64,000 bases of DNA from Leptolyngbya sp. BL0902. Its GTDB lineage: Bacteria > Cyanobacteriota > Cyanobacteriia > Phormidesmidales > Phormidesmidaceae. A model generated the notes under the pieces. It did no database searches, was not told the origin of the DNA, and saw only the letters and a list, made by a program, of their open reading frames with translations. Position numbers and translations under genes: made by a program. Below, one piece after another: positions 1 through 64,000 of the stretch (positions are counted from its first letter, which is position 1; every line of letters starts with the position of its first letter). Location of the stretch: positions 3,687,906 to 3,751,905 of the forward strand of contig NZ_CP046155.1 of assembly GCF_016403105.1 (NCBI RefSeq), written 5' to 3'.

Positions 1-1738
1 CGTCCCCGCGTTCTAGGCCATCGCGCAGTTCTTGCACCAGGCTTTCGATGCGGCGGCGACGCTCACGGGCAAACTGCATCCCAAAATCCAGCGCTACCTC
101 CCGCAGCAGGCGTTCGGCCTGGAAGGTGAGGGCTTCGGCGCGATTGCGTTTTTCCACCCGTTCCCGCTGCAAACGGTCGGTTTCGGCAAATTCCTCCGCC
201 TCCTGGATCATCCGCTGCACTTCGCTTTCCTCCAGGTTGGCCGCGCCTTGCACCGTCAGGCTTTGCTCGCGCCCGGTGGTTTTGTCCATGGCCGACACCT
301 GCAAAATGCCGTTGGCATCAATATCAAAGGACACCAACACCTGGGGCACCCCACGGGGAGCCGGGGGAATGCCCATCAGCTTGAAGCGGCCTAGGGACTT
401 GTTATCCGCCCCCATTTCCCGCTCGCCCTGGAGGACGTGGACTTCCACGGAGGTTTGATTGTTCTCTGAGGTGGAGAAAATATCCGAACGCCGCACCGGA
501 ATGGTGGTGTTGCGGGGGATCACCTTTTTCATTACGCCGCCGATGGTCTCCAATCCCAGGGATAGGGAAGTTACATCCAGCAGCATGATGTCCTGCACCT
601 CCTGGGTGAGGATACCCGCCTGGATCGCCGCCCCCACCGCCACCGCCTCATCGGGGTTGACGTTTTGGCTGGGTTCTAGGCCAATCAGCGACCGAACTAG
701 GTCTTGGGCCATGGGCATCCGGCTACCGCCTCCCACCAGCACCACCTCGTCAATGTCGTTGGGCGACAGGTTGGCATCGCTGATGGCCTGCTTGAGGGGG
801 CCGCGCAAACGGCTGATCAAATCTCCGCACAGCCCCTCAAACTGGGAACGGCTGAGGCGGGTTTCGATGTGCTTGGGGCCGTCCTTGGTGGCGGTGATGA
901 AGGGCAGGCTAATTTCCGTCGTCGCCACGCCGGATAGTTCGATTTTGGCCTTTTCCGCCGCCTCGGTCAGCCGTTGCAGGGCTTGACGATCCTTCCGCAG
1001 ATCAATCCCCTCCTGCTCTAGGAACTCCTCCGCCAGCCAGGTGACGATTTTTTGGTCAAAGTCGGCCCCGCCCAGTTGGGTATCCCCAGCGGTGGATCGC
1101 ACCTCAAACACCCCGTCGCCCACATCCAAAATGGACACGTCGAAGGTGCCACCCCCCAGGTCAAATACCAGGATGGTTTGGTTGTAGGATTCATCGAACC
1201 CGTAGGCCAGAGCGGCGGCGGTGGGCTCGTTTAAAATTCGCTTCACATCCAGTCCGGCGATACGTCCGGCATTGCGGGTGGCTTGGCGCTGGGTGTCGTT
1301 AAAGTAGGCAGGCACCGTAATCACCGCCCCGGTGACGGGCTGGCCCAGGTAGCGGCTGGCCTCATCCGCCAGTTTCCGCAGCACCATGGCCGACAGTTCC
1401 TCCGGCGCAAAGTCTTTTTCCAGGCGAGGACAACGCACCTTCACATTGCCCACCTCGTCGCGGCGGATGGTATAGGGTACTCGCTTGGCGGCGTCATCCA
1501 GTTCCGCATACTTGCGGCCCATGTAGCGCTTGACGCCGTAGAACGTATTTTGAGGGTTCAGCACCGACTGCCGCCGCGCCAACTGCCCCACCAGACGCTC
1601 CCCTTCCTTGCTAAAGGCCACCACCGAAGGCGTGGTACGCATCCCTTCCGCGTTGGCAATCACCACGGGCTTGCCACCTTCCATGACAGAAACAACCGAG
1701 TTGGTGGTGCCTAGGTCGATGCCAACTACTTTTCCCAT
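1..1738 (-). CDS. dnaK: Hsp70 chaperone DnaK (DnaK1/DnaK3-type paralogue), 3' end outside window
   Basis: ATP-driven cytosolic chaperone. The frame is open from an ATG at 1738 to the window edge, giving 579 codons without a stop. It begins [14 protein letters not shown] (phosphate-1 loop), has the ATPase signature [12 protein letters not shown], then the substrate-binding domain with [10 protein letters not shown]. It is a different paralogue from the complete dnaK at 40031-41932: residues after about 80 carry the longer [14 protein letters not shown] segment, and the last visible part reads [12 protein letters not shown], which departs from DnaK2. Cyanobacteria usually hold two to four DnaKs, and this one looks like the DnaK1/DnaK3 group. 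The C-terminal lid and tail are missing, so the exact paralogue cannot be settled. No CIRCE operator was seen upstream. Its leader has a 15-bp tandem repeat. Confidence 0.95.
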
Positions 1739-1760
1739 TCCCTTTGGCGTCTCCTTCGTG

Positions 1761-1805
1761 GTCGGTCTGCGAGGTGTCAGTCTGCAATCGGTCAGTCTGC
1801 AAGGT
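1761..1805. repeat. Three 15-bp tandem repeats in the dnaK leader
   Basis: Three consecutive 15-bp units (1761-1775, 1776-1790, 1791-1805) share the core GTC(A/G)GTCTGC. They lie 23-67 bp upstream of the dnaK start codon at 1738. The unit length equals that of the coding repeats in gatD at 6011-6070. Confidence 0.75.
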
Positions 1806-2031
1806 GCTGCCAGACTAGCACCGCAAAGGCACGGCATCTGCTGCCTGACTTACATCTTTCTTAATGATAGTCTGCCATGACCTAGCCTCACATTTTATCG
1901 CTTGCCCCACGCATTCGCGCTTCCCGATGGGCCAAAGGCTATCCGCGCCCAGTCCTTGGGGCATTCCAGCCAATTTCCCCGCCAGGGACTCCCCAAGCGA
2001 TCATTATTTTGCTATGATCAGTCATCGACAC

Positions 2032-2113
2032 GCGGATGTGGCGGAATTGGTAGACGCGCTAGATTTAGGTTCTAGTTTCGCAAGAAGTGAAGGTTCAAGT
2101 CCTTTCATCCGCA
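2032..2113 (+). tRNA. trnL-UAG: tRNA-Leu (anticodon UAG)
   Basis: The acceptor arms GCGGATG (2032-2038) and CATCCGC (2106-2112) pair fully and are followed by discriminator A at 2113. The anticodon stem CTAGA/TCTAG encloses the loop TTTAGGT, so the anticodon is UAG and it reads CUN leucine codons. A long variable arm (class II tRNA) and the T-arm GTTCAAGTC are present. CCA is not encoded. There is no intron; the well-known cyanobacterial group I intron occurs in tRNA-Leu(UAA), not in this isoacceptor. Confidence 0.96.
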
Positions 2114-2338
2114 TGACTGAATACCTCATTGGCCCAAGGCGTGAGGCGTTCCAAGACTCGTGATGGGCTAGTCAGGCTGGCTTTGGATAAGGCTGCTGCA
2201 TTCTTTTAGCGATTGGGCCGTGGGCCAGTTCGGAGTATAAGAAGTCGTCTCTCCGGCTAGGTGGGAGAGATCGCAGCTTCTAGGGGCCATTTTGGCTAGG
2301 ATCAACAGCCGATGCTGGGGTAAACATAGCGCCCGAAC

Positions 2339-3643
2339 CTAGGGCCGCTGAATGGTGGTTTCCATCACCCGCCGTTTAGCGGCATCTATCCCAAACACTC
2401 GTACATAATGGCCCCGATGGTCGTTGAGGCAATCGGCAAGTTGGGCGAGGGCATCGGTAGGTGAAGTGGGGGCAATGGTGCGGCAGCTTTGCCAAGATCC
2501 GGTCTTAAATCGACGGGGCTCCACATACTCGACGCCGATGGCATGGCCTTGGCTGACGAGGGTTTGCACGTGCTGGGCCACGGTTGGATCGAGGGCAGGC
2601 TGTGATGCGAACTCCGTCGAACGATGCGCGTTGGCGGTGGGCTGGGATGGTTCGATGGGCACGGCTGGGGCATACCCATCGGTGGTGGGCTGGGGTTGAG
2701 GGATTGGACGAGGATCGGCGGGGGGCGCAACGGCGGCGGGTGCTGGCGGCGAAAAACGGTCTTGGGAAAGGACTTGGTTATACTCCCGCACGAGGCGCAT
2801 ATCCCGCAGGCGCTGCTGTTCCTTCACCATGAGGTTGCCCTGTTCGATCAGGTGGGGCAAGCTGAAGTTGGGTGGGCGAAAGGTGGGCGGCTGGGTCGTA
2901 TTCACCACCGAGGGGCCGACCTTGGCGATGCCCACCCGGTCGATGAAGGCTTCGATTTGCTCATCAAACAGGCGCGACCGCAGCGCCCCATAGAAATCCA
3001 CCGACTGATCTAAAAAGTGATCGACGAGGGTGGTCACATCCTGGGGTGAGAGGCCATCTTCAGAAAAAATGCCGCCCACGATGCCGATTTTGTCTTCGCG
3101 GCTGGGTTCCCAGTAGAACTTTTCCATCCGCCCATCTCGCACGAGGGGCGCGTAGAGGGTAGCGAAGTCGTTGCCCGTGACCACGATGGGTACCCGATGG
3201 AGGGGGGTGTCGTCGTAGCTGCCGGGAAGCTGCACGTTGGTGGGGTTATCGGCAATGTTCATCAGCGTGGCGTTCACAAGCTGGGTATTCACCGTATATT
3301 GCGTGCCCGCATCCACCCGGCCCGCCCCGGCATCGAGGTCGTTGATCATCAGCACGGCCATCTTGCCCCGCACCCGAATTAGCTCCGCCGCCTCCCGGTA
3401 GCGCAGCCGAATCAGACGGGCTGGATCGCCTGCGTCGGGGCTTTCTAGCTCCCCGGCTGAAATGTGAACCACCTCCACCCCCATGGCCTGGTAGACCAAT
3501 TCGCACTGGAAGGTTTTGCCCTCGCCCTTGCGCCCGTGGATGCCCAAAATCAACGGCACCTTCACCTTGGGCAGGTCGATAAAGTTTTTGGTGATGTGAA
3601 CCGCCAGCTTTTTCAGAAAACGGGGCGCAATATAAAAGGTCAT
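2339..3643 (-). CDS. rca: Rubisco activase with C-terminal small-subunit-like domain
   Basis: AAA+ ATPase that removes inhibitory sugar phosphates from Rubisco. The 434 aa contain Walker A GIHGRKGEGKT (about 34-44), Walker B VLMINDLDAG (97-106) and a conserved AAA+ core to about residue 295. A Pro/Ala-rich linker (about 297-345) follows, then about 85 residues resembling the Rubisco small subunit (IGVEYVEPRRFKTGSW, near 369-384). Cyanobacterial activases of this form use the small-subunit-like domain to bind Rubisco and enter carboxysomes. Rubisco genes are not in the window. The ATG at 3643 is followed directly by conserved sequence. The gene stands alone, divergent from the MOSC gene across about 50 bp. 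Confidence 0.95.
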   Translation of the reverse strand: MTFYIAPRFLKKLAVHITKNFIDLPKVKVPLILGIHGRKGEGKTFQCELVYQAMGVEVVHISAGELESPDAGDPARLIRLRYREAAELIRVRGKMAVLMINDLDAGAGRVDAGTQYTVNTQLVNATLMNIADNPTNVQLPGSYDDTPLHRVPIVVTGNDFATLYAPLVRDGRMEKFYWEPSREDKIGIVGGIFSEDGLSPQDVTTLVDHFLDQSVDFYGALRSRLFDEQIEAFIDRVGIAKVGPSVVNTTQPPTFRPPNFSLPHLIEQGNLMVKEQQRLRDMRLVREYNQVLSQDRFSPPAPAAVAPPADPRPIPQPQPTTDGYAPAVPIEPSQPTANAHRSTEFASQPALDPTVAQHVQTLVSQGHAIGVEYVEPRRFKTGSWQSCRTIAPTSPTDALAQLADCLNDHRGHYVRVFGIDAAKRRVMETTIQRP

Positions 3644-3696
3644 GGGGTCACAATCCGGCGAGGAGAAGCTATTTTGTACTCTACTACACCACCGAT

Positions 3697-4374
3697 ATGC
3701 CCATGACGCTACCCCCGATCACCCTCGTCAGCCTTCAGGTGGGCCAGCCCCAAACCTTGGGTCAAGCCGATGCCACCGACCCGATGGATCACCCTTGGAC
3801 GACGGGCTTTTTTAAGCAGCCTGTTTCTGGGCCAGTTTGGCTCGGTTCCACCCATTTAGAGGGCGATGGTCAAGCTGATTTGAAAAACCACGGTGGCGTC
3901 GATAAGGCGGTGCTGGCCTATAGTGCGGATCATTACGACCTCTGGAAGTTGCACCTAAACTTGCCCCACCTGCCCCCCGGAGCCTTTGGCGAAAATTTCA
4001 CCATCACGGGACAAACCGAAGCGGAGGTCTGTGTGGGAGATGTTTATGCCATCGGGGATGCCGTTGTGCAGGTGTCGCAGCCGCGCAAACCCTGCTGGAA
4101 GCTGGCCCGTCGCTGGCGCATCGCAGACCTGACCCAGCAGGTGTTAGCCAACGGTCGTACGGGCTGGTACTTTCGGGTGCTGCAAACCGGGCTGGTTGCT
4201 GCCGGACAAGCGGTGGCATTGCGGGAACGCCCCTGCCCCGAATGGCCCATCACCCGCGCCCACCAGGTCATGCACCACGATTTAAACGACAAAGCCGCCG
4301 CCCTAGCCCTAGCCGATTGTGCATTGCTATCCGACAACTGGCGCGACAAACTGCGGCAGCGCATCGGCGGGTAA
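3697..4374 (+). CDS. MOSC domain protein (YiiM-like)
   Basis: A 225-aa MOSC-fold protein of the YiiM type. Visible marks are the N-terminal beta region, DLKNHGGVDKAVLAY (about 67-81), the FGENFT motif (about 106-111), and the Cys-containing QPRKPCWKLARR that in MOSC proteins carries the molybdenum-cofactor-linked cysteine. The C-terminal 45 residues match the helical 3-alpha extension of YiiM. Family members reduce N-hydroxylated substrates such as 6-hydroxylaminopurine in E. coli; the substrate here is unknown. A second ATG two codons downstream (3703) is equally possible as start. Confidence 0.88.
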   Translation: MPMTLPPITLVSLQVGQPQTLGQADATDPMDHPWTTGFFKQPVSGPVWLGSTHLEGDGQADLKNHGGVDKAVLAYSADHYDLWKLHLNLPHLPPGAFGENFTITGQTEAEVCVGDVYAIGDAVVQVSQPRKPCWKLARRWRIADLTQQVLANGRTGWYFRVLQTGLVAAGQAVALRERPCPEWPITRAHQVMHHDLNDKAAALALADCALLSDNWRDKLRQRIGG

Positions 4375-4388
4375 ATCGTGACCCAGGG

Positions 4389-4640
4389 CTAGGTCATCGC
4401 AGGTTCTAGATCGCACACGGGGGCCGTCTGGCGCGAAATAATACGCAAATTATGGGGATAGCGCGGACGCGGATCGCCCTTGAGCCAAATGGGCGGCACC
4501 ATCGTGGCTTCATAGCCTTCAATTTCATACAAAATGCCGGGTTGTTCGACCAGCTCTACCACCGTGCCGGGTAGATACTCAAACATTTCATCCCAGTCAA
4601 TCGCAGAGAGATGATCCGTGGAAACGTTATCCATTGCCAT
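4389..4640 (-). CDS. Small conserved-looking hypothetical protein
   Basis: An 83-aa acidic soluble protein with no recognised domain. Its sequence (FEYLPGTVVELVEQPGILYEIEGYEA) alternates in a way typical of a small beta-barrel or SH3-like fold; that is inference. The start could be ATG 4640 or 4634, since a TTG further up (4661) is less likely. It is convergent with the MOSC gene, 14 bp apart, and lies downstream of another small gene on the same strand. Confidence 0.6.
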   Translation of the reverse strand: MAMDNVSTDHLSAIDWDEMFEYLPGTVVELVEQPGILYEIEGYEATMVPPIWLKGDPRPRYPHNLRIISRQTAPVCDLEPAMT

Positions 4641-4733
4641 CGGTGTTAGCCAATCCTTCAACTGTGAAACGATGTCGAACGGTGGGGTTATGCCAGACGA
4701 GCCCAGACAAGATCGCTAACGATGGGCGAATGC

Positions 4734-4973
4734 CTAGCACCAAAACTCACTGCGATCCAGCACCACTTCGCCATGGTTGGGTACCCACACCACCCAAGCA
4801 TGGCCCGCATCCCGGCACAGCAGCTTGGCTTCATCGGCGGCATAGGGGTTGGGCGTTTGCCGCAGTTTGACCCAGGTGTCGCGGGTATAGTTGAGCTGGC
4901 AGGTGGGGTAGTTCGGGGCGGCGATAGCCCCTGAACCCCAGGACGGCAAAGACTTGAGGACAGGGTTAGCCAT
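4734..4973 (-). CDS. Small hypothetical protein
   Basis: A 79-aa protein with an ATG at 4973. The sequence is not repetitive and has the amino-acid balance of a real protein (TCQLNYTRDTWVKLRQTPNP, ending DRSEFWC). It has no signal peptide or membrane helix and three cysteines. I recognise no family. It sits about 95 bp upstream of the other small gene at 4389-4640 on the same strand, so the two may be co-transcribed. Confidence 0.5.
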   Translation of the reverse strand: MANPVLKSLPSWGSGAIAAPNYPTCQLNYTRDTWVKLRQTPNPYAADEAKLLCRDAGHAWVVWVPNHGEVVLDRSEFWC

Positions 4974-5161
4974 AGGAAAAACTCACTTCGCTAAGGGGCA
5001 AGACAGCGGGTTCAGGGATCTCCCGGCACCTGTTACGCCTGAAGGTCAAGAAATCCTTTCTGTAGCTGATGATACAGAAATCTGGCTTTGTGAGCAAACG
5101 ATTACTTAAGTCATGACAAATTTCTTATCATTTTTCTAAAAACAACTTATCGGTACCAGCC

Positions 5162-5608
5162 ATGCTCTTCAAGCTTCTGATCATCCTCCACACCCTCGGC
5201 GCAACGGTGTGGGCAGGCGGACACCTGGTACTGGCGGCCACCGTGCTGCCCACCGCCCTCAAGCAAAACGACCCCAAACCCATCCATCAGTTTGAGGAAC
5301 ACTTCGAGAACTTTGGCCTCAGCGCCCTAGTGCTGCAAGTCGTCACCGGGCTGTGGATTACCTGGATTTACTTCCCCGGCTTCCAAACCTTTTGGGCCTT
5401 TGATTCGTTTTTGTCGGTCTATATTGGCATCAAATTGCTGCTGTTGCTGGGCACCCTCGCCCTCGCCCTCCACGCCCGCTTTTTCATCATCCCCAACCTA
5501 TCGGCGGATAACCTCAACTCCCTGGCGTTTCACATTTTGGGCGTCACCACCCTTGCCGTTCTCTTTGTGGTGCTGGGGGCTGGCATTCGCCTCGGTGGGC
5601 TGACCTAG
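5162..5608 (+). CDS. CopD-like four-helix membrane protein
   Basis: A 148-aa integral membrane protein with four predicted helices (about 3-27, 48-72, 85-105, 122-145). The opening HTLGATVWAGGHLVLA, with its paired histidines, resembles CopD-family and cytochrome-like membrane proteins in which histidines bind haem or copper. The ligand is not provable here. The preceding 120 bp are AT-rich (TTCTTATCATTTTTC) and likely hold its promoter. It is transcribed alone and is convergent with gatD. Confidence 0.75.
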   Translation: MLFKLLIILHTLGATVWAGGHLVLAATVLPTALKQNDPKPIHQFEEHFENFGLSALVLQVVTGLWITWIYFPGFQTFWAFDSFLSVYIGIKLLLLLGTLALALHARFFIIPNLSADNLNSLAFHILGVTTLAVLFVVLGAGIRLGGLT

Positions 5609-5668
5609 GCCCTAGGCATTGCCAAAAGGGACAGCGCTCAGCCGCCGCATCTCCAAAATAACGGTGGC

Positions 5669-6532
5669 CTAGTCCCTCGTTGGGCCATAGCGAGCGACGG
5701 CATAGGCGTGGGCTTCTAGTTCCTCAGTGTCGCTTAGGGGTGGCAGGGTGAGGGTGGGGTCTTGGTATTTGCGGCGCAGGGCAAGGCCGATGAGATAATC
5801 CGCAAAGTGAGGGTTTTTGGGCAGCAGCGAACCATGCATGTAGCTGCCAAAGACGTTTTTGTAGCGGGCACCTTCGTAGTCGGCAGCGGCATTATTGCCA
5901 AAGCCTGCGATGGTTTTGGCGAGGGGTTCTACACCTTCGCCCAAGAAGGTTTGGCCAGAGTGGTTTTCAAAGCCGACTAGGGTTTTGGGGATAGTGTGGG
6001 GTGCGCCAGTCCGGGAATCCGTTGTCCGGGCATCGGTCGTCTGGGAATTAGCCGTTTGGGGATCGGCGTAGAGGCTCTGAATGTCCTGGTACATGGCATC
6101 GGGAATTTCCGCCACTAGGTTGCCAATGCAGCGCTGTTTAACTTCGGTTCCGGGGGCTTTGGTGTTCACGTTGATGATCCCCAAACCGGGCGTTTCCTGG
6201 CCGTTGCCCATCAAAAAGGTGTTGCCCATCAGTTGATAGCCGCCGCACACGCCTAAAAACACCACCCCCGCCTCGGTATCGGCTTTGATGGTGTCAGCCT
6301 TGAGCTGATGGAAGTCTTCTACTACCGCCACTTGGTCGTTATCTTGGCCACCGCCCATAAAGTACAGGTCGGTTTGGCCCGGTTTGGGTCTATCGCCCAT
6401 GGTCAGGGGGGTAATCGTACAATCTATCCCCCGCCACTGGCAGCGCCGCCGCAGGACGATGAGGTTGCCCGTGTCGCCATAGAGGTTGAGGTGGTCGGGG
6501 TAGAGGTGGGTGAGGGTGAGGGAGTAGGGCAT
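5669..6532 (-). CDS. gatD: GatD-like glutamine amidotransferase subunit (MurT partner)
   Basis: Class I glutamine amidotransferase-like subunit that supplies ammonia to MurT, which amidates lipid II glutamate in Gram-positive bacteria. The 287 aa show YPDHLNLYGDTGN at the N-terminus, the nucleophile elbow FLGVCGGYQLMG (Cys96) and the histidine segment GSYMHGSLLP (His233). Residues 156-175 are an odd linker of four pentapeptides ending in T, encoded by 15-bp repeats (6011-6070). I chose ATG 6532 because the open frame above it is only a heptanucleotide repeat array; an upstream ATG at 6589 would translate that array. murT lies 49 bp upstream in the same direction. The target in a cyanobacterium is not established. 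Confidence 0.88.
   Translation of the reverse strand: MPYSLTLTHLYPDHLNLYGDTGNLIVLRRRCQWRGIDCTITPLTMGDRPKPGQTDLYFMGGGQDNDQVAVVEDFHQLKADTIKADTEAGVVFLGVCGGYQLMGNTFLMGNGQETPGLGIINVNTKAPGTEVKQRCIGNLVAEIPDAMYQDIQSLYADPQTANSQTTDARTTDSRTGAPHTIPKTLVGFENHSGQTFLGEGVEPLAKTIAGFGNNAAADYEGARYKNVFGSYMHGSLLPKNPHFADYLIGLALRRKYQDPTLTLPPLSDTEELEAHAYAVARYGPTRD
6011..6070. repeat. Four 15-bp tandem repeats inside gatD
   Basis: Four 15-bp units begin at 6011, 6026, 6041 and 6056. On the coding strand they encode ADPQT, ANSQT, TDART and TDSRT. The reading frame is kept because the unit is a multiple of three. It looks like a recent in-frame expansion in a surface loop. Confidence 0.85.
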
Positions 6533-6539
6533 GGGGGGA

Positions 6540-6581
6540 GTCGGGAATCGGGGGTCGGGAGTGGGGAATCGGGAGTCGGGA
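6540..6581. repeat. Heptanucleotide tandem array before gatD
   Basis: Six 7-bp units on the plus strand (GTCGGGA, ATCGGGG, GTCGGGA, GTGGGGA, ATCGGGA, GTCGGGA). On the gatD coding strand the array is C-rich and ends 7 bp before the ATG at 6532. Similar arrays precede the genes at 14134 and 53230. Confidence 0.88.
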
Positions 6582-7898
6582 TCAGACAATATCCAGGGTT
6601 TTGCCCATGAGTTTGCGAAATTCCAGCATGGCGGTGTAGGTGGGCATCACAAAAACGGTGTCGCCGGGGAGGGCGTGGGCGAAGGATTGATCGATGGCGT
6701 CCTGGATGGATTCCACGGTGGGGATGGTGGCGGGCGGTTGGTCGAGGGCGTACTTCAGCCGTACCCGCATATCCTTGGCGCGAATGCCGCTGCACAGCAC
6801 CCAGTCCAAATGGGCCTGGTTGAGGCGTTCCAGTTCGCTATCCCACAGCCAGGAGACATCTTTGCCGTCGGCGGTGTTGTCGTTGATGGCGAGGATGAGC
6901 TTGAGGGCGGGAATGTGGCGCAGCAACTCTAGGCTGAGGCTGAAGCTGGCGGGATTTTTCACCAGCAGCAGGCGATAGTGAACGGTTTTGTCGCCCACCT
7001 GACGGCTGAGAATTTCTCCTCGGCCAAAGGCGGGTTGGAAGGTCTGGAGTCCCTGAATGGCCAAGTCTGGGGGGAGCCCCATCAGGGTCGCCATCGTCAG
7101 CGCAGTGAGGGCGTTGTAGACATGGAAAAATCCAGGGGAGGCGGTGCGGGCCTGGGCAATCTCGATGGTCTGATCCGCGACGGTGCCGTGGATGGCGAAG
7201 TCTGTGGTGAGGTCTTCGTTGATGCGGATGTCGGTGGCCTCTAGCCCTGGGGTGCCGGGTTCGCGGTGGTGTAGCTTTCCTTCGTAGGGCAAAAAGCGGG
7301 CGTATTCCTCCGCCAGGGAGACAAAATAGGTGGGGTTGGGCAAACCCTGGGTGAGGCGGGAGGTGCGGGGATCGTCGCCGTTGACGACCACCTGGGCCTG
7401 GGGGCACTGGGCAATGCCGTCGCGGATCAGCTTTTCGGTGCGGTCAATTTCGCCGTAGGCATCGAGCTGATCGCGATAGAGGTTTGTTACCGCAATCACC
7501 TGGGGTTTGAGCAGGGCGGCGATGCGGGGCAGGGTGGCTTCTTCCACTTCCAAAATGGCATGGGTAAAATCCAGTCGTCCGAGGGCGTTGCTCTGTTTCA
7601 GCAACTCCGACAAAATGCCCTGGCTGAGGTTGGCCCCGGCTTTGTTCCGCAAAATTTTGATGCCATCCCCTTGGCTCACCATGGCATCGAGCATGGTTTG
7701 GGTGGTGGTTTTGCCGTTGGTGCCCGTAATCGCCACCACGGTAGGGATTTGCTGCACCAGCACCCCCAGGGCAAAGGGAAAATACTTACCGACGAGGTAG
7801 CCCGGTAAAGCCGTCCCCGATCCCCGCCCTGACAGCCGCAACACCACGGTCAGCACCTTGGCAAAGGCCACAATGGGAATCAGCAACAGTTGGTTCAT
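6582..7898 (-). CDS. murT: MurT-like Mur ligase (lipid II amidotransferase catalytic subunit)
   Basis: ATP-dependent Mur-ligase family protein, 438 aa. Features in order: a hydrophobic N-terminus, P-loop TGTNGKTTT (58-66), the middle domain with VVNGDD, and a C-terminal domain with INDNTADGKDVSWLWD, where MurT carries the aspartate that completes the GatD catalytic site. In Gram-positives MurT-GatD amidates D-glutamate of lipid II. The Cys4 zinc ribbon usual in the middle domain of Gram-positive MurT is absent: no cysteine pair follows the NGDDPRTSRL segment. ATG 7898 was chosen because longer frames run into the K+ channel gene and lack conserved sequence. It is probably co-transcribed with the channel gene upstream and gatD downstream. 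Confidence 0.9.
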   Translation of the reverse strand: MNQLLLIPIVAFAKVLTVVLRLSGRGSGTALPGYLVGKYFPFALGVLVQQIPTVVAITGTNGKTTTQTMLDAMVSQGDGIKILRNKAGANLSQGILSELLKQSNALGRLDFTHAILEVEEATLPRIAALLKPQVIAVTNLYRDQLDAYGEIDRTEKLIRDGIAQCPQAQVVVNGDDPRTSRLTQGLPNPTYFVSLAEEYARFLPYEGKLHHREPGTPGLEATDIRINEDLTTDFAIHGTVADQTIEIAQARTASPGFFHVYNALTALTMATLMGLPPDLAIQGLQTFQPAFGRGEILSRQVGDKTVHYRLLLVKNPASFSLSLELLRHIPALKLILAINDNTADGKDVSWLWDSELERLNQAHLDWVLCSGIRAKDMRVRLKYALDQPPATIPTVESIQDAIDQSFAHALPGDTVFVMPTYTAMLEFRKLMGKTLDIV

Positions 7899-8001
7899 GG
7901 CAGACCGCAGGGTACCGGGACTTCCCAACGACGGGGAATATTCTGTCCAAGGTACCGCAAAGGTATCCCCCCCGATCAGCCCATCCTGAAATGGAGAAGG
8001 G

Positions 8002-9069
8002 CTAAGCCTTGAGGGGGCTGAGGATGTGGCTGAGGCGGCGCAGTTGTTCGGTGGCTCCCATGCTGATGACCAAGTCCCCTGGGCAGAGCAGAGTATCGGC
8101 GCTGGGGCCAACGATCAGGTGATTATCGGCGCGGCGAATAGCCAAAATCAACGCCCCTGATTTCTTGCCCAGTTGGGCTTCGCCTAGGGTGCAGCCAATG
8201 ATGGGGCAGGTGGTGGGGGTGAGCAAAAATTCTTCTACATAAACGGTGCGGTCGGATCCGGTGAGAATGCCGTCGATGAAGTCTACCACCTGGGGCCGTA
8301 GGGCCGCCGCCGCCATGCGTTTGCCGCCGCTAATGTAGGGCGACACCACCACATCGGCCCCGCCCCGCTCCATTTTTTGGATGGCCTCTTCGCTGCTGGC
8401 GCGGGCAATGGTGCGAATGGTGGGGGCCAGGGTTTTGGCAGACAGCACGGTATACAGATTCTCGGCATCGGAGGGCAGGGCTGCCACCAGGCATCGCGCC
8501 CGCTCAATGCCCACTTGCAGCAGCACTTGGTCTTCGGTGGCGTCGCCTTGGAAAGTCATGTAGTCAAAACTTTGGGCCAGTTGAATCGAGGCATCGTCGG
8601 AATCCACCACAATGAAGGGCACCTTTTCCGCCGTAAATTCCAGGGCAATTTGCCGTCCAGTGCGCCCAAATCCGCAAATAATGTAGTGACCCGTAAGAGA
8701 TTCCATAAATTTCCGTCGTTTTTGTAAGCGCAGGCCCGCCTGCAAATGCCCCTGCACAATAGACTCTGTGAAGTTGTTGAGGATGTAGGCGATCACCCCC
8801 ACCCCCGCCAGCAGGAAGACCATCGTGAACAGCCGCCCCCGCGCCGTCAGTGGGTTAATTTCCCCAAAGCCCACCGTAGTGAGGGTAATCACCGACATAT
8901 AGATAGCGTCAATCCAGTCCCAGCCCTCCACATATTTGTACCAAAGCGCCCCTGTCAGCAAAATCAGCGCCAAGGCCACCCCCCCCCGCATCAAGTGACG
9001 GCGAGAGCGACGATAGTTTTCTTCGATGGCTCGTTCAGCGTAGCGAAACCGTTTCAGGCGATCAGCCAT
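8002..9069 (-). CDS. Two-helix K+ channel with RCK (TrkA-N/TrkA-C) domain
   Basis: A 355-aa inner-membrane potassium channel. TM1 spans about 29-46, the pore loop carries the selectivity filter TTVGFGE (64-70), and TM2 spans about 79-99. A cytoplasmic RCK domain begins with ICGFGRTGRQ (Rossmann nucleotide loop, about 131-140) and ends with a TrkA-C subdomain (about 265-350). The arrangement is that of MthK-type channels gated by a ligand at the RCK ring; which ligand is not visible. The conserved N-terminus supports ATG 9069. murT follows 103 bp downstream on the same strand. Confidence 0.93.
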   Translation of the reverse strand: MADRLKRFRYAERAIEENYRRSRRHLMRGGVALALILLTGALWYKYVEGWDWIDAIYMSVITLTTVGFGEINPLTARGRLFTMVFLLAGVGVIAYILNNFTESIVQGHLQAGLRLQKRRKFMESLTGHYIICGFGRTGRQIALEFTAEKVPFIVVDSDDASIQLAQSFDYMTFQGDATEDQVLLQVGIERARCLVAALPSDAENLYTVLSAKTLAPTIRTIARASSEEAIQKMERGGADVVVSPYISGGKRMAAAALRPQVVDFIDGILTGSDRTVYVEEFLLTPTTCPIIGCTLGEAQLGKKSGALILAIRRADNHLIVGPSADTLLCPGDLVISMGATEQLRRLSHILSPLKA

Positions 9070-9302
9070 AACCCTCTATGTGACAGCGCAACCGCAATGC
9101 TACGCCGCATAAATTGTAAAGGCTGATGTTAGGGGTAGCTTGACCGCCACCGTAAAGGGTGGATTAACATCCCCCCAGGGTCGATGCGACCGCCCTACCG
9201 CTTTTAGGGGCGGCTGGTATGATTTCAGTAATTTCTCAATGGCCTCGTTCTCAGCAACCGGGCCAGTCGCCCCATTCCCCTACCCCGTTCTGAGTACCCC
9301 CT

Positions 9303-9998
9303 ATGTTCTTCGATCCTATCTATCTTGTGCTGATGATTCCCGGCATGGCCCTGATGTTCTTGGCCCAAAGTAAGGTCAAGGGCACCTATCGCCGCTATTC
9401 CCAAGTGCAATCCACCATGGGGATGACCGGAGCCCAGGTCGCCCAAACTATCCTGTCCAAGAAAGGTGTCAGCGGCATCCGCATCGAGCCTGTTGCCGGA
9501 GAACTCACCGACCACTACGACCCCAGCGCCAAGGCCGTGCGCCTGTCTGAGGGCATCTACAACTCCACCTCCCTCGCCGCCGCCGCCGTGGCCGCCCACG
9601 AATGCGGCCATGTTTTGCAGGATGTGGAGGGCTACAAATTTATGAACCTCCGCGCCGCCCTGGTGCCCGCCGTAAACCTGGGATCTCGCCTCGGCCCCAT
9701 GCTGATTATGGCGGGTCTGATTCTATCTAGCGCGAGTCAGGTCTGGTTAAACCTCGCCTGGGTTGGCATCTTCTTCTTTGCGGCGGTGTTGCTGTTCCAC
9801 GTTGTCACCCTGCCCGTCGAGTTTGACGCCTCTGGCCGTGCCCTGCGCCTAATTGACGAACTGGGCATTCTGCAAGGGGAAGAAAACAAAGGAGCCAAGG
9901 CCGTTCTCAGCGCCGCCGCCCTCACCTATGTGGCCACGGCCTTCTACGCCGCCCTCAACCTGCTGTACTACATCATGTTGGTCAACCGCCGTCGCTAG
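9303..9998 (+). CDS. YugP-type membrane zinc metallopeptidase
   Basis: A 231-aa membrane protein of the neutral zinc metallopeptidase family (Bacillus YugP-like). The zinc motif HECGH is at 99-103, followed by VLQDVEGYKFMNLRAALVP. Helices lie at about 3-21, 122-140, 148-170 and 207-226. LPVEFDASGRAL (about 176-187) probably supplies the third zinc ligand (Glu), as in related gluzincins. The physiological substrate is unknown in this family. It is a single gene; ATG 9303 follows closely after a short AT-poor leader. Confidence 0.9.
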   Translation: MFFDPIYLVLMIPGMALMFLAQSKVKGTYRRYSQVQSTMGMTGAQVAQTILSKKGVSGIRIEPVAGELTDHYDPSAKAVRLSEGIYNSTSLAAAAVAAHECGHVLQDVEGYKFMNLRAALVPAVNLGSRLGPMLIMAGLILSSASQVWLNLAWVGIFFFAAVLLFHVVTLPVEFDASGRALRLIDELGILQGEENKGAKAVLSAAALTYVATAFYAALNLLYYIMLVNRRR

Positions 9999-10210
9999 AC
10001 CTCAGTGAGGTCGCCCATTGTCTCCACTGGTGGGTTAGGTTACTCATGGCTGGGCCGAGCCCATTTTTCTGGGCTGGACTACCCTCAAAGGCCACACCAG
10101 ACGGTCAAACCTGCGGGTTCAAGAGGTCGTTTCACGGCCCGATTGGGTACCCTAGGCAAGAGTCGCCATCTGTCTAGTCAGTACTGATCCTTCAAACCCA
10201 TCTCATCACC

Positions 10211-10549
10211 ATGCGAGCCTTCAACTATCTCTTGGGCCTAGCGCTTATCCTGCTGGGCATCTATTTTCTGGGCAAAAATATCATTTTCACCACCTCTGCC
10301 TATCCCTGGTGGCGGGGCATTGCGGCTGATCTATCGGTCATTTCCCTGTGCATTGGCGTCTTTGCCCTCGTTTTCCTCCCGCCACCGATGCGCCCCTTCG
10401 GTTGGGTCGCCGTCGCCTTTGGCGTAATCTGCGTTTTTGCCAGCAGTCGGGCCATTCTCAACCCCACCAGTCTGTGGCAATTTTTTGTGTCCCTCATGGC
10501 CATGGGGTTTGGCTACAAACTTCTCTCCCGCCGCCGATCTTTGTTTTGA
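10211..10549 (+). CDS. Small membrane protein, unknown function
   Basis: A 112-aa protein with four predicted membrane helices (about 5-25, 38-57, 65-83, 88-104) and a basic C-terminus (SRRRSLF). The hydrophobic pattern and positive-inside end look like a genuine membrane protein, but I do not recognise a family. It follows the YugP gene in the same direction after 212 bp. An imperfect hairpin (AGCCCA/TGGGCT, near 10058-10076) lies in that gap. Confidence 0.65.
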   Translation: MRAFNYLLGLALILLGIYFLGKNIIFTTSAYPWWRGIAADLSVISLCIGVFALVFLPPPMRPFGWVAVAFGVICVFASSRAILNPTSLWQFFVSLMAMGFGYKLLSRRRSLF

Positions 10550-10739
10550 GGCAGCAGGTTAAGAAGACCGCTTTAGCAGATAGCTTTTGAGCAGACGGCT
10601 GGGGGAACGGTGAAATCTCCGCCATCGCCCTCTCTCAGAGCCCATCCCCGGAGCTAGCGCATCGTTCTAGGATATTGGGTGTTGCGGCTGCCTTCTCAAT
10701 CGGCCCCAGCCTATTCACCCCAGCATCCAGATTTTTGGT

Positions 10740-12701
10740 TTACCGATCCAGCGAATCATACTGTTCGCCCATCCAGGGTTGGTTTGCGAGGTCTTCAAAG
10801 GTGACTTGACGTTCCTTATCCAGGGCTTCGATGCGGCGTTTTTCGGCGTAGATTTGGCTTTGGTAGTAGGCGAATTGTTCCGAATCGGCGGCGCAATCGG
10901 TCTTTTCCCAGAGGTTGAGAAAGTGACGATAGCGCTTTTCGCAGAGGTTTTTCTCCATGCAGGCGGCGGCGGCACGGATGATCAGCGGGGCACGAATCAC
11001 GTCCCGTTTGGTCTTTTCACTGAGGTTGAGCAGGGCTTGGAGGTGAGGATTGGTGACTCCGGCATCGGCAAACTGGTTGCGGAGGATGCCCACCAAATCG
11101 GCAGCAGACGAGTCTGGGTAATCAGGGCTGGGCGTTAGCAACCGCTGCATTTGTCGCCACAGGGCGCGATGGTGGGAGTAGCTGAATTGCAAATCGCGAT
11201 CTTCCAAAACCTGGCGGATTTCGTCGCGGCTGGTGGGGTGATGGAGGAACACGCGCAGCAGGGCGGCTTCGGCTTGCTCTAGGGAACTGCCGCTGGCGGT
11301 GGCGCGGGGCAGGGAACGGGCCGGGGGCGTATCGCTGGAGGTGGCGCGGCGTTGGCGGCGCACTTGGGTAATCAGGTTTTCCGCCAGCAGGGGCACCAGG
11401 CGGCTGTCGCCATTGCTGAAGATTTCGGCGCAGTAGCGGACGTAGTGGGTGCGGGTGTCGGCGTTGGCAATGTCGCTCAGCAGCTTCACCACAGATTGGG
11501 TGGTTTGCTGAAACTGGTCGGCCTGCCGCAGGTCTTTGCCCTGGATTAGGTTGTGGATTTGCCAGTCGATCCACAGGGGCGCGTCGTTGACCAAATCACG
11601 GTAGTCGGCGGGGCTGTGGTGGCGCAAAAATTCGTCCGGGTCTTTGCCGTCGGGGATGTTCAGCACCCGCAGTTGCACATCGCCGCGATAGGCCATTTCC
11701 TCCACTTCGCCGATGGCCCGCTGGGCGGCCTTCACCCCGGCGGCATCGGCGTCAAAGTTCAGCAACACTTGTTTGGATTCGGTGTAGCGCAACACCTGGC
11801 GCACCTGGGCGGCGTTGATGGCGGTGCCCAACGCCGCCACGGCGTTTTCAATGCCAGCGGCGTGGAGGGCAATCACGTCAAAATAGCCTTCCACCACAAT
11901 GGCGCGATCCTGTTTGGCGATGGCGGCACGGGCCAAATCTAGGCCGTAGAGGGTTTTGCCCTTGTCGAACAGTTCCGTATCCGGCGAGTTCAGGTACTTG
12001 GGTTTTTCGTCGCCGAGGGAGCGCCCGCCAAAGCCAATCACCCGGCTCTGGGCATCGCGGATGGGGATCATTAGCCGTTCTCGGAAACGGTCGTAGTAGC
12101 CCTCGCCCTTTTTGCGCGGCACGATCAAGCCCGCTTTTTCGACGAGGTCAACGGGATAGTTTTTTTGCTCAATGAGATAGTCGTAAAGGGTTTGCCAGCC
12201 CCCCGGCGCAAAGCCCAGTTGAAATTTTTGAATCGTGGCGTCTTCTAGTTCCCGTTTGTCCCGCAGATAGGCTAGGGCTGCGGCCCCATCGGTTTGGTGC
12301 AGGGCGTGTTCATAAAACCGGGCGGTGAGGGCCAGAATTTCGTAAAGCTGTTCCCGCAGGGTGAGCTGGCGCTGAAGTTCCTGACGCTTGGCGGGTTCCA
12401 GGGTGGTAACGGGCACCTGGTAGCGCTGGGCCAAATCCAGCACCACATCGGCAAAGGAGCGCTTGTTCAGCTCCATCAAAAACTTGAAGGCGTTGCCCCC
12501 CGCCCCACAGGAAAAGCAATAGTAAAACTGCTTGCCGGGACTGACGCTAAAACTGGGGGATTTGTCCTCGTGGAAGGGGCAAAGGCCGACGAAATCCTTG
12601 CCCTGCTTTTTCAGCACCACATGCTGCGACACCACATCCACAATATCGACGCGATCCCGTACCGCTTCGATGGTGTCGGGGTGAAGACGAGGGGTGTCCA
12701 T
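10740..12701 (-). CDS. dnaG: DNA primase
   Basis: Synthesises RNA primers at the replication fork. The 653 aa show the N-terminal CHC2 zinc ribbon (Cys41, His44, Cys62, Cys65), the RNA polymerase domain with PIRDAQSRVIGFGGR (about 213-227), TOPRIM glutamate in VVEGYFDV (269-276), and the metal-binding DAD (317-319). The C-terminal 200 residues are the helicase-interacting region. ATG 12701 is correct because MDTPRLHPDTIEAV matches the usual start. It stands alone; the usual rpoD/rpsU neighbours are not here. Confidence 0.97.
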   Translation of the reverse strand: MDTPRLHPDTIEAVRDRVDIVDVVSQHVVLKKQGKDFVGLCPFHEDKSPSFSVSPGKQFYYCFSCGAGGNAFKFLMELNKRSFADVVLDLAQRYQVPVTTLEPAKRQELQRQLTLREQLYEILALTARFYEHALHQTDGAAALAYLRDKRELEDATIQKFQLGFAPGGWQTLYDYLIEQKNYPVDLVEKAGLIVPRKKGEGYYDRFRERLMIPIRDAQSRVIGFGGRSLGDEKPKYLNSPDTELFDKGKTLYGLDLARAAIAKQDRAIVVEGYFDVIALHAAGIENAVAALGTAINAAQVRQVLRYTESKQVLLNFDADAAGVKAAQRAIGEVEEMAYRGDVQLRVLNIPDGKDPDEFLRHHSPADYRDLVNDAPLWIDWQIHNLIQGKDLRQADQFQQTTQSVVKLLSDIANADTRTHYVRYCAEIFSNGDSRLVPLLAENLITQVRRQRRATSSDTPPARSLPRATASGSSLEQAEAALLRVFLHHPTSRDEIRQVLEDRDLQFSYSHHRALWRQMQRLLTPSPDYPDSSAADLVGILRNQFADAGVTNPHLQALLNLSEKTKRDVIRAPLIIRAAAACMEKNLCEKRYRHFLNLWEKTDCAADSEQFAYYQSQIYAEKRRIEALDKERQVTFEDLANQPWMGEQYDSLDR

Positions 12702-12859
12702 GGGCGGGATGATCTGGGGAGGCTAGACGGTGACGCGGATCGCAACCGCCAGGAGGCCGGAAAGCCAGCGGTGCCCCTAGTGTAGCCCGCTTTTTTGGGC
12801 AACGGCGGCACTCTCAGCCATAGCTAGCTGAGGTGCGTGGTTGACGTCAGCGTTGTGAC

Positions 12860-14134
12860 CTACGTGTCATCCCGAACCTGGCGACCTTGCAGGGCTAACT
12901 TGGGCACTCGGCCTAGGCGTCCGGTCATCAATCGCAGGGCGAGGTGGCGCAGGGGAGAAACGTGGTTCAAAACCCACAACCCTAGGCGGCGCAGGGCGAC
13001 GATGGGCGGAATTTGGTTAGAAAAGCTGCGGGTGAGGGTGTCGGTAAAGCTGAGGATGACCCAGTTTTCCCAGCGTCGCCAGCGTTCGTAGCGGCGCAGG
13101 ACGGTCACGGCACCCAGGTCTTCACCCTTTTGGTGGGCAGCGGTGAGGACTTCTGCGAGAGCCGCCGCATCCCGAAGACCCATGTTTAAGCCCTGTCCGC
13201 CGACGGGGTGGCAACTGTGGGCGGCATCCCCCACCAGGGCGAGGCGGGGCTGAATGTAGCGGTCGCACTGCATCAACTGCACCGGGAACAGGGCAGGCGG
13301 GGTGAGGCGCTTGAGCTTGCCCATGTGGGAACCGTAGCGGCGTTCTAGCTCGGCCATAAATTCTGCTTCGGGCAGGTTCAGAATCGCCTGGGCTTCTTCA
13401 TGGGGCGATGTCCACACCACCTGACAACGGCCACCGGGCAGGGGCAGGATGGCGAAGGGGCCGCTGGGCCAAAACCGTTCGTAGGCGGTGGCTTGGTGGT
13501 CGCCCTCTGGTTCCAAAACGGTGGTGATGCAGGACTGCCAATACTGCCAACCAAAGGCATCGATATTGGCCTGCCGCCGCAGGGGCGACTGTTTGCCATC
13601 GGCGGCAACAACCAGGGCTGCCTCCAACGTGCGGGTTCCCTCCGGCGGCGTCAGGGTGCCAATCACCCGTTCCCCGTGGCGTTCCGTGACGGTTAGGGTG
13701 GTTTCGCTGAGGTAATGGATATTCGCTGCCGCCTGCACCGCCCCTTGTAGAGCCTCCATCAACACGCCATGCTCGGCCCCATAAAACACCGACTCATCGC
13801 CCAAATCCTGGGGCGAGAACGTCACGACTTCGGGGTGGTCGCCATCGGAGAGGCGAACCTGGCGAAAGTGAGAAATTCTTGGCCCCACCTGCGGCCATAG
13901 TCCCAGCCCTTTCATAATGTCCGCCGAGGTGGGCGAAAAGGCATAGGCCCGCTGCCGAGAGGCGGCGGCGGCTGGGGTTTGGGCTTCAATCACCGCCACC
14001 CGCAGCCCAGAGGGCCGCAACGCCGCCGCTAGGGTTAATCCCACAATGCCGCCGCCCACGATGGCGACATCGACGGTGAGGGGAGATAGAGAGGAGGATG
14101 GGGTAGTGGCGGGTGTGGGGTGGGTGGCGGTCAT
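12860..14134 (-). CDS. UbiH/UbiF-family FAD-dependent aromatic hydroxylase
   Basis: Flavoprotein monooxygenase of the ubiquinone/quinone hydroxylase family, 424 aa. It has the FAD Rossmann motif VAIVGGGIVGLTLAAAL (24-40), the ADGKQSPLR motif (about 178-186), and the second FAD motif LVGDAAHSCHPVGGQGLN (300-317). Cyanobacteria make plastoquinone rather than ubiquinone, so the ring substrate is uncertain; a quinone-ring or other lipid hydroxylation is plausible. ATG 14134 was chosen; the 58 codons that could extend the frame upstream are repeat-derived (heptamer array and hairpin). It is the last core gene before the AT-rich restriction-modification island. Confidence 0.88.
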   Translation of the reverse strand: MTATHPTPATTPSSSLSPLTVDVAIVGGGIVGLTLAAALRPSGLRVAVIEAQTPAAAASRQRAYAFSPTSADIMKGLGLWPQVGPRISHFRQVRLSDGDHPEVVTFSPQDLGDESVFYGAEHGVLMEALQGAVQAAANIHYLSETTLTVTERHGERVIGTLTPPEGTRTLEAALVVAADGKQSPLRRQANIDAFGWQYWQSCITTVLEPEGDHQATAYERFWPSGPFAILPLPGGRCQVVWTSPHEEAQAILNLPEAEFMAELERRYGSHMGKLKRLTPPALFPVQLMQCDRYIQPRLALVGDAAHSCHPVGGQGLNMGLRDAAALAEVLTAAHQKGEDLGAVTVLRRYERWRRWENWVILSFTDTLTRSFSNQIPPIVALRRLGLWVLNHVSPLRHLALRLMTGRLGRVPKLALQGRQVRDDT

Positions 14135-14140
14135 GGGGAC

Positions 14141-14168
14141 TTGGGGAGTGGGGAGTGGGGAGTGGGGA
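14141..14168. repeat. Heptanucleotide tandem array before the UbiH-like gene
   Basis: Four 7-bp units on the plus strand (TTGGGGA followed by three GTGGGGA). On the coding strand it reads C-rich and ends 6 bp before the ATG at 14134. It belongs to the same kind of array as 6540-6581 and 53169-53231. Confidence 0.88.
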
Positions 14169-14183
14169 ATTGAGAGGGTGTAG

Positions 14184-14207
14184 GGTGCATCCGTGAAACG
14201 ATGCACC
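14184..14207. repeat. Hairpin element, copy 1 (GGTGCATC/GATGCACC)
   Basis: A perfect 8-bp inverted repeat with an 8-nt loop, within the longer motif TAGGGTGCATCC. A partly degenerate second copy lies at 14293-14316, 109 bp further on, in the same orientation. Confidence 0.8.
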
Positions 14208-14292
14208 AACGTCGGGATGCAAGGTCTCTTTATCAGGGCTTCTTTATATTGTGGCGTGGGGCTTTGGGCAAAATCAAGGTTCCAGGGTATAG

Positions 14293-14316
14293 GGTGCATC
14301 CTTAACACGAGGTACC
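14293..14316. repeat. Hairpin element, copy 2 (degenerate)
   Basis: The left arm GGTGCATC is identical to copy 1. The right arm GAGGTACC has two changes from GATGCACC, which weaken the stem. The pair marks the left shoulder of the restriction-modification island. The remaining gene-free DNA from 14135 to 14499 shows nothing else except the heptamer array and falling GC content. Confidence 0.65.
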
Positions 14317-14499
14317 AAGGTCTGCCACCGAAGTGCTAGTTAGTCTGCTTTGCTGCTTGTTAGGTTCTCTAAAGACTCCTGAAGATATGCTGAGTCAAAG
14401 ATGTAAAAATTCACTTTCTCCTTACCGCAAGGATGGGCAGAACACTTGTTCTTGTGGCCTTGTGGTGTGGTAGTCTTGGCGGCAAGCCTTGGGGTTGCG

Positions 14500-15498
14500 A
14501 TGCTCGTGACAGCAAGGTATGATGACTATAAGTACCATGAGCTGCCAAGCATGACTGTCTCCTTAGATCGCATTACTGGGAATCTTCCTCTATTTATGGG
14601 GGAAGGCAAAAAACTGATAATTGGGCTAGAAGATATTCATGAAGCTGACTTCAATCAAGCTAACTTTGTTCTAAACGGAGAAGCATTAGAGGTTTTGAAG
14701 AATTTTCCAAGCTCGATAGTGCAAACAGTAGTCACCAGTCCCCCCTATTACGGGCAGCGTGATTATTGTGCGGACGATCAAATTGGTATGGAGCAAACAC
14801 CAGAAGAGTACATAGAGCGTCTTGTTAATATTTTTGACGAGGTGAAGAGAGTTTTAAGAGAAGACGGTACGCTTTGGCTTAACATCGGGGATAAATATAT
14901 CAATGGTAATCTAGCTGGGCTTCCTTGGAGGCTGGCAATCGCTTTGAAAGAACGAGGTTGGCTTTTGCGCTCTGACATTATTTGGCATAAACCAAATGCA
15001 ATGCCATCCTCTGTGCAAAATCGTCCAACTACTGATCACGAATATATATTCCTGTTTGCCAAGAACTCAAAATATTTTTATGATGCTGACTCTATCCGTG
15101 AACCTCATGTAACTTTTTCGGAAAAAAGCAAAATGAAGGGCGGACGCAACCATCTTGGCAAAGAAGGTGGAACGCCAGAACAGGGAAAAAATTCTGGCAA
15201 CTCAAATCTTCACCGAGGTCGGTGGGATCAAGCTTTTCATCCTAAAGGAAGAAACAAAAGAACTGTCTGGGAAGTACCCCTCTCTAAGTTTAGAGAAGCA
15301 CATTTTGCAGTTTTTCCGGAAAAACTAATAGAGCCTTGCATTCTAGCAGGATCCTCCGAAGGTTCAGTTGTTCTTGATCCTTTCTTTGGCTCTGGGACTA
15401 CCGGGCTTGTATCTCTTATGAAAGGACGAAAATTTATTGGAATTGAGTTAAATAAGCACTACTGTGAAATAGCAATCAAGAGAATTTTCTCGTCCTAG
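14500..15498 (+). CDS. DNA methyltransferase of a type II restriction-modification system (beta-class, N4-C or N6-A)
   Basis: Transfers a methyl group from S-adenosylmethionine to an exocyclic amino group in DNA. Catalytic motif IV TSPPYY is at 79-84 and comes before the SAM-binding motif I DPFFGSGTTG at 293-302, an order typical of beta-class N4/N6 methyltransferases. TSPPYY is compatible with either N4-cytosine or N6-adenine. Length 332 aa from ATG 14500; a TTG at 14446 or ATG 14551 are alternative starts. It is convergent with the endonuclease gene, 8 bp between stop codons. Base composition is clearly more AT-rich than flanking genes, which suggests transfer. The recognition sequence cannot be read from this. 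Confidence 0.9.
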   Translation: MLVTARYDDYKYHELPSMTVSLDRITGNLPLFMGEGKKLIIGLEDIHEADFNQANFVLNGEALEVLKNFPSSIVQTVVTSPPYYGQRDYCADDQIGMEQTPEEYIERLVNIFDEVKRVLREDGTLWLNIGDKYINGNLAGLPWRLAIALKERGWLLRSDIIWHKPNAMPSSVQNRPTTDHEYIFLFAKNSKYFYDADSIREPHVTFSEKSKMKGGRNHLGKEGGTPEQGKNSGNSNLHRGRWDQAFHPKGRNKRTVWEVPLSKFREAHFAVFPEKLIEPCILAGSSEGSVVLDPFFGSGTTGLVSLMKGRKFIGIELNKHYCEIAIKRIFSS

Positions 15499-15506
15499 CT
15501 CATTTA

Positions 15507-16388
15507 TTATGTGAGAGCGCGAAAAACGTGTATTAAGCTTTCAAGCTTTTGAATTAAAAGGGGCTCTACTTCATTCACTTGATTTGGATTCTTATTAATG
15601 TAAATAAACTCTTGACAATCAAGAGTCGATAGATCTCCTGTCCAGGATTCGGCAATCACAATTGGTATACAGTTATATCCAGACTCACTTGCTACAGATA
15701 TTGCTTTATGAATATCTCTCGTAAATAGCAAAGCATGCCCACCCCCCATTGTTTCACGAGTCTTAACGGGTATCAGAATAGTACCTTGTCCTCCACTTAC
15801 TTTAACGTCATAAGTTTCACCCCCAATTTTAATTTGCGTCTTATCAATTGAGAGGTTAATTTCATTTTCCTCGAATATATTGCTGAGGCTACGTCGAACA
15901 ATTTCTTCAAATAAGTTTCCTTTAATGGAGCGGCGACTGCCTTCTAAACGATCAACCATTACTTCAAATATTGGTAGCCAATCCCATCTTTCACTGTCAG
16001 GCAAAACACTAGAGGCATACTGTCTAACTTGATTAAGTAGTTCAGCTTTACGTTCGTTTGGTGTTCCACTCAAGTTTTTCAAAAAGCCTTCTAGCCTTTG
16101 TACAGGAGCATCTCTAAAAATCCATCCTAACAATAACCACTTAGCTTTATCCTCAGAATACGGACGAGCTATTCCATCGTATAGTTTCAGATCGCTGGGT
16201 ATCCTTCGATCTAAATACTTCTTAATTGTTGCCTTCGCTCTAGAACTATCATTTTCAACAACAAAGTCATAGAGTTCGGCATATCCCTCTGCTCTTAAAA
16301 AGTTAATAAAATCATCAAAAAAAGGCTTATTCAAGTTGGCAACAATTACCAAATCTTTTAGGCGGATATTTTCTGGAATGTTACTCAT
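15507..16388 (-). CDS. Probable type II restriction endonuclease
   Basis: A 293-aa protein of a family I do not recognise by name; its role is inferred mainly from position between a methyltransferase and a C protein. The C-terminal half fits a PD-(D/E)XK nuclease: KGNLFEEIV (Glu161/162), ETYDVKV (Asp194), a glycine turn, then ILIPVKTRE (Lys209). The residue two before the lysine is Pro rather than the usual Glu/Asp, a variant seen in some restriction enzymes. The N-terminal 130 residues are helical and could bind DNA or dimerise. ATG 16388 overlaps the controller gene by 8 bp, implying coupled translation; an upstream ATG at 16427 would overlap more. Confidence 0.75.
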   Translation of the reverse strand: MSNIPENIRLKDLVIVANLNKPFFDDFINFLRAEGYAELYDFVVENDSSRAKATIKKYLDRRIPSDLKLYDGIARPYSEDKAKWLLLGWIFRDAPVQRLEGFLKNLSGTPNERKAELLNQVRQYASSVLPDSERWDWLPIFEVMVDRLEGSRRSIKGNLFEEIVRRSLSNIFEENEINLSIDKTQIKIGGETYDVKVSGGQGTILIPVKTRETMGGGHALLFTRDIHKAISVASESGYNCIPIVIAESWTGDLSTLDCQEFIYINKNPNQVNEVEPLLIQKLESLIHVFRALT

Positions 16389-16605
16389 CAAAAAACTCTC
16401 TGGGTGAAACACATAACGCATCTGCAATTTTCTTGATATTCAGAAGACTGACATTTCTTTGTCCACGTTCAACTCCTCCGATATAGCTCCTGTCTAAGTT
16501 GCACAAGTGTGCCAAGTCTTCTTGGGAGAGTTTACGGATACCCCTTAGGTAACGAAGACGTTCACCAAATTGTTTTCTGATATCTTTCTCACTAGATACT
16601 GCCAT
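16381..16605 (-). CDS. Restriction-modification controller (C) protein, XRE-type helix-turn-helix
   Basis: A 74-aa DNA-binding protein that fits the C-protein family, which times restriction enzyme expression after entry into a new host. The helix-turn-helix runs through LSQEDLAHLCNLDRSYIGGV (about 26-45), followed by ERGQRNVSLLNIKKIADAL. It overlaps the endonuclease start by 8 bp (16381-16388), the usual C-R operon layout. A two-site operator-like sequence lies 25-48 bp upstream of its ATG (16630-16653), consistent with autoregulation. AT-rich like its neighbours. Confidence 0.9.
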   Translation of the reverse strand: MAVSSEKDIRKQFGERLRYLRGIRKLSQEDLAHLCNLDRSYIGGVERGQRNVSLLNIKKIADALCVSPREFFDE

Positions 16606-16629
16606 GAGTCCAGTAAAGACGATTTGAGG

Positions 16630-16653
16630 TTTTTAAGTCCACAGACTTTAAGT
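16630..16653 (-). promoter_or_regulatory. C-box operator of the C-R operon
   Basis: Read on the minus strand, the two half-sites are ACTTAAAGTC and GACTTAAAAA separated by TGTG. This closely matches the known C-box design of paired GACT/AGTC-type half-sites around a central TGTG or CGTG spacer. It sits 25 bp upstream of the C gene start, where C proteins activate and then repress their own operon. The right half-site is weaker (AAAAA in place of AGTC). Confidence 0.72.
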
Positions 16654-16804
16654 ACCTTATTTTGGATCACAAAGCTGAAGGCACAGGCTAACAACTTCAA
16701 TGCACCCAACCGCCGAAAAGTTATCTGTGGGAGTTCGAGGTTATCTGCGGCGATTGATTGGGAACAATAGACCGCCGGAAGAACCTTGGGATAGGGGTAT
16801 TGGC

Positions 16805-17578
16805 TTAGTGAAAGTAGGACGCGCCGTTGACATCGAAGGTGGCTCCGGTGGCGTGGGGGGCAAGGCCAGCGGCGAGGAAGGCGACCAGGTTGGCGATGTC
16901 TTGGGGATCGGCAGGCGCACCCATGGGGATGTCGCGGGTGACGTACTCATCTCCCCGTTCGGCCATCACTTGCTCGATGCGGTCGGTGCGGACGAAGCCG
17001 GGGGCAATGGCATAGGCCCGAACACCGTCCTTCGCAAAGCCCTTGGCGAGGGTGCGGGTGAGGCTAATCACACCACCCTTAGAAGCGGCGTAAGGAGCAA
17101 ATTCTGGGCCATCGCCCCGAAAGGCGGCGCGGCTGGCGAGATTAACCAAGGTGCCGCCGCCCTGGGTTTGAAAGTGGAGGACGGCTTCTCGGCACAGATC
17201 CGCCACGGCGATCAGGTTGACCTGAAGAGTTTGCTGCCAAGCATCGGCCCAGATATCCCAGTTTTCCTCAATGGGAGCGGCGGGCATGGTAGCGGCATTG
17301 TTCACCACGGTGGCGATTGACCCACGCCACGCCACGGCTTTGGCCCACAAGTCCCTAGCGGCACCGGGTTGGGACAAATCCGTCTGAACTAAATACACCC
17401 GCTCGGAGGGCACCCCATGGGCACCGAGGTCAGCGGCGATGGCTTCGGCTTCGGTCTGCCCCTGGCCATAGTGCAGCACTACCGAGGCTCCGGCCCGATG
17501 AAGGGTTTTGACGATGGCTTGGCCAATGCCGCGAGAGCCGCCCGTCACCAAAATCGTTTGGTTTGCTAAATCAATCAT
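16805..17578 (-). CDS. Short-chain dehydrogenase/reductase
   Basis: A 257-aa classical SDR. The cofactor loop is TGGSRGIG (12-19), NNAA is at 93-96, and the catalytic residues are Ser149 (LASR), Tyr163 and Lys167 (YAASK). The end, FDVNGASYF, is typical of FabG-like enzymes. An NADPH-dependent oxidoreductase role is safe; the substrate is not known. It is divergent from the Prk-like gene across 68 bp. It is the first GC-rich core gene to the right of the restriction-modification island. Confidence 0.9.
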   Translation of the reverse strand: MIDLANQTILVTGGSRGIGQAIVKTLHRAGASVVLHYGQGQTEAEAIAADLGAHGVPSERVYLVQTDLSQPGAARDLWAKAVAWRGSIATVVNNAATMPAAPIEENWDIWADAWQQTLQVNLIAVADLCREAVLHFQTQGGGTLVNLASRAAFRGDGPEFAPYAASKGGVISLTRTLAKGFAKDGVRAYAIAPGFVRTDRIEQVMAERGDEYVTRDIPMGAPADPQDIANLVAFLAAGLAPHATGATFDVNGASYFH

Positions 17579-17646
17579 CGGATTGCGTCCCGTTGGTTCC
17601 TACAATGGAATGATTAACTATTGGTTATACAACCCTGGAGGAATGC

Positions 17647-18591
17647 ATGGTAGGCCGTCCAATTATTCTTGGCATCGTGGGCGACAGCGCCGCTGGCAAA
17701 ACCACCCTAACGCGAGGCATTGCCCAAATTTTAGGCGAAGACCAAGTCACCACCATCTGCACGGACGACTACCACCGCTACGACCGCAAGCAGCGCAAGG
17801 AAATGGGCATCTCCGCCCTCCACCCCGACTGCAACTACATCGACATCATCCAGCAGCACCTGGGCCTACTGCGGACGGGACAGCCCATCCTCAAGCCGAT
17901 CTACAACCACAGCAGCGGCGAATTTGACGCCCCGGAATATATTGAACCTCGCCGATTTGTGATTGTGGAAGGGCTGCTGGGCTACTCCACCCGTGCCTGC
18001 CGCGATGCCTACGATGTGAAGGTCTACCTTGCGCCGCCGGAAGACCTGCGGGCCAACTGGAAGATCAAGCGCGACACCCGCAAACGCGGCTACACCCCCG
18101 AAGAGGTGATCGAGCAAATCAAAGCCCGGGAGGAAGATTCCGAAGCCTACATTCGTCCCCAGCGCCAATGGGCCGACGTGGTGGTGTCTTTCTATCCCCC
18201 CAGCGACGAGCAAAGCACCAACGAACTGATGCTGAACGTGCGCCTGGTGATGCGCCCCACCATCCCCCACCCCGACTTTAGCCACCTGCTAGAGACCAAA
18301 CACGGCGGCACCCTCAGCGATGCTGTGCGCCTAGAGCTAGATCGCGACATGGGCAAACCTGTGGACGTGCTGGAAATCGACTGCCACGCCACTGAACAAC
18401 CCGTACAGGAACTGGAGCGCACCCTCTGCGGCGAAATCCCCTATCTGGGCCGTTTTTGCAGCATCGAAGGCAACACCGATATCGGTAAAGTCATCGGCAC
18501 CACGGGCGAAACCCTGCAAAGCTATCCCTTGGCGCTCACCCAGTTGTTGATCACCTACCACATGCTAAAAGCCGCCAACATCTACGACTAG
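17647..18591 (+). CDS. Phosphoribulokinase-like P-loop kinase (Prk paralogue)
   Basis: A 314-aa member of the phosphoribulokinase/uridine kinase family. P-loop GDSAAGKTT (12-20), TDDYHRYDR (39-47), KPIYNHSSGEF and IVEGLLGYST are all preserved. In the Calvin-cycle enzyme the P-loop reads GDSGCGKS and its Cys forms the regulatory disulfide with the cysteine before the DDYH motif. Here the P-loop cysteine is Ala while the other (Cys38) remains, so thioredoxin/CP12 control by that disulfide is not possible. It is probably a paralogue rather than the main Prk; whether it phosphorylates ribulose 5-phosphate is untested. An ATG at 17647 follows a short intergenic gap to the divergent SDR. Confidence 0.85.
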   Translation: MVGRPIILGIVGDSAAGKTTLTRGIAQILGEDQVTTICTDDYHRYDRKQRKEMGISALHPDCNYIDIIQQHLGLLRTGQPILKPIYNHSSGEFDAPEYIEPRRFVIVEGLLGYSTRACRDAYDVKVYLAPPEDLRANWKIKRDTRKRGYTPEEVIEQIKAREEDSEAYIRPQRQWADVVVSFYPPSDEQSTNELMLNVRLVMRPTIPHPDFSHLLETKHGGTLSDAVRLELDRDMGKPVDVLEIDCHATEQPVQELERTLCGEIPYLGRFCSIEGNTDIGKVIGTTGETLQSYPLALTQLLITYHMLKAANIYD

Positions 18592-18920
18592 GTCTTTGGA
18601 AATCGGGAATCCTGCCCAATGTCTAACGTTCTAGGGCGTGACCTCGATTTCCAGCCTACTATGCTGTAGCAACCTTCCTAAGACATCTTTTCCCTAGGGT
18701 TTTCTCATCTTTCTAAATCGCTTTTCTAGGTCGCTCTCCTGAGTTAGGGATGGGTAGATCGTCCTGGATATTACAAAGGACTGACGAGCGGCGGCATTCA
18801 CCCTAGGGGGAAGTCCCTACCAAGATTGACAGCAGGAAGGGGAACCCAGCTTGGTATCCTAGAAAAGCCCTAGTTATTCTTGGGCCTTGGTTTCCCTTTT
18901 CCTATCGTTTATTGCTGGCT
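18592..18920. other. Gene-free gap between Prk-like gene and accA
   Basis: It begins with an inverted repeat GGAAATCG (18598-18605)/CGATTTCC (18645-18652) enclosing a smaller TGCCC/GGGCG stem, which may mark the end of the kinase transcript, although no T-run follows. The rest is presumably the accA promoter and leader; a TTGACA occurs at about 18826 without a well-spaced -10 box. No small ORF of note was seen. Confidence 0.5.
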
Positions 18921-19904
18921 ATGGCCCCTAACGAGCGCAAGTCGATTTTGCTGTCCTTTGAAAAGCCTCTTGCAGAGCTAGAGGGACGCATTGCCCAAAT
19001 CCGCGACCTGGCTGAGAAAAATGATGTGGATGTCTCGGCCCAGTTGCGCCAGCTAGAGGCTAGAGCCGCCCATTTGCGCCAGGAAATTTTCTCCAGCCTC
19101 ACCCCGGCCCAGCGGTTGCAGGTGGCCCGCCATCCCCGCCGCCCCAGCACCCTAGACTACATCCAGGCCATCACCGACGAATGGATTGAACTCCACGGCG
19201 ACCGCAGCTCCGGCAAGGACGATCCGGCCCTGGTGGGCGGTGTGGCACGGCTGGAGGGGCGACCCGTGGTGATCTTGGGCCATCAAAAAGGCCGCGACAC
19301 CAAGGACAACGTAGCTCGCAACTTCGGCATGGCCTCCCCCGGTGGCTACCGCAAGGCCATGCGGCTGATGCGCCATGCGGATCGGTTTTCTATGCCGATC
19401 ATTACCTTTATTGATACCCCCGGTGCCTATCCCGGCTACGAGGCCGAAGAAATGGGCCAAGGGGAAGCCATCGCCTACAACCTGCGGGAAATGTTTGGCC
19501 TGCGGGTGCCGATCATCTGCACCATCATCGGCGAGGGCGGTTCCGGCGGTGCCCTGGGCATTGGCGTCGGGGATCGGCTGATGATGTTTGAGCATTCTGT
19601 CTACACCGTGGCCAGCCCCGAAGCCTGCGCCGCCATTCTCTGGAAGGATGCCGGACGTTCCGCCGAAGCCGCCGAAGCCCTAAAAATCACCTCCTGGGAT
19701 TTGAAAAACCTGGGCATTCTCGATCAGCTTTTGACCGAACCCGTGGGCGGTGCCCATGCCGACCCCATCCAGGCGGCGGACATTCTCAAGCAAGCCCTGG
19801 TGGAAAACCTGGCAGAACTGTCGCGGCTCACCCCCGAAGCCCTCCAGCAGATGCGCTACCAGAAGTACCGCAAAATTGGCGTGTTTGCCGAAGCAGCGGC
19901 CTAG
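18921..19904 (+). CDS. accA: Acetyl-CoA carboxylase carboxyltransferase subunit alpha
   Basis: Alpha subunit of the carboxyltransferase that moves CO2 from biotin to acetyl-CoA, the first step of fatty acid synthesis; acts with AccD, AccB and AccC. The 327 aa begin [17 protein letters not shown] with a helical N-terminus, then the crotonase-like core with [38 protein letters not shown] and the [12 protein letters not shown] segment, all AccA hallmarks. A TTG three codons upstream could also start it; ATG 18921 is preferred. It is followed, after 239 bp, by an SDR gene and folE in the same direction. Confidence 0.97.
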
Positions 19905-20143
19905 GATCACAAAGGATACCGGGGTGCAATAATAGGGTATCTGCAAGAATAGCCATCAAAGACTTTTATGGTGGCGATTTCCGAGAGAAGTGCTTTACGT
20001 TTGTTAACATATAAACGGGCCTGACCTTGTTTGCACAACCGCCCCGATCCGGGAACGCTAAAGGAAGCGAGCTTAGCAGCCCTCCACCCATAGGTCTCGC
20101 CTAGCCCCCTGGTTCGTTCGTTGTTGGTTTTTGGTATTCCGTT

Positions 20144-20881
20144 TTGGACAATCCCCCCCGTTCCGACCTGCCGCGTCGCGCCCTGATTACGGGAGCCAGT
20201 CGCGGTATTGGTAGAGCCACGGCCCACGCCCTTGCCCAGGCGGGGTTTGATGTGGCCCTGTTAGGCCGTTCCCTCGACCGATTGCAGCCCGTAGTAGATG
20301 AACTGGCCGAGTATGGCGTAGTGGCGAAGGGCTATGCCATTGAGCTAGCCGATGTTCCCCAGGTGCAGCCCCGCATGGCCGAAATCATTCAAGACTTCGG
20401 AGCCTTTAGCGTGTTGATTAACAACGCAGGCATGGGCTATACCGGAGCCTTGGCCACCATGCCCCTGCACCACTGGCAGCAGGTCATGGATCTCAACCTC
20501 ACCAGTATTTTTCAGTGCATTCAGGCGGCGCTGCCCGGTCTGCGGGCGGGGGGGGGCGGCACCATCGTCAACATTTCCTCCATTGCGGCCAAGGCGGCTT
20601 TTCCCGATTGGGGAGCCTATACCGCGAGTAAGGCTGCCCTGGTGGCCTTTTCTAAGGTGCTGGCGGTGGAGGAGCGGGCCAATGGCATTCGGGTGGTGAT
20701 GGTGACGCCTGGATCGGTGAACACTCCCCTGTGGGATACCGAGACCGTCCATGCCGATTTCGACCGCAGCCAAATGCTGACCCCCGAAATTGTGGCCCAG
20801 ACCATCCTCAGCACCGTGCTGTTACCCCCCCAAGCGGTGATCGAAGATATCGTGCTGATGCCCGCTGGAGGGGCCTTGTAG
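20144..20881 (+). CDS. Short-chain dehydrogenase/reductase (YdfG-like)
   Basis: A 245-aa SDR with TGASRGIG (16-23), NNAG (93-96) and the Ser145/Ser146-Tyr159-Lys163 catalytic set (YTASK). The C-terminus (VVMVTPGSVNTPLWD, then IVAQTILSTVLLP) is that of the YdfG-like short SDRs. The start is TTG at 20144, the only start codon that leaves a normal ten-residue leader before the first beta strand. It is transcribed with accA upstream and folE downstream; the biochemical substrate is unknown. Confidence 0.88.
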   Translation: MDNPPRSDLPRRALITGASRGIGRATAHALAQAGFDVALLGRSLDRLQPVVDELAEYGVVAKGYAIELADVPQVQPRMAEIIQDFGAFSVLINNAGMGYTGALATMPLHHWQQVMDLNLTSIFQCIQAALPGLRAGGGGTIVNISSIAAKAAFPDWGAYTASKAALVAFSKVLAVEERANGIRVVMVTPGSVNTPLWDTETVHADFDRSQMLTPEIVAQTILSTVLLPPQAVIEDIVLMPAGGAL

Positions 20882-21000
20882 CAAGCTGAGGCATCGCCCA
20901 ACGCAGCTAAGGGTTTACGAAGTTTTTTACCGTCTGCGAGTTTGACCGTCTCAGAGAGCGGTCTCCGTTTTGTTGAACACCTGGAGTTTAGTTGAACCCT

Positions 21001-21711
21001 ATGACTATCGCATCCTCAAATGGCCTGAATGACAAAGTCGCCCCCAACGGCATCGGCACCTTGGGCAATGCTCCTTCCGTTCTGCCCGACCGTGCCCTGC
21101 GCCACGGCAGCGAAGCCCAGTCCTATGCCATCCCTGAAACCAGCCACGACGACATGAAGGAAGCCGTGCGCACCATGCTGCTCTCCGTGGGCGAAGATCC
21201 CGACCGGGAAGGGCTGCTGAAGACCCCCAAGCGGGTGGCCGATGCCATGCGATTCCTCACCAGTGGCTATCAGCAATCCCTGGAGGAACTGGTCAACGGG
21301 GCCATCTTTGACGAAGGCCACAACGAAATGGTGCTGGTGCGCGACATCGACCTCTTCAGCATGTGCGAACACCATATGCTGCCCTTCATGGGTCGCGCCC
21401 ACGTCGCCTATATCCCTAACCAGCGGGTAGTGGGCCTCAGCAAACTGGCCCGAATTGTGGAAATGTACTCCCGTCGCCTTCAGGTGCAGGAGCGCCTCAC
21501 CCGTCAGGTGGCTGAAGCCATCCAGGAAATCCTAGAGCCCCGTGGGGTGGCTGTGGTGGTAGAAGCCAGCCACATGTGCATGGTAATGCGCGGCGTGCAA
21601 AAGCCCGGTTCTTGGACTGTAACCAGCGCCATGCTGGGCTGCTTCCAGGATGACCAAAAAACCCGCGAAGAATTCCTCAGCCTTACCCGCCACCAGCCCG
21701 CCTTCTTCTAG
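21001..21711 (+). CDS. folE: GTP cyclohydrolase I
   Basis: Opens the imidazole ring of GTP to form dihydroneopterin triphosphate, the entry to folate and pterins. The 236 aa have an N-terminal variable region to about 48, then zinc ligands Cys122 and His125 in MCEHHMLPF and Cys193 in HMCMVMRGV, plus [23 protein letters not shown] 21001 is taken as start; a TTG at 20992 has better Shine-Dalgarno spacing to GGAG (20983-20986) and would add three residues. It follows the SDR gene by 119 bp. Confidence 0.97.
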
Positions 21712-21733
21712 GACTTGGCTGATCCCTTCAGAA

Positions 21734-21794
21734 ACCCGGCTTCTTGCTTAGGTAGCGCACAGAAATTGTGACTTTTCCGAAGTTGAAGCCGGGT
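21734..21794. repeat. Long-loop inverted repeat after folE
   Basis: ACCCGGCTTC (21734-21743) and GAAGCCGGGT (21785-21794) are perfectly complementary, with a 41-nt loop. It is followed by TGTTTGT. It may terminate folE or pgm (convergent genes). AAACCCGG-type repeats are dispersed in many cyanobacterial genomes, and a related AGAAACCGGGTTT occurs near 36711. Confidence 0.6.
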
Positions 21795-21837
21795 TGTTTG
21801 TCTAGTTGGGCAGCAGAAACTTGGCGATCTCCGGAGG

Positions 21838-23636
<1,799 letters not shown>

Positions 23637-23700
23637 TCGGTATTACTGCCTGCGCTTGCGATGATAGGATTCCCAACAAACGGTTGAGAGATAGGAATTC

Positions 23701-24129
23701 ATGACTGAAACGCTTACAGGTCAAACACCTATTTTCGGGGGCAGCACCGGCGGCCTTCTGACCAAAGCCCAGGTAGAAGAAAAATACGCCATCACCTGGA
23801 CAAGCTCTAAGAAGCAGGTTTTTGAAATGCCCACGGGTGGCGCGGCCATGATGAACGAAGGGGAAAACCTTCTGTATCTGGCTCGCAAAGAGCAGTGCCT
23901 CGCCCTAGGCACCCAGCTCCGCACCAAGTTCAAGCCCAAAATTGAAGATTACAAAATCTACCGCATCTATCCCAGTGGCGAGACCCAATATCTGCACCCC
24001 GCCGATGGCGTCTTCCCTGAGAAGGTGAACGAAGGCCGTACCGCTGTGGGCAGCGTGGCTCGCAATATCGGTTCCAACCCCGATCCCGCCACCGTCAAGT
24101 TCAGCGGCAAGGCTCCCTACGAAGTCTAG
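23701..24129 (+). CDS. psaD: Photosystem I reaction centre subunit II
   Basis: Stromal/cytoplasmic-side subunit of photosystem I that docks ferredoxin. The 142 aa carry the family pattern [24 protein letters not shown] when read in pieces (about 10-33), [23 protein letters not shown] (about 43-65), [13 protein letters not shown] and the basic ferredoxin-docking region, ending with [16 protein letters not shown] (VKF.G is typical). ATG 23701 is correct. A strong terminator-like hairpin (24235-24266) separates it from trpE; psaD-trpE adjacency is also known in Synechocystis 6803. Confidence 0.98.
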
Positions 24130-24234
24130 GTTAGACGTCTAGGTCAGCCCTTTTGCTCAGAACTTTGCTTTCGCGGTAATGTTCTACTCCTTTTGGTTGT
24201 TCTCTCTGTTGCAAACATCTATATCCTGATACCT

Positions 24235-24266
24235 AGGGCATGGCATGGCTATGCCCTTTTTACTTT
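24235..24266 (+). terminator. Rho-independent terminator between psaD and trpE
   Basis: AGGGCAT (24235-24241) pairs with ATGCCCT (24251-24257) across a 9-nt loop, followed by TTTTACTTTT. It ends only about 22 bp before the trpE start codon, so trpE must either be reached by readthrough or start from a promoter overlapping the hairpin. Confidence 0.85.
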
Positions 24267-24288
24267 TCTCGGTCTATAGAATCGCCCC

Positions 24289-25830
24289 ATGATTTCCCCG
24301 TCCTTCGAGCAGTTTCAAGCCTACGCCAGCCAGGGTAACTTCGTTCCGGTGTACCAAGAGTGGGTGGCCGATTTAGACACCCCCGTTTCTGCCTGGTATA
24401 AGGTGTGCGCGGGGCAACCCTACAGCTTTTTGCTGGAGTCGGTGGAGGGGGGCGAAACCCTAGGGCGCTATAGTTTCCTCGGCTGCGACCCGCTGTGGGT
24501 GATGGAAAGCCGGGATGACATCTCCACCCAAACCCACCGAGACGGCACCGTGAACCGCTTTGAGGGCAACCCCTTCGAGATTTTGGCGGACTGCCTCGAT
24601 CCCTACCATCCCGTCAAAATTCCGGCCCTGCCATCGGGCATTGGTGGCCTATTTGGCTTTTGGGGCTACGAGCTTATCCGCTGGATTGAACCCACCGTCC
24701 CCGTCCATCCCGCCGCCGAGGGCGACCTGCCCGACGGGTTGTGGATGCAGGTGGATAGCCTGCTGATTTTTGACCAGGTGCAGCGCAAAGTTTGGGCCAT
24801 CGCCTACGCCGATCTGCGCGATCCCAGCCGCGATTTACGCGAAGCCTACGAGGAAGCCTGTGGCCGAGTGCGCCAACTGGTCGAAAAGCTCACCCTGCCC
24901 TTGTCGGAACAACAGGGACGCCTCCCCTGGGTGCCGCCCGGTCTCCAATCCGCCGACTCTCTCACCTTTTCGAGCAACCGCACCCCAGAAGAGTTCTGTG
25001 GCTGTGTGGAGCGGGCCAAGGGCCACATCCAGGCCGGAGACATTTTTCAGGTGGTGATCTCCCAGCGGCTTTCCACAGAGTATGCGGGGCAACCCTTCGA
25101 CCTGTACCGCTCCCTGCGGCAGATCAACCCCTCTCCCTACATGGCCTATTTCAATTTCCAGGATTGGCAGATCATCGGCTCCAGCCCGGAGGTGATGGTG
25201 AAGGCCACCTTGGATAATGGGCCAGATTCCCCCCGCATCGCCACGGTGCGCCCCATTGCCGGAACCCGCCCCAGGGGCAAAACCGCCGCCGAAGACAAAG
25301 CCTACGAGGAAGACCTGCTGGCCGATCCCAAGGAAATTGCCGAACACGTCATGCTGGTAGATCTAGGGCGCAACGACCTAGGCCGCGTCTGCACCAGCGG
25401 CACCGTGCGGGTGGATGAACTGATGGTGGTGGAACGCTACTCCCACGTCATGCACATCGTTAGCAACGTGGTGGGCGAACTGGAACCCAGCAAAACCGCC
25501 TGGGATTTGTTGAAGGCTTGCTTCCCGGCAGGTACCGTCAGCGGTGCCCCCAAAATTCGCGCCATGCAGATCATCCACGACCTCGAACCCTGCCGCCGTG
25601 GCCCCTACTCCGGCGTCTACGGCTACTACGACTTCGAGGGCCAACTCAATACCGCCATCACCATCCGCACCATGATTGTGCAGGGAAATCCCAACGGAGG
25701 CCACACCGTTAGCGTCCAGGCCGGGGCAGGTCTAGTCGCGGATTCTGTGCCCCAAAGCGAGTACCAAGAAACCCTCAACAAAGCCCGTGGCATGCTGGAG
25801 GCCATCCGCTGTCTGCAATCCGGCCAGTAG
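24289..25830 (+). CDS. trpE: Anthranilate synthase component I
   Basis: Uses chorismate and ammonia (from TrpG) to make anthranilate, the first step of tryptophan synthesis. The 513 aa start with the regulatory N-domain containing LLESVEGGETLGRYSFLG (about 48-65, the tryptophan-binding LLES motif), and the chorismate-binding core with ATVRPIAGTRPRG, DLGRNDLGRVC and the C-terminal GAGLVADSVPQSEYQET. ATG 24289 is the only sensible start. It follows psaD by 159 bp with a terminator-like hairpin just before it, which would allow readthrough control. Confidence 0.97.
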   Translation: MISPSFEQFQAYASQGNFVPVYQEWVADLDTPVSAWYKVCAGQPYSFLLESVEGGETLGRYSFLGCDPLWVMESRDDISTQTHRDGTVNRFEGNPFEILADCLDPYHPVKIPALPSGIGGLFGFWGYELIRWIEPTVPVHPAAEGDLPDGLWMQVDSLLIFDQVQRKVWAIAYADLRDPSRDLREAYEEACGRVRQLVEKLTLPLSEQQGRLPWVPPGLQSADSLTFSSNRTPEEFCGCVERAKGHIQAGDIFQVVISQRLSTEYAGQPFDLYRSLRQINPSPYMAYFNFQDWQIIGSSPEVMVKATLDNGPDSPRIATVRPIAGTRPRGKTAAEDKAYEEDLLADPKEIAEHVMLVDLGRNDLGRVCTSGTVRVDELMVVERYSHVMHIVSNVVGELEPSKTAWDLLKACFPAGTVSGAPKIRAMQIIHDLEPCRRGPYSGVYGYYDFEGQLNTAITIRTMIVQGNPNGGHTVSVQAGAGLVADSVPQSEYQETLNKARGMLEAIRCLQSGQ

Positions 25831-25841
25831 TCGATCCTAGA

Positions 25842-25867
25842 GGGATGCCGCCTTAGTATGGCATCCC
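25842..25867 (+). terminator. Hairpin after trpE, probable terminator
   Basis: GGGATGCC (25842-25849) pairs with GGCATCCC (25860-25867) across a 10-nt loop. A TTTTT run follows 12 bases later (near 25880), so the tail is not ideal. It lies between convergent trpE and the exported hypothetical gene. Confidence 0.55.
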
Positions 25868-25901
25868 AGCAACCCAGTTTTTCTTGACCTGTGGTGATCC
25901 T

Positions 25902-26402
25902 CTAGGGCATCCGGCAAGCCGCCAGCAGGTCGTGATCGAGGGGAGAAAGCTGGGCAATGGGGCTCATCCCTTCCAGGGTGGGCAGGGGTGCGCCGCCATT
26001 CATGCCCGCCACGGTCGCTTCTCCGGGGAGCAGGGCCACGCGGTGGGGCCATTCAGTTTGGTCGTAGGCATCCACAATGGTCAAATCCAGGGCGCTGGGG
26101 GTGACGGTGCCGTAGACACAGTCAAAGGACGAGGAAACCTGGTAAGCGGCCCCCGTGAGCTGGGTACCGGACACCTCAAACACAAAGTAGGTCGCTCCCA
26201 CAGTTTCGGCCACCGGAGACTCGCCGTAGAGGTAGGTGCCATCGGCCAAACCAGGCACTTGGCTAGAGGCTTCTTGGCTGGCCATGGCCCAAATCCCGAC
26301 CAGGGCGGCAAGGGCCGTGGCAATGCGGGAGAGATAAAGCGGCATGGAAGGCCGAGAGGCGGCACCGTGATCAGAGGTAGCGGAGAGAAGCAGGGTGGCC
26401 AT
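25902..26402 (-). CDS. Exported hypothetical protein
   Basis: Unrecognised 166-aa protein with a signal-like helix (SRIATALAALVGIWAMAS) followed by a mature domain starting LADGTYLYGESPVAETVGATY. The mature region is beta-rich with a single Cys in SFDCVYG and a second near the C-terminus (AACRMP). This suggests a small periplasmic or outer-layer domain. Two ATGs fit: 26402 and 26345; the shorter gives a more standard signal peptide. It is downstream of, and convergent with, trpE and is transcribed away from ribBA on the same strand after a 265-bp gap. Confidence 0.65.
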   Translation of the reverse strand: MATLLLSATSDHGAASRPSMPLYLSRIATALAALVGIWAMASQEASSQVPGLADGTYLYGESPVAETVGATYFVFEVSGTQLTGAAYQVSSSFDCVYGTVTPSALDLTIVDAYDQTEWPHRVALLPGEATVAGMNGGAPLPTLEGMSPIAQLSPLDHDLLAACRMP

Positions 26403-26667
26403 GGCAAGATAGGGGGTTGCTATGTCCCTACTATCCTGCGAAACGCCACTATGCACAGTGACACCTTTACGGAAGTGGCGTGATCCTAATCGTCGAAGGG
26501 AGTGACTAGAATCACGCAGAAGCGAAGTATTAAGAAGTGCTGCGCTAATTATAACGAAACTTTGCGACAACGGCGCTACGTTTTCCCCTCGGATGGGGGA
26601 TGAGGGCAGATCCCCCGTCCGAGGGGTTAGGCTAGCCTTGGCCTATCCCGCCGTTCAAGTCGTGGGG

Positions 26668-28422
26668 TCAGTCGCTGGGGATGTGGTTGGAGAACACATA
26701 AATCCGCTGGGTTTCTAGGTTGTCGGCCAAGGCGGAGGGCTTGACGTCCGCTGCCGAATCGCCGCGATGGAAGATCTGGCGGTCGAGGTTGACCTGAAGA
26801 CCATTGAAAGGGTCGCTGCCATTGGAAATCAGAAAGGCCATTTGACTGAGGTCGGGCCAGGTGGCGAGGGCATCCAAAATGGTGGTGATGGCCCGGAGTT
26901 GGGGCTGGCTGGCTTCGGTATACCAATCGGGGTGGACGGCCTCGGCAGACTCTAGGCCCAGGTGGATAATTTGGTGGGGTTGGCTAAACAGGGCCGACGC
27001 TACGGATCGGGCTTCCTCTTGCAGCAGTAGCCCATTTTCTTGGGCCAGGTAGCGCAGTTTTTCCAGCTTCTCGTAGCGGTCTTCGGTGGATAATGGCCCC
27101 CGCTGCCAGTGAATCGCCACCGTGGCCAGGTAGGTTTGCAGCATTAGGTGGCCCAGCTTTTGGGCCTTGGTGGAAAGGTAGTTGGAGTTGTAGGGGGTGG
27201 CTTCAATGATCAGCGGCACTCGGTCTACCATATCCAGACCGTAGCCCTTGAGTCCGGCGATTTTGCGGGGGTTGTTGGTAATCAGGCAGAATTTTTTCAC
27301 GCCGATGTCGTTGAGGATTTGCGCCCCAATGCCGTAGTTGCGCTGATCCACAGGCAGGCCCAGCTTTTCGTTGGCCTCCACGGTATCGAGGCCCATATCT
27401 TGCAGGGAGTAGGCTTTGAGCTTGTTGACCAGGCCAATGCCCCGGCCCTCCTGGCGCAGGTAGACGACCACGCCACGGCCAGCGGATTCAATCATTTTCA
27501 GCGCCGCCTGAAGCTGCATTCGGCAGTCGCAGCGCAAAGAACCAAAGGCGTCCCCGGTGAGACACTCGGAATGCACCCGCACCATGACGGAATGCTGATC
27601 AAAGGTAGCTGGATCGCCTTTTACCAGAGCAACGTGCTCGGAATCGTCCAGCAAATTGCGGTAGGCGTAGATGTGGAAGAGGCCAAACTGGGTGGGCAGT
27701 TCCGCCACCGCTTCCCGCTGCACAAAGCGCTCGTGTTGCAGGCGATAGCGGATCAGGTCGGCAATGCTAATCAGCTTGAGGCCAAAGGTTTTGGCGTAGT
27801 CCACCAGTTCCGGCAGTCGCGCCATGGAGCCATCGGGGTTTTGGATCTCGCAGATCACCCCCGCCGGATACAGCCCCGCCAGCCGCGCCAAATCCACCCC
27901 GGCCTCGGTGTGGCCCGCCCGCTTCAGCACGCCCCCTTCCTTGGCCCGCAGCGGAAAAATATGCCCCGGTCGGCGCAGGTCGCTGGGTTTGGCCTTGGGG
28001 TTGATGGCCACCTGAATGGTTCGCGCCCGGTCTTCGGCGGAAATGCCCGTGGTCACACCCCAGGAGAGGGCCGCATCAATACTGACGGTGAAGGCGGTTT
28101 GCTCGTTTTCGTCCTCAAAGGCGCTGTGGCTTACCATCAGGGGCAAATCCAGCTCGTCCAGCCGCTCCCCAGTCATGGCGAGGCAGATCAGCCCCCGCGC
28201 CTCCACCGCCATAAAGTTGATGTTGTCGGGGGTGGCAAACTGGGCGGCGCAGATCACGTCCCCCTCGTTTTCCCGGTTTTCGTCATCCACCACCACAATG
28301 GATTTCCCTGCCGCCAAATCTTGCAGGGCCGATTCGATGGAATCAAACTGAAAGTCGGGTGGAGAAGCGTCGGTGGAGGGTTGAGCAGCGGACGACCAAT
28401 TCCCCGATTCTGGGTTAACCAC
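26668..28422 (-). CDS. ribBA: Bifunctional DHBP synthase / GTP cyclohydrolase II
   Basis: Two-domain riboflavin enzyme. The N-terminal DHBP synthase half (RibB) makes dihydroxybutanone phosphate from ribulose 5-phosphate and has [10 protein letters not shown] and [16 protein letters not shown]. The C-terminal GTP cyclohydrolase II half (RibA) has the zinc cluster [17 protein letters not shown] and RQEGRGIGL. About 150 further residues follow the RibA core, as in other cyanobacterial RibBA. The frame reaches a TTG at 28533, but the extra 37 residues look non-coding; GTG 28422 (584 aa) is preferred, and the start remains uncertain. It lies downstream of the amidase gene. No FMN riboswitch was seen. 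Confidence 0.94.
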
Positions 28423-28557
28423 AATACCAATAAACCTGCTAAAGAAAAGACGAAGGACATAGGGTTGGAGTCTTAGACTCAGCGGATTGCCGACGGATCG
28501 GTTCAGCCTGTTGCCCCTCGAAGCTATCACCAATCATCTATTATACGAGGCTCTGGC

Positions 28558-29970
28558 TTACTGATTGGCCAGGGGCGGGCGGTGGTGCCAGGGGTAGGCA
28601 GATTCAATCTGGTGGGCAAGGGCAAAGAGGGTGGCTTCATCAGCAGGACGCCCCACCAACTGCACCCCCACGGGCAACCCCAGGGGCGAAAGTCCGGTGG
28701 GAATGGCCAGGGCGGGTTGACCACTGGCATTGAAGGGCGGACAGGGGGCCACCCAGTTGATTACATTTTTGAGAATTTGGGGCGACTGGAGCGAGCGCCA
28801 CGCCCCCACAGGGATGGTTGGGTGCATGAACACGGGCAAAATGAGCACATCGTAGGGGGCACAGAAGCAAACGATATCGCGGGCCACCTGTTGCAGCTTA
28901 GACACGGCCCGCAGGTAAGCGCCGCTGTTGATCCGCCAAGCCCGCCAGTAGAGCCAGCGGTTCATTTTTTCTAGCACAATCCAGGGAACCCCGGCCTCCG
29001 CTAGCACGCACTGCCACACCACAGTAAAGGGTTCGATCAGCTCATCCAACCTGGGGAAGGTGACTTCTTCGGCGGTGTGCCCCAGTTCCTCCACCCGCTG
29101 CACCGTTTCATAGATGGCTTGCCGACAGATAGGATCCGCCTCACCAATGGGGTCTAGACGGGTGGTATAGCCAATCCGTAGGGCATTGGGCGGCGTGTTG
29201 AGTCTGGCCAGAAAGCTCGGGTCAGGGTCGGGCAACCAGTAGGGATCTCCCAGTTCGTAGCCGCTGAGGGCATCCAACAGCGCAGCGGCATCGGCGGTGG
29301 TGCGGCCTAGGGGGCCATTCACCGCTAGGCCGTTCAGCCGTTCTCCCACCGGGGAAAAACTCACCCGTCCCCGCGAGGCTTTCATCCCCACCAGGCCGCA
29401 GCAAAAGGCTGGCCCCCGCAGAGAGCCGCCGCCATCGGATCCTTGGCTGAGGGCACACAACCCCGCCGCCAGCGCCGCCGCCCCACCGCCGCTGGAGCCG
29501 CCAGGGGTATAGTCCACATTCCAGGGGTTTCGTGCTGGCGGGAACCCCGGCGGTTCGGTGTAGGGGAGGGAGCCCATCTGGGAGGTGGCGGTTTTGCCCA
29601 GGATGATGAGCCCCGCCTGCCGCAGCTTCGTAACAATGTAGTCATCCTGGCTGGCAATGCGATCACAGGCGGCTTTGATGCCGTAGGCGCAGGGCACCCC
29701 CGCCACCGCATTCAGGTCTTTGACCGACACCGACACCCCAAACAGGGGCGGCAAATCCGCCGGATCGGTGGTCATCACCTGGTCGGTCTTGGCCTTGGCC
29801 TCGGCTAGGGCTTGGTCAGCCATCACCGCCACGTAGGCCCCCAGGGTTGGGTTCAGCCGTTCGATGCGCTCCAGGTAAAGTTCCACGAATTCCAGGGGCG
29901 ACACCTGACGCTGGCGAATCAGTGCGGCCTGGGTGGTGGCGGGCAAAAAAGCAAGGTCAACGGAATTCAT
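28558..29970 (-). CDS. Amidase signature family hydrolase
   Basis: A 470-aa amidase with the Ser-cisSer-Lys triad: Lys84 in SVKDLNAV, Ser159 in GGSSGGGAAA (157-166) and Ser183 in DGGGSLRGPAF. The family includes GatA, fatty-acid amide hydrolase and indoleacetamide hydrolases; GatA is unlikely because the C-terminal region and the absence of gatB/gatC differ. The substrate is unknown. ATG 29970 (MNSVDLAFLPAT) is preferred over an upstream in-frame start at 30006. It is probably followed by ribBA in the same transcript. Confidence 0.9.
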   Translation of the reverse strand: MNSVDLAFLPATTQAALIRQRQVSPLEFVELYLERIERLNPTLGAYVAVMADQALAEAKAKTDQVMTTDPADLPPLFGVSVSVKDLNAVAGVPCAYGIKAACDRIASQDDYIVTKLRQAGLIILGKTATSQMGSLPYTEPPGFPPARNPWNVDYTPGGSSGGGAAALAAGLCALSQGSDGGGSLRGPAFCCGLVGMKASRGRVSFSPVGERLNGLAVNGPLGRTTADAAALLDALSGYELGDPYWLPDPDPSFLARLNTPPNALRIGYTTRLDPIGEADPICRQAIYETVQRVEELGHTAEEVTFPRLDELIEPFTVVWQCVLAEAGVPWIVLEKMNRWLYWRAWRINSGAYLRAVSKLQQVARDIVCFCAPYDVLILPVFMHPTIPVGAWRSLQSPQILKNVINWVAPCPPFNASGQPALAIPTGLSPLGLPVGVQLVGRPADEATLFALAHQIESAYPWHHRPPLANQ

Positions 29971-30051
29971 AGACGACCGCTCTGGGACAGCGCTCCCCAA
30001 ACCCAAGACAGGGGAGACTGCTGCCTATCCTACAGGGTATCTATGGCGGAT

Positions 30052-31209
30052 CTATAGCGGCAGGGCGGCTTCTTCCCAGGCTTGGGGGTTGCCGGGGGTG
30101 AGAATCGTGGCCTCGTAGGGAATAACGCCCACCTGCACACTCCCCAGACAGCGGGCCGCCGCATAGGATAGATCCAAAGATCGCTCTCCCACGTAGGGGC
30201 CACGGTCGTTGATGCGGACAACCACGGTTCTGCCGTTGAGTAGGTTTCGCACCTCTAGGTAGGTGTCAAAGGGGAGGGTTTTGTGGGCAGCGGTGAGGGC
30301 TTCCTGGTCAAAAATTTCCCCGGTGGCGGTTTGGCGACCGTGGAAGTACGGCCCATACCACGAGGCCGTACCCTGGAACTGGGTGGAGGTAGGATCTAGA
30401 CCATAGGCCACCCGCTGTACCTGGCCGGGGTTCAGGGGTTCTGCCCCTAAGGCCAACCGGAGGTTATTCACCCACTGGGCCGTGGTGAGGGCCATAGAGT
30501 CAGCGTCTCGGATGGCTTCGGGGGGCAGGGTAAAAATGGCCTGGTTTTCAAGCTGACCAATGCCCGTTTCATCGTCAAGGGTGGGGGTGAGGGCCTGGGG
30601 ATGTTGGGCCAAGGTCGGAAGCGCTTCCCGCAGGTCGGTGGCCACCTCTTCGGCTACCGCGGCTGAGGCCACCTGGCCAATGGCTACCCCTTTTACCCGC
30701 ACCACAAAGGTGGCTGCGTCTGCGGTCGTCTCGTCTGCGGCTTTTCCCTCCGAGTTCCCTCCCGGCTTTTCGCTAACTGGAGGGCTGACCTCGGGAGTGG
30801 CGGGGTGGGCGGCGGGGCAAGTGTCGGAGGCCAAAACGTTGGGGAGCATGGCCTCAACCGCCGCTTCCTCCTCGGCGAGGGCAGCGGTATCCACCACCGT
30901 CACCGTGGCGGTATTGATCCAGCGCTGCCAGTTCACCGTCGCGGCTAAGCCCCGTATCGGCGAAGACCCTAGCCCTTGTAGGGCCACGAGGTTAGGCGGC
31001 GACGAAGACCCCTCAGCCGCTGGCGAAGCGGCATCCGACGGAGAGAATTCTGACGAAGCCAACAACGACGGGGACGAGGCCGTCTGAGCGAAACGCAGCG
31101 GTAGCTGAGTCGAGGTGGCCTCTTCCAGCAAGGCCACCGAAGAAGGGTGAGGCATCACTCCCAAGGAAAGAGGGAGATGGGCCACCCAAAACATTGCAAA
31201 TAAGGTCAT
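30052..31209 (-). CDS. RlpA-like septal/cell wall protein with double-psi beta-barrel
   Basis: A 385-aa protein with an N-terminal hydrophobic, signal-like stretch (MTLFAMFWVAHLPLSLG), a long low-complexity Ala/Ser/Pro/Glu region (about 45-165), a central region, and at about 288-370 the RlpA domain with GTASWYGPYFHGRQTATGE, HKTLPFDTYLEV and RINDRGPY, then SLDLSYAAA. In E. coli RlpA is a lytic transglycosylase acting on denuded glycan strands; whether this one is catalytic is unknown. A GTG at 31242 is an alternative start. The next gene downstream is the amidase, 81 bp away. Confidence 0.87.
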   Translation of the reverse strand: MTLFAMFWVAHLPLSLGVMPHPSSVALLEEATSTQLPLRFAQTASSPSLLASSEFSPSDAASPAAEGSSSPPNLVALQGLGSSPIRGLAATVNWQRWINTATVTVVDTAALAEEEAAVEAMLPNVLASDTCPAAHPATPEVSPPVSEKPGGNSEGKAADETTADAATFVVRVKGVAIGQVASAAVAEEVATDLREALPTLAQHPQALTPTLDDETGIGQLENQAIFTLPPEAIRDADSMALTTAQWVNNLRLALGAEPLNPGQVQRVAYGLDPTSTQFQGTASWYGPYFHGRQTATGEIFDQEALTAAHKTLPFDTYLEVRNLLNGRTVVVRINDRGPYVGERSLDLSYAAARCLGSVQVGVIPYEATILTPGNPQAWEEAALPL

Positions 31210-32007
31210 TGGCGCGTGTGCTGAACTCAACGCCCAGATCACTCGTTAAACTCTTCCCGGCGGGAGAGGTTAGCGGCAAGCTTGTGATCTGCGCGGCAAT
31301 AAAAACGAAAGACCCAGCAGGACTGATGGCGCTTGCTCAACCCGTCATTGCATGGGGCGTCTTTGTTTTTGATGATTTTTTGCTCTTGCTGATCACCATA
31401 TCACGAACATTTGGTATCAGCAATGACATTTAATAAGACCCAGACCCAGTAAAGGCAACAACCATGGAACATTTTTGATGCCTAGAACCTCTGCCTAGAG
31501 CCCACGGTTTGTCCTAGGGTTCGTCCTAGCCCTGCCGCTCTTGGTGCTGGAAGTCGTGGCGGTCAGTCTGGGGGCTTGTCCGGCGGGTGATATGTCCCAC
31601 CAGCTGCCTCCATTAGTGAGCCGCCCTCCCATAAGTAGCAGCCCCGTCGTATTGACCCCCATAAAGGGAGTCAGGCGGGGCTGGAGACGCAGTTAGGAGG
31701 TATCTTGGCTCCAGCATATCGGCCTTCTCCGCCGTGGGGCGCAGCCTTAACAAGTTTTTAAGGTATGGGGGACTGGGGGCAGGGGGCGGCGCTTAGTTCA
31801 GGCCATGGGACATCCGGACAATGGGGCCACCATAGCGGAGGATTTTACCTAGCCATAAAGATCAGGTAAATTCTTGGCCAACGGATAGTTGAACGCGCTA
31901 CCCCAGTGAAGCCTAATCTCATCACCTGGGTAGGGTGCTCCAATTATAAGGATCCTGTCTTGCCCAGGGAGATGTTCCTGTATGGGGCCAGGATGCCCGT
32001 TGTATAG
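31210..32007. other. Structured gene-free stretch
   Basis: No coding frame stands out. Visible structure: a loose inverted repeat AAAAACGAAAGAC (about 31299)/GTCTTTGTTTTT near 31360-31371; paired GGCGGT/GCCGCC arms (31558-31563, 31620-31625); a strong hairpin CAGCCCCG/CGGGGCTG (31639-31646, 31676-31683) with an inner TGAC-CCC/GGG-GTCA stem; and a GGAG/CTCC pair up to 31713. It could be an unrecognised small RNA or a long leader. It does not match the signatures of RNase P, tmRNA or SRP RNA that I know. Confidence 0.45.
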
Positions 32008-32238
32008 ATGACACCCACCCTGAAAATCGCACTGATTCGTCTGTTTCTCCGACCCAACGGTTTGGCTAGTATTATTATCCTTGCTCTGTTGGGTTTGATC
32101 GTAGCCTACGGGCTGCTACCCCCTGCCCCAATTACCATCTACCAAGAACGTGATACCTTTCCCCATCCGTGGCAAGGGGTGTCGCCCACTAGACTGATGC
32201 CTAGGATGATATGGCTTAATAGGGCCATCGCTAAATAG
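32008..32238 (+). CDS. Possible small single-helix membrane protein
   Basis: A 76-aa frame with one clear hydrophobic helix (LASIIILALLGLIVAYGLLP, about 18-37) flanked by Arg/Lys on the N-terminal side, then a soluble tail. It precedes the CHASE2-GGDEF-EAL gene by 183 bp in the same direction. ATG 32008 has no strong ribosome binding site. It may be real, or may be a chance frame in structured DNA. Confidence 0.35.
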   Translation: MTPTLKIALIRLFLRPNGLASIIILALLGLIVAYGLLPPAPITIYQERDTFPHPWQGVSPTRLMPRMIWLNRAIAK

Positions 32239-32421
32239 GTGCGGTTTAGTATGCAGAGAAGATTGGCCCTGTGGTGGGGTACGGAGATAGTTTGGCAAAC
32301 GGTGTCTTCTCCGGAGATGGCCCCCTTGAGTCTGTATAACGCAGTGTCTAGGGACCTGATGCAGGGACTTTGAGCTAGCCCCCATTCCTCACTGTCTACC
32401 GACCTACCCCCTCTAACTTCT

Positions 32422-35022
32422 ATGGCGTATTTCTGGCCCCGGTCGTGGCGACCACAGATGCGGCTGTGGGCTACCCGCTGCCCCCAGCCCTTCCATTTTG
32501 GTCGTCGTGCGATTCTTGTCTCAGTTCTGATCGCCTTTACGAGCGTTGCTGTAGGAAAGCGATGGCTGATGTTTCAGCCCCTAGAGGTGGCAAGCTTTGA
32601 TCGGCTTAGCCGCCTTCAACCCGCCCAGGATCTCGATGAGCGCCTGCTGATTGTGGCGGTGACAGAGGAAGATTTATCTCGCTATGGTTGGCCCCTGGGC
32701 GATCCCCAGGTGGCGGATCTGATCGCCCTGCTGCAACGCCACGACCCAGCGGTGATTGGGCTAGCCCTCTATCGCAACCAGTCTCCAGCGACGGCCTTTC
32801 CAGATACGGCAGATCGAGGTGATCCCCCAGGGATCGCCATCGAGGGCCAGACAGAGGCTACCGCTGCCGAGTCTAACCCGTTGGCGCTGGCCTTTCGGTC
32901 GCCTATGGTGATTGGCTTGATGAATGTGGGCACCCAGCCCAACGACTATGAGGTGCCAGCCCCAGCGGCATGGCCCGCCGACCAAGTAGGCTTCAGCGAT
33001 CTTGTCCTCGACCCCGATGGGGTGCTCCGGCGCAATCTGCTGTTTGTGGATCATCCTACCCAGCCCTACTATTCGTTCCCGCTACGGATGGCCCTGGCTT
33101 ACCATCGTGACCAAGTCCTAGCGGTCGATCCGACCGATGACGACCTGCGCCTAGGGGCCACCCGGTTGCCTGCCCTACAGCCGGGGGACGGAGGCTATAC
33201 CGCCATCGATAGCCGGGGCTACCAAATTCTGCTGCGCTACCGCAACCCCCACCGTTTAGCCCACACAGTAACGCTATCCCAGGTGTTGGCGGGGCAGGTG
33301 CCCGCAGACTGGGTGCGTGGGCGGGCGGTGCTCATTGGCTCCACCGCCCCCAGCATGAGGAACGGCTTTTTAACCCCCTACAGCAGTCAGACGGGGGATC
33401 GTGTCAGGCTGTCGGGGGTAGAAGTCTACGCCCAAGCCCTTAGCCAGTTACTCGATGCCCTGGAGGGACGCCCCGCCCTCTATCGGTTTTTGCCTCAGTG
33501 GGGGGAAGTCCTGTGGCTGCTGGGGTGGATTGGGCTAGCGGGTGGGCTGGGTTGGTATGTCCGGCCTGCCCTTACCTGGGTAATGGTGATGGGATCGGCG
33601 TTCCTGGGGCTGTGGCTGGTGGGTGGGTGGGCCTTAGCCTACGGCTGGTGGTTGCCCCTTGTTGAACCCACGGCTGGTTTTCTGGTGGCTACGGGCTTTG
33701 TGGTCATCCAAAGGGCGCTGTACCGCACCAGTTACGATCAGCTAACGCGGCTACCCGGTCGGGAATTGTTTTTGATTAGCCTTCAGCGAGAATTGAGCCG
33801 CTACCGCCGCACCGATGGGCCGCCGCCTCTTACGGTGGTGTTTTTGGATATTGATCGATTTCGGCTGATCAACCAATCCTTCAGCCACCGCGTGGGCGAT
33901 CAGGTGTTGCAAACCATGGCCCAGCGATTGAGCGAGATCCTGCCAGAGTCGGCTCACTTAGCGCGAATTGGCGGGGATGAGTTTGCCTTTGTGCTGCCCT
34001 TTAACGATCCGGCCACCGTTGATGCTGCCTTAGATCACATCCAGGCTGGGATCTCCGCACCCCTGACCATTGCCAACCAGCGGCTAGCGATCACGGGCAG
34101 TATGGGGCTGGTGATCAGCCAGGAAGACTATGCCCTTCATCCCGAAGACTGGCTGCGCGATGCCCACACGGCCATGTATCGGGCCAAGGCCCTGCACGAA
34201 GACCGCTACGAGGTGTTCTCGTCTACCATGCGCGAAGAAGCGATGCGGCGGCTGGAGATCGAGAGCTGTCTGCTAGAAGCCCTAGAAAAGGATCAGTTCT
34301 TGCTGTACTACCAGCCCATTATGTGCCTAGAAAGCCGCAGGCTAGTAGGGTTTGAAGCCTTGATTCGGTGGTGCCATCCCCAGGAAGGATTTGTGTCGCC
34401 GGGGCAGTTTATCCAAATTGCCGAAGAAACCGGGCTAATTTTGCCCCTGGGCCAGTGGATTTTTCGCGAGGCCAGCCGTCAGCTCAAGCGCTGGCAGAAT
34501 GCCTTTCCCCAGCAGTCCCTCAAAATGAGCATCAATCTCTCGCGCCGCCAATTTCACCAGGCTGACCTAGTCGAGCAGTTTGCCCAATGCCTGCGGGATC
34601 TGGACCTCGACGGTCACTATATTCAGCTTGAAATTACCGAAAGTATCATTATGGGCAATGTGGAGGGAGTCCGTTCACTCATGCAGCAGCTCAAGGAACT
34701 GGGCCTGCAACTGGCCATCGACGACTTTGGCACCGGATATTCCTCCCTCAGCGATCTGTACCACTTTCCCACCGATACCCTCAAAATTGATCAGTCCTTT
34801 GTGGGCCGCATGGACAACAGCCGCGACGACCGCGAAATCATCCATACCATCATCACCCTAGCCCGCAAGTTGGGCCTGGGCTTGGTCGCCGAGGGCATTG
34901 AGGATAACACCCAGGCCGACCTCCTGATGGAAATGGGCTGCGAACAGGGGCAGGGCTACCTCTTTGCCAAACCCCTCAACGCCCAGGAAGCCACCGCCTT
35001 TGTTGCCGCTACCCCCCGCTAG
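32422..35022 (+). CDS. CHASE2-GGDEF-EAL signalling protein (c-di-GMP turnover)
   Basis: An 866-aa membrane signalling protein. An N-terminal helix (about 28-45), a periplasmic CHASE2 domain (about 50-345), two or three helices (about 353-430), GGDEF domain with RIGGDEFAFVL (about 513-523), and EAL domain beginning GFEALIRW (about 642-649). EAL metal and catalytic residues are present: INLSRRQF, EITESI, DDFGTGYSSLSDL and VAEGIED. Both halves therefore look intact, with diguanylate cyclase or phosphodiesterase activity undecided. The RxxD inhibitory site upstream of GGDEF is not seen. Its leader is a gene-free, structured region. ATG 32422 fits the membrane start. Confidence 0.94.
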   Translation: MAYFWPRSWRPQMRLWATRCPQPFHFGRRAILVSVLIAFTSVAVGKRWLMFQPLEVASFDRLSRLQPAQDLDERLLIVAVTEEDLSRYGWPLGDPQVADLIALLQRHDPAVIGLALYRNQSPATAFPDTADRGDPPGIAIEGQTEATAAESNPLALAFRSPMVIGLMNVGTQPNDYEVPAPAAWPADQVGFSDLVLDPDGVLRRNLLFVDHPTQPYYSFPLRMALAYHRDQVLAVDPTDDDLRLGATRLPALQPGDGGYTAIDSRGYQILLRYRNPHRLAHTVTLSQVLAGQVPADWVRGRAVLIGSTAPSMRNGFLTPYSSQTGDRVRLSGVEVYAQALSQLLDALEGRPALYRFLPQWGEVLWLLGWIGLAGGLGWYVRPALTWVMVMGSAFLGLWLVGGWALAYGWWLPLVEPTAGFLVATGFVVIQRALYRTSYDQLTRLPGRELFLISLQRELSRYRRTDGPPPLTVVFLDIDRFRLINQSFSHRVGDQVLQTMAQRLSEILPESAHLARIGGDEFAFVLPFNDPATVDAALDHIQAGISAPLTIANQRLAITGSMGLVISQEDYALHPEDWLRDAHTAMYRAKALHEDRYEVFSSTMREEAMRRLEIESCLLEALEKDQFLLYYQPIMCLESRRLVGFEALIRWCHPQEGFVSPGQFIQIAEETGLILPLGQWIFREASRQLKRWQNAFPQQSLKMSINLSRRQFHQADLVEQFAQCLRDLDLDGHYIQLEITESIIMGNVEGVRSLMQQLKELGLQLAIDDFGTGYSSLSDLYHFPTDTLKIDQSFVGRMDNSRDDREIIHTIITLARKLGLGLVAEGIEDNTQADLLMEMGCEQGQGYLFAKPLNAQEATAFVAATPR

Positions 35023-35147
35023 CCCTTGGGGGCACCCCCTCCCCGCGCCCCCATCCAGTTTCAGGGGCGACAGACCCTAGGCCGTTGGGATGCCGCGAGG
35101 ATGCCGTTAGGATAAAGCTTGGCCCCTCTGGATAATCTGGTGTCTCC

Positions 35148-36701
35148 ATGTCCACCTCCCTCACGGAAACCCTGCTGGCCCCCTTGGCGGGCAACCCCCT
35201 GGCCGGATTGGCTCAGGCCGACGACCTCTGGCTGCGCTACCGCACGGGCAATGTGCCCCAGACGGAGGTGGTGCAGACCTCCGCTGAGTCCTTGGGCGCA
35301 GTGGATTGGGATGTGGTGATCGGTGGCGGCACCCTGGGGGTGTTGCTGGCGGCAGGGCTGGCCCAGAGGGGCTGGCGGGTGGCGCTGATCGAGCGGGGTG
35401 TTTTGCGGGGGCGAGACCAGGAGTGGAATATCTCCCGGCGGGAACTGGGGGAGTTAGTGAGCCTGGGACTGCTCACCGAGGCAGAACTGGAGCAGGTGAT
35501 CGCCTCAGAATACAACCCGGCCCGGATTCAGTTTGGAGAGGGCGATCCGCTGTGGGTGCGGGAGGTACTGAATGTGGGCGTCGATCCGGTGGCGCTGCTG
35601 GAGATCCTCAAGCAAAAATTTCTGGCGGCGGGGGGCAAGCTCCTAGAAAACACAGCCTTTGCCGGGGCGGTGGTGCATCCCGATGGGGTGCGGGTCAACG
35701 CAGGGCCAGGGTTTACCACGCGGCTGATGGTGGATGCCATGGGACATTTTTCCCCGGTGGCGCGGCAGGCTAGGGGCACCCAGCGACCCGATGCCGTGTG
35801 CTTGGTGGTGGGCACCTGCGCCGAGGGATTTCCCCACAACGACAGCGGCGATCTGATCGTCTCCTTCACGCCCATTCAGAAGCAGTGCCAATACTTCTGG
35901 GAAGCCTTTCCGGCGCGGGATGGCCGCACCACCTACCTGTTTACCTACGTAGACGCCGACCCTCGACGGCTAAGCCTGACGGAACTGTTTGAGGACTACT
36001 GGAGGCTGCTGCCGGAATATCAGCAGGTCAGCCTGGATGACCTGACCGTGAAGCGGGCCTTGTTTGGCTTTTTTCCCTGCTACCGCCACAGCCCATTACG
36101 CTATCCCTGGGGCCGCACACTGGCCGTGGGCGACAGCAGCGGCCTCCAGTCTCCCCTCAGTTTTGGCGGCTTTGGGGCCATGGTGCGCCATCTTCAGCGG
36201 CTCACCCAGGGCATCCACGAGGCCCTCACCAGCGATTGCCTGGGGGCCAACGCCCTCGGCCAGCTTCAGCCCTACCAGCCCAACCTGTCAGTGACGTGGC
36301 TGTTTCAAAAATCCATGAGTGTGGGGATGGATCACCCCCTGCCCGACCAGCGCATCAACACCCTGTTGTCCACTATTTTTGCCGACATGGCCGGACTGGG
36401 GGACGCCACCCTCAAACCCTTTTTGCAGGATGTGGTGCAGTTTCCGGCCCTGGCCAAAACCTTGCTAGTAACGGGGTTCAGGCATCCGGCTCTGGTGGCG
36501 AACATTATTCCCCAGGTGGGCCTGCCGACCTTGCTAGACTGGCTGCGGCACTACGGTAGCCTCGCTGGATACAGCGCCCTAGCCCCCCTTCTCCAGGCCA
36601 TCCAGCCCGCTGCGGATGCACTCTCCCCCGTTCAGCGATACTATATCCATCGTTGGATAGAGGCGCTTTCCTACGGCAGCGGCCAAGACTACCACGGCTA
36701 G
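35148..36701 (+). CDS. cruP: Lycopene cyclase-paralogue CruP (FAD oxidoreductase)
   Basis: A 517-aa flavoprotein matching the cyanobacterial/plant CruP family, paralogues of lycopene cyclase CruA. Visible features: the FAD motif GGGTLGVLLAAGL (59-71), IERGVLRGRDQEWNISRREL (about 85-104, very characteristic), DAMGHFSPVARQ, CLVVGTCAEGF, LFGFFPCYRHSPL and SFGGFGAM with the following FAD-binding helix. In plants CruP has been linked to limiting oxidation of beta-carotene; in cyanobacteria its reaction remains unclear. ATG 35148 follows the EAL gene by 125 bp. Confidence 0.93.
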   Translation: MSTSLTETLLAPLAGNPLAGLAQADDLWLRYRTGNVPQTEVVQTSAESLGAVDWDVVIGGGTLGVLLAAGLAQRGWRVALIERGVLRGRDQEWNISRRELGELVSLGLLTEAELEQVIASEYNPARIQFGEGDPLWVREVLNVGVDPVALLEILKQKFLAAGGKLLENTAFAGAVVHPDGVRVNAGPGFTTRLMVDAMGHFSPVARQARGTQRPDAVCLVVGTCAEGFPHNDSGDLIVSFTPIQKQCQYFWEAFPARDGRTTYLFTYVDADPRRLSLTELFEDYWRLLPEYQQVSLDDLTVKRALFGFFPCYRHSPLRYPWGRTLAVGDSSGLQSPLSFGGFGAMVRHLQRLTQGIHEALTSDCLGANALGQLQPYQPNLSVTWLFQKSMSVGMDHPLPDQRINTLLSTIFADMAGLGDATLKPFLQDVVQFPALAKTLLVTGFRHPALVANIIPQVGLPTLLDWLRHYGSLAGYSALAPLLQAIQPAADALSPVQRYYIHRWIEALSYGSGQDYHG

Positions 36702-36853
36702 ATCCGTCCAGAAACCGGGTTTGGGCCTGGTAAAGGCCGATTTTGGGGTGCTATTCGCTACAGCACCGGGGGGATCCCCGCCAGGCCCATGCTCTCGTGA
36801 TTTCTAGCCTAAATGCCCCACTGAACTCTTCCCTTGATGTAGACGGCTCCTTG

Positions 36854-37687
36854 ATGACTCACCCGACCCACCTCCGCGAACTTTTAGCCCAGGAGCTGAA
36901 AAAAGCCCCTGACCAGGTGAACTTGGCGAAGGCAGCGCTCTACATCGCCCAGGAAGAGTACCCAGATCTAGACCTGGCAGCCTCCTTGGCTTTGCTCGAT
37001 CAAATGGCGGAGGCGCTGAAACGTCGCCTACCGGAAACCGCCTACCCCCTCAAAATTATCCGCACCATCAACCAATTTTTGTTTGAGGAGCTAAACTTTC
37101 GCGGCAACAGTGAGAACTACTACGACCCCCGCAACAGCTTCTTCAACGATGTGCTCCAGCGCCGCGTGGGCATCCCCATCACCCTCTCTCTGGTGTATCT
37201 AGAACTGGCGGGGCGGATTGGCTTTCCCATGGCCGGGGTGGGGATGCCGGGGCATTTTTTGATTCGGCCCACGGTGGCAGACATGGCCATTTTTGTCGAT
37301 CCCTTCCATCGGGGGGAGGTGTTGTTTGAGCAGGACTGTCGAGATCGGTTTCAACAGATGTTTGGCGATGGAGCCCAGCTCCAGCCCGAACACCTCAACC
37401 ACATTTCGCCCACGGCCTTTGTGGTGCGGATGCTCACCAACCTCAAGATGATTTACCTCCAACAGCGCAACGTGCCCAAGGCACTGGATGCCATCAACCG
37501 CATTCTGCTGATCTACCCCAATGCCGTGGGGGAATGGCGAGATCGGGGCCTGATCCACTACCAGCAGGGCCACCTTGACCAAGCCTGCCTAGATTTAGAG
37601 CGCTATCTCTACGAAAGCCCCGACGCCAGCGACGCCTACGAAATCCGCCGCGTTCTCCAGCAAATTGAGCAGGTGCAGGACGACTAA
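36854..37687 (+). CDS. SirB1-type transglutaminase-like/TPR protein
   Basis: A 277-aa protein with a transglutaminase-like core (DPRNSFFNDVLQRRVGIPITLS, read in two halves, about 92-113) and PGHFLIRP, as in the SirB1 family, followed by C-terminal TPR-like helices (ALDAINRILLIYPNAVGEW and YQQGHLDQACLDLERYL). The catalytic Cys of true transglutaminases is not evident, so an adaptor function is likely. ATG 36854 is favoured; in-frame starts further up (36743) add non-conserved residues. It follows cruP in the same direction. Confidence 0.87.
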   Translation: MTHPTHLRELLAQELKKAPDQVNLAKAALYIAQEEYPDLDLAASLALLDQMAEALKRRLPETAYPLKIIRTINQFLFEELNFRGNSENYYDPRNSFFNDVLQRRVGIPITLSLVYLELAGRIGFPMAGVGMPGHFLIRPTVADMAIFVDPFHRGEVLFEQDCRDRFQQMFGDGAQLQPEHLNHISPTAFVVRMLTNLKMIYLQQRNVPKALDAINRILLIYPNAVGEWRDRGLIHYQQGHLDQACLDLERYLYESPDASDAYEIRRVLQQIEQVQDD

Positions 37688-37857
37688 CGTTCCCTGGCTG
37701 GGCGTTGGGCGCATCTCGGCTAAGTGGTGTGAATTTTGCCCCTAAAACGTGTGCATTGGCAACGAAATGGATATATTAGAGGCGGATTTCCCGGATCTGG
37801 GTGCTTCCTTTGTTTTGTCATTGCTTTTCCGTTGTTACTTGAGGTGCGGCTTTGACC

Positions 37858-38625
37858 ATGGCCAGCGCAGCGAACATTCCCTACTTCCCCGAAAGCGATC
37901 ATCGCCTGGTGCAGTCGCTCCAGCACCTGAGTGATCGGGAATTGGTGAGTCTTTTTCAGCGGCACCCCGAAGCTGGGCGCTACTTTACCGCTATCTTCTG
38001 TCGCTATAGCCCCATGGTCTATAGCCTGATTCGCCACTCGGCCCGGTCTCCGGTGCAAGCAGACTACCTGTTTGCCCTCACCTGGCGACACATTCTCCAC
38101 GAACTGACGGGGCTGGCTTGCCCCACCGCCGAAGCCACGGAGGACAGCCAAAAGCCCTTTACGCTGCAAAACTGGTTGATTAACGTTACGGCCCTGTGCA
38201 TTAACCAGGCCGTTATCCCAGAGGTAGAGTCGATTCACTATTCCTTGGCCCAGGCATCGCCGCCCTTCTGGTGCTACCTAGAGCAAGCCCTAGATCGGTT
38301 GCCGCCCCTAGAGCGTTTGGTGCTGGTGATGGCCCTCACCTTCCGCTGGAGTGAAGCGCGGATTGTGGCCTACCTGCGGGCGGAGGGCGACCAGATTTCC
38401 GCCGCCGATGTGCGCCAAACCCTTGACCAAGCCTATCGCCGCCTAGAGGAAGCCCTGCCCGAAGACATTCGGATTATCTACCTCAACCACCAGCCTCCCC
38501 AGGAGAGCGAGGTATCCGGGGCCGATGCCCTCGATGACGACCTGCTAGAGGGCGTCTTTGACTGGCCCGACGCGGTGGCCGAGGCGCTGGCTCCCTCGCT
38601 ATCTGCCCCAGCCCGACGCGAGTGA
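37858..38625 (+). CDS. Sigma-70-like (ECF-type) transcription factor
   Basis: A 255-aa protein with a region-2-like N-terminal half (LSDRELVSLFQRHPEAGRYFTAIFCRYSPMVYSLIR, read in pieces) and a region-4-like part (LEQALDRLPPLERLVLVMALTFRWSEARIVAYLRAEG). It resembles an ECF-type sigma factor but departs from the classic in region 4. Acidic C-terminal tail with low complexity. ATG 37858 is preferred over TTG 37852 because of a GAGG about 12 bp upstream. It is followed after 10 bp by an exported TPR gene, so the two are very likely co-transcribed. Confidence 0.8.
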   Translation: MASAANIPYFPESDHRLVQSLQHLSDRELVSLFQRHPEAGRYFTAIFCRYSPMVYSLIRHSARSPVQADYLFALTWRHILHELTGLACPTAEATEDSQKPFTLQNWLINVTALCINQAVIPEVESIHYSLAQASPPFWCYLEQALDRLPPLERLVLVMALTFRWSEARIVAYLRAEGDQISAADVRQTLDQAYRRLEEALPEDIRIIYLNHQPPQESEVSGADALDDDLLEGVFDWPDAVAEALAPSLSAPARRE

Positions 38626-38635
38626 GGGGACGCTG

Positions 38636-39649
38636 ATGAACCTTCGGCCTTTGAGCCTATGCCTTCTGATTACAACCCTGCTGGCGGGGGCTAGCCCTGG
38701 GCTGGCCTCCAACCTCAACCAACAGTTGGATATTCAGCCCCGCAACGCTACTCAGGGCGCAGCCCGCGATGTGGCCGACCAGTGGGCACAGTTGGGCCAT
38801 CAACAGGCCACCGAGGGAGACCTGGCCCAGGCTACCCAATCCTGGACTGAGGCCGTCGCCATCTATGCCCTGCTGGGCGACACCCAGGCCCAAGCCCAGA
38901 TCTACAGTGCCCTGGGCAATGCCTTTGTGGCCCTAGGACAATTTTCGGAGGCCGAGCGCGCCTTTCAGCGCCGGGTTGGCACCGCCCGCGTGAATAACGA
39001 TGCCCTGGGGGTGGTATTTGGGCTGAACAACCTGGGTTCCCTGCACCTCAGCCTAGGTCGTTTGGAGACGGCCCAAACCTACTTTGAGGAAGCCCTGACC
39101 GTAGCCCAGCCCACCCGCGACGCCAACGCCATCGGCCTCTCCCTCAGCAATTTGGGCCTGGTGGCCCTGCGGCGCGAGCAGTGGGAACAGGCCATTGCCC
39201 TACTAGAACCTGCGACCAACTATCGCCTGTTGGGGGGCGACAATCTGGGCGAAGCCAATAGCTCCAATCACCTAGGGGAAGCCTACCTGGCCGTGGGCCG
39301 AGAGTCCAACGCCATTGGAGCCTTTCGGGTAGGGCTGCGGCTGGGGGCAGAGGCCGCAGACCGCGCCACCCAACTGCGAGCCATCGACGGCCTGCTCACC
39401 CTCTACTTTGGCCGCGAAGACTTTGCTACCGCCAAGCCCTTCCTCGACCGCCGTGCCGCCCTTACCCTCAACACCCCCAACCCCGATGCCCAAGCGGCCC
39501 TCACCCTGCGCTGGTTGGGAGACTATTACCGCGCCACCGGGGCCACAGACAACGCCAGAACGGCCTACACCCAAGGGCTAACCATTGCCCGTTCCCTCTC
39601 CCTCAAAAGTCTTGAGGCAGAATTTTCCAACCGTTTGCTCCGGCGCTAG
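38636..39649 (+). CDS. Exported TPR-repeat protein
   Basis: A 337-aa protein with a clear signal peptide (MNLRPLSLCLLITTLLAG, cut near ASPGLAS) and a mature region of repeated TPR helices, such as ALGNAFVALGQFSEAERAF, LGSLHLSLGRLETAQTYFEE and LGLVALRREQWEQAIALLE. TPR proteins serve as protein-binding scaffolds. It starts 10 bp after the sigma-like gene (ATG 38636, with GAGGGG just upstream), so its role probably relates to that regulator, such as sensing in the periplasm; that is inference. An upstream alternative frame from 38558 overlaps the sigma gene and is not preferred. Confidence 0.88.
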   Translation: MNLRPLSLCLLITTLLAGASPGLASNLNQQLDIQPRNATQGAARDVADQWAQLGHQQATEGDLAQATQSWTEAVAIYALLGDTQAQAQIYSALGNAFVALGQFSEAERAFQRRVGTARVNNDALGVVFGLNNLGSLHLSLGRLETAQTYFEEALTVAQPTRDANAIGLSLSNLGLVALRREQWEQAIALLEPATNYRLLGGDNLGEANSSNHLGEAYLAVGRESNAIGAFRVGLRLGAEAADRATQLRAIDGLLTLYFGREDFATAKPFLDRRAALTLNTPNPDAQAALTLRWLGDYYRATGATDNARTAYTQGLTIARSLSLKSLEAEFSNRLLRR

Positions 39650-40030
39650 CCCAGCCTCAGATCGAAAACCGTTTGAAAACCATCCGGGGAACCGGGGGGA
39701 GTTAAGGGGCTGGAGGCTCTAATCCTTTAGCTTTTCGCTCATCCCCAACTCAGGTGATTCATGCGAAATCCGAATAGAGCACCCCGATATAAACCGAGGC
39801 TTTGAAAAGATCAGTTTGGGTGCAATCGATTTTCAAATCGGGGGTAAACGCCTAGGATCTGGTATCAGGCCAAATCTCTATGGAGTACCCCAAAGTGGCA
39901 AGTGGTCGAAACGCAGGGGAATTTGGGTGTCGGGGCATCAGCCCAAAAAAAGCGGATGGCACAGACCACCCGCTTCCTTGCTAGCCGGAGCAAGCCCTAG
40001 GGCTAAGCTCTCATATCAGTCAACCCGGTC
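39650..40030. other. Gene-free gap between TPR gene and dnaK
   Basis: It contains the dnaK terminator (39945-39974) and a short palindrome CGATTT/AAATCG (near 39830). The rest shows no convincing ORF or repeat. Confidence 0.5.
39945..39974 (-). terminator. Rho-independent terminator of dnaK (DnaK2)
   Basis: On the minus strand AGCGGGTGG (from 39974 down) pairs with CCATCCGCT (ending 39951) across a six-base loop, one G-U pair, followed directly by TTTTTTT (39951-39945). It lies 57 bp past the dnaK stop. Confidence 0.9.
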
Positions 40031-41932
40031 TTATTTGCCTTCGGGTTCCGAGAACTCAGCATCAATTACGTCATCGTCGCCGCCGGAGCTGCTAGAGGTG
40101 CCAGCATCCGCCGCGCCCGACGCATCGCCCCCGGCCTGTTGGTACAGGTTGGTGCTAATGCCGTAGAGGGTTTGCTGGAGCTGCTCGGTGAGGGTTTTGA
40201 TCGTATCGAAGTTTTCGGCGGCAATGGCGTCCTTCAACTCCTTGATCTGCCCCTCGGCTTTCTCCTTATCGGCAGCGGGCACCTTGTCGCCCATGTCGGC
40301 CAGTTGCTTTTCGGCCTGGTAGGCGAGGGAGTCGGCCTGGTTCTTCAGGTCGATGCGCTCCCGACGCTCTTTGTCAGCGGCAGCGTTGACTTCAGCATCT
40401 TTGACCATTTTCTCCACATCTTTTTCATCCAGGGTGGAGGCACCGGAAATGGTGATGGTCTGCTCTTTGCCTGTCCCCTTGTCCTTGGCGGTGACGTTCA
40501 GGATGCCGTTAGCGTCGATGTCGAAGATGACCTCGATTTGGGGCACGCCACGGGGAGCGGGGGGAATGCCGGAGAGCTGGAAGTCGCCCAGCTTCTTGTT
40601 GTCGGCGGCCATTTCCCGTTCGCCCTGGAAAATCTTAATTTCCACGTTGGTTTGGCCATCCTGGGCCGTGGAGAACACCTCAGACTTCTTGGTGGGGATG
40701 GTGGTGTTGCGGGTGATCAGCTTGGTCATCACGCCGCCCAGGGTTTCCACACCGAGGGATAGGGGGGTGACATCCAGCAGCAGGATGTCCTTCACTTCCC
40801 CAGCCAGCACGCCGCCCTGAATCGCCGCACCCACGGCCACCACCTCATCGGGGTTGACGGTTTCGTTGGGTTCTTTGTCGAGGGTGCGCTTCACCACCTC
40901 TTTGATGGCAGGAATCCGGGTAGAACCGCCCACCAGCACTACTTCGTTGATGTCGCTCTTGCTTAGCTTGGCATCCTTCAGGGCTTGCTCCACGGGGATG
41001 CGGCAGCGGTCGATCAGGTCGGCGCAGAGTTCTTCAAACTTGGCGCGGGTGAGGGTCGTTTCCAGGTGCTTGGGGCCGTCCTGGGTGGCGGTGATGAAAG
41101 GCAGGTTGATTTCCGCCTGGGTAACGCTAGACAGCTCGATTTTGGCCTTTTCCGCAGCTTCGGTGAGGCGCTGGAGGGCTTGCTTGTCTTTGCGCAGGTC
41201 GATGCCTTCCATTTTCTGGAATTCGCCTGCCATGTAGTCCACGATTTTTTTGTCGAAGTCGTCGCCGCCCAGGTGGGTGTCGCCGCTGGTGGCCAGCACT
41301 TCAAACACCCCGTCGCCCACTTCTAGGATGGACACGTCGAAGGTACCGCCGCCAAGGTCAAACACCAGGATGGTTTCGTTGCTCTTGCGGTCGAGGCCGT
41401 AGGCTAGGGCGGCGGCGGTGGGCTCGTTGATTATCCGCAGCACTTCTAGACCCGCGATTTTCCCGGCGTCCTTGGTAGCTTGGCGCTGGGAGTCGTTGAA
41501 GTAGGCGGGGACGGTAATTACCGCCTGGGTGACTTTTTCGCCGAGGTACTTGCTGGCGTCGTCGGCCAGTTTCCGCAGCACCTGGGCCGAAATTTCTTCG
41601 GGGGCAAACTGCTGACCCGCCTGGGGACAGTCAATTTTCACGTTGTTGCCCACGTTCAGCACTTTGTAGGCCACTTCGGTGGATTCGGTGCCTACTTCGT
41701 CGTAGCGGCGACCGATGAAACGCTTCACCGAGTAAAAGGTGTTTTCGGGGTTCATCACCGCTTGGCGCTTGGCGATTTGGCCCACCAGGCGATCCCCATT
41801 TTTGGCATAGGCCACCACCGAGGGCGTGGTACGGAACCCTTCGGCGTTAGCAATTACGGTGGGTTTCCCCCCTTCCATCACGGCAACCACAGAGTTTGTG
41901 GTACCTAGGTCAATCCCAACAACTTTTCCCAT
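40031..41932 (-). CDS. dnaK: Hsp70 chaperone DnaK (DnaK2 type)
   Basis: A complete 633-aa DnaK, the size of the essential cyanobacterial DnaK2. It shows [13 protein letters not shown] (6-18), [29 protein letters not shown] and the substrate-binding domain with [13 protein letters not shown], ending in a Gly/Ser-rich disordered tail ([17 protein letters not shown]). Compared with the paralogue at 1-1738, it lacks the extra [11 protein letters not shown]-type segment. The ATG at 41932 and a strong terminator downstream support a single-gene transcript. No CIRCE or other heat-shock operator was recognised upstream. Confidence 0.97.
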
Positions 41933-42177
41933 CGTTTTTTGGCTCCGGCTTAAGAACTACATCTATAGTGCGGGGTTCCTCCATTTACCTAAAGGAGAGG
42001 ATACCGAACCACCTAAGGCGGGGTTTGCGCTGTGGCCCGGTTGTGTCAGGCCAAAATGGGGTGGATAGGCACCCAGTTGGCCCGAACTAAAGTACACAAA
42101 TATGGCTGCAACCCTGCCCTTGGATAGAGATGGCTTAGGATAAACCTAGGTCGCCGTCCTGTTCCCCCAATGCCGCC

Positions 42178-42762
42178 ATGACTAGCACCCTATCCCCCAA
42201 GACGCTACTCACCTTCGAGGACTATCTGGCCTATGACGACGGCACCGACACCCGCTACGAACTGGTGGATGGAGAGCTGGTAGCCATGCCCCCAGAATCC
42301 CAGCGAAATAACGCTATTGCCAGACGACTATGGGCTGTGTTGCTTCAGCATCTTCCCTTAGAACGCTTGGCCTACAAAGATACCGAAGTGGCGGTGATGG
42401 GTCGCCGTGCCCGCTGCCGGATTCCAGACCTGCTGGTGCATTCCGAAGAGTCGCTGTTGGCGATTCAGAATCAGCCCCGCGCCACCCTCACCCATGAGAT
42501 GCCGCCCCCGGCCCTGGTGGTAGAGGTGGTGAGCCCTGGGGAGGCCAACCGCAGCCGCGACTATCGCCACAAACGCACGGAATACGCCGCCCGTGGCATT
42601 GCTGAATATTGGATTGTTGACCCCGAAACTCGCCAGGTAACGATCTGCCAGTGGGTGGATGGCCAGTACGAAGATAGGGTATTTCAGGGCGATCAGGCGC
42701 TTCAATCCATCGTGGTGCCCCAAATTGCCCTCACCGCTGGTCAACTCTTCGTGCATCCATAA
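42178..42762 (+). CDS. Uma2-family protein (PD-(D/E)XK fold), copy 1
   Basis: A 194-aa member of the Uma2 family, abundant in cyanobacteria and built on a PD-(D/E)XK nuclease fold. It has the pattern YELVDGELVAMPP (about 25-37), CRIPDLLVHSEE (81-92) and VVEVVSPGEANRSRDYRHK (about 115-133), which supply the Asp, Glu and Lys of the fold. Cellular function is unknown. It shares two blocks of near identity at DNA level with the next gene (see findings). ATG 42178 has the same local context as the downstream copy. Confidence 0.85.
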   Translation: MTSTLSPKTLLTFEDYLAYDDGTDTRYELVDGELVAMPPESQRNNAIARRLWAVLLQHLPLERLAYKDTEVAVMGRRARCRIPDLLVHSEESLLAIQNQPRATLTHEMPPPALVVEVVSPGEANRSRDYRHKRTEYAARGIAEYWIVDPETRQVTICQWVDGQYEDRVFQGDQALQSIVVPQIALTAGQLFVHP

Positions 42763-42807
42763 AGGGCAATGCCCACCCCACCCCTGTCCCCTCCTCGCTG
42801 TGCCGCT

Positions 42808-43392
42808 ATGATCAGCACCTTATCCCCCAAGACGCTACTCACCTTCGAGGACTATCTGGCCTATGACGACGGCACCGATACCCGCTACGAACTGGTGGAT
42901 GGAGAGCTGGTAGCCATGCCCCCAGAATCCCCGCAGAACCTCAAACTGGCCCGATGGTTGATGGTGCAGTTCCTAAAATATCTACCCCTAGATCGCGTGA
43001 CCTACAATACCGAAGTGGCGGTGATGGGTCGCCGTGCCCGCTGCCGGATTCCAGACCTGCTGGTGCATTCCGAAGAGTCGCTGTTGGCGATTCAGAATCA
43101 GCCCCGCGCCACCCTCACCCATGAGATGCCGCCCCCGGCCCTGGTGGTAGAGGTGGTGAGCCCTGGGGAGGCCAACCGCAGCCGCGACTATCGCCACAAA
43201 CGCACGGAATACGCCGCCCGTGGCATTGCCGAATATTGGATTGTTGACCCCGAAACTCGCCAGGTAACGATCTGCCAGTGGGTGGATGGCCAGTATGAAG
43301 ACATCATCTTTCAGGACGCAGCCCCCATTAGCTCTACCGTGGTGCCCGAACTGACGCTCACGGTTGATCAACTGTTTTCGATGGGCGGCTGA
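42808..43392 (+). CDS. Uma2-family protein (PD-(D/E)XK fold), copy 2
   Basis: A 194-aa paralogue directly downstream of copy 1 (45 bp gap, same strand). The N-terminal forty residues and a central block of about 95 residues are nearly identical, while residues about 40-66 and the last thirty-odd differ strongly. ATG 42808 (ISTLSPKTLLTFEDYLAYDD after Met) aligns with the start of copy 1; a longer start at 42769 is unlikely. Function unknown, as for copy 1. Confidence 0.85.
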   Translation: MISTLSPKTLLTFEDYLAYDDGTDTRYELVDGELVAMPPESPQNLKLARWLMVQFLKYLPLDRVTYNTEVAVMGRRARCRIPDLLVHSEESLLAIQNQPRATLTHEMPPPALVVEVVSPGEANRSRDYRHKRTEYAARGIAEYWIVDPETRQVTICQWVDGQYEDIIFQDAAPISSTVVPELTLTVDQLFSMGG

Positions 43393-43512
43393 TCCAGTTT
43401 TTTCGGTGGGCGGCTGAGCGGTTTATGACACTGGCCGTTGATGAGTTGGGGCCAGCTTCGCGGAGGGAGCCATTATTGGATTGTGGGTCTGTCTGGATGA
43501 TGGGTCTGTCCC

Positions 43513-44022
43513 TTAGCCATTGTGTTGAGCATCGTCCACCTCGCAAGCCCCAATGCTGACCCAGGTGCTAGAGAGGGTGCCGTCTGGGCCTTGATACCAT
43601 TCTTTTTTCCAGATGGGGGCGTTGTGCTTGAGGGTATCAATGGCGAACTGGCAGGCGGCAAAGGCTTCGGCGCGATGGGGACAGCCGACCGCGACGAGGA
43701 CACTGATTTCTCCTACGGCCAACTTTCCGGTGCGGTGGTGAATCACAACGCGGGTGGCCTCGGGCCAGGTTTGGCGAATTTGGTCGGCAATCTGGCGAAA
43801 AACCGCTAGGGCCATGGGTTCGTAGGCTTGGTATTCCAACGCCACTACCGGAAAACCGTCGGTCTGGTTACGCACCATGCCGCTCATCACCACCACCGCC
43901 CCATTGGCCGGATCGTCGGCGAGGGCATAGACCTCTTCCAGGCTGAGGGGGGCAAAAGTAATGCGAAAGGAATTGGGAGCCGAGGCCACCGGAGCAGGAC
44001 TAGGGGCAGCAACCATAGACAT
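43513..44022 (-). CDS. moaE: Molybdopterin synthase catalytic subunit
   Basis: Inserts the dithiolene sulfurs into precursor Z together with MoaD. The 169 aa show VVMSGMVRN (about 45-53), VVALEYQAYEPMALAVF, ATRVVIHHRTGKLAVGE, SVLVAVGCPHRAEAF and APIWKKEWY, all MoaE marks. The catalytic lysine lies in KHNAPIWKKE. The start is either ATG 44022 or 44016. No moaD is adjacent. It is divergent from the EGY-type protease gene across 141 bp. Confidence 0.94.
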   Translation of the reverse strand: MSMVAAPSPAPVASAPNSFRITFAPLSLEEVYALADDPANGAVVVMSGMVRNQTDGFPVVALEYQAYEPMALAVFRQIADQIRQTWPEATRVVIHHRTGKLAVGEISVLVAVGCPHRAEAFAACQFAIDTLKHNAPIWKKEWYQGPDGTLSSTWVSIGACEVDDAQHNG

Positions 44023-44163
44023 AGACAGAGCTGGGGATGTGTTTAGGATATCCTGTCTGCCCCGGTCGCAGCTGGCCTGCACGGCTAGGGGGGATCGCGG
44101 TAGACTGAAGACCGAACCGAGACACACGACTAAGACACTTTAAGGACGGCACCACACCACACC

Positions 44164-45654
44164 ATGGCGACTACTGGGTTAATTTTGCTGGCGGCAATTG
44201 CAATTTTAGTTTGGGGCTACCGCCGCGCCCTGCCCTACGGCACTATCGGGATTTTGGCCTGGTTGCAATCCGTGGTGTTGATGGCTCCTTGGCTGTTGTT
44301 TTTTGGCCTGTTTGCCGTTGGGGTATACATCAACCTGGCTGGGGTGTTGGTGCTGCTGCTGGTGTCCACAGGCATTTATATCTACCTGGGCCGACGACTC
44401 CGCACCCTTGGTCAAGCCGCTTTCATCGCCGAACAAACTGCCAACGCCCTCAAGGCAGACGCTGCTCCTAGCCCAGAGCCTGAGACCATCGCTGAAGCTC
44501 CGGTGGCCCCCGCCGAGGTGAAGCCAGAGGAAGCGGCCAAAATTGTGATTCCTGCCGAAGATTTAGCCAAAATTGAGGGTATTTTCGGCATCGACACCTA
44601 CTTCCGCACCGAAACCATTCCCTACGACCAGGGGGCAATCTTTCGCGGCAACCTGCGCGGCAATCCGGCGGAAACCCGGGCCCGCCTGAGTGCCCTGCTG
44701 ACGGAACGCCTCGGCGACCGCTACCGCCTCTTCCTGGTCGAAAGCCTGGAGAAAAAGCCTACCGTGGTGGTGCTTCCGGCCTCGATGGATCCGGCTAAAA
44801 CGACGCCGACCCAGTGGGCCATTGCCGGGGTGTTGGGGCTGGCCACAGTGTTCACCAGTCTAGAGGCCGGGGCCATGCTGCAAGGCTTTGATCTAGTGCA
44901 AGAATTTTCCCGCTGGACGGCGGCGCTGCCCTTGGTGCTGGGGCTGTTGGTGGTGCTGGTCAGCCATGAAATTGGCCATTGGGTGCTGGCTCGTCGCCAT
45001 GGGGTGCGCCTCAGCCCGCCCTACCTGTTGCCCACCTGGCAGATTGGTTCCTTCGGTAGCCTCACCCGGTTCGAGTCGCTGTTGGCCAACCGCAGCGTGT
45101 TGTTCGACATTGCCCTGGCGGGGCCAGCGGCGGGGGGGCTGGTGTCCTTGGGAATGCTGGTGACGGGTCTGGTTTTGTCCCATCCTGGGAGCCTGTTTCA
45201 GTTGCCTTCCACCTTTTTCCAAGGCTCTGTTCTGGTGGGCACCCTGGCCAAGGCCGTGCTGGGGTCGGCCCTGCAAGAGCCCCTGGTGGATGTGCATCCC
45301 CTCACGGTCTTTGGCTGGCTGGGTCTGGTAATCACCGCTCTCAACCTCATGCCCGCTGGTCAGTTGGATGGAGGCCGCATTGTGCAAGCCATCTATGGTC
45401 GTAAAACCGCTGGCCGCACCACGGTCATCACCCTAATTTTGCTGGCCCTCGTCACCCTGGCCAACCCCCTGGCCCTCTACTGGGCGGCGATTATTCTTAT
45501 CCTCCAGCGCAACCTAGAGCGTCCCTGCCTCGACGACATTACTGAACCCGACGACGCCCGCGCTGCCCTGGGTCTGCTGGCGCTGTTTTTGGCCCTAGCG
45601 GTGCTGATGCCCCTCACCCCCAGCCTAGCCGGACGGTTGGGCATTGGCGGTTAG
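44164..45654 (+). CDS. EGY-type site-2 protease (M50 family)
   Basis: A 496-aa intramembrane metalloprotease homologous to plastid EGY1/EGY2. Two N-terminal helices (about 2-20, 42-70) precede a soluble acidic stretch; the GNLRG motif (about 161-165) is typical of EGY proteins. Zinc motif HEIGH is at about 268-272, and the second metal motif NLMPAGQLDGG is near 393-403. Several more helices end the protein. It probably cleaves membrane-bound regulators or signalling proteins. Start ATG 44164; it is a single gene. Confidence 0.92.
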   Translation: MATTGLILLAAIAILVWGYRRALPYGTIGILAWLQSVVLMAPWLLFFGLFAVGVYINLAGVLVLLLVSTGIYIYLGRRLRTLGQAAFIAEQTANALKADAAPSPEPETIAEAPVAPAEVKPEEAAKIVIPAEDLAKIEGIFGIDTYFRTETIPYDQGAIFRGNLRGNPAETRARLSALLTERLGDRYRLFLVESLEKKPTVVVLPASMDPAKTTPTQWAIAGVLGLATVFTSLEAGAMLQGFDLVQEFSRWTAALPLVLGLLVVLVSHEIGHWVLARRHGVRLSPPYLLPTWQIGSFGSLTRFESLLANRSVLFDIALAGPAAGGLVSLGMLVTGLVLSHPGSLFQLPSTFFQGSVLVGTLAKAVLGSALQEPLVDVHPLTVFGWLGLVITALNLMPAGQLDGGRIVQAIYGRKTAGRTTVITLILLALVTLANPLALYWAAIILILQRNLERPCLDDITEPDDARAALGLLALFLALAVLMPLTPSLAGRLGIGG

Positions 45655-45686
45655 GGGATTTTGCCCACAGCCGGGTCAGTCCTGGG

Positions 45687-46532
45687 CTAGGGGTGAGCTA
45701 GGAGCCCCTCCACCACGCCCATGTGCCAACCCAAGCGCCAAACGCTGTGAGGATTGAAGCCAGATCCCAACACTCGCAGCCCCCACAGAGGAATCAGGAC
45801 TAGCCGTGGTGGCAGCCCGTATAGTTTCATGCCCTGGTTTCGGTAGCGGAGATATAGCGTGGCTAGCCCATACCCCCAGTTGTGGGCTTTGCGGTAATTT
45901 GCTCGACACGTCCCCAACAGGGATGATTTTCCCTCAGCGTAGCGATAGTGCACCACCGCGTCAGGGACAAACACCAGAGGATATCCGGCCATCTGCACAC
46001 GAATACAGTAGTCGGCGTCTTCTAAGTAAAGAACGCTTTCATCAAACCCACCCACTGCATCATGGATGGCTTTGCGAATGGCGAGGCCACATCCTCCCGC
46101 AAAGGGATAGAAAGGGGTTCTAAAATTTTGCAGATCGTTCGTTTGGGCCGTGTTGGTTGTGTCGTGATTGAGCTTTTCGTAGTCGAGGCGGCAGGCCAGA
46201 AAATCATGGCTCCTAAAGGCCAAATCTAGCGCCTCCATCCATCTCTTACCAACAACATCATCAGCATCACAAAAAGCCAGACAGTCGCCCGTCACTGCTA
46301 TGGCTCCTCTATTGCGGGCATGGGAAGCACCCTTTACCCCCGCCGCATCAATTACCTTGAAACCTGGTAGGCGATCTCTATATTGCTCGGCTATCGCTTG
46401 ACTATTATCCGTGGAGCCATTGTCAGCTACGATCACTTCATAGGGAGAAACGGTTTGCTGGGTCAGGGCTTCTAGCTGTTTATCAATCACAGATGCTCCA
46501 TTGAAACAGGGAATAACGACACTGATTTTCAT
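45687..46532 (-). CDS. Family 2 glycosyltransferase
   Basis: A 281-aa GT2-type glycosyltransferase. Nucleotide-sugar region: SVVIPCFNGASVIDKQLEAL, VIVADNGSTDNS, then the DxD-like FCDADDVVG and acceptor-side LYLEDADYCIRV (ED motif). There is no obvious membrane segment. It is AT-richer than most genes here and precedes a 1.1-kb non-coding stretch, so the region may have been rearranged. ATG 46532 (MKISVVIPCF) is the family-like start; the 37-codon extension upstream is poor. Donor and acceptor are unknown. Confidence 0.9.
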   Translation of the reverse strand: MKISVVIPCFNGASVIDKQLEALTQQTVSPYEVIVADNGSTDNSQAIAEQYRDRLPGFKVIDAAGVKGASHARNRGAIAVTGDCLAFCDADDVVGKRWMEALDLAFRSHDFLACRLDYEKLNHDTTNTAQTNDLQNFRTPFYPFAGGCGLAIRKAIHDAVGGFDESVLYLEDADYCIRVQMAGYPLVFVPDAVVHYRYAEGKSSLLGTCRANYRKAHNWGYGLATLYLRYRNQGMKLYGLPPRLVLIPLWGLRVLGSGFNPHSVWRLGWHMGVVEGLLAHP

Positions 46533-47630
46533 GGTGTAAAACTCCAAGCAGTTTTTAGATTCGTTTTTTAGATAAAGATTGAAGGTGAGCCATCTATCCA
46601 AATGAATACCAGGGAGGCTTTCAATAATTTTTTTAAGTTGCACAAACTAATTATTAGTTGCGATTTAGGTTGCAAGTCGTCTCTTGCAGAACAACCTAGA
46701 TATTCTTAGGCATGAAGAAAGAGTCTCGATTTAATCTTGGCTCTCTAAGTCAAGATTTATCACAGACTGAAAACGCTGATTTAGTGGATCAGCAGAGTTT
46801 TAGGGAGAATAATTTAGATCTAGTCCTAATGCGCTTAAGGCTTGTCTAGGAAAAATGAAGCTGTGCTAGTTTATGCTGGATAGATTAAAATGCTACGCTA
46901 GCTAACACGCCGGAAACAGAAGCTCATACTTGATTTGAATGAGCTTAAGGTCTACTTTTCTGAACATCAAGTAGATATCAGGATGAGGTGTGAGAACTTG
47001 ATCAGTATAGTTCAGATAATTGAAGGCTTAACTCCTCTTACGACCTTCCTTCAGATCGTAGAAGCCTTGAGATTCTGATTAAGCCTGACGCTGGATTCTC
47101 AGGGGATCATCTTGAGTTTATTATTACCTAAGACCCTTGTAGCGGAAGGATTCTCAAGGCATTTTATTCTGATTGCCCAATGTTCTAAAACCATAGGCAT
47201 AACTCTTTGCCTAAGCTGTAAATCAATGGAAACGTGGTGGATTCTGATGAAGGGAATCTAAGCTGATGATGACGATTAGCCATGATTCAGTTTAATTATA
47301 TCTGCGGAGAGGTGACGATTCTGGGTGCGCGATAAACCGTAACAAGATAGTTATATTCTGTAACTCAGGCTGTGTCCAAAAACCAGAATATATTGAGGCT
47401 CTTATTCGTAGGTTTTCCCTAGTGATTTTCCTAGGTTTTTGGCTCAGGCCATGGGGGAATTGTTCTAGCTGTAGCTTGTATCTCATCGCAGGCAAGCTTG
47501 GCCCGATGACAGGTATCCTAGAGCCTGCGCGGCTGGCCTTGTCTTCGGTCGTGTCCCATGGCTAGCGTGCTGGGAGACATGCCGCACTGGGCTAAGCACC
47601 TTGCTTGGTGTCTCTGGATCTGGCGGCATC
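46533..47630. other. 1.1-kb AT-rich gene-free stretch
   Basis: Low GC compared with the neighbourhood. It holds only short ORFs; the best is 46712-46849 (+), 45 codons beginning MKKESRFNLGSLSQ with no good ribosome site. The inverted pair CCAAAAACC (47376-47384)/GGTTTTTGG (47434-47442) lies near the right end. It may be the remains of a lost gene within a polysaccharide cluster, but no recognisable fragment was found. Confidence 0.5.
47376..47442. repeat. Inverted repeat in AT-rich gap
   Basis: CCAAAAACC and GGTTTTTGG form a perfect 9-bp inverted repeat with a 49-bp spacer; flanking bases (GGC...GCC-like) partly extend it. Compatible with a decayed small mobile element, but no terminal duplication was seen. 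Confidence 0.4.
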
Positions 47631-49280
47631 CTAGGCCAAGGTGGCCTTGAGGTGATCCCCCAGGCGCAGGGCCAAAGCCACAATGGTGAGGGTGGGGTTG
47701 GCATAGCCCCCGGTGGGGAAGACAGAACTGCCTGCGACAAAGAGGTTATGCAGTCCGTGGACGCGACAGTCGGCATCGACCACGCTGGAGCGCGGATTTT
47801 CGCCCATGCGGGTGGTGCCCATCAGATGGTGGGCACCGGAGGGACGCCCCAGCACGGGCAGGCCATCTTCCTGGGCAATCTGAAACTCGCCTAGGCCAGC
47901 CTGCCGGAAGGCTTGGGCAAAAATAGCTTGGGCGCGACTAATGCGATGGGCATCGTCGGGGCTCCAGCGCCAGTGGACTTCGAGCTTGGGACAGCCGAGG
48001 GAATCACGATTTGGGCTGAGGGTGACGCGGTTTGCGGGGTCGGGAGATTGCTCAATCTGGTGAATCACCTCGAAAGTGCGAAACCGCCGATCATTTCTAG
48101 CCACCGACGACCATCCGCCCTGGGAGAAGCCCGTCAGCCAAGGCTGCTGCTGGGTTTTGACGCGATAGGCCGTTTGGATAATGTGGTCGGATCCCCGTAA
48201 GACATGGCCAAGATGACCAACCGTGGTGCCTGAAATCGGTTGGGCTTTGATCTGACTAGCCAAAGCCTGGAGGGAAATCACCGCCTGGTGCCGTCGCTGG
48301 CTAGGTCGAGGAAACAGTGAGGCACTGATGTTTAACAGCTCCTCCCGCGCTAGAACAGCCCGCGCTAGCTTGAGATGGCCCATGGCCGCCACGTTGCCTA
48401 TCCAGCGCTGATCGTACAGCCCCGTTTGGTTAAACAGCGTTCGCTGTGTAGGAAGGATATGTCCACCCAAAACAAAGGGATGATCGTGGAAATAACGCCC
48501 TACCACATCGTAAAGATTGCCTAGGCCCTGGGGCTGCTGGCGATTTGAGTTCAGCAGCAGGCGGGCATTTTCAAACCCACCACAGGCCAGCACAAACTGC
48601 CGCGCCGAGACCCAATAGTCTGGTTGGCCAGGGCGAGCAACCCGCGCACGGGTGACGGTGTGGCCATCCTCAGCGGTTTCCAGTTCTACCACTGTGGCAT
48701 GGTGGTGGAGGGTGAGGTTGGGCGATGCGGCGATGGCTTCTCGGTAGCCCACAAAGAAGGCGGCGCTGGGGCCAAACTGAAAGATTCCGGTCTCCACCAG
48801 GGCAGGATCGAGGGCCAGTTGAGGGGTGGCAGGGCTCGTCCAAGCATCGGCGCAATAGTTAAAGGGGCCCGATTGGCAAACCTTCTGCGCCCGATGGTAG
48901 TAGGGCAGCAGATCATCATAGGTGAGGGGCCAGCCGCTGTGGGGTAGCCCATCTCGCTGTTCAAAGTCGATGGGGTCTAGGGCGGTGTAGCGCACGCCAA
49001 GGATTCCCGGTTTGATCCGCACTACCCAGGCATTGGCATTTCCCCCCACTTGGCGGCGACAGACCTCCACCGGAGGATGGATGGGATCGCCGACGGTATC
49101 GCCTTCGGCCAAAGCCTGGGCGGCTGGGTCGGGGGCGAGGCCACCACTTTCTAGTAGGCACCCCGTGACTGAGTGATTCAAAAATTCCTGGGCTAGGCTC
49201 AGCCCCGCTGGCCCGGTACCGATAATACAAATATCCGCAACGACGGCATCGCCATCAAATTGACGACTATCAAGCAGCAT
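47631..49280 (-). CDS. GMC-family FAD oxidoreductase
   Basis: A 549-aa flavoprotein of the glucose-methanol-choline type. The FAD dinucleotide motif is IGTGPAGLSLAQE (20-32), with VGGNANAWV and VLACGGFENARLLL further in, and a C-terminal GAHHLMGTTRMGENP where the active-site His normally sits, then GSSVFPTGGYANPTLTIVALALR. It oxidises an alcohol or sugar group; the substrate is unknown. It lies between two glycosyltransferase genes, which suggests a role in surface sugar modification (inference). ATG 49280 is clear. Confidence 0.9.
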   Translation of the reverse strand: MLLDSRQFDGDAVVADICIIGTGPAGLSLAQEFLNHSVTGCLLESGGLAPDPAAQALAEGDTVGDPIHPPVEVCRRQVGGNANAWVVRIKPGILGVRYTALDPIDFEQRDGLPHSGWPLTYDDLLPYYHRAQKVCQSGPFNYCADAWTSPATPQLALDPALVETGIFQFGPSAAFFVGYREAIAASPNLTLHHHATVVELETAEDGHTVTRARVARPGQPDYWVSARQFVLACGGFENARLLLNSNRQQPQGLGNLYDVVGRYFHDHPFVLGGHILPTQRTLFNQTGLYDQRWIGNVAAMGHLKLARAVLAREELLNISASLFPRPSQRRHQAVISLQALASQIKAQPISGTTVGHLGHVLRGSDHIIQTAYRVKTQQQPWLTGFSQGGWSSVARNDRRFRTFEVIHQIEQSPDPANRVTLSPNRDSLGCPKLEVHWRWSPDDAHRISRAQAIFAQAFRQAGLGEFQIAQEDGLPVLGRPSGAHHLMGTTRMGENPRSSVVDADCRVHGLHNLFVAGSSVFPTGGYANPTLTIVALALRLGDHLKATLA

Positions 49281-49411
49281 TATGATCCTTTTGATTTAAT
49301 CTGTAGGAGCTGAGGGTTCACCCATCATCACTAGGATGAATCTGATAGCCCTAACCACCGTCTTTGTTGATCGAAGAAATCAGTCAAACCTACCTAGGCT
49401 GGAGCCATCGA

Positions 49412-50491
49412 CTATGACTGTTCTGCCATAGCTTGATGACTACCATGGGTATCGACAGAAAAGACCGTGGCGGCTGACGCTGCTTCGATAGAACCGGGGG
49501 GAAGCGCCGTCATGGGAGTCTTGGAATTAGAAGCTTTCCAACTCAGAAAAAACATCACAGGCGGCACGAGCAAACTGGGGTCGAAAGCAGCAGCCTTGAG
49601 TAAAAACTTCATCGCTGGGCCGGGGCGCTTAGACACCTTGAATCGCCAGTAAGCTGCTTTCCAAACATCGCGCCGAAAAACGGTTTTGGAGGTGCGGTGT
49701 AATTTCCATATCTGCCGTAGCGACAGGTCGGAGGACTGAAGCAGATGATCGACCCGCATTCGGTAGTGAGACCAGCCAAACCAAATGGCAGGCAGCGAAA
49801 CAGGGGAGTGATCCTGACCTGGTACAGCAAACAACTCTAACAATCCCGTTCGCACCATTTCGGCATCGGTCACGGTTTCCGTCACCAGACAGTCAGGCAG
49901 CGTGGCAATGGATCCTAGCGTAGACAGACGCAGCACAAAGGCATTGTCGTCTAGGGGTTCATCCCGTGGGTCAATGGATAGGCTATGGAGGGCTTCACGC
50001 CGCATCAAAACCTGCGGCAGCCCGCCCGGAGCCTTATCAAAGGCATTGGGCAGATAGGTCGCCCGGTCTTCAATGGTGAAGGTGGATCGCCCCACGGCCC
50101 CTGGTTCGCCATTGCCCTCAGCGTCGCGCCGCACCACCGAGGAAGTTACGGCAATCACCTCTGGGTGAGCATCTAGCACTTGCCCCTTGCGTCGCAGGTT
50201 ATCGGCCAGCATCTCCTCATCGTCATAGAGGATCGCCACGTACTGCCCTGTCGCGGCCCGTAGTGCCGTCATAAAATTTTGAACCCGGGGCACCCGGTGA
50301 GCCTGGGTGATCACCCGCGCCCGGTCATAGGGTGGGGTCGCCAATAGTGTCTGGGTGTCGTCCTCGCTGGCATTATCCACCACTACGATTTCAAGCTCAC
50401 CATCGAGGGGCTGGGCCAGTACGCTATCGAGGGTGCGCCGCAGGGACTGCGACCGATTTAGCGTAGGAATAACAACCGAATACTTCACCAT
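49412..50491 (-). CDS. Family 2 glycosyltransferase
   Basis: A 359-aa GT2 protein with YSVVIPTLNRSQSLRRTLDS (4-23), VVDNASEDDT, and the donor-metal site written YDDEEM instead of the usual DxD. The C-terminal hundred residues are less conserved (KLHRTSKTVFRRDVWKAAYWR) and may contact the membrane. It is upstream of the GMC oxidoreductase gene (131 bp) and probably in the same transcript. ATG 50491 is the family start. Confidence 0.9.
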   Translation of the reverse strand: MVKYSVVIPTLNRSQSLRRTLDSVLAQPLDGELEIVVVDNASEDDTQTLLATPPYDRARVITQAHRVPRVQNFMTALRAATGQYVAILYDDEEMLADNLRRKGQVLDAHPEVIAVTSSVVRRDAEGNGEPGAVGRSTFTIEDRATYLPNAFDKAPGGLPQVLMRREALHSLSIDPRDEPLDDNAFVLRLSTLGSIATLPDCLVTETVTDAEMVRTGLLELFAVPGQDHSPVSLPAIWFGWSHYRMRVDHLLQSSDLSLRQIWKLHRTSKTVFRRDVWKAAYWRFKVSKRPGPAMKFLLKAAAFDPSLLVPPVMFFLSWKASNSKTPMTALPPGSIEAASAATVFSVDTHGSHQAMAEQS

Positions 50492-51069
50492 GATTTTCCT
50501 TCACTTTCAAAAGGTTAGAGGCTAAAAAATAACGCCTGATACTCAATCCAGATAAATCACTCTCTAAACTAATAAAGGCTTCGACAAGCTCCGCTTGAGC
50601 AAAATCAGCCCTTGAATAGAGGGTCAGCCATCAGGATTTAGGCTGAATAGACGTGATGCGTCGTCAAAATGCCCAACGATGGAGCATTAAAAATCACGAT
50701 AATTTCACTAAGCAGGAAAAATCATCGACCTATAGCGATTTTCTCAGAGCTAACCTAAGAGCCATAAAGCCTAGGCTTGTCCTCTTTGTCTCCCTTCGCG
50801 ATTAACACAATAACTAGAATTGCTTAGCCAATTCAGCCTTCATCACTAGCTCAGCGAACTATCCCAAAACAGTAAATTTTTGATCTTATAAAAGTGAGCA
50901 TTGTGGAGTAAATCCAGCCTTCATCGGCCTTACTATATCGGTGAAAATGTGAGGATACTGTGTGCGATATCGTCTCTCTTAACCGTTGGGCTAGCGGATA
51001 GCCCATGAAAATCGTCCCCAAACCCGCTAGAATGCCCCTCAATACAGGCGTTCTGTAGGATTATGGGGT
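50492..51069. other. AT-rich gene-free stretch before nurA-like gene
   Basis: 578 bp without a convincing gene or repeat. It likely holds the promoter of the GT2-GMC transcript to the left and that of the NurA-like gene to the right. Confidence 0.4.
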
Positions 51070-52257
51070 ATGCCAGTGAGTCCGGCCCACATCAAAGCGC
51101 TGCTCGACCAAAAGCGAGAGGCGTTTAGCTCCTTCAACAAAGCCAAGTTTGAATTATTGACCGCCTATCACCAGGCCTGGGCGGAGTTTTCGGCCCTGAC
51201 CCTACCTCAGCAGCAGGATCGTTTAGGCGGTTCCTACCCGGCAGGGGCACTGCCGTTAGAATCGCCAAAGCTGGCCCACAAGGGCGTCATTCCCTTTTTC
51301 TTTGCTGAATCTGCCCCAGCCTCAGAGCGCTGGTCAAACCGGGAGTCGAGCGCCCAGTGGGTGCAGGCGGTGCTGTCGGATGTCACCACCTTTGCGGTGG
51401 ATGGCTCCCAAATTTCACCGGGGAAGGATTTGTCGATTCCCATTGCGCTGATTCAAATCGGCTGGTTTGAGAACCCCCACAGCAAAACTCGGCCCTACCA
51501 AAAGGATGTGCGGGTAGACCTGCTGACGCCCAAAGATTTGGGGCCAAACCCCGCCCAGCCCGTGGAGCGCCGGGTGAATGTTCGCCGCTTTCAAATGGAA
51601 ACCGAACGCCTAGTGGAGTACATCAATGCCTGCGAGGAGCCGGAGCGCACCCTAGTCTTCTTTGATGGGGCGTTGGTTGTTACCTTTGCCGAAGCCTTTG
51701 ACCCCGACAGCCAAAAAGCCTATGTTCAGGCCATGCTAGACCTGCTGCGGGCCAGCGAAGAACGGCGGGTGCCCTTGGTGGGCTATGTGGACACTTCCTA
51801 TGCCCACGACCTCACCACCATGCTGCACCACGGCTGCGGCCTAGAGGCCACCGAGGGCATCCACGATGCTCAGCTCTTGGCACGGCAGATGGACTGGGGA
51901 GATCGGATTCCCCTGTTTCGCTGCGACCGAGGCGGCATCCTGGAGCAGTACGAAGAACAGCGCCACCAAATCGCCTTCACTTACCTCAAAACCACGCGGG
52001 ACGGCTACCCCGTGCGCCTCGAAATGCCTCTATGGATGTGGGAAAACGGCCACCTCCCTCGCTACCTCAACTGGGTGCGCGGCGAGGTAATTGTCGGTGG
52101 CGGCTACCCCTACGGCATCGAAACCGCTGACCAAACCGCCGTGCTGCAAGGGCCAGACAAGCATCTCTTCTTCCGTGTGCTGCAAGATTGGGCCGACAAG
52201 GAAGACATTAATCTGCGCCTCTCTCGCAAAATGGTCAGCAAACAGCGGCGACGGTAG
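51070..52257 (+). CDS. NurA-domain DNA nuclease
   Basis: A 395-aa NurA-family protein. The NurA fold is seen as FAVDGSQISPGKD (Asp111 is a likely metal ligand), FFDGALVVTFAEAF, LVGYVDTSYAHDL, IPLFRCDRG and a C-terminal IETADQTAVLQGPDKHLFF. In archaea NurA is a 5'-3' nuclease working with the HerA translocase in break repair. No HerA gene is within the window. ATG 51070 follows a long AT-rich gap. Confidence 0.88.
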   Translation: MPVSPAHIKALLDQKREAFSSFNKAKFELLTAYHQAWAEFSALTLPQQQDRLGGSYPAGALPLESPKLAHKGVIPFFFAESAPASERWSNRESSAQWVQAVLSDVTTFAVDGSQISPGKDLSIPIALIQIGWFENPHSKTRPYQKDVRVDLLTPKDLGPNPAQPVERRVNVRRFQMETERLVEYINACEEPERTLVFFDGALVVTFAEAFDPDSQKAYVQAMLDLLRASEERRVPLVGYVDTSYAHDLTTMLHHGCGLEATEGIHDAQLLARQMDWGDRIPLFRCDRGGILEQYEEQRHQIAFTYLKTTRDGYPVRLEMPLWMWENGHLPRYLNWVRGEVIVGGGYPYGIETADQTAVLQGPDKHLFFRVLQDWADKEDINLRLSRKMVSKQRRR

Positions 52258-52528
52258 CCATGGGCAAACGGTTCGATGCGGAAGGTTTAGGGCTGTGAGC
52301 CAAAATCCTCCTTTCGACGGAAATAAGCAATTATGCTTACCGAATGCCAAGTCGCTCAAACCGCTGAAAGCCTTTCCCATCAAGGAATCAAGGCACTTAT
52401 GAGAATTGATACATTGGAATAACCCCGCCATGCACATAAGTCTTGTCAATGATGATTCGTTACACAAATTGTAATTTTTTGTTACGTTGGGGATGTGAAG
52501 GCTAATTATTCATTACACGGAGGTCCCC

Positions 52529-53026
52529 ATGACCTACACACTCAACGCTCCTGCTGCCGTCTCCGCTGGCTTGGCCGCTCCGGTATCGAACGCGATTGCT
52601 GCCTTCAAAGGCTTGACCACCGATGAGCAACTCGGCCTGCTCTGGGTGCTCTACGACAACATGGGCCGTTCCATTACCCCGGCGGCTCCGGGGGCGGCTC
52701 GTCTTCAGTTTGCCGAAGGGTTGCTGGCCCAAGTGAAAGCTCTATCCCACACCGAGCAACTTCAGTTCATGCGTGACCTGGTCAACCGCACCAGCACCTC
52801 CCTCACCCGTGCCTACGGCGTGCTGAGCAACAACACCAAGCTGGCCTTCTGGTTCCAATTGGCGGAAGAAATGCGCGGCGGCACCATCGTCCCTGTGCCC
52901 ATTACCTACCAGCTCGGAGCCGCTGGCCAAGCCGTCTTCGGCCAAATCTCCAAACTTGACTTCAACCAGCAAATCACCATCATGCGTCAGGCCGTCGTCA
53001 CCATGGGCGTCGATCCTCTGGCCTAG
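52529..53026 (+). CDS. Helical carotenoid protein (OCP N-terminal domain homologue)
   Basis: A 165-aa protein equivalent to the N-terminal helical domain of orange carotenoid protein, without the linker and C-terminal domain. Carotenoid-contact residues match OCP: Tyr42 (OCP Tyr44), Trp39 (OCP Trp41) and Trp108 (OCP Trp110). Arg153 corresponds to OCP Arg155, needed for phycobilisome interaction and quenching. HCP proteins quench excited states or carry carotenoids. A good ribosome site (GGAGG, about 52519-52523) precedes ATG 52529. The gene for the matching C-terminal domain follows 203 bp later. Confidence 0.94.
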   Translation: MTYTLNAPAAVSAGLAAPVSNAIAAFKGLTTDEQLGLLWVLYDNMGRSITPAAPGAARLQFAEGLLAQVKALSHTEQLQFMRDLVNRTSTSLTRAYGVLSNNTKLAFWFQLAEEMRGGTIVPVPITYQLGAAGQAVFGQISKLDFNQQITIMRQAVVTMGVDPLA

Positions 53027-53168
53027 GCTAGGGAACCTGTCCAGGCCATGATGTCTAGCGAATGAACCAGGGGATGGTTATCCGGGAGCGCCCACAGCCT
53101 CTGCCAGGATACCCATCCCTTTTCCACATTTAGGCAACGTCGGTGGATATCGCCCACCCTACCCCTTG

Positions 53169-53231
53169 TTCCTAATCCCGGATTCCAGATCCCTAACCCC
53201 AGATCCCCAATCCCTAATCCCTAATCCCCAT
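53169..53231. repeat. Heptanucleotide tandem array abutting the CTDH start
   Basis: Nine 7-bp units of the type TCCC(C/T)AA. The last one (TCCCCAT) contains the first bases of the ATG at 53230. Same C-rich type and orientation relative to the gene as the arrays before gatD and the UbiH-like gene. Confidence 0.9.
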
Positions 53232-53625
53232 GGTTCAAACCCTTTCCCAAGCCGCTCTCACCCTAGATCCGTTGATAGCGCAATACTTCGAGCATTTTAA
53301 CCAGGGCAACTATGCTGCTGTGGCCACGCTATTTAGCGATGAAGGGTGTCTTGTCCCGCCCTTTGAGGGGGCCATTGTGGGGCCACCCGCCATTGCCACT
53401 TATCTCGCCCAGGAAGCGGCTGGTATGCAGGCCATTCCCAAGGAAAGTCGCACCCAAGCGACGGAGCACGGTCGCCAAGTGACGGTAAAGGGTCGGGTGA
53501 AGACGCCCCTCTTTTCCGTGAATGTGCAATGGGTTTTCGATATTACCGACACCGATCAGGTTAAGCGGGCCGAAATTAAGCTGCTGGCCTCTCTGCAAGA
53601 GTTGCTGTCGTTTAACCGGGGCTAG
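53230..53625 (+). CDS. OCP C-terminal domain homologue (CTDH)
   Basis: A 131-aa NTF2-fold protein equal to the C-terminal domain of orange carotenoid protein. Tyr19 and Trp101 align with OCP Tyr201 and Trp288, which hold the keto-carotenoid ring. In known CTDHs the protein binds and delivers carotenoid to HCP, a dimer being made through a Cys in some; here the only Cys is Cys40, at a different place. It starts directly within a heptamer array. Its stop codon overlaps that of the convergent gene (53622-54065) by a shared CTAG. Confidence 0.93.
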   Translation: MVQTLSQAALTLDPLIAQYFEHFNQGNYAAVATLFSDEGCLVPPFEGAIVGPPAIATYLAQEAAGMQAIPKESRTQATEHGRQVTVKGRVKTPLFSVNVQWVFDITDTDQVKRAEIKLLASLQELLSFNRG

Positions 53626-54065
53626 GCCGCTTTGGCCGCAACGGGTTGGCCCCAGGCAGCGGTGAGCACCGATTGCCCCAGGCGAAGGTGTTGGGGCGCA
53701 CACTGCCAATCGGGATGGGCCGTCATCAGCAGCGATTCGAGGGACTCGCGATCAAACAGGTGCCACACGGGGGCCGCAGAGTGGTCAGCAAGGGCATAGG
53801 CGTTTTCGGCAACGCAAATAATCGTCACCTGCTCGCCTAGTTCGGCGGGGAGGGTTAGTTCTTGGCCAATGTCTAGCCCTCGAAAGCCGCGAATGGCCTG
53901 CCGGAAGCTGTCAAAATCTGGGGCGCTGAGACCGGGAAGCCGCCGCACCAGGGCTTCTTCACCATTTACCATCACCCAATAGCGCCGCAGGGGGTCAATG
54001 CCCTGCAACCAGACAGACTCGTCATCGAGGCGATACCGGGGCGCTAGGGAGAGTTGGGAGAACAT
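53622..54065 (-). CDS. Hypothetical protein, convergent with CTDH
   Basis: A 147-aa soluble protein without a known domain. It opens MFSQLSLAPRYRLDDESVWLQGIDPLRRYWVMVNG (read in parts) and has a middle segment LTLPAELGEQVTIICVAENAYALA, suggesting an alpha/beta fold. It ends at 53622, so its stop codon interlocks with the CTDH stop. It is divergent from the photolyase gene across a 137-bp AT-rich promoter region. Looks like a conserved cyanobacterial hypothetical, but the role is unknown. Confidence 0.7.
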   Translation of the reverse strand: MFSQLSLAPRYRLDDESVWLQGIDPLRRYWVMVNGEEALVRRLPGLSAPDFDSFRQAIRGFRGLDIGQELTLPAELGEQVTIICVAENAYALADHSAAPVWHLFDRESLESLLMTAHPDWQCAPQHLRLGQSVLTAAWGQPVAAKAA

Positions 54066-54202
54066 CGCTTTCTCAAGGAAAATACCTATCCTTAGCTTGG
54101 TCTAGGTGCCCAAGCTTTCTCAACGTAGCGCAACAAAAGTATAGAAAATCTGAACACACTGTTAACATTTCGTTATAGATAAGTGTTGCGGTGGGGCTAG
54201 CG

Positions 54203-55705
54203 ATGACCGTCGGGATTTGGGTGCTGGGCAATCAACTCTGGGCAGAGCAGGCGGCACTGGCCAGTGTGGCAGGGCGGGATGTGCCTGTGCTGCTGGTGGA
54301 ATCGACCCAATTTGCCCAGGATCGGCCCTATCACCCGCAAAAACTGATCCTAGTGTGGTCGGCCATGCGGCATTTTGCCGAAACCCTCAAGACCGAGGGG
54401 TGGCCCGTTACCTATGCCATCACTGACGACCGGGAAGCGGCCTTACACCAGTGGATTCAGCAGCACCACATCCACGAACTGCGGGTGATGGATCCGGTGG
54501 ATCATCCCTTTTTGGCTTGGCTGCAAGGGCTGGATTTGCCCTGTGCGTTGACGATTGTGGAAAACAATCATTTTCTGTGGAATACTGCGGAGTTTGAAAC
54601 CTGGGCCAGGGGCCGCAAGGGGCTGCTGCTGGAAAGCTTTTATCGAGAAGGGCGGCGGCGATGGGGGGTGCTGATGGCCGGAAATCAGCCGGAGGGGGGC
54701 CAGTGGAACTTTGATAAGGACAACCGCCAACCGCCCAAGGGCAGGCTCAAACCGCCCCAGCCCCGATGGTTTGAGCCGGATGGCATCACCCAGACTGTGA
54801 TCGAAAAGGTCGAAAACCTAGACATCCCCACCTTTGGCCAAGCGACCCCCTTTCGCTGGGGCGTCACCCGCGACCAGGCACTCCAGGTGCTCGAAACCTT
54901 TGTGGCCGAACGCCTGGAGACCTTTGGCCCCTACCAAGATGCCATGGTGACGGGGGAGGAAACGATGTGGCACGCCCTACTGTCGCCCTACCTCAACCTG
55001 GGGCTGTTGCAGCCCATGGAGGTGATTCAGCGCGTTGAGGATGCCTATCGCAGCGGCGAGTTTCCCCTCAGCAGCGTGGAAGGATTCCTTCGCCAAGTGC
55101 TGGGCTGGCGGGAATATATGCGCGGGCTGTATCACTACTTTGGGGCCGACTATGCCCAGAGTAACGGGTTCGGCCACCATCACCCCCTGCCCGATTTCTT
55201 TTGGACGGGGGACACCCCCATGAACTGCCTGCACCAGGTCATCGACCAAACCCAGCGCACCGGATACGCCCACCACATCCAGCGGTTGATGATTCTCAGC
55301 AACTTCGCCCTAATTGCCGGACTGAACCCCCAGGAAGTGGAGTCCTGGTTCCATGCGGCGTTTATCGACGCCTACGACTGGGTCATGCAAACCAATGTGC
55401 TGGGCATGGGCCTATTTGCCGATGGCGGACGACTGGCCTCCAAACCCTATGCGGCCTCCGCCAACTACGTCAACCGCATGGGCGACTACTGCAAAGGCTG
55501 CCGCTACAACCCCAAAGAACGCACCGGGGAAAACGCCTGTCCGTTCAACTTCTTTTATTGGGATTTTCTCCATCGCCATCGCGGCACCCTACAAGCCCAG
55601 GGCCGCATGAGCTTTATTCTCAAAAACCTCGATAAAATGGGGGCGGAGGAATTAGCCGCGATTCAACACCAGGCTGAGGCTTGGTACCAGGCTGTCGAGG
55701 GGTGA
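54203..55705 (+). CDS. Fe-S photolyase/cryptochrome (FeS-BCP family, PhrB-like)
   Basis: A 500-aa member of the bacterial (6-4) photolyase/CryB group. Four cysteines that would hold a [4Fe-4S] cluster are at 342 (MNCLHQ), 430, 433 and 446 (YCKGCRYNPKERTGENACPF); their spacing equals that of PhrB. The FAD-binding region lies between about 250 and 440 with EGFLRQVLGWREYMRG and ASANYVNRMGDYC. The antenna in this family is usually dimethyl-lumazine, a riboflavin precursor. ATG 54203 is preferred over GTG 54191. It is divergent from the hypothetical gene. Confidence 0.92.
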   Translation: MTVGIWVLGNQLWAEQAALASVAGRDVPVLLVESTQFAQDRPYHPQKLILVWSAMRHFAETLKTEGWPVTYAITDDREAALHQWIQQHHIHELRVMDPVDHPFLAWLQGLDLPCALTIVENNHFLWNTAEFETWARGRKGLLLESFYREGRRRWGVLMAGNQPEGGQWNFDKDNRQPPKGRLKPPQPRWFEPDGITQTVIEKVENLDIPTFGQATPFRWGVTRDQALQVLETFVAERLETFGPYQDAMVTGEETMWHALLSPYLNLGLLQPMEVIQRVEDAYRSGEFPLSSVEGFLRQVLGWREYMRGLYHYFGADYAQSNGFGHHHPLPDFFWTGDTPMNCLHQVIDQTQRTGYAHHIQRLMILSNFALIAGLNPQEVESWFHAAFIDAYDWVMQTNVLGMGLFADGGRLASKPYAASANYVNRMGDYCKGCRYNPKERTGENACPFNFFYWDFLHRHRGTLQAQGRMSFILKNLDKMGAEELAAIQHQAEAWYQAVEG

Positions 55706-55731
55706 ATCGACCAAAACCGAGGATCTGTAGG

Positions 55732-56277
55732 ATGGGCACTCAGCATGCTATCAAGGGCATCGGCCTGATCGTGGTGTATGCCTCCCTGAGCTGGCTCGCC
55801 TGGGGGTGCAACCCAGCGGATCAACCCCCTCGCGACAGTCATCAAGGCTTCGAGCAAAATGGTCAGCTAGCTCTCTACCAGAGCGAGGCCTTGGGCGTTA
55901 GCTTTCCCCTGCCAGAGAGCACCTACGTTCAGGCCCAGGGCCAACGGCTCACCCTCTGGACAAAGGCCGACTATCAGCGCCGGGAGGAATTTATCGAAGC
56001 AACACCGCTCTCGATAGTGGCGGAGGAAAATCCAGACCGTCTCACGGTTCAAGCCTGGGTCGCGGCCCAAGGCTATCAACTCCTAGGAGACCTTGAAGAC
56101 CAAGCTGTTGGGGGGTATCCAGGGCTGCGATTTACCTGGCTAGGGATGTGGCCATACACCTCCGTCGTCGTGGCCCACCCAAACCGAGGAACCATCATTA
56201 CCATCACCTGGGACAACGACAGTTTGGACTATCAAGATTGGTTTGAAGCCATCATTGCAGGGTTAGCGTTGAGGTAA
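55732..56277 (+). CDS. Predicted lipoprotein, unknown function
   Basis: A 181-aa protein with an N-terminal hydrophobic segment ending LSWLAWGC, a lipobox-like cysteine, followed by a disordered Asp/Gln-rich stretch and a beta-rich domain (LGVSFPLPESTYVQAQGQRL, GYPGLRFTWLGMWPY). The lipobox is non-classical. It starts at ATG 55732, 27 bp after the photolyase stop; its reading frame may begin earlier (55681) inside the photolyase end, but the signal peptide argues for 55732. Probably co-transcribed with the photolyase. Confidence 0.75.
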   Translation: MGTQHAIKGIGLIVVYASLSWLAWGCNPADQPPRDSHQGFEQNGQLALYQSEALGVSFPLPESTYVQAQGQRLTLWTKADYQRREEFIEATPLSIVAEENPDRLTVQAWVAAQGYQLLGDLEDQAVGGYPGLRFTWLGMWPYTSVVVAHPNRGTIITITWDNDSLDYQDWFEAIIAGLALR

Positions 56278-56318
56278 TGGCCCCTATGGATCTAGCCCGC
56301 CTTGGATAGCCAAGGGCG

Positions 56319-57038
56319 CTAGGGCAGGGTGAGGTCAATCCCGTCGGGGAGTTGTGCCTCTGTAAGATCAGCTTGGGTGAAGACAGCCCCCGTGAGGTCG
56401 GCCCCCCGCAGGTTAGCCCCTTGCAGGTTGGCCCCCGTAAAGTCGGTGTAGCTGAGGTCGGCCCCTTGCAGGTTGGCTTGGCGGAGGTCGGTTTTGGGGG
56501 CATCGGGCCGGAAGCCTTGGCCTAGGCGGGCGCGGCAGAGCTTGGCCCCTTGCAGGTTGGCCCCTGTCAGGCAGGCTCCGCTGAGGTGGGCATAGCTGAG
56601 GTTGGCCTCACTCAGGTTGGCCCCGTTCAGGTTGGTGGCTTGGTCAGAACTGGGGCGCAGATCAGCTTCGATCAGCAGGGCGCGGGAGAGATCGACTCCC
56701 TGAAAATTCACGCCGCAGAGGATGGCCTTGACTAGGTTGGCCCCCGCCAGGTTGGCCTGGGTGAATACCGCCCCGCTGAGGTCGGCGTCCCGCAGTTGGG
56801 CCTGGGGACATTGGGCCTGGGTAAAGTCGGCCCCCCACAGCAGGGCTTCACTGAAATCTGCCTGGGCAAAGGTGCTACGAGCACAATGGGCACGGCCCAA
56901 CCGAGCCTGCCGGAAATCGCAGCGGCTAAAGTTGGCCTCGCAGAGGATGGCCTGAATCAGGTCAACCTCCAGCAGATTCAGCCCTGCAAAGGTGCGTTCC
57001 CCAGCCCGATACTGAGCTAAAAGCTCCCCAGCGTCCAT
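56319..57038 (-). CDS. Pentapeptide-repeat protein
   Basis: A 239-aa protein made mainly of A(D/N)LXX repeats, for example ADLSGAVFTQANLAGANLVKA and LRQANLQGADLSYTDFTGANL (read in parts), which fold as a right-handed quadrilateral beta-helix. One insertion with LRPSSDQATN breaks the register. ATG 57038 (MDAGELLAQYRAGERTF) starts a cyanobacterial-type N-terminus; the upstream extension to 57161 is unlikely. Function of these cyanobacterial proteins is unknown. Confidence 0.88.
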   Translation of the reverse strand: MDAGELLAQYRAGERTFAGLNLLEVDLIQAILCEANFSRCDFRQARLGRAHCARSTFAQADFSEALLWGADFTQAQCPQAQLRDADLSGAVFTQANLAGANLVKAILCGVNFQGVDLSRALLIEADLRPSSDQATNLNGANLSEANLSYAHLSGACLTGANLQGAKLCRARLGQGFRPDAPKTDLRQANLQGADLSYTDFTGANLQGANLRGADLTGAVFTQADLTEAQLPDGIDLTLP

Positions 57039-57390
57039 GGTTCCCTGTGGCAAAAATACTTCAGCAGTGTACTGTATCCGCACCCTCAAGATATCAATGG
57101 TATGAATTAATCTCCTAACCACCATGGCCCCACCTCCGAAGAAGCAGGGCCATGGTATCAAGGGTAGGGGGTTCTGTATAGAAAGCTGGAAGTCTGAGGC
57201 TATAGAAGGTTCTGTCTAGGGGGTTCTACATAACGGCCCGGTGGCTTGAATTCAGAATAGGGGATGTTCCGTGAAGACGTGATAAGGCGTGGGTAAAGGT
57301 TTCCCCAAGAATGGTGGAATTCACCCAGGGGGCTGAGCCTAGCGTCTGCCACCCGCTGGAGTATCGTTACCCGCACCCCGTCATCTGCCC
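57039..57390. other. Gene-free gap with a strong hairpin
   Basis: A perfect inverted repeat ACCATGGCCC (57121-57130)/GGGCCATGGT (57147-57156) with a 16-nt loop. Three loosely similar GGTTCT(G/A) motifs occur at about 57169-57230. No coding frame was recognised. Confidence 0.5.
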
Positions 57391-58122
57391 CTAGCGCACC
57401 AGCACCCCAGCCGTTTGTTGAATGGGCACCACGTTCAACACATCCATCTGGGCGCAGTATTTCAAATCGGCCTCGTTGTTCAACCGCAGTAACCGCTGAC
57501 CATGGCTAGCGTGGTGCATCAGCTCTAGCAGTCGATCCTGCCAGTGCTGGTAGAGGCTGACCGCACCAATCACAGCATCATTACCCGCGATGTCTTTGAA
57601 GCTGTGCCCAGTGGCGTCTAGGATGCCCTGAATGATCGCCCCAGCACAGACCGTATCCTCTAGGGAATAGGTGCCTTCCCAGCCAGAACCCACTAGCCAC
57701 ACGGTTTCGGGCCTACGCTCCAGCAAAAAGTCCACCACGGCCTTGCGGGTAGTCAGGGCGGCAGTAATCACCGTAGGCGCGTGCTCAATGCGCTTCAGAC
57801 AGCGAGTGCCATTGGTGGTAGACATAAACAGCCGTTTGCCTCCGGTCTTTTCTGCCGAGTGATCCAACGGAGAGTTACCTAGGTCACAGCCTTCCACCAT
57901 GCCGCCGCCTCGCTCTCCCGCCCGCAGGCGTTGATCCCTGGGCCACTGCTCGCTCACGGTTAGAAGATCGTCAATGTTGCTAAACACCTGAATAGCTTCA
58001 GCGCCAGCCTCCAGGGCCGCCGCCATGGTGGAAGTAGCCCGCAACACGTCAATGGCAATGGCACAATCGGGCGTGGCACCCTGGGGCACTTCTTCGGGAA
58101 TGTGATAGAGAAATAGCTTCAC
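57391..58122 (-). CDS. comB: ComB-like 2-phosphosulfolactate phosphatase
   Basis: A 243-aa ComB-family protein, with [19 protein letters not shown] (about 23-41), [13 protein letters not shown] (about 99-111) and [20 protein letters not shown]. The family dephosphorylates 2-phosphosulfolactate, known in the coenzyme M route. Cyanobacteria make no coenzyme M, so sulfolactate formation or another phosphatase role is likelier. The start is GTG 58122, which begins the conserved KLFLYH segment. It is a single gene. Confidence 0.9.
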
Positions 58123-58340
58123 GGCAGGGAGATCTCAACTCAGTAGTTACAGCAAAACCGTCGGGATAGAGGGGATCGGGCTAGGAAATGAGAGGACTGG
58201 GATACACGAATTCAGCCATGGAGTTGTCATTCATGGTGGGCAAGCAGTATCTCAGTTTATGACGTTTCGCCCTGTGCAACAGCACAGAATTAGCATAGAA
58301 AAGCTGAGGGGCAAGCCCAAGATAAAGGACTAAAACCTAG

Positions 58341-58366
58341 AAAAAAGGAGCCCCACCGGGGCTCCT
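58341..58366 (-). terminator. Rho-independent terminator of the DUF4912 gene
   Basis: On the minus strand AGGAGCCCC (from 58366) and GGGGCTCCT (to 58346) form a perfect 9-bp stem with a 3-nt loop, followed by TTTTTT. It lies 46 bp after the stop of the gene at 58412-59830. Confidence 0.92.
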
Positions 58367-58411
58367 ACCTTGTGATTCTGTCCGCAGACAAACTGACTAG
58401 GCGCTATCGAC

Positions 58412-59830
58412 CTAGGATAACCACTCCAGCGTGGCCTCTTCCTTGGTGTTGGTACGGCGGTCGAGGGTAGTCCGGTCGAAGGTCATGTGGATGGTGCGGG
58501 TTTGCTCACCATCGGCGGCCACGGCCATGATCGGAAAGTCGAGGTTGCCGTCCTGGAAGGACATCTGGAACCGGAAAGTGCCGTCGGGGTTGAGCTTGAT
58601 CGGCTTGCCGCCAATGGTGACGGTGGCGTCGGGTTCGGTGGCCCCGTAGACGATCAGCTCGGCGTCGGCAATGAGCCAGAACTTGCGGGGGCGAATGGGG
58701 GGCGCAGAGGCCGAGAAGCCCAGGCCAAAGCCCGACATGGTGAGCCCCGACATGGTGAGGGGATAGCCCGACATCGTGGGCACCGACCCCATCGGCACCG
58801 CCGCCGTGGCCCACAGGCCCGCCCCAGAGGGGAAGACGTAGGAACTCACGGCTTGTTCGGCCATCAGGGAACCGGGCACATGCTGGATGGAACCCGCCAC
58901 ATGGACGGCACCGCCCACCTGCTGAATAGATCCGGCGACGTGCTGCACCGAACCCGCCACGTGCTGAATGGAACCGGGCACCTGCTGAATCGAACCCGCC
59001 ACATGCTGACCGGAACCAGGAACGTGCTGCATGGAACCATACAGAGAACCTGCGACTCGCTGGGCTTCGGCATCCTGGGCCATGGCATACATACGGTCGT
59101 AAACGCCCTGGGCAGCGGCTCCGGTACGGCTGGGGTGGCGCAGGGCCATCAGGGTCTTGCCGCGCAGATCGGCCTGCCAATCCACGGTCATAAAGTGGTC
59201 TTCAATCCAATCCGACGGATAGACCGGGGGAATGTGGACGGGCAGGGAACGGGCCAGCACCAGCCAGCGGCCATCGTTGCAGATATAGCCAATTTCCGCC
59301 ACATAGTCGCGGTCGCTAACGGGGATGGGCAGGTACCAATCCCGCGCCATTTCGTCGCATTCGTACTGTTGCAAGCTGTGGGGGGCTTGGTAGTTGAGGT
59401 CAATGTCGGTGACATCGTAGAACCGCAGGGCCAACCGCACCCCGCCCTGGCGGCGCAGGTCGTCCTTATGCTCGGCAGGGATATCCCAATAGGCGTAGGC
59501 CCACTGGGGATCGCGGGGCATCAACACAATGCGGCTCTCGCCATAGCCGCTGGGCAAGTCGGGCAGCCCCTCATCTACCGAAGTGAGCGCCTCCAAAGGG
59601 GGCAGATCAGGGGCCATGTACTTTGACGCTTCAACCTGGGTTTGGGCCGCAGCGGCGGACGTGACCACGCTAGGGGCCGGAATTTGCCCCCGCTGGGCAT
59701 CAATGCTCCGAATCGCGTCGATTAGCTCGGTTTTACGCATCCGGCTATAGCGAGACACCTCATATTCGCTGGCAACCTTGCGGAGTTGCCGCAGGGTCAT
59801 GTCTTCTAAGGGAGGGCGTTGCTGGGACAT
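58412..59830 (-). CDS. Rho-N/DUF4912 protein with a heptapeptide-repeat linker
   Basis: A 472-aa protein found in cyanobacteria. N-terminal Rho-N (SAP-like) domain (MTLRQLRKVASEYEVSRYS, 11-29), a DUF4912 domain (about 98-215, with DPQWAYAYWDIP and DRDYVAEIGY), then residues 259-321 formed of GS-x-QHVA/P heptapeptides (encoded at 58868-59056), a MSG-rich segment (MSGYPLTMSGLTMSGFG), and a further DUF4912-like C-terminus. The Rho-N domain suggests nucleic acid binding; the rest is uncharacterised. ATG 59830 is clear. A 9-base motif recurs in its upstream region. Confidence 0.85.
   Translation of the reverse strand: MSQQRPPLEDMTLRQLRKVASEYEVSRYSRMRKTELIDAIRSIDAQRGQIPAPSVVTSAAAAQTQVEASKYMAPDLPPLEALTSVDEGLPDLPSGYGESRIVLMPRDPQWAYAYWDIPAEHKDDLRRQGGVRLALRFYDVTDIDLNYQAPHSLQQYECDEMARDWYLPIPVSDRDYVAEIGYICNDGRWLVLARSLPVHIPPVYPSDWIEDHFMTVDWQADLRGKTLMALRHPSRTGAAAQGVYDRMYAMAQDAEAQRVAGSLYGSMQHVPGSGQHVAGSIQQVPGSIQHVAGSVQHVAGSIQQVGGAVHVAGSIQHVPGSLMAEQAVSSYVFPSGAGLWATAAVPMGSVPTMSGYPLTMSGLTMSGFGLGFSASAPPIRPRKFWLIADAELIVYGATEPDATVTIGGKPIKLNPDGTFRFQMSFQDGNLDFPIMAVAADGEQTRTIHMTFDRTTLDRRTNTKEEATLEWLS
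58868..59056. repeat. 21-bp coding repeat (heptapeptides) in the DUF4912 gene
   Basis: About nine units of seven codons; protein units include VAGSIQH, VPGSIQH, VAGSVQH and QVGGAVH. Units vary in a few positions, and the in-frame period suggests slippage-driven expansion. Confidence 0.85.
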
Positions 59831-60230
59831 AGGCCAATTTTCTCCTTAGGAAAATTATTAAAACAGAGGTCTCTGCCAATCTTGAAATCCACCCCCCTAG
59901 GAGGTGTGGCCTAGGGCAGAGCCTCCAGTCAAGGACGATGGGGATCAAGACTTGCCCGTCACTATGACAAAAAAGAAATCGGGGATCAAGCCTGTAGTAA
60001 GGCTTTTTGGGCTTTTCTAGCGACGGAATCAGGGTTTGGGGATCAACTTTGTCAAAATCTCCTGACATATTGATCCCCATAAGCACAATTACGTCATGAA
60101 TTTCTGATGTTTTGATCTCCGCTGGCATCAAAACCAAGGCCGCAGGGGCACCACTTCCCCGTGCTGGCCGAACCCATCCCCACAGGTTGGAACGAGGGTA
60201 TATGCTGATTGAGGTTTGTTGCGGTGGTCT
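59831..60230. other. Divergent promoter region with five copies of a GGGGATCAA motif
   Basis: GGGGATCAA occurs at 59940-59948, 59981-59989 and 60038-60046; the inverted form TTGATCCCC at 60070-60078, and a one-mismatch inverted copy TTGATCTCC at 60112-60120. The region separates the DUF4912 gene (minus) from the DUF2993 gene (plus). The clustering suggests binding sites for a regulator of one or both genes. The frames that cross it do not look coding. Confidence 0.6.
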
Positions 60231-61025
60231 ATGCAGCCAGAATCCCCAGAGATAATGGATCCAATTTTCCCGGAGGAGGTAGCGTCGGAGGCGACCTCTC
60301 CAGGGGCAGGGCGAGGGGTGATTAGTCGCCTATTGCCGCCCGCCATTCGCCTGTGGCTGCACACCCAACTGGATCACATCGAAGGGCTAGAGTTTCGCCT
60401 AGAGGGCAAGGATCGGCAAATTCTGTCGGGCCACATTCCCCAGGTCAGTTTGTCGGCCCAGCAGGCGGTGTATCGGGGGCTGCACGTCAGCCAAGCGGCA
60501 GTGGCGGCCAAAGAGATTCGCGTCAACCTGGGCCAAGTGGTGCGGGGCAAACCCCTGCGGCTGCTGCAAGCTTTCCCGGTAGAAGGACGGGTCTACCTCA
60601 GCACCGAAGACGTGCGGGCCTCCCTCCATGCGCCGTTGCTAGAGCAGGGCTTGCAGGACGTGTTTCAACGGTGGGCGCAGACCTCCCCAGATTCCACCGT
60701 CGAGGACGATGTGCTGGAACACTTGACCACCCTGCCTCCCGCCACCCAACTCACCGACATCGCCCTGGGCCAGGGCACCCTCACCCTCACCTGGGCGCTG
60801 GAGGCCGACAAGCAACTCCGGCTGTGTACTCACCTCACTATGAAGGAGGGGCGCTATTTGTCCCTAGGGCAAACCGAGGTGCAGGTGGGTCAATCGGGCG
60901 TTTGGTCGGCCCCAACCTCCCTGGAAGATGTGGTGATGGATTTGGGCGCTGAGGCCCAGATTCACCATCTCGCCGTCACGCCCCAAGCCATTACCATGGA
61001 AGGTCTGGTGCGGGTGATTCCCTAG
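60231..61025 (+). CDS. DUF2993 (LmeA-like) protein
   Basis: A 264-aa protein of the DUF2993/LmeA family. From about residue 40 it has LWLHTQLDHIEGLEFRLEGKDRQILSGHIPQVSLSAQQ (read in parts), VYRGLHVSQAAVAAKEIRVN and a C-terminal AEAQIHHLAVTPQAITMEGLVRV, consistent with a lipid-binding beta-sheet fold. In mycobacteria LmeA acts in mannan lipid processing; the role here is unknown. No signal peptide is visible. ATG 60231 is preferred to TTG 60216; ATG 60255 is also possible. Confidence 0.85.
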   Translation: MQPESPEIMDPIFPEEVASEATSPGAGRGVISRLLPPAIRLWLHTQLDHIEGLEFRLEGKDRQILSGHIPQVSLSAQQAVYRGLHVSQAAVAAKEIRVNLGQVVRGKPLRLLQAFPVEGRVYLSTEDVRASLHAPLLEQGLQDVFQRWAQTSPDSTVEDDVLEHLTTLPPATQLTDIALGQGTLTLTWALEADKQLRLCTHLTMKEGRYLSLGQTEVQVGQSGVWSAPTSLEDVVMDLGAEAQIHHLAVTPQAITMEGLVRVIP

Positions 61026-61127
61026 CGGGCACACTGGCCGAACACCCTTGACAGGACGAGACGGTTCTGCCCCGACGGTGCTGGGGGAAACGAGCGACAC
61101 ACCACGCAAATTTGGCCTGGAAGTCTC

Positions 61128-62123
61128 CTATTTAGGCAGCTTCTGGCGGATTTTGGTGATTACCTTTTTGAGGTAAAGACAGCGGAGGCGGGAGGGGGTA
61201 AGCCCAGGGATATCGCTGGGATGGTTGGCTCGGTGGTCGAAAAATTGGTTGAGTTCCGCCAGAATGACCCGAAGCCGGGGAATCAAGGCTTCCTCGCGGT
61301 AAGGCTGCAAATCCTCAGGAGCCATGAGTTTGGGCGTTGGGGTGGTGAGGGCGGCGAGGATGCGTTCGACATCGTAGGCCGTGGAGTAGACGCCAATTTT
61401 CTGGCAGTTGAAGCCCGGATCGAGGTAGTCGGCCAGGGCACCGTTGACGCTGGAAAACACCTGACAACCGCAGGCCATCGCTTCCATGGGCGGCAGGCCA
61501 AAGCCTTCGCTCACCCGACTGATCGCCCAGTATTCGGCGGAATCGTATAAATACACCCTGCTGCGGTTGAAGAGTTCGCCGAGGTCGTCCACAAAGCTAT
61601 CCAGACAAACTACGTTGCAGTGGGGTTTGAGGGCGGGAACCAGGATGTTCAGCAGGTAGCTGGAGGACTTGCGAACCTGCACCAGCACGTCAATGTCGCG
61701 GGGGATCTGGCGGTTGGTGAAGGATTCATCAATGTGGTTGGGCAGGTAGAACAGGGGGGCATTGGCGCTGCGCTGGCCCCAATAGCCTAGGGAGTTGCGG
61801 CTAACGGTGATAATCGGCACATCCCCCGGCAGCGAGAAGCCGTAGCCGCTGCTGTGGGCGTGGTAGACCAGGTTGTGCCCCCGCAAACGCTTGGCCAACT
61901 TGGGCACATGGAAGCCCCAGCTCATCACCAAAATGTGGTTATCGAGGTCGGGCCGTTGCAGCAGGTCATCCAAAAATAGGGTGTCTGGCTCCCGCTGCTC
62001 GTAGGTCACAACCTCAGCCGTGCAGAGCTTTTGGGCCAGTTTGAGGGTTTTGAGTTCGGCAAACAGCCCGCCACAGGCGTAGCGCTTACTGGTGCCCGGT
62101 AGAAGAAAGTAGAGATGTCGCAT
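61128..62123 (-). CDS. Glycosyltransferase (GT4-like)
   Basis: A 331-aa GT-B glycosyltransferase with the typical C-terminal donor-binding motif SEGFGLPPMEAMACGCQVFSSVNGALADYL (read in parts, about 209-240) and EEALIPRLRVIL. The N-terminal half is less conserved but contains HAHSSGYGFSLPGD. The donor is probably a nucleotide sugar; the acceptor is unknown. It follows the LysR gene by 9 bp in the same direction. ATG 62123 is clear. Confidence 0.87.
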   Translation of the reverse strand: MRHLYFLLPGTSKRYACGGLFAELKTLKLAQKLCTAEVVTYEQREPDTLFLDDLLQRPDLDNHILVMSWGFHVPKLAKRLRGHNLVYHAHSSGYGFSLPGDVPIITVSRNSLGYWGQRSANAPLFYLPNHIDESFTNRQIPRDIDVLVQVRKSSSYLLNILVPALKPHCNVVCLDSFVDDLGELFNRSRVYLYDSAEYWAISRVSEGFGLPPMEAMACGCQVFSSVNGALADYLDPGFNCQKIGVYSTAYDVERILAALTTPTPKLMAPEDLQPYREEALIPRLRVILAELNQFFDHRANHPSDIPGLTPSRLRCLYLKKVITKIRQKLPK

Positions 62124-62132
62124 GGGGGCATT

Positions 62133-63038
62133 TTAAACGGCTTGGGCGCGGCTAAATTCTCCCGTTTCTCGCAGGGCATCTAAAAAGGCGTAGAGGGCAG
62201 GAGTATGGAGGGCATCTTTGAGGATGGTGGCTCCAATGGGCCGACAAATGGGGAAGGGGAGGGAGAAAATCCGCACATCGGGGGGCACAGGTTCGGCGGC
62301 AAGGCGGGGCAAAATGGCTAGCCCCAATCCCTGCTGCACCATCGCCACCATGGAAGAATCGTGGCGAATGCAGTAGGCGAGGGTGAGGAGGTCATCCTGG
62401 GCACTCAGTTCTCGGCGAATGCGCAACCCACAACTGCTGTGGGAGGAGCCAATGAGCGGGATAGATCGCAGGTCTTCGAGGCTCAGCCGTCCGGTCTGGG
62501 GCTGGAAATCGGGGGGCAGCAGGGCCACGTAGGGATCGTCAAAAATGTGCAGGCTCTCAAATTCTTCACCCTCAATAGTTTCGGCGACGCACACATCGGC
62601 CTCCCCTTTGCGGAGGGCTTCCTTGAGTTCGTGCAGTTCATCCATTTCGATCAGGCTGATGGCAATGGCCGGATAGCGGCGGTGCAGGCGGGCCATGGCC
62701 CCCGGCAGCACATGGGTGGTACAACTGCGAAAGCTGGCAATACGCAACTGCCCCCCTTGCAGCCCCTTCGCTTGGTTGGCTTCGCTGGCGATGGTGTCTA
62801 GCAGCCCCAAAACCTCCCTAGCATGGTGGGTGATGCGTTCACCCACGGGGGTTAACCGGGCTCCATGACGGCCCCGTTGCAGCAGCAGCACCCCCAGTTC
62901 TTCCTCCAGGGTGGCAATGGCGTGGCTAATGGTGGACTGGGACAAATTGAGTTCTAGCGCGGCCTCGCTAAAGTTGCCGCAGTCGGCAATGGCCACCAGC
63001 GCCCGCAATTGAGACAGCTTAAGTTTGCCAGGGTTCAT
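62133..63038 (-). CDS. LysR-type transcription regulator
   Basis: A 301-aa LTTR. An N-terminal winged helix-turn-helix (LKLSQLRALVAIADCGNFSEAALELNLSQSTISHAIATLE, read in parts) is followed by the periplasmic-binding-protein-like effector domain (GQLRIASFRSCTTHVLPG at about 95-112, PLIGSSHSSCGLRI). Effector and targets are unknown. It is directly upstream (9 bp) of the glycosyltransferase gene, so it may be co-transcribed with it. Confidence 0.93.
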   Translation of the reverse strand: MNPGKLKLSQLRALVAIADCGNFSEAALELNLSQSTISHAIATLEEELGVLLLQRGRHGARLTPVGERITHHAREVLGLLDTIASEANQAKGLQGGQLRIASFRSCTTHVLPGAMARLHRRYPAIAISLIEMDELHELKEALRKGEADVCVAETIEGEEFESLHIFDDPYVALLPPDFQPQTGRLSLEDLRSIPLIGSSHSSCGLRIRRELSAQDDLLTLAYCIRHDSSMVAMVQQGLGLAILPRLAAEPVPPDVRIFSLPFPICRPIGATILKDALHTPALYAFLDALRETGEFSRAQAV

Positions 63039-63412
63039 GGCATCCCCCAGAAGATGGGTGTTGAACAGGAAATACGGGAAATAGGCGTTATACCAATGCT
63101 CCTAGGCTAGCCGATGGCGCTGACGGCAACGTATCGATTTTTTGCATAGAACCTATCTATCCCATGCGTTGGCGGTTTTTGGCAGGGCCAGTACATTAAA
63201 CGTATCCGCCGTTACCGATACCCAATTCCCTAGCCGCCGCGCAACGGCGGTCATCGGGTGGTCTTTGACTTCAGGTTTCTTCCTCGCCGAATCCTTGCCT
63301 TGGCTCCCTCTTGGGGGGAGTTCCGTCGGTGTTGCCTCCCTGGGGGCAGGATTTGCCAACCGAAGCATGGCCCTGAATCTCCCACAGCGCACGTTATTTT
63401 CCCGGAGGAACG
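63039..63412. other. Gap between LysR gene and small hypothetical gene
   Basis: 374 bp, divergent. No repeats or recognised sites other than ATAG-rich motifs (about 63147-63163) that could be LysR half-sites; that is weak. The longest frame across it (63142-63438) does not look like a protein. Confidence 0.4.
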
Positions 63413-63697
63413 ATGATGAACAGCACCCAATACTCTAACTACGACCTCGAGCAGCAACGGCAACAGCTTGAAGCCCTGGTTCGGCCCCGGCCCTCCGCTC
63501 TCCTGCGCCAAACGCTACTCCGGTTAGGCCATGCCTGCCTGGGTTGGATGCTGCCTAACAACAGTCCTCGCATCCAACAGCGGTGGCAAAACGACTGTAC
63601 CTACTGGACAGTCTACGATCCTGTGACCAACCGAACCCAGCGGTTCTACTCCGAAAACGACCTGCGAGTTTGGCTTGAAGGACGCTACTACGAGTGA
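63413..63697 (+). CDS. Small hypothetical protein
   Basis: A 94-aa protein with a good ribosome site (GGAGGA at about 63403) before ATG 63413 (a second ATG follows at once). It is helical at the N-terminus (EQQRQQLEALVRPRPSALL) and ends CTYWTVYDPVTNRTQRFYSENDLRVWLEGRYYE (read in parts), a pattern common in small cyanobacterial proteins with a beta-alpha fold. Function unknown. It lies upstream of tRNA-Ala. Confidence 0.75.
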   Translation: MMNSTQYSNYDLEQQRQQLEALVRPRPSALLRQTLLRLGHACLGWMLPNNSPRIQQRWQNDCTYWTVYDPVTNRTQRFYSENDLRVWLEGRYYE

Positions 63698-63872
63698 GTG
63701 GTGCGACGGCTGGGGCCGGGGGTCTGCTACCATCCACCCGAAAGCGTGCAAGGTCTTCGGCTGAATGTCTTCGGCTAAATCGCGTTGCCCTTGCACGTCC
63801 CTTCGTTCCCCATCCCTAACATCGGACTCATGCCGAAGCCCAAGAGTTTTGGTAGGATAGTCGCAGACCTTC

Positions 63873-63945
63873 GGGGAATTAGCTCAGTTGGTAGAGCGCT
63901 GCGATCGCACCGCAGAGGTCAGGAGTTCGAGTCTCCTATTCTCCA
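63873..63945 (+). tRNA. trnA-CGC: tRNA-Ala (anticodon CGC)
   Basis: 73-nt tRNA. The acceptor arms GGGGAAT (63873-63879) and ATTCTCC (63938-63944) pair with the G3-U70 wobble, the alanine identity element, and discriminator A. The anticodon stem CTGCG/CGCAG encloses ATCGCAC, giving anticodon CGC, which reads GCG. The T-arm GTTCGAGTC is present. CCA is not encoded. The anticodon arm contains GCGATCGC, the HIP1 octamer common in cyanobacteria. Confidence 0.96.
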
Positions 63946-64000
63946 TGCTCTTGAACCCATGTCGCTCAAGGGCGGCATTGATCCACGGTGCAGGGACAAA

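Follow-up and report, generated by a model that had tools for sequence, protein, structure and literature searches.

We consider it very likely that U147, an uncharacterised 147-aa protein encoded tail to tail with CTDH in Leptolyngbya sp. BL0902, is associated with the HCP4/5-CTDH system of cyanobacteria. We further consider it probable that this quenching system has in U147 a dedicated third component, whose likeliest role would be control of HCP quenching or loading; the HCP5-like HCP, CTDH and U147 may together form a three-gene photoprotection cassette. The HCP/CTDH pair is known, and the proposal of U147 as its dedicated third component is new here: no mention of it in this capacity was found in the open-access literature. 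The U147-HCP association rests on computation, and the mechanism is one that we infer.

The locus lies in a 64,000-nucleotide stretch of the genome (hereinafter designated the window). Its features, by position in the window, are:

52529–53026, plus strand: HCP, 165 aa, HCP4/HCP5 type with HCP5-like numbering (Carot_N match, PDB 8qx5, marker residues).
53171–53230, plus strand: heptamer array between HCP and CTDH (a 7-mer in about 8 copies), which is not conserved with the system.
53230–53625, plus strand: CTDH (CCP), 131 aa, Phe-type, clade 1 / CCP1 (All4940 chains, Phe95).
53622–53625, no strand: CTAG, in which the CTDH and U147 stops overlap (read from the window bases).
53622–54065, minus strand: U147, 147 aa, uncharacterised, convergent with CTDH (conserved family, dN/dS 0.10).
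54138–54165, minus strand: sigma-70-like promoter match 5′ of U147 (TTAACA-16-TATACT, 10/12).
54191–55705, plus strand: DPRP / Fe-S-type photolyase, a local neighbour outside the conserved set (Pfam DPRP, E 7e-73).

An earlier note on this DNA had read an HCP, a CTDH and a convergent 147-aa ORF at these coordinates, and all three are present, as is the sharing of CTAG by the stops of the latter two (bases 53622–53625 are CTAG). Sigma-70-like matches number 2 in the searched region against 1.1 expected; both hexamers upstream of U147 are also present in L061, the locus of an 86%-identical relative. No Rfam family was found in 51000–56500 of the window.

By its sequence, U147 is a real gene under purifying selection, with dN/dS between the window and L061 of 0.10 for U147, 0.125 for HCP and 0.20 for CTDH. 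An alignment of 25 rows (A1) has 28 invariant columns and one of 63 rows (A2) has 18, including R10, Y11, L13, D14, W19, H102, L103 and W120, and all 80 best loci (of 148 relatives in the genome-contig scan) bear cyanobacterial titles. The earlier description of the 147-aa gene as uncharacterised stands: searches of Pfam, NCBIfam, PHROGs and PDB sequences returned weak, scattered matches and no known family, and the FRP family PF18032 neither matches the window protein nor appears among the families matched by 25 members. Two AlphaFold2 models were obtained with pLDDT 80.1 and 82.6, the 82.6 model being mixed alpha/beta, and Foldseek gave no match to them at E ≤ 0.001. The best VIA-align results were Z 5.8 over 66 residues (rmsd 3.5) for the first model and Z 4.4 over 85 residues (rmsd 3.7) for the second. 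Matches to YkuJ, LcpA and YceI/polyisoprenoid-binding folds (VIA Z 4 to 6) were set aside because such Z values are common. With no clear fold match, the model therefore neither favours nor counters a role of U147 in HCP control.

The earlier note would have counted itself refuted had the 147-aa gene never been found beside CTDH in other genomes; the gene does recur there, and the refutation fails. Among 291 genomes of the class, 56 carry U147; in 29 of these 56 it lies less than 200 bp from CTDH, and 29 of the 29 pairs are convergent. In the named loci (the best 80 of 148 relatives), a convergent CTDH lies within 1 kb of U147 in 66 of 80, and 56 of these 66 linked loci also have HCP. The median gap in the linked loci is 15.5 bp, 63 of 66 being at ≤200 bp, and the loci span 11 orders by NCBI ranks, with nine loci having no named order (best 80 of 148 relatives). 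The four-base overlap of the U147 and CTDH stops is found in 12 of the 66 (10 TTAA and 2 CTAG; best 80 of 148 relatives); the interlock is therefore recurrent and not required. Convergent genes are not co-transcribed, and their linkage carries less weight than an operon would.

Linkage is relaxed in some genomes. In G288, about 200 bp separate HCP from U147 in a tail-to-tail arrangement, and in G039 both are present and unlinked; neither genome has a CTDH among the matches listed. Genus g37 has small genomes, 11 of which carry U147, and here the gene lies far from HCP and CTDH or on other contigs. Six unlinked U147 loci (L156–L161) have no common neighbour theme; L157 has NusB and DHQ synthase. 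At L098:4733-7799 and about 25 more Nostocales loci, U147 is preceded on its own strand by genes for a response regulator, a response regulator-GAF-SpoIIE phosphatase and HATPase_c_2 (RsbW-like). The group is a possible partner-switching module, and U147 would there stand in a setting of stress signalling.

This Nostocales arrangement, with U147 downstream of the signalling genes, and the stop overlap in 12 of the 66 linked loci would both suit a reading in which U147 has its function in another part of light harvesting or of the stress response, its distribution is shared with HCP ecologically or phylogenetically, and the pair is synteny held by the 3′ overlap. We regard it as decidedly unlikely, since most linked pairs have no overlap, the spacing over all of them ranges from −4 to 539 bp, neighbours other than CTDH and HCP are common to fewer U147 loci than these two (best 80 of 148 relatives), and the co-occurrence described below persists in unlinked genomes and within genera.

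Two further elements of the locus proved to be local accidents. The heptamer array that had been noted as the CTDH leader is real (53171–53230) but not conserved: it is missing from the homologous HCP-CTDH spacer of L061, and the pattern TAATCCCNAATCCC has 5 occurrences genome-wide, of which four overlap one another within a different array, with its backwards control also at 5. It was accordingly rejected as a conserved leader. Heptamer-type tandem repeats are common in cyanobacterial genomes, and the window holds them at 6536–6581 and 14142–14168 as well as in the spacer; at 58868–59038, a 21/42/63-bp repeat array lies in a 472-aa ORF on the minus strand with HVAGSIQQV-type repeats. The suggestion of a light or photoprotection cluster extending to the Fe-S photolyase was likewise abandoned, since only one of the 80 named loci (best 80 of 148 relatives), that of the closest relative, has the photolyase close to U147, and PF04244 is equally common with and without U147 (43 of 56 U147 genomes and 183 of 235 others, p 0.86).

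The window HCP matches PF09150 (Carot_N) over residues 16–162 of 165 (E 7.9e-60) and is a standalone protein with no C-terminal NTF2 domain. Its nearest PDB chains are 8qx5 (E 2e-51) and 9h41; because the printed residues of 8qx5 agree with those of the HCP of L108 (Nostoc parmelioides), which adjoins an All4940-like CTDH, we infer that 8qx5 is Anabaena HCP4. PMC12059629 names two residues as marks of HCP4 and HCP5, Arg60 and Phe147 in OCP numbering, which correspond to R58 and F145 in HCP5. The window HCP has both R58 and F145, together with W39, Y42, W108 and R153. In a quick tree with SH-aLRT support, which contains no named HCP5 reference, it groups with the cassette HCPs.

The best PDB match of the window CTDH is the All4940 CTDH (E 2.4e-29). 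PMC7512017 and PMC6123778 distinguish two kinds of CTDH, Cys-type (clade 2, CCP2) and Phe-type (clade 1, CCP1); in the Cys-type All4940, a disulfide blocks carotenoid transfer. The window CTDH does not have the conserved Cys of clade 2 / CCP2; Phe95 occupies the position of All4940 Cys103, which places the protein in clade 1 / CCP1. The earlier view of HCP and CTDH as a pair of known kind agrees with this combination of an HCP5-like HCP and a Phe-type CTDH. The CTDH is Phe-type in 40 of the 66 linked named loci and Cys-type in 26, 25 of the latter being Nostocales (best 80 of 148 relatives). Since both types adjoin U147 (Cys-type in 26 of 67 and Phe-type in 41 of 67 with the window included), U147 is not tied to the redox cysteine.

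The pocket residues listed in the earlier note, W39, Y42, W108 and R153 of HCP and Y19 and W101 of CTDH, are all found in the window proteins, and Y19 and W101 are invariant in 67 of 67 CTDHs (the window and the linked loci from the best 80 of 148 relatives). As far as residues can tell, the carotenoid pocket is retained in both proteins. Such retention, together with the proposal that HCP4 and CTDH were the progenitors of OCP (PMC6123778), would also fit a reassembly of HCP and CTDH into an OCP-like two-domain light switch, on which the earlier note had laid its emphasis, with U147 incidental to it. This is very improbable, since CTDH appears in the same text as carotenoid donor to HCP4 and the profile of U147 is not that of an incidental gene.

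PF09150 in the window genome is represented only by this HCP and one divergent standalone copy. The second match (G000:C1:1810555-1810977, 74.9 bits) has an in-frame TAG inside it and is possibly a decayed or shortened HCP. There is one CTDH among the matches listed and no FRP match. Because the genome has two standalone PF09150 matches, one CTDH and no FRP, no fused OCP was seen in the PF09150 and CTDH searches. Across the sample, genomes that have the Arg58-HCP/U147 set carry FRP less often than the rest (13 of 47 versus 141 of 244, p 2e-4).

The window resembles the Anabaena HCP4/All4940 pair in having HCP and then CTDH adjacent, the Arg and Phe markers of HCP4/5 and a CTDH of the All4940 kind. 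It differs from that system in its Phe-type CTDH, All4940 being Cys-type, so that the disulfide control of All4940 is missing, and in a genome where neither a fused OCP nor an FRP was matched. Judging from the near relative L108, U147 is predicted downstream of all4940 in Anabaena sp. PCC 7120 as well. HCP5 systems such as that of Thermosynechococcus, a strain without OCP, share with the window the R58/F145 numbering, a Phe-type CTDH and the finding of no fused OCP. A difference may lie in gene order, since in the g37 genomes, which seem Thermosynechococcus-like in size and HCP/CTDH content, U147 is distant from the pair.

The presence of U147 follows that of one HCP type. Of the 291 genomes, 47 have U147 together with a standalone HCP close to that of the window (E ≤ 1e-43 to the window HCP as query), 9 have U147 only, 9 such an HCP only and 226 neither (Fisher 8e-36); five genomes with a fused OCP as sole match were dropped, and keeping them gives 14 HCP-only genomes instead of 9. 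For U147 and CTDH, the counts are 52 both, 4 U147 only, 69 CTDH only and 166 neither, the CTDH set comprising at least 121 genomes when an open frame of ≤260 aa is taken as CTDH and a longer one as fused OCP. At HCP position 58, all 47 genomes that combine U147 with such an HCP have Arg (47 of 47), against 0 of 13 U147-less genomes examined, which have E, G, N, S, T or A instead. These 13 are the 9 HCP-only genomes and four more among the L108-query matches listed (to about 5e-45); the weakest Arg58 HCPs score 9.1e-45 and 1.2e-47 in the window-query and L108-query searches, so unseen Arg58 HCPs below the cuts are possible. Among the window, named and further loci, Arg58 is present in 61 of 61 HCPs of U147 genomes versus 0 of 12 same-locus paralogues.

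The Arg58 HCP type may be largely one clade, so that the 47 of 47 are not 47 independent events. The association also appears among close relatives. Within families, the pooled CMH z is 7.45 over five families, with strata tallied by eye from the genomes listed in the U147, CTDH and HCP searches. Eleven genera vary in U147, and Arg58-HCP varies alike in 10, ties in 1 and varies oppositely in 0 (sign test 0.002), where a genus varying alike has at least one genome pair differing in the same direction, the tie (g8) has Arg58-HCP on neither side, and absence of Arg58-HCP from a U147-less genome means absence among the HCP matches listed. The co-occurrence holds without linkage, as in the 11 small genomes of genus g37; each of these has a single HCP/OCP match at E ≤ 1e-36 among the matches listed, and U147 thus seems not to need a fused OCP.

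The HCPs of six genus g4 genomes (L142, L143, L144, L145, L147 and L148, of G046, G071, G103, G141, G223 and G287, respectively) have no Arg58, and these genomes have no U147. The quick tree unites these HCPs, with good support, in a single long-branched clade whose position inside the cassette HCPs is moderately supported; this suggests a joint loss of Arg58 and U147 in the clade. The lineage may have changed HCP function.

Exceptions occur on the U147 side. In genus g1, seven genomes have CTDH and U147 as a pair and no Arg58-type HCP, which counts against a strict dependence of U147 on Arg58-HCP. U147 is also present without a standalone Arg58-type HCP in G281, an 87%-complete genome, and in G120 (L163), where there is no standalone HCP and a fused OCP (open frame 340 aa) has Arg at the equivalent of HCP Arg58. 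Given these cases, the partner of U147 could be CTDH or something else.

A CTDH-centred role is the main rival to control of HCP4/5 quenching: U147 would be a partner of CTDH in carotenoid uptake, dimer control or recycling, and not a regulator of HCP quenching. The g1 genomes fit this, as does the position of U147 tail to tail with CTDH rather than with HCP. It is nonetheless fairly unlikely in our estimation, given that 69 of the at least 121 CTDH genomes are without U147, that G039 and G288 have HCP and U147 with no CTDH among the matches listed, and that U147 stands beside Cys- and Phe-type CTDHs alike, 26 and 41 of 67.

That a small conserved protein tracks the Arg58 type of HCP, the one facing the phycobilisome, speaks for a part in controlling how HCP docks or is loaded. 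CTDH takes ketocarotenoid from the membrane and hands it over to HCP4. In the mechanism that we propose for the cassette, CTDH would load HCP with ketocarotenoid, and the loaded HCP would quench the phycobilisome without a light switch. U147, a presumably soluble protein, would contact the phycobilisome-docked HCP near its Arg58 face and thereby release or block quenching; alternatively, U147 and CTDH may govern the loading or unloading of HCP. U147 might thus serve HCP4/5 as FRP serves OCP, the contact, its site and the direction of control all being presumptive. The proposed analogy draws on the likeness of two small, pigment-free proteins, each tracking one type of quencher. They differ in that U147 has no PF18032 match and a mixed alpha/beta model, whereas the FRP fold is helical, and FRP is less frequent in Arg58-HCP/U147 genomes than in the others. 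A role of U147 in controlling HCP4/5 quenching is possible, if short of probable. Rather doubtful, and offered tentatively, is the fuller proposal that U147 is the cognate control protein of quenching HCPs, a counterpart of FRP with an unrelated fold that recognises the Arg58 face of HCP4/HCP5 and replaces light control.

The HCP5-like/CTDH/U147 set may be the only OCP-type phycobilisome protection of the window genome, given that neither a fused OCP nor an FRP was matched there. In vitro, HCP4 and HCP5 loaded with carotenoid are strong quenchers of phycobilisomes that have no light switch, and how this quenching is elicited and controlled in cells is left open in the discussion of PMC12059629. 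U147 would be a concrete candidate for that control, also in genomes without a fused OCP, and its distribution provides a sequence rule by which an Arg58-type HCP predicts U147.
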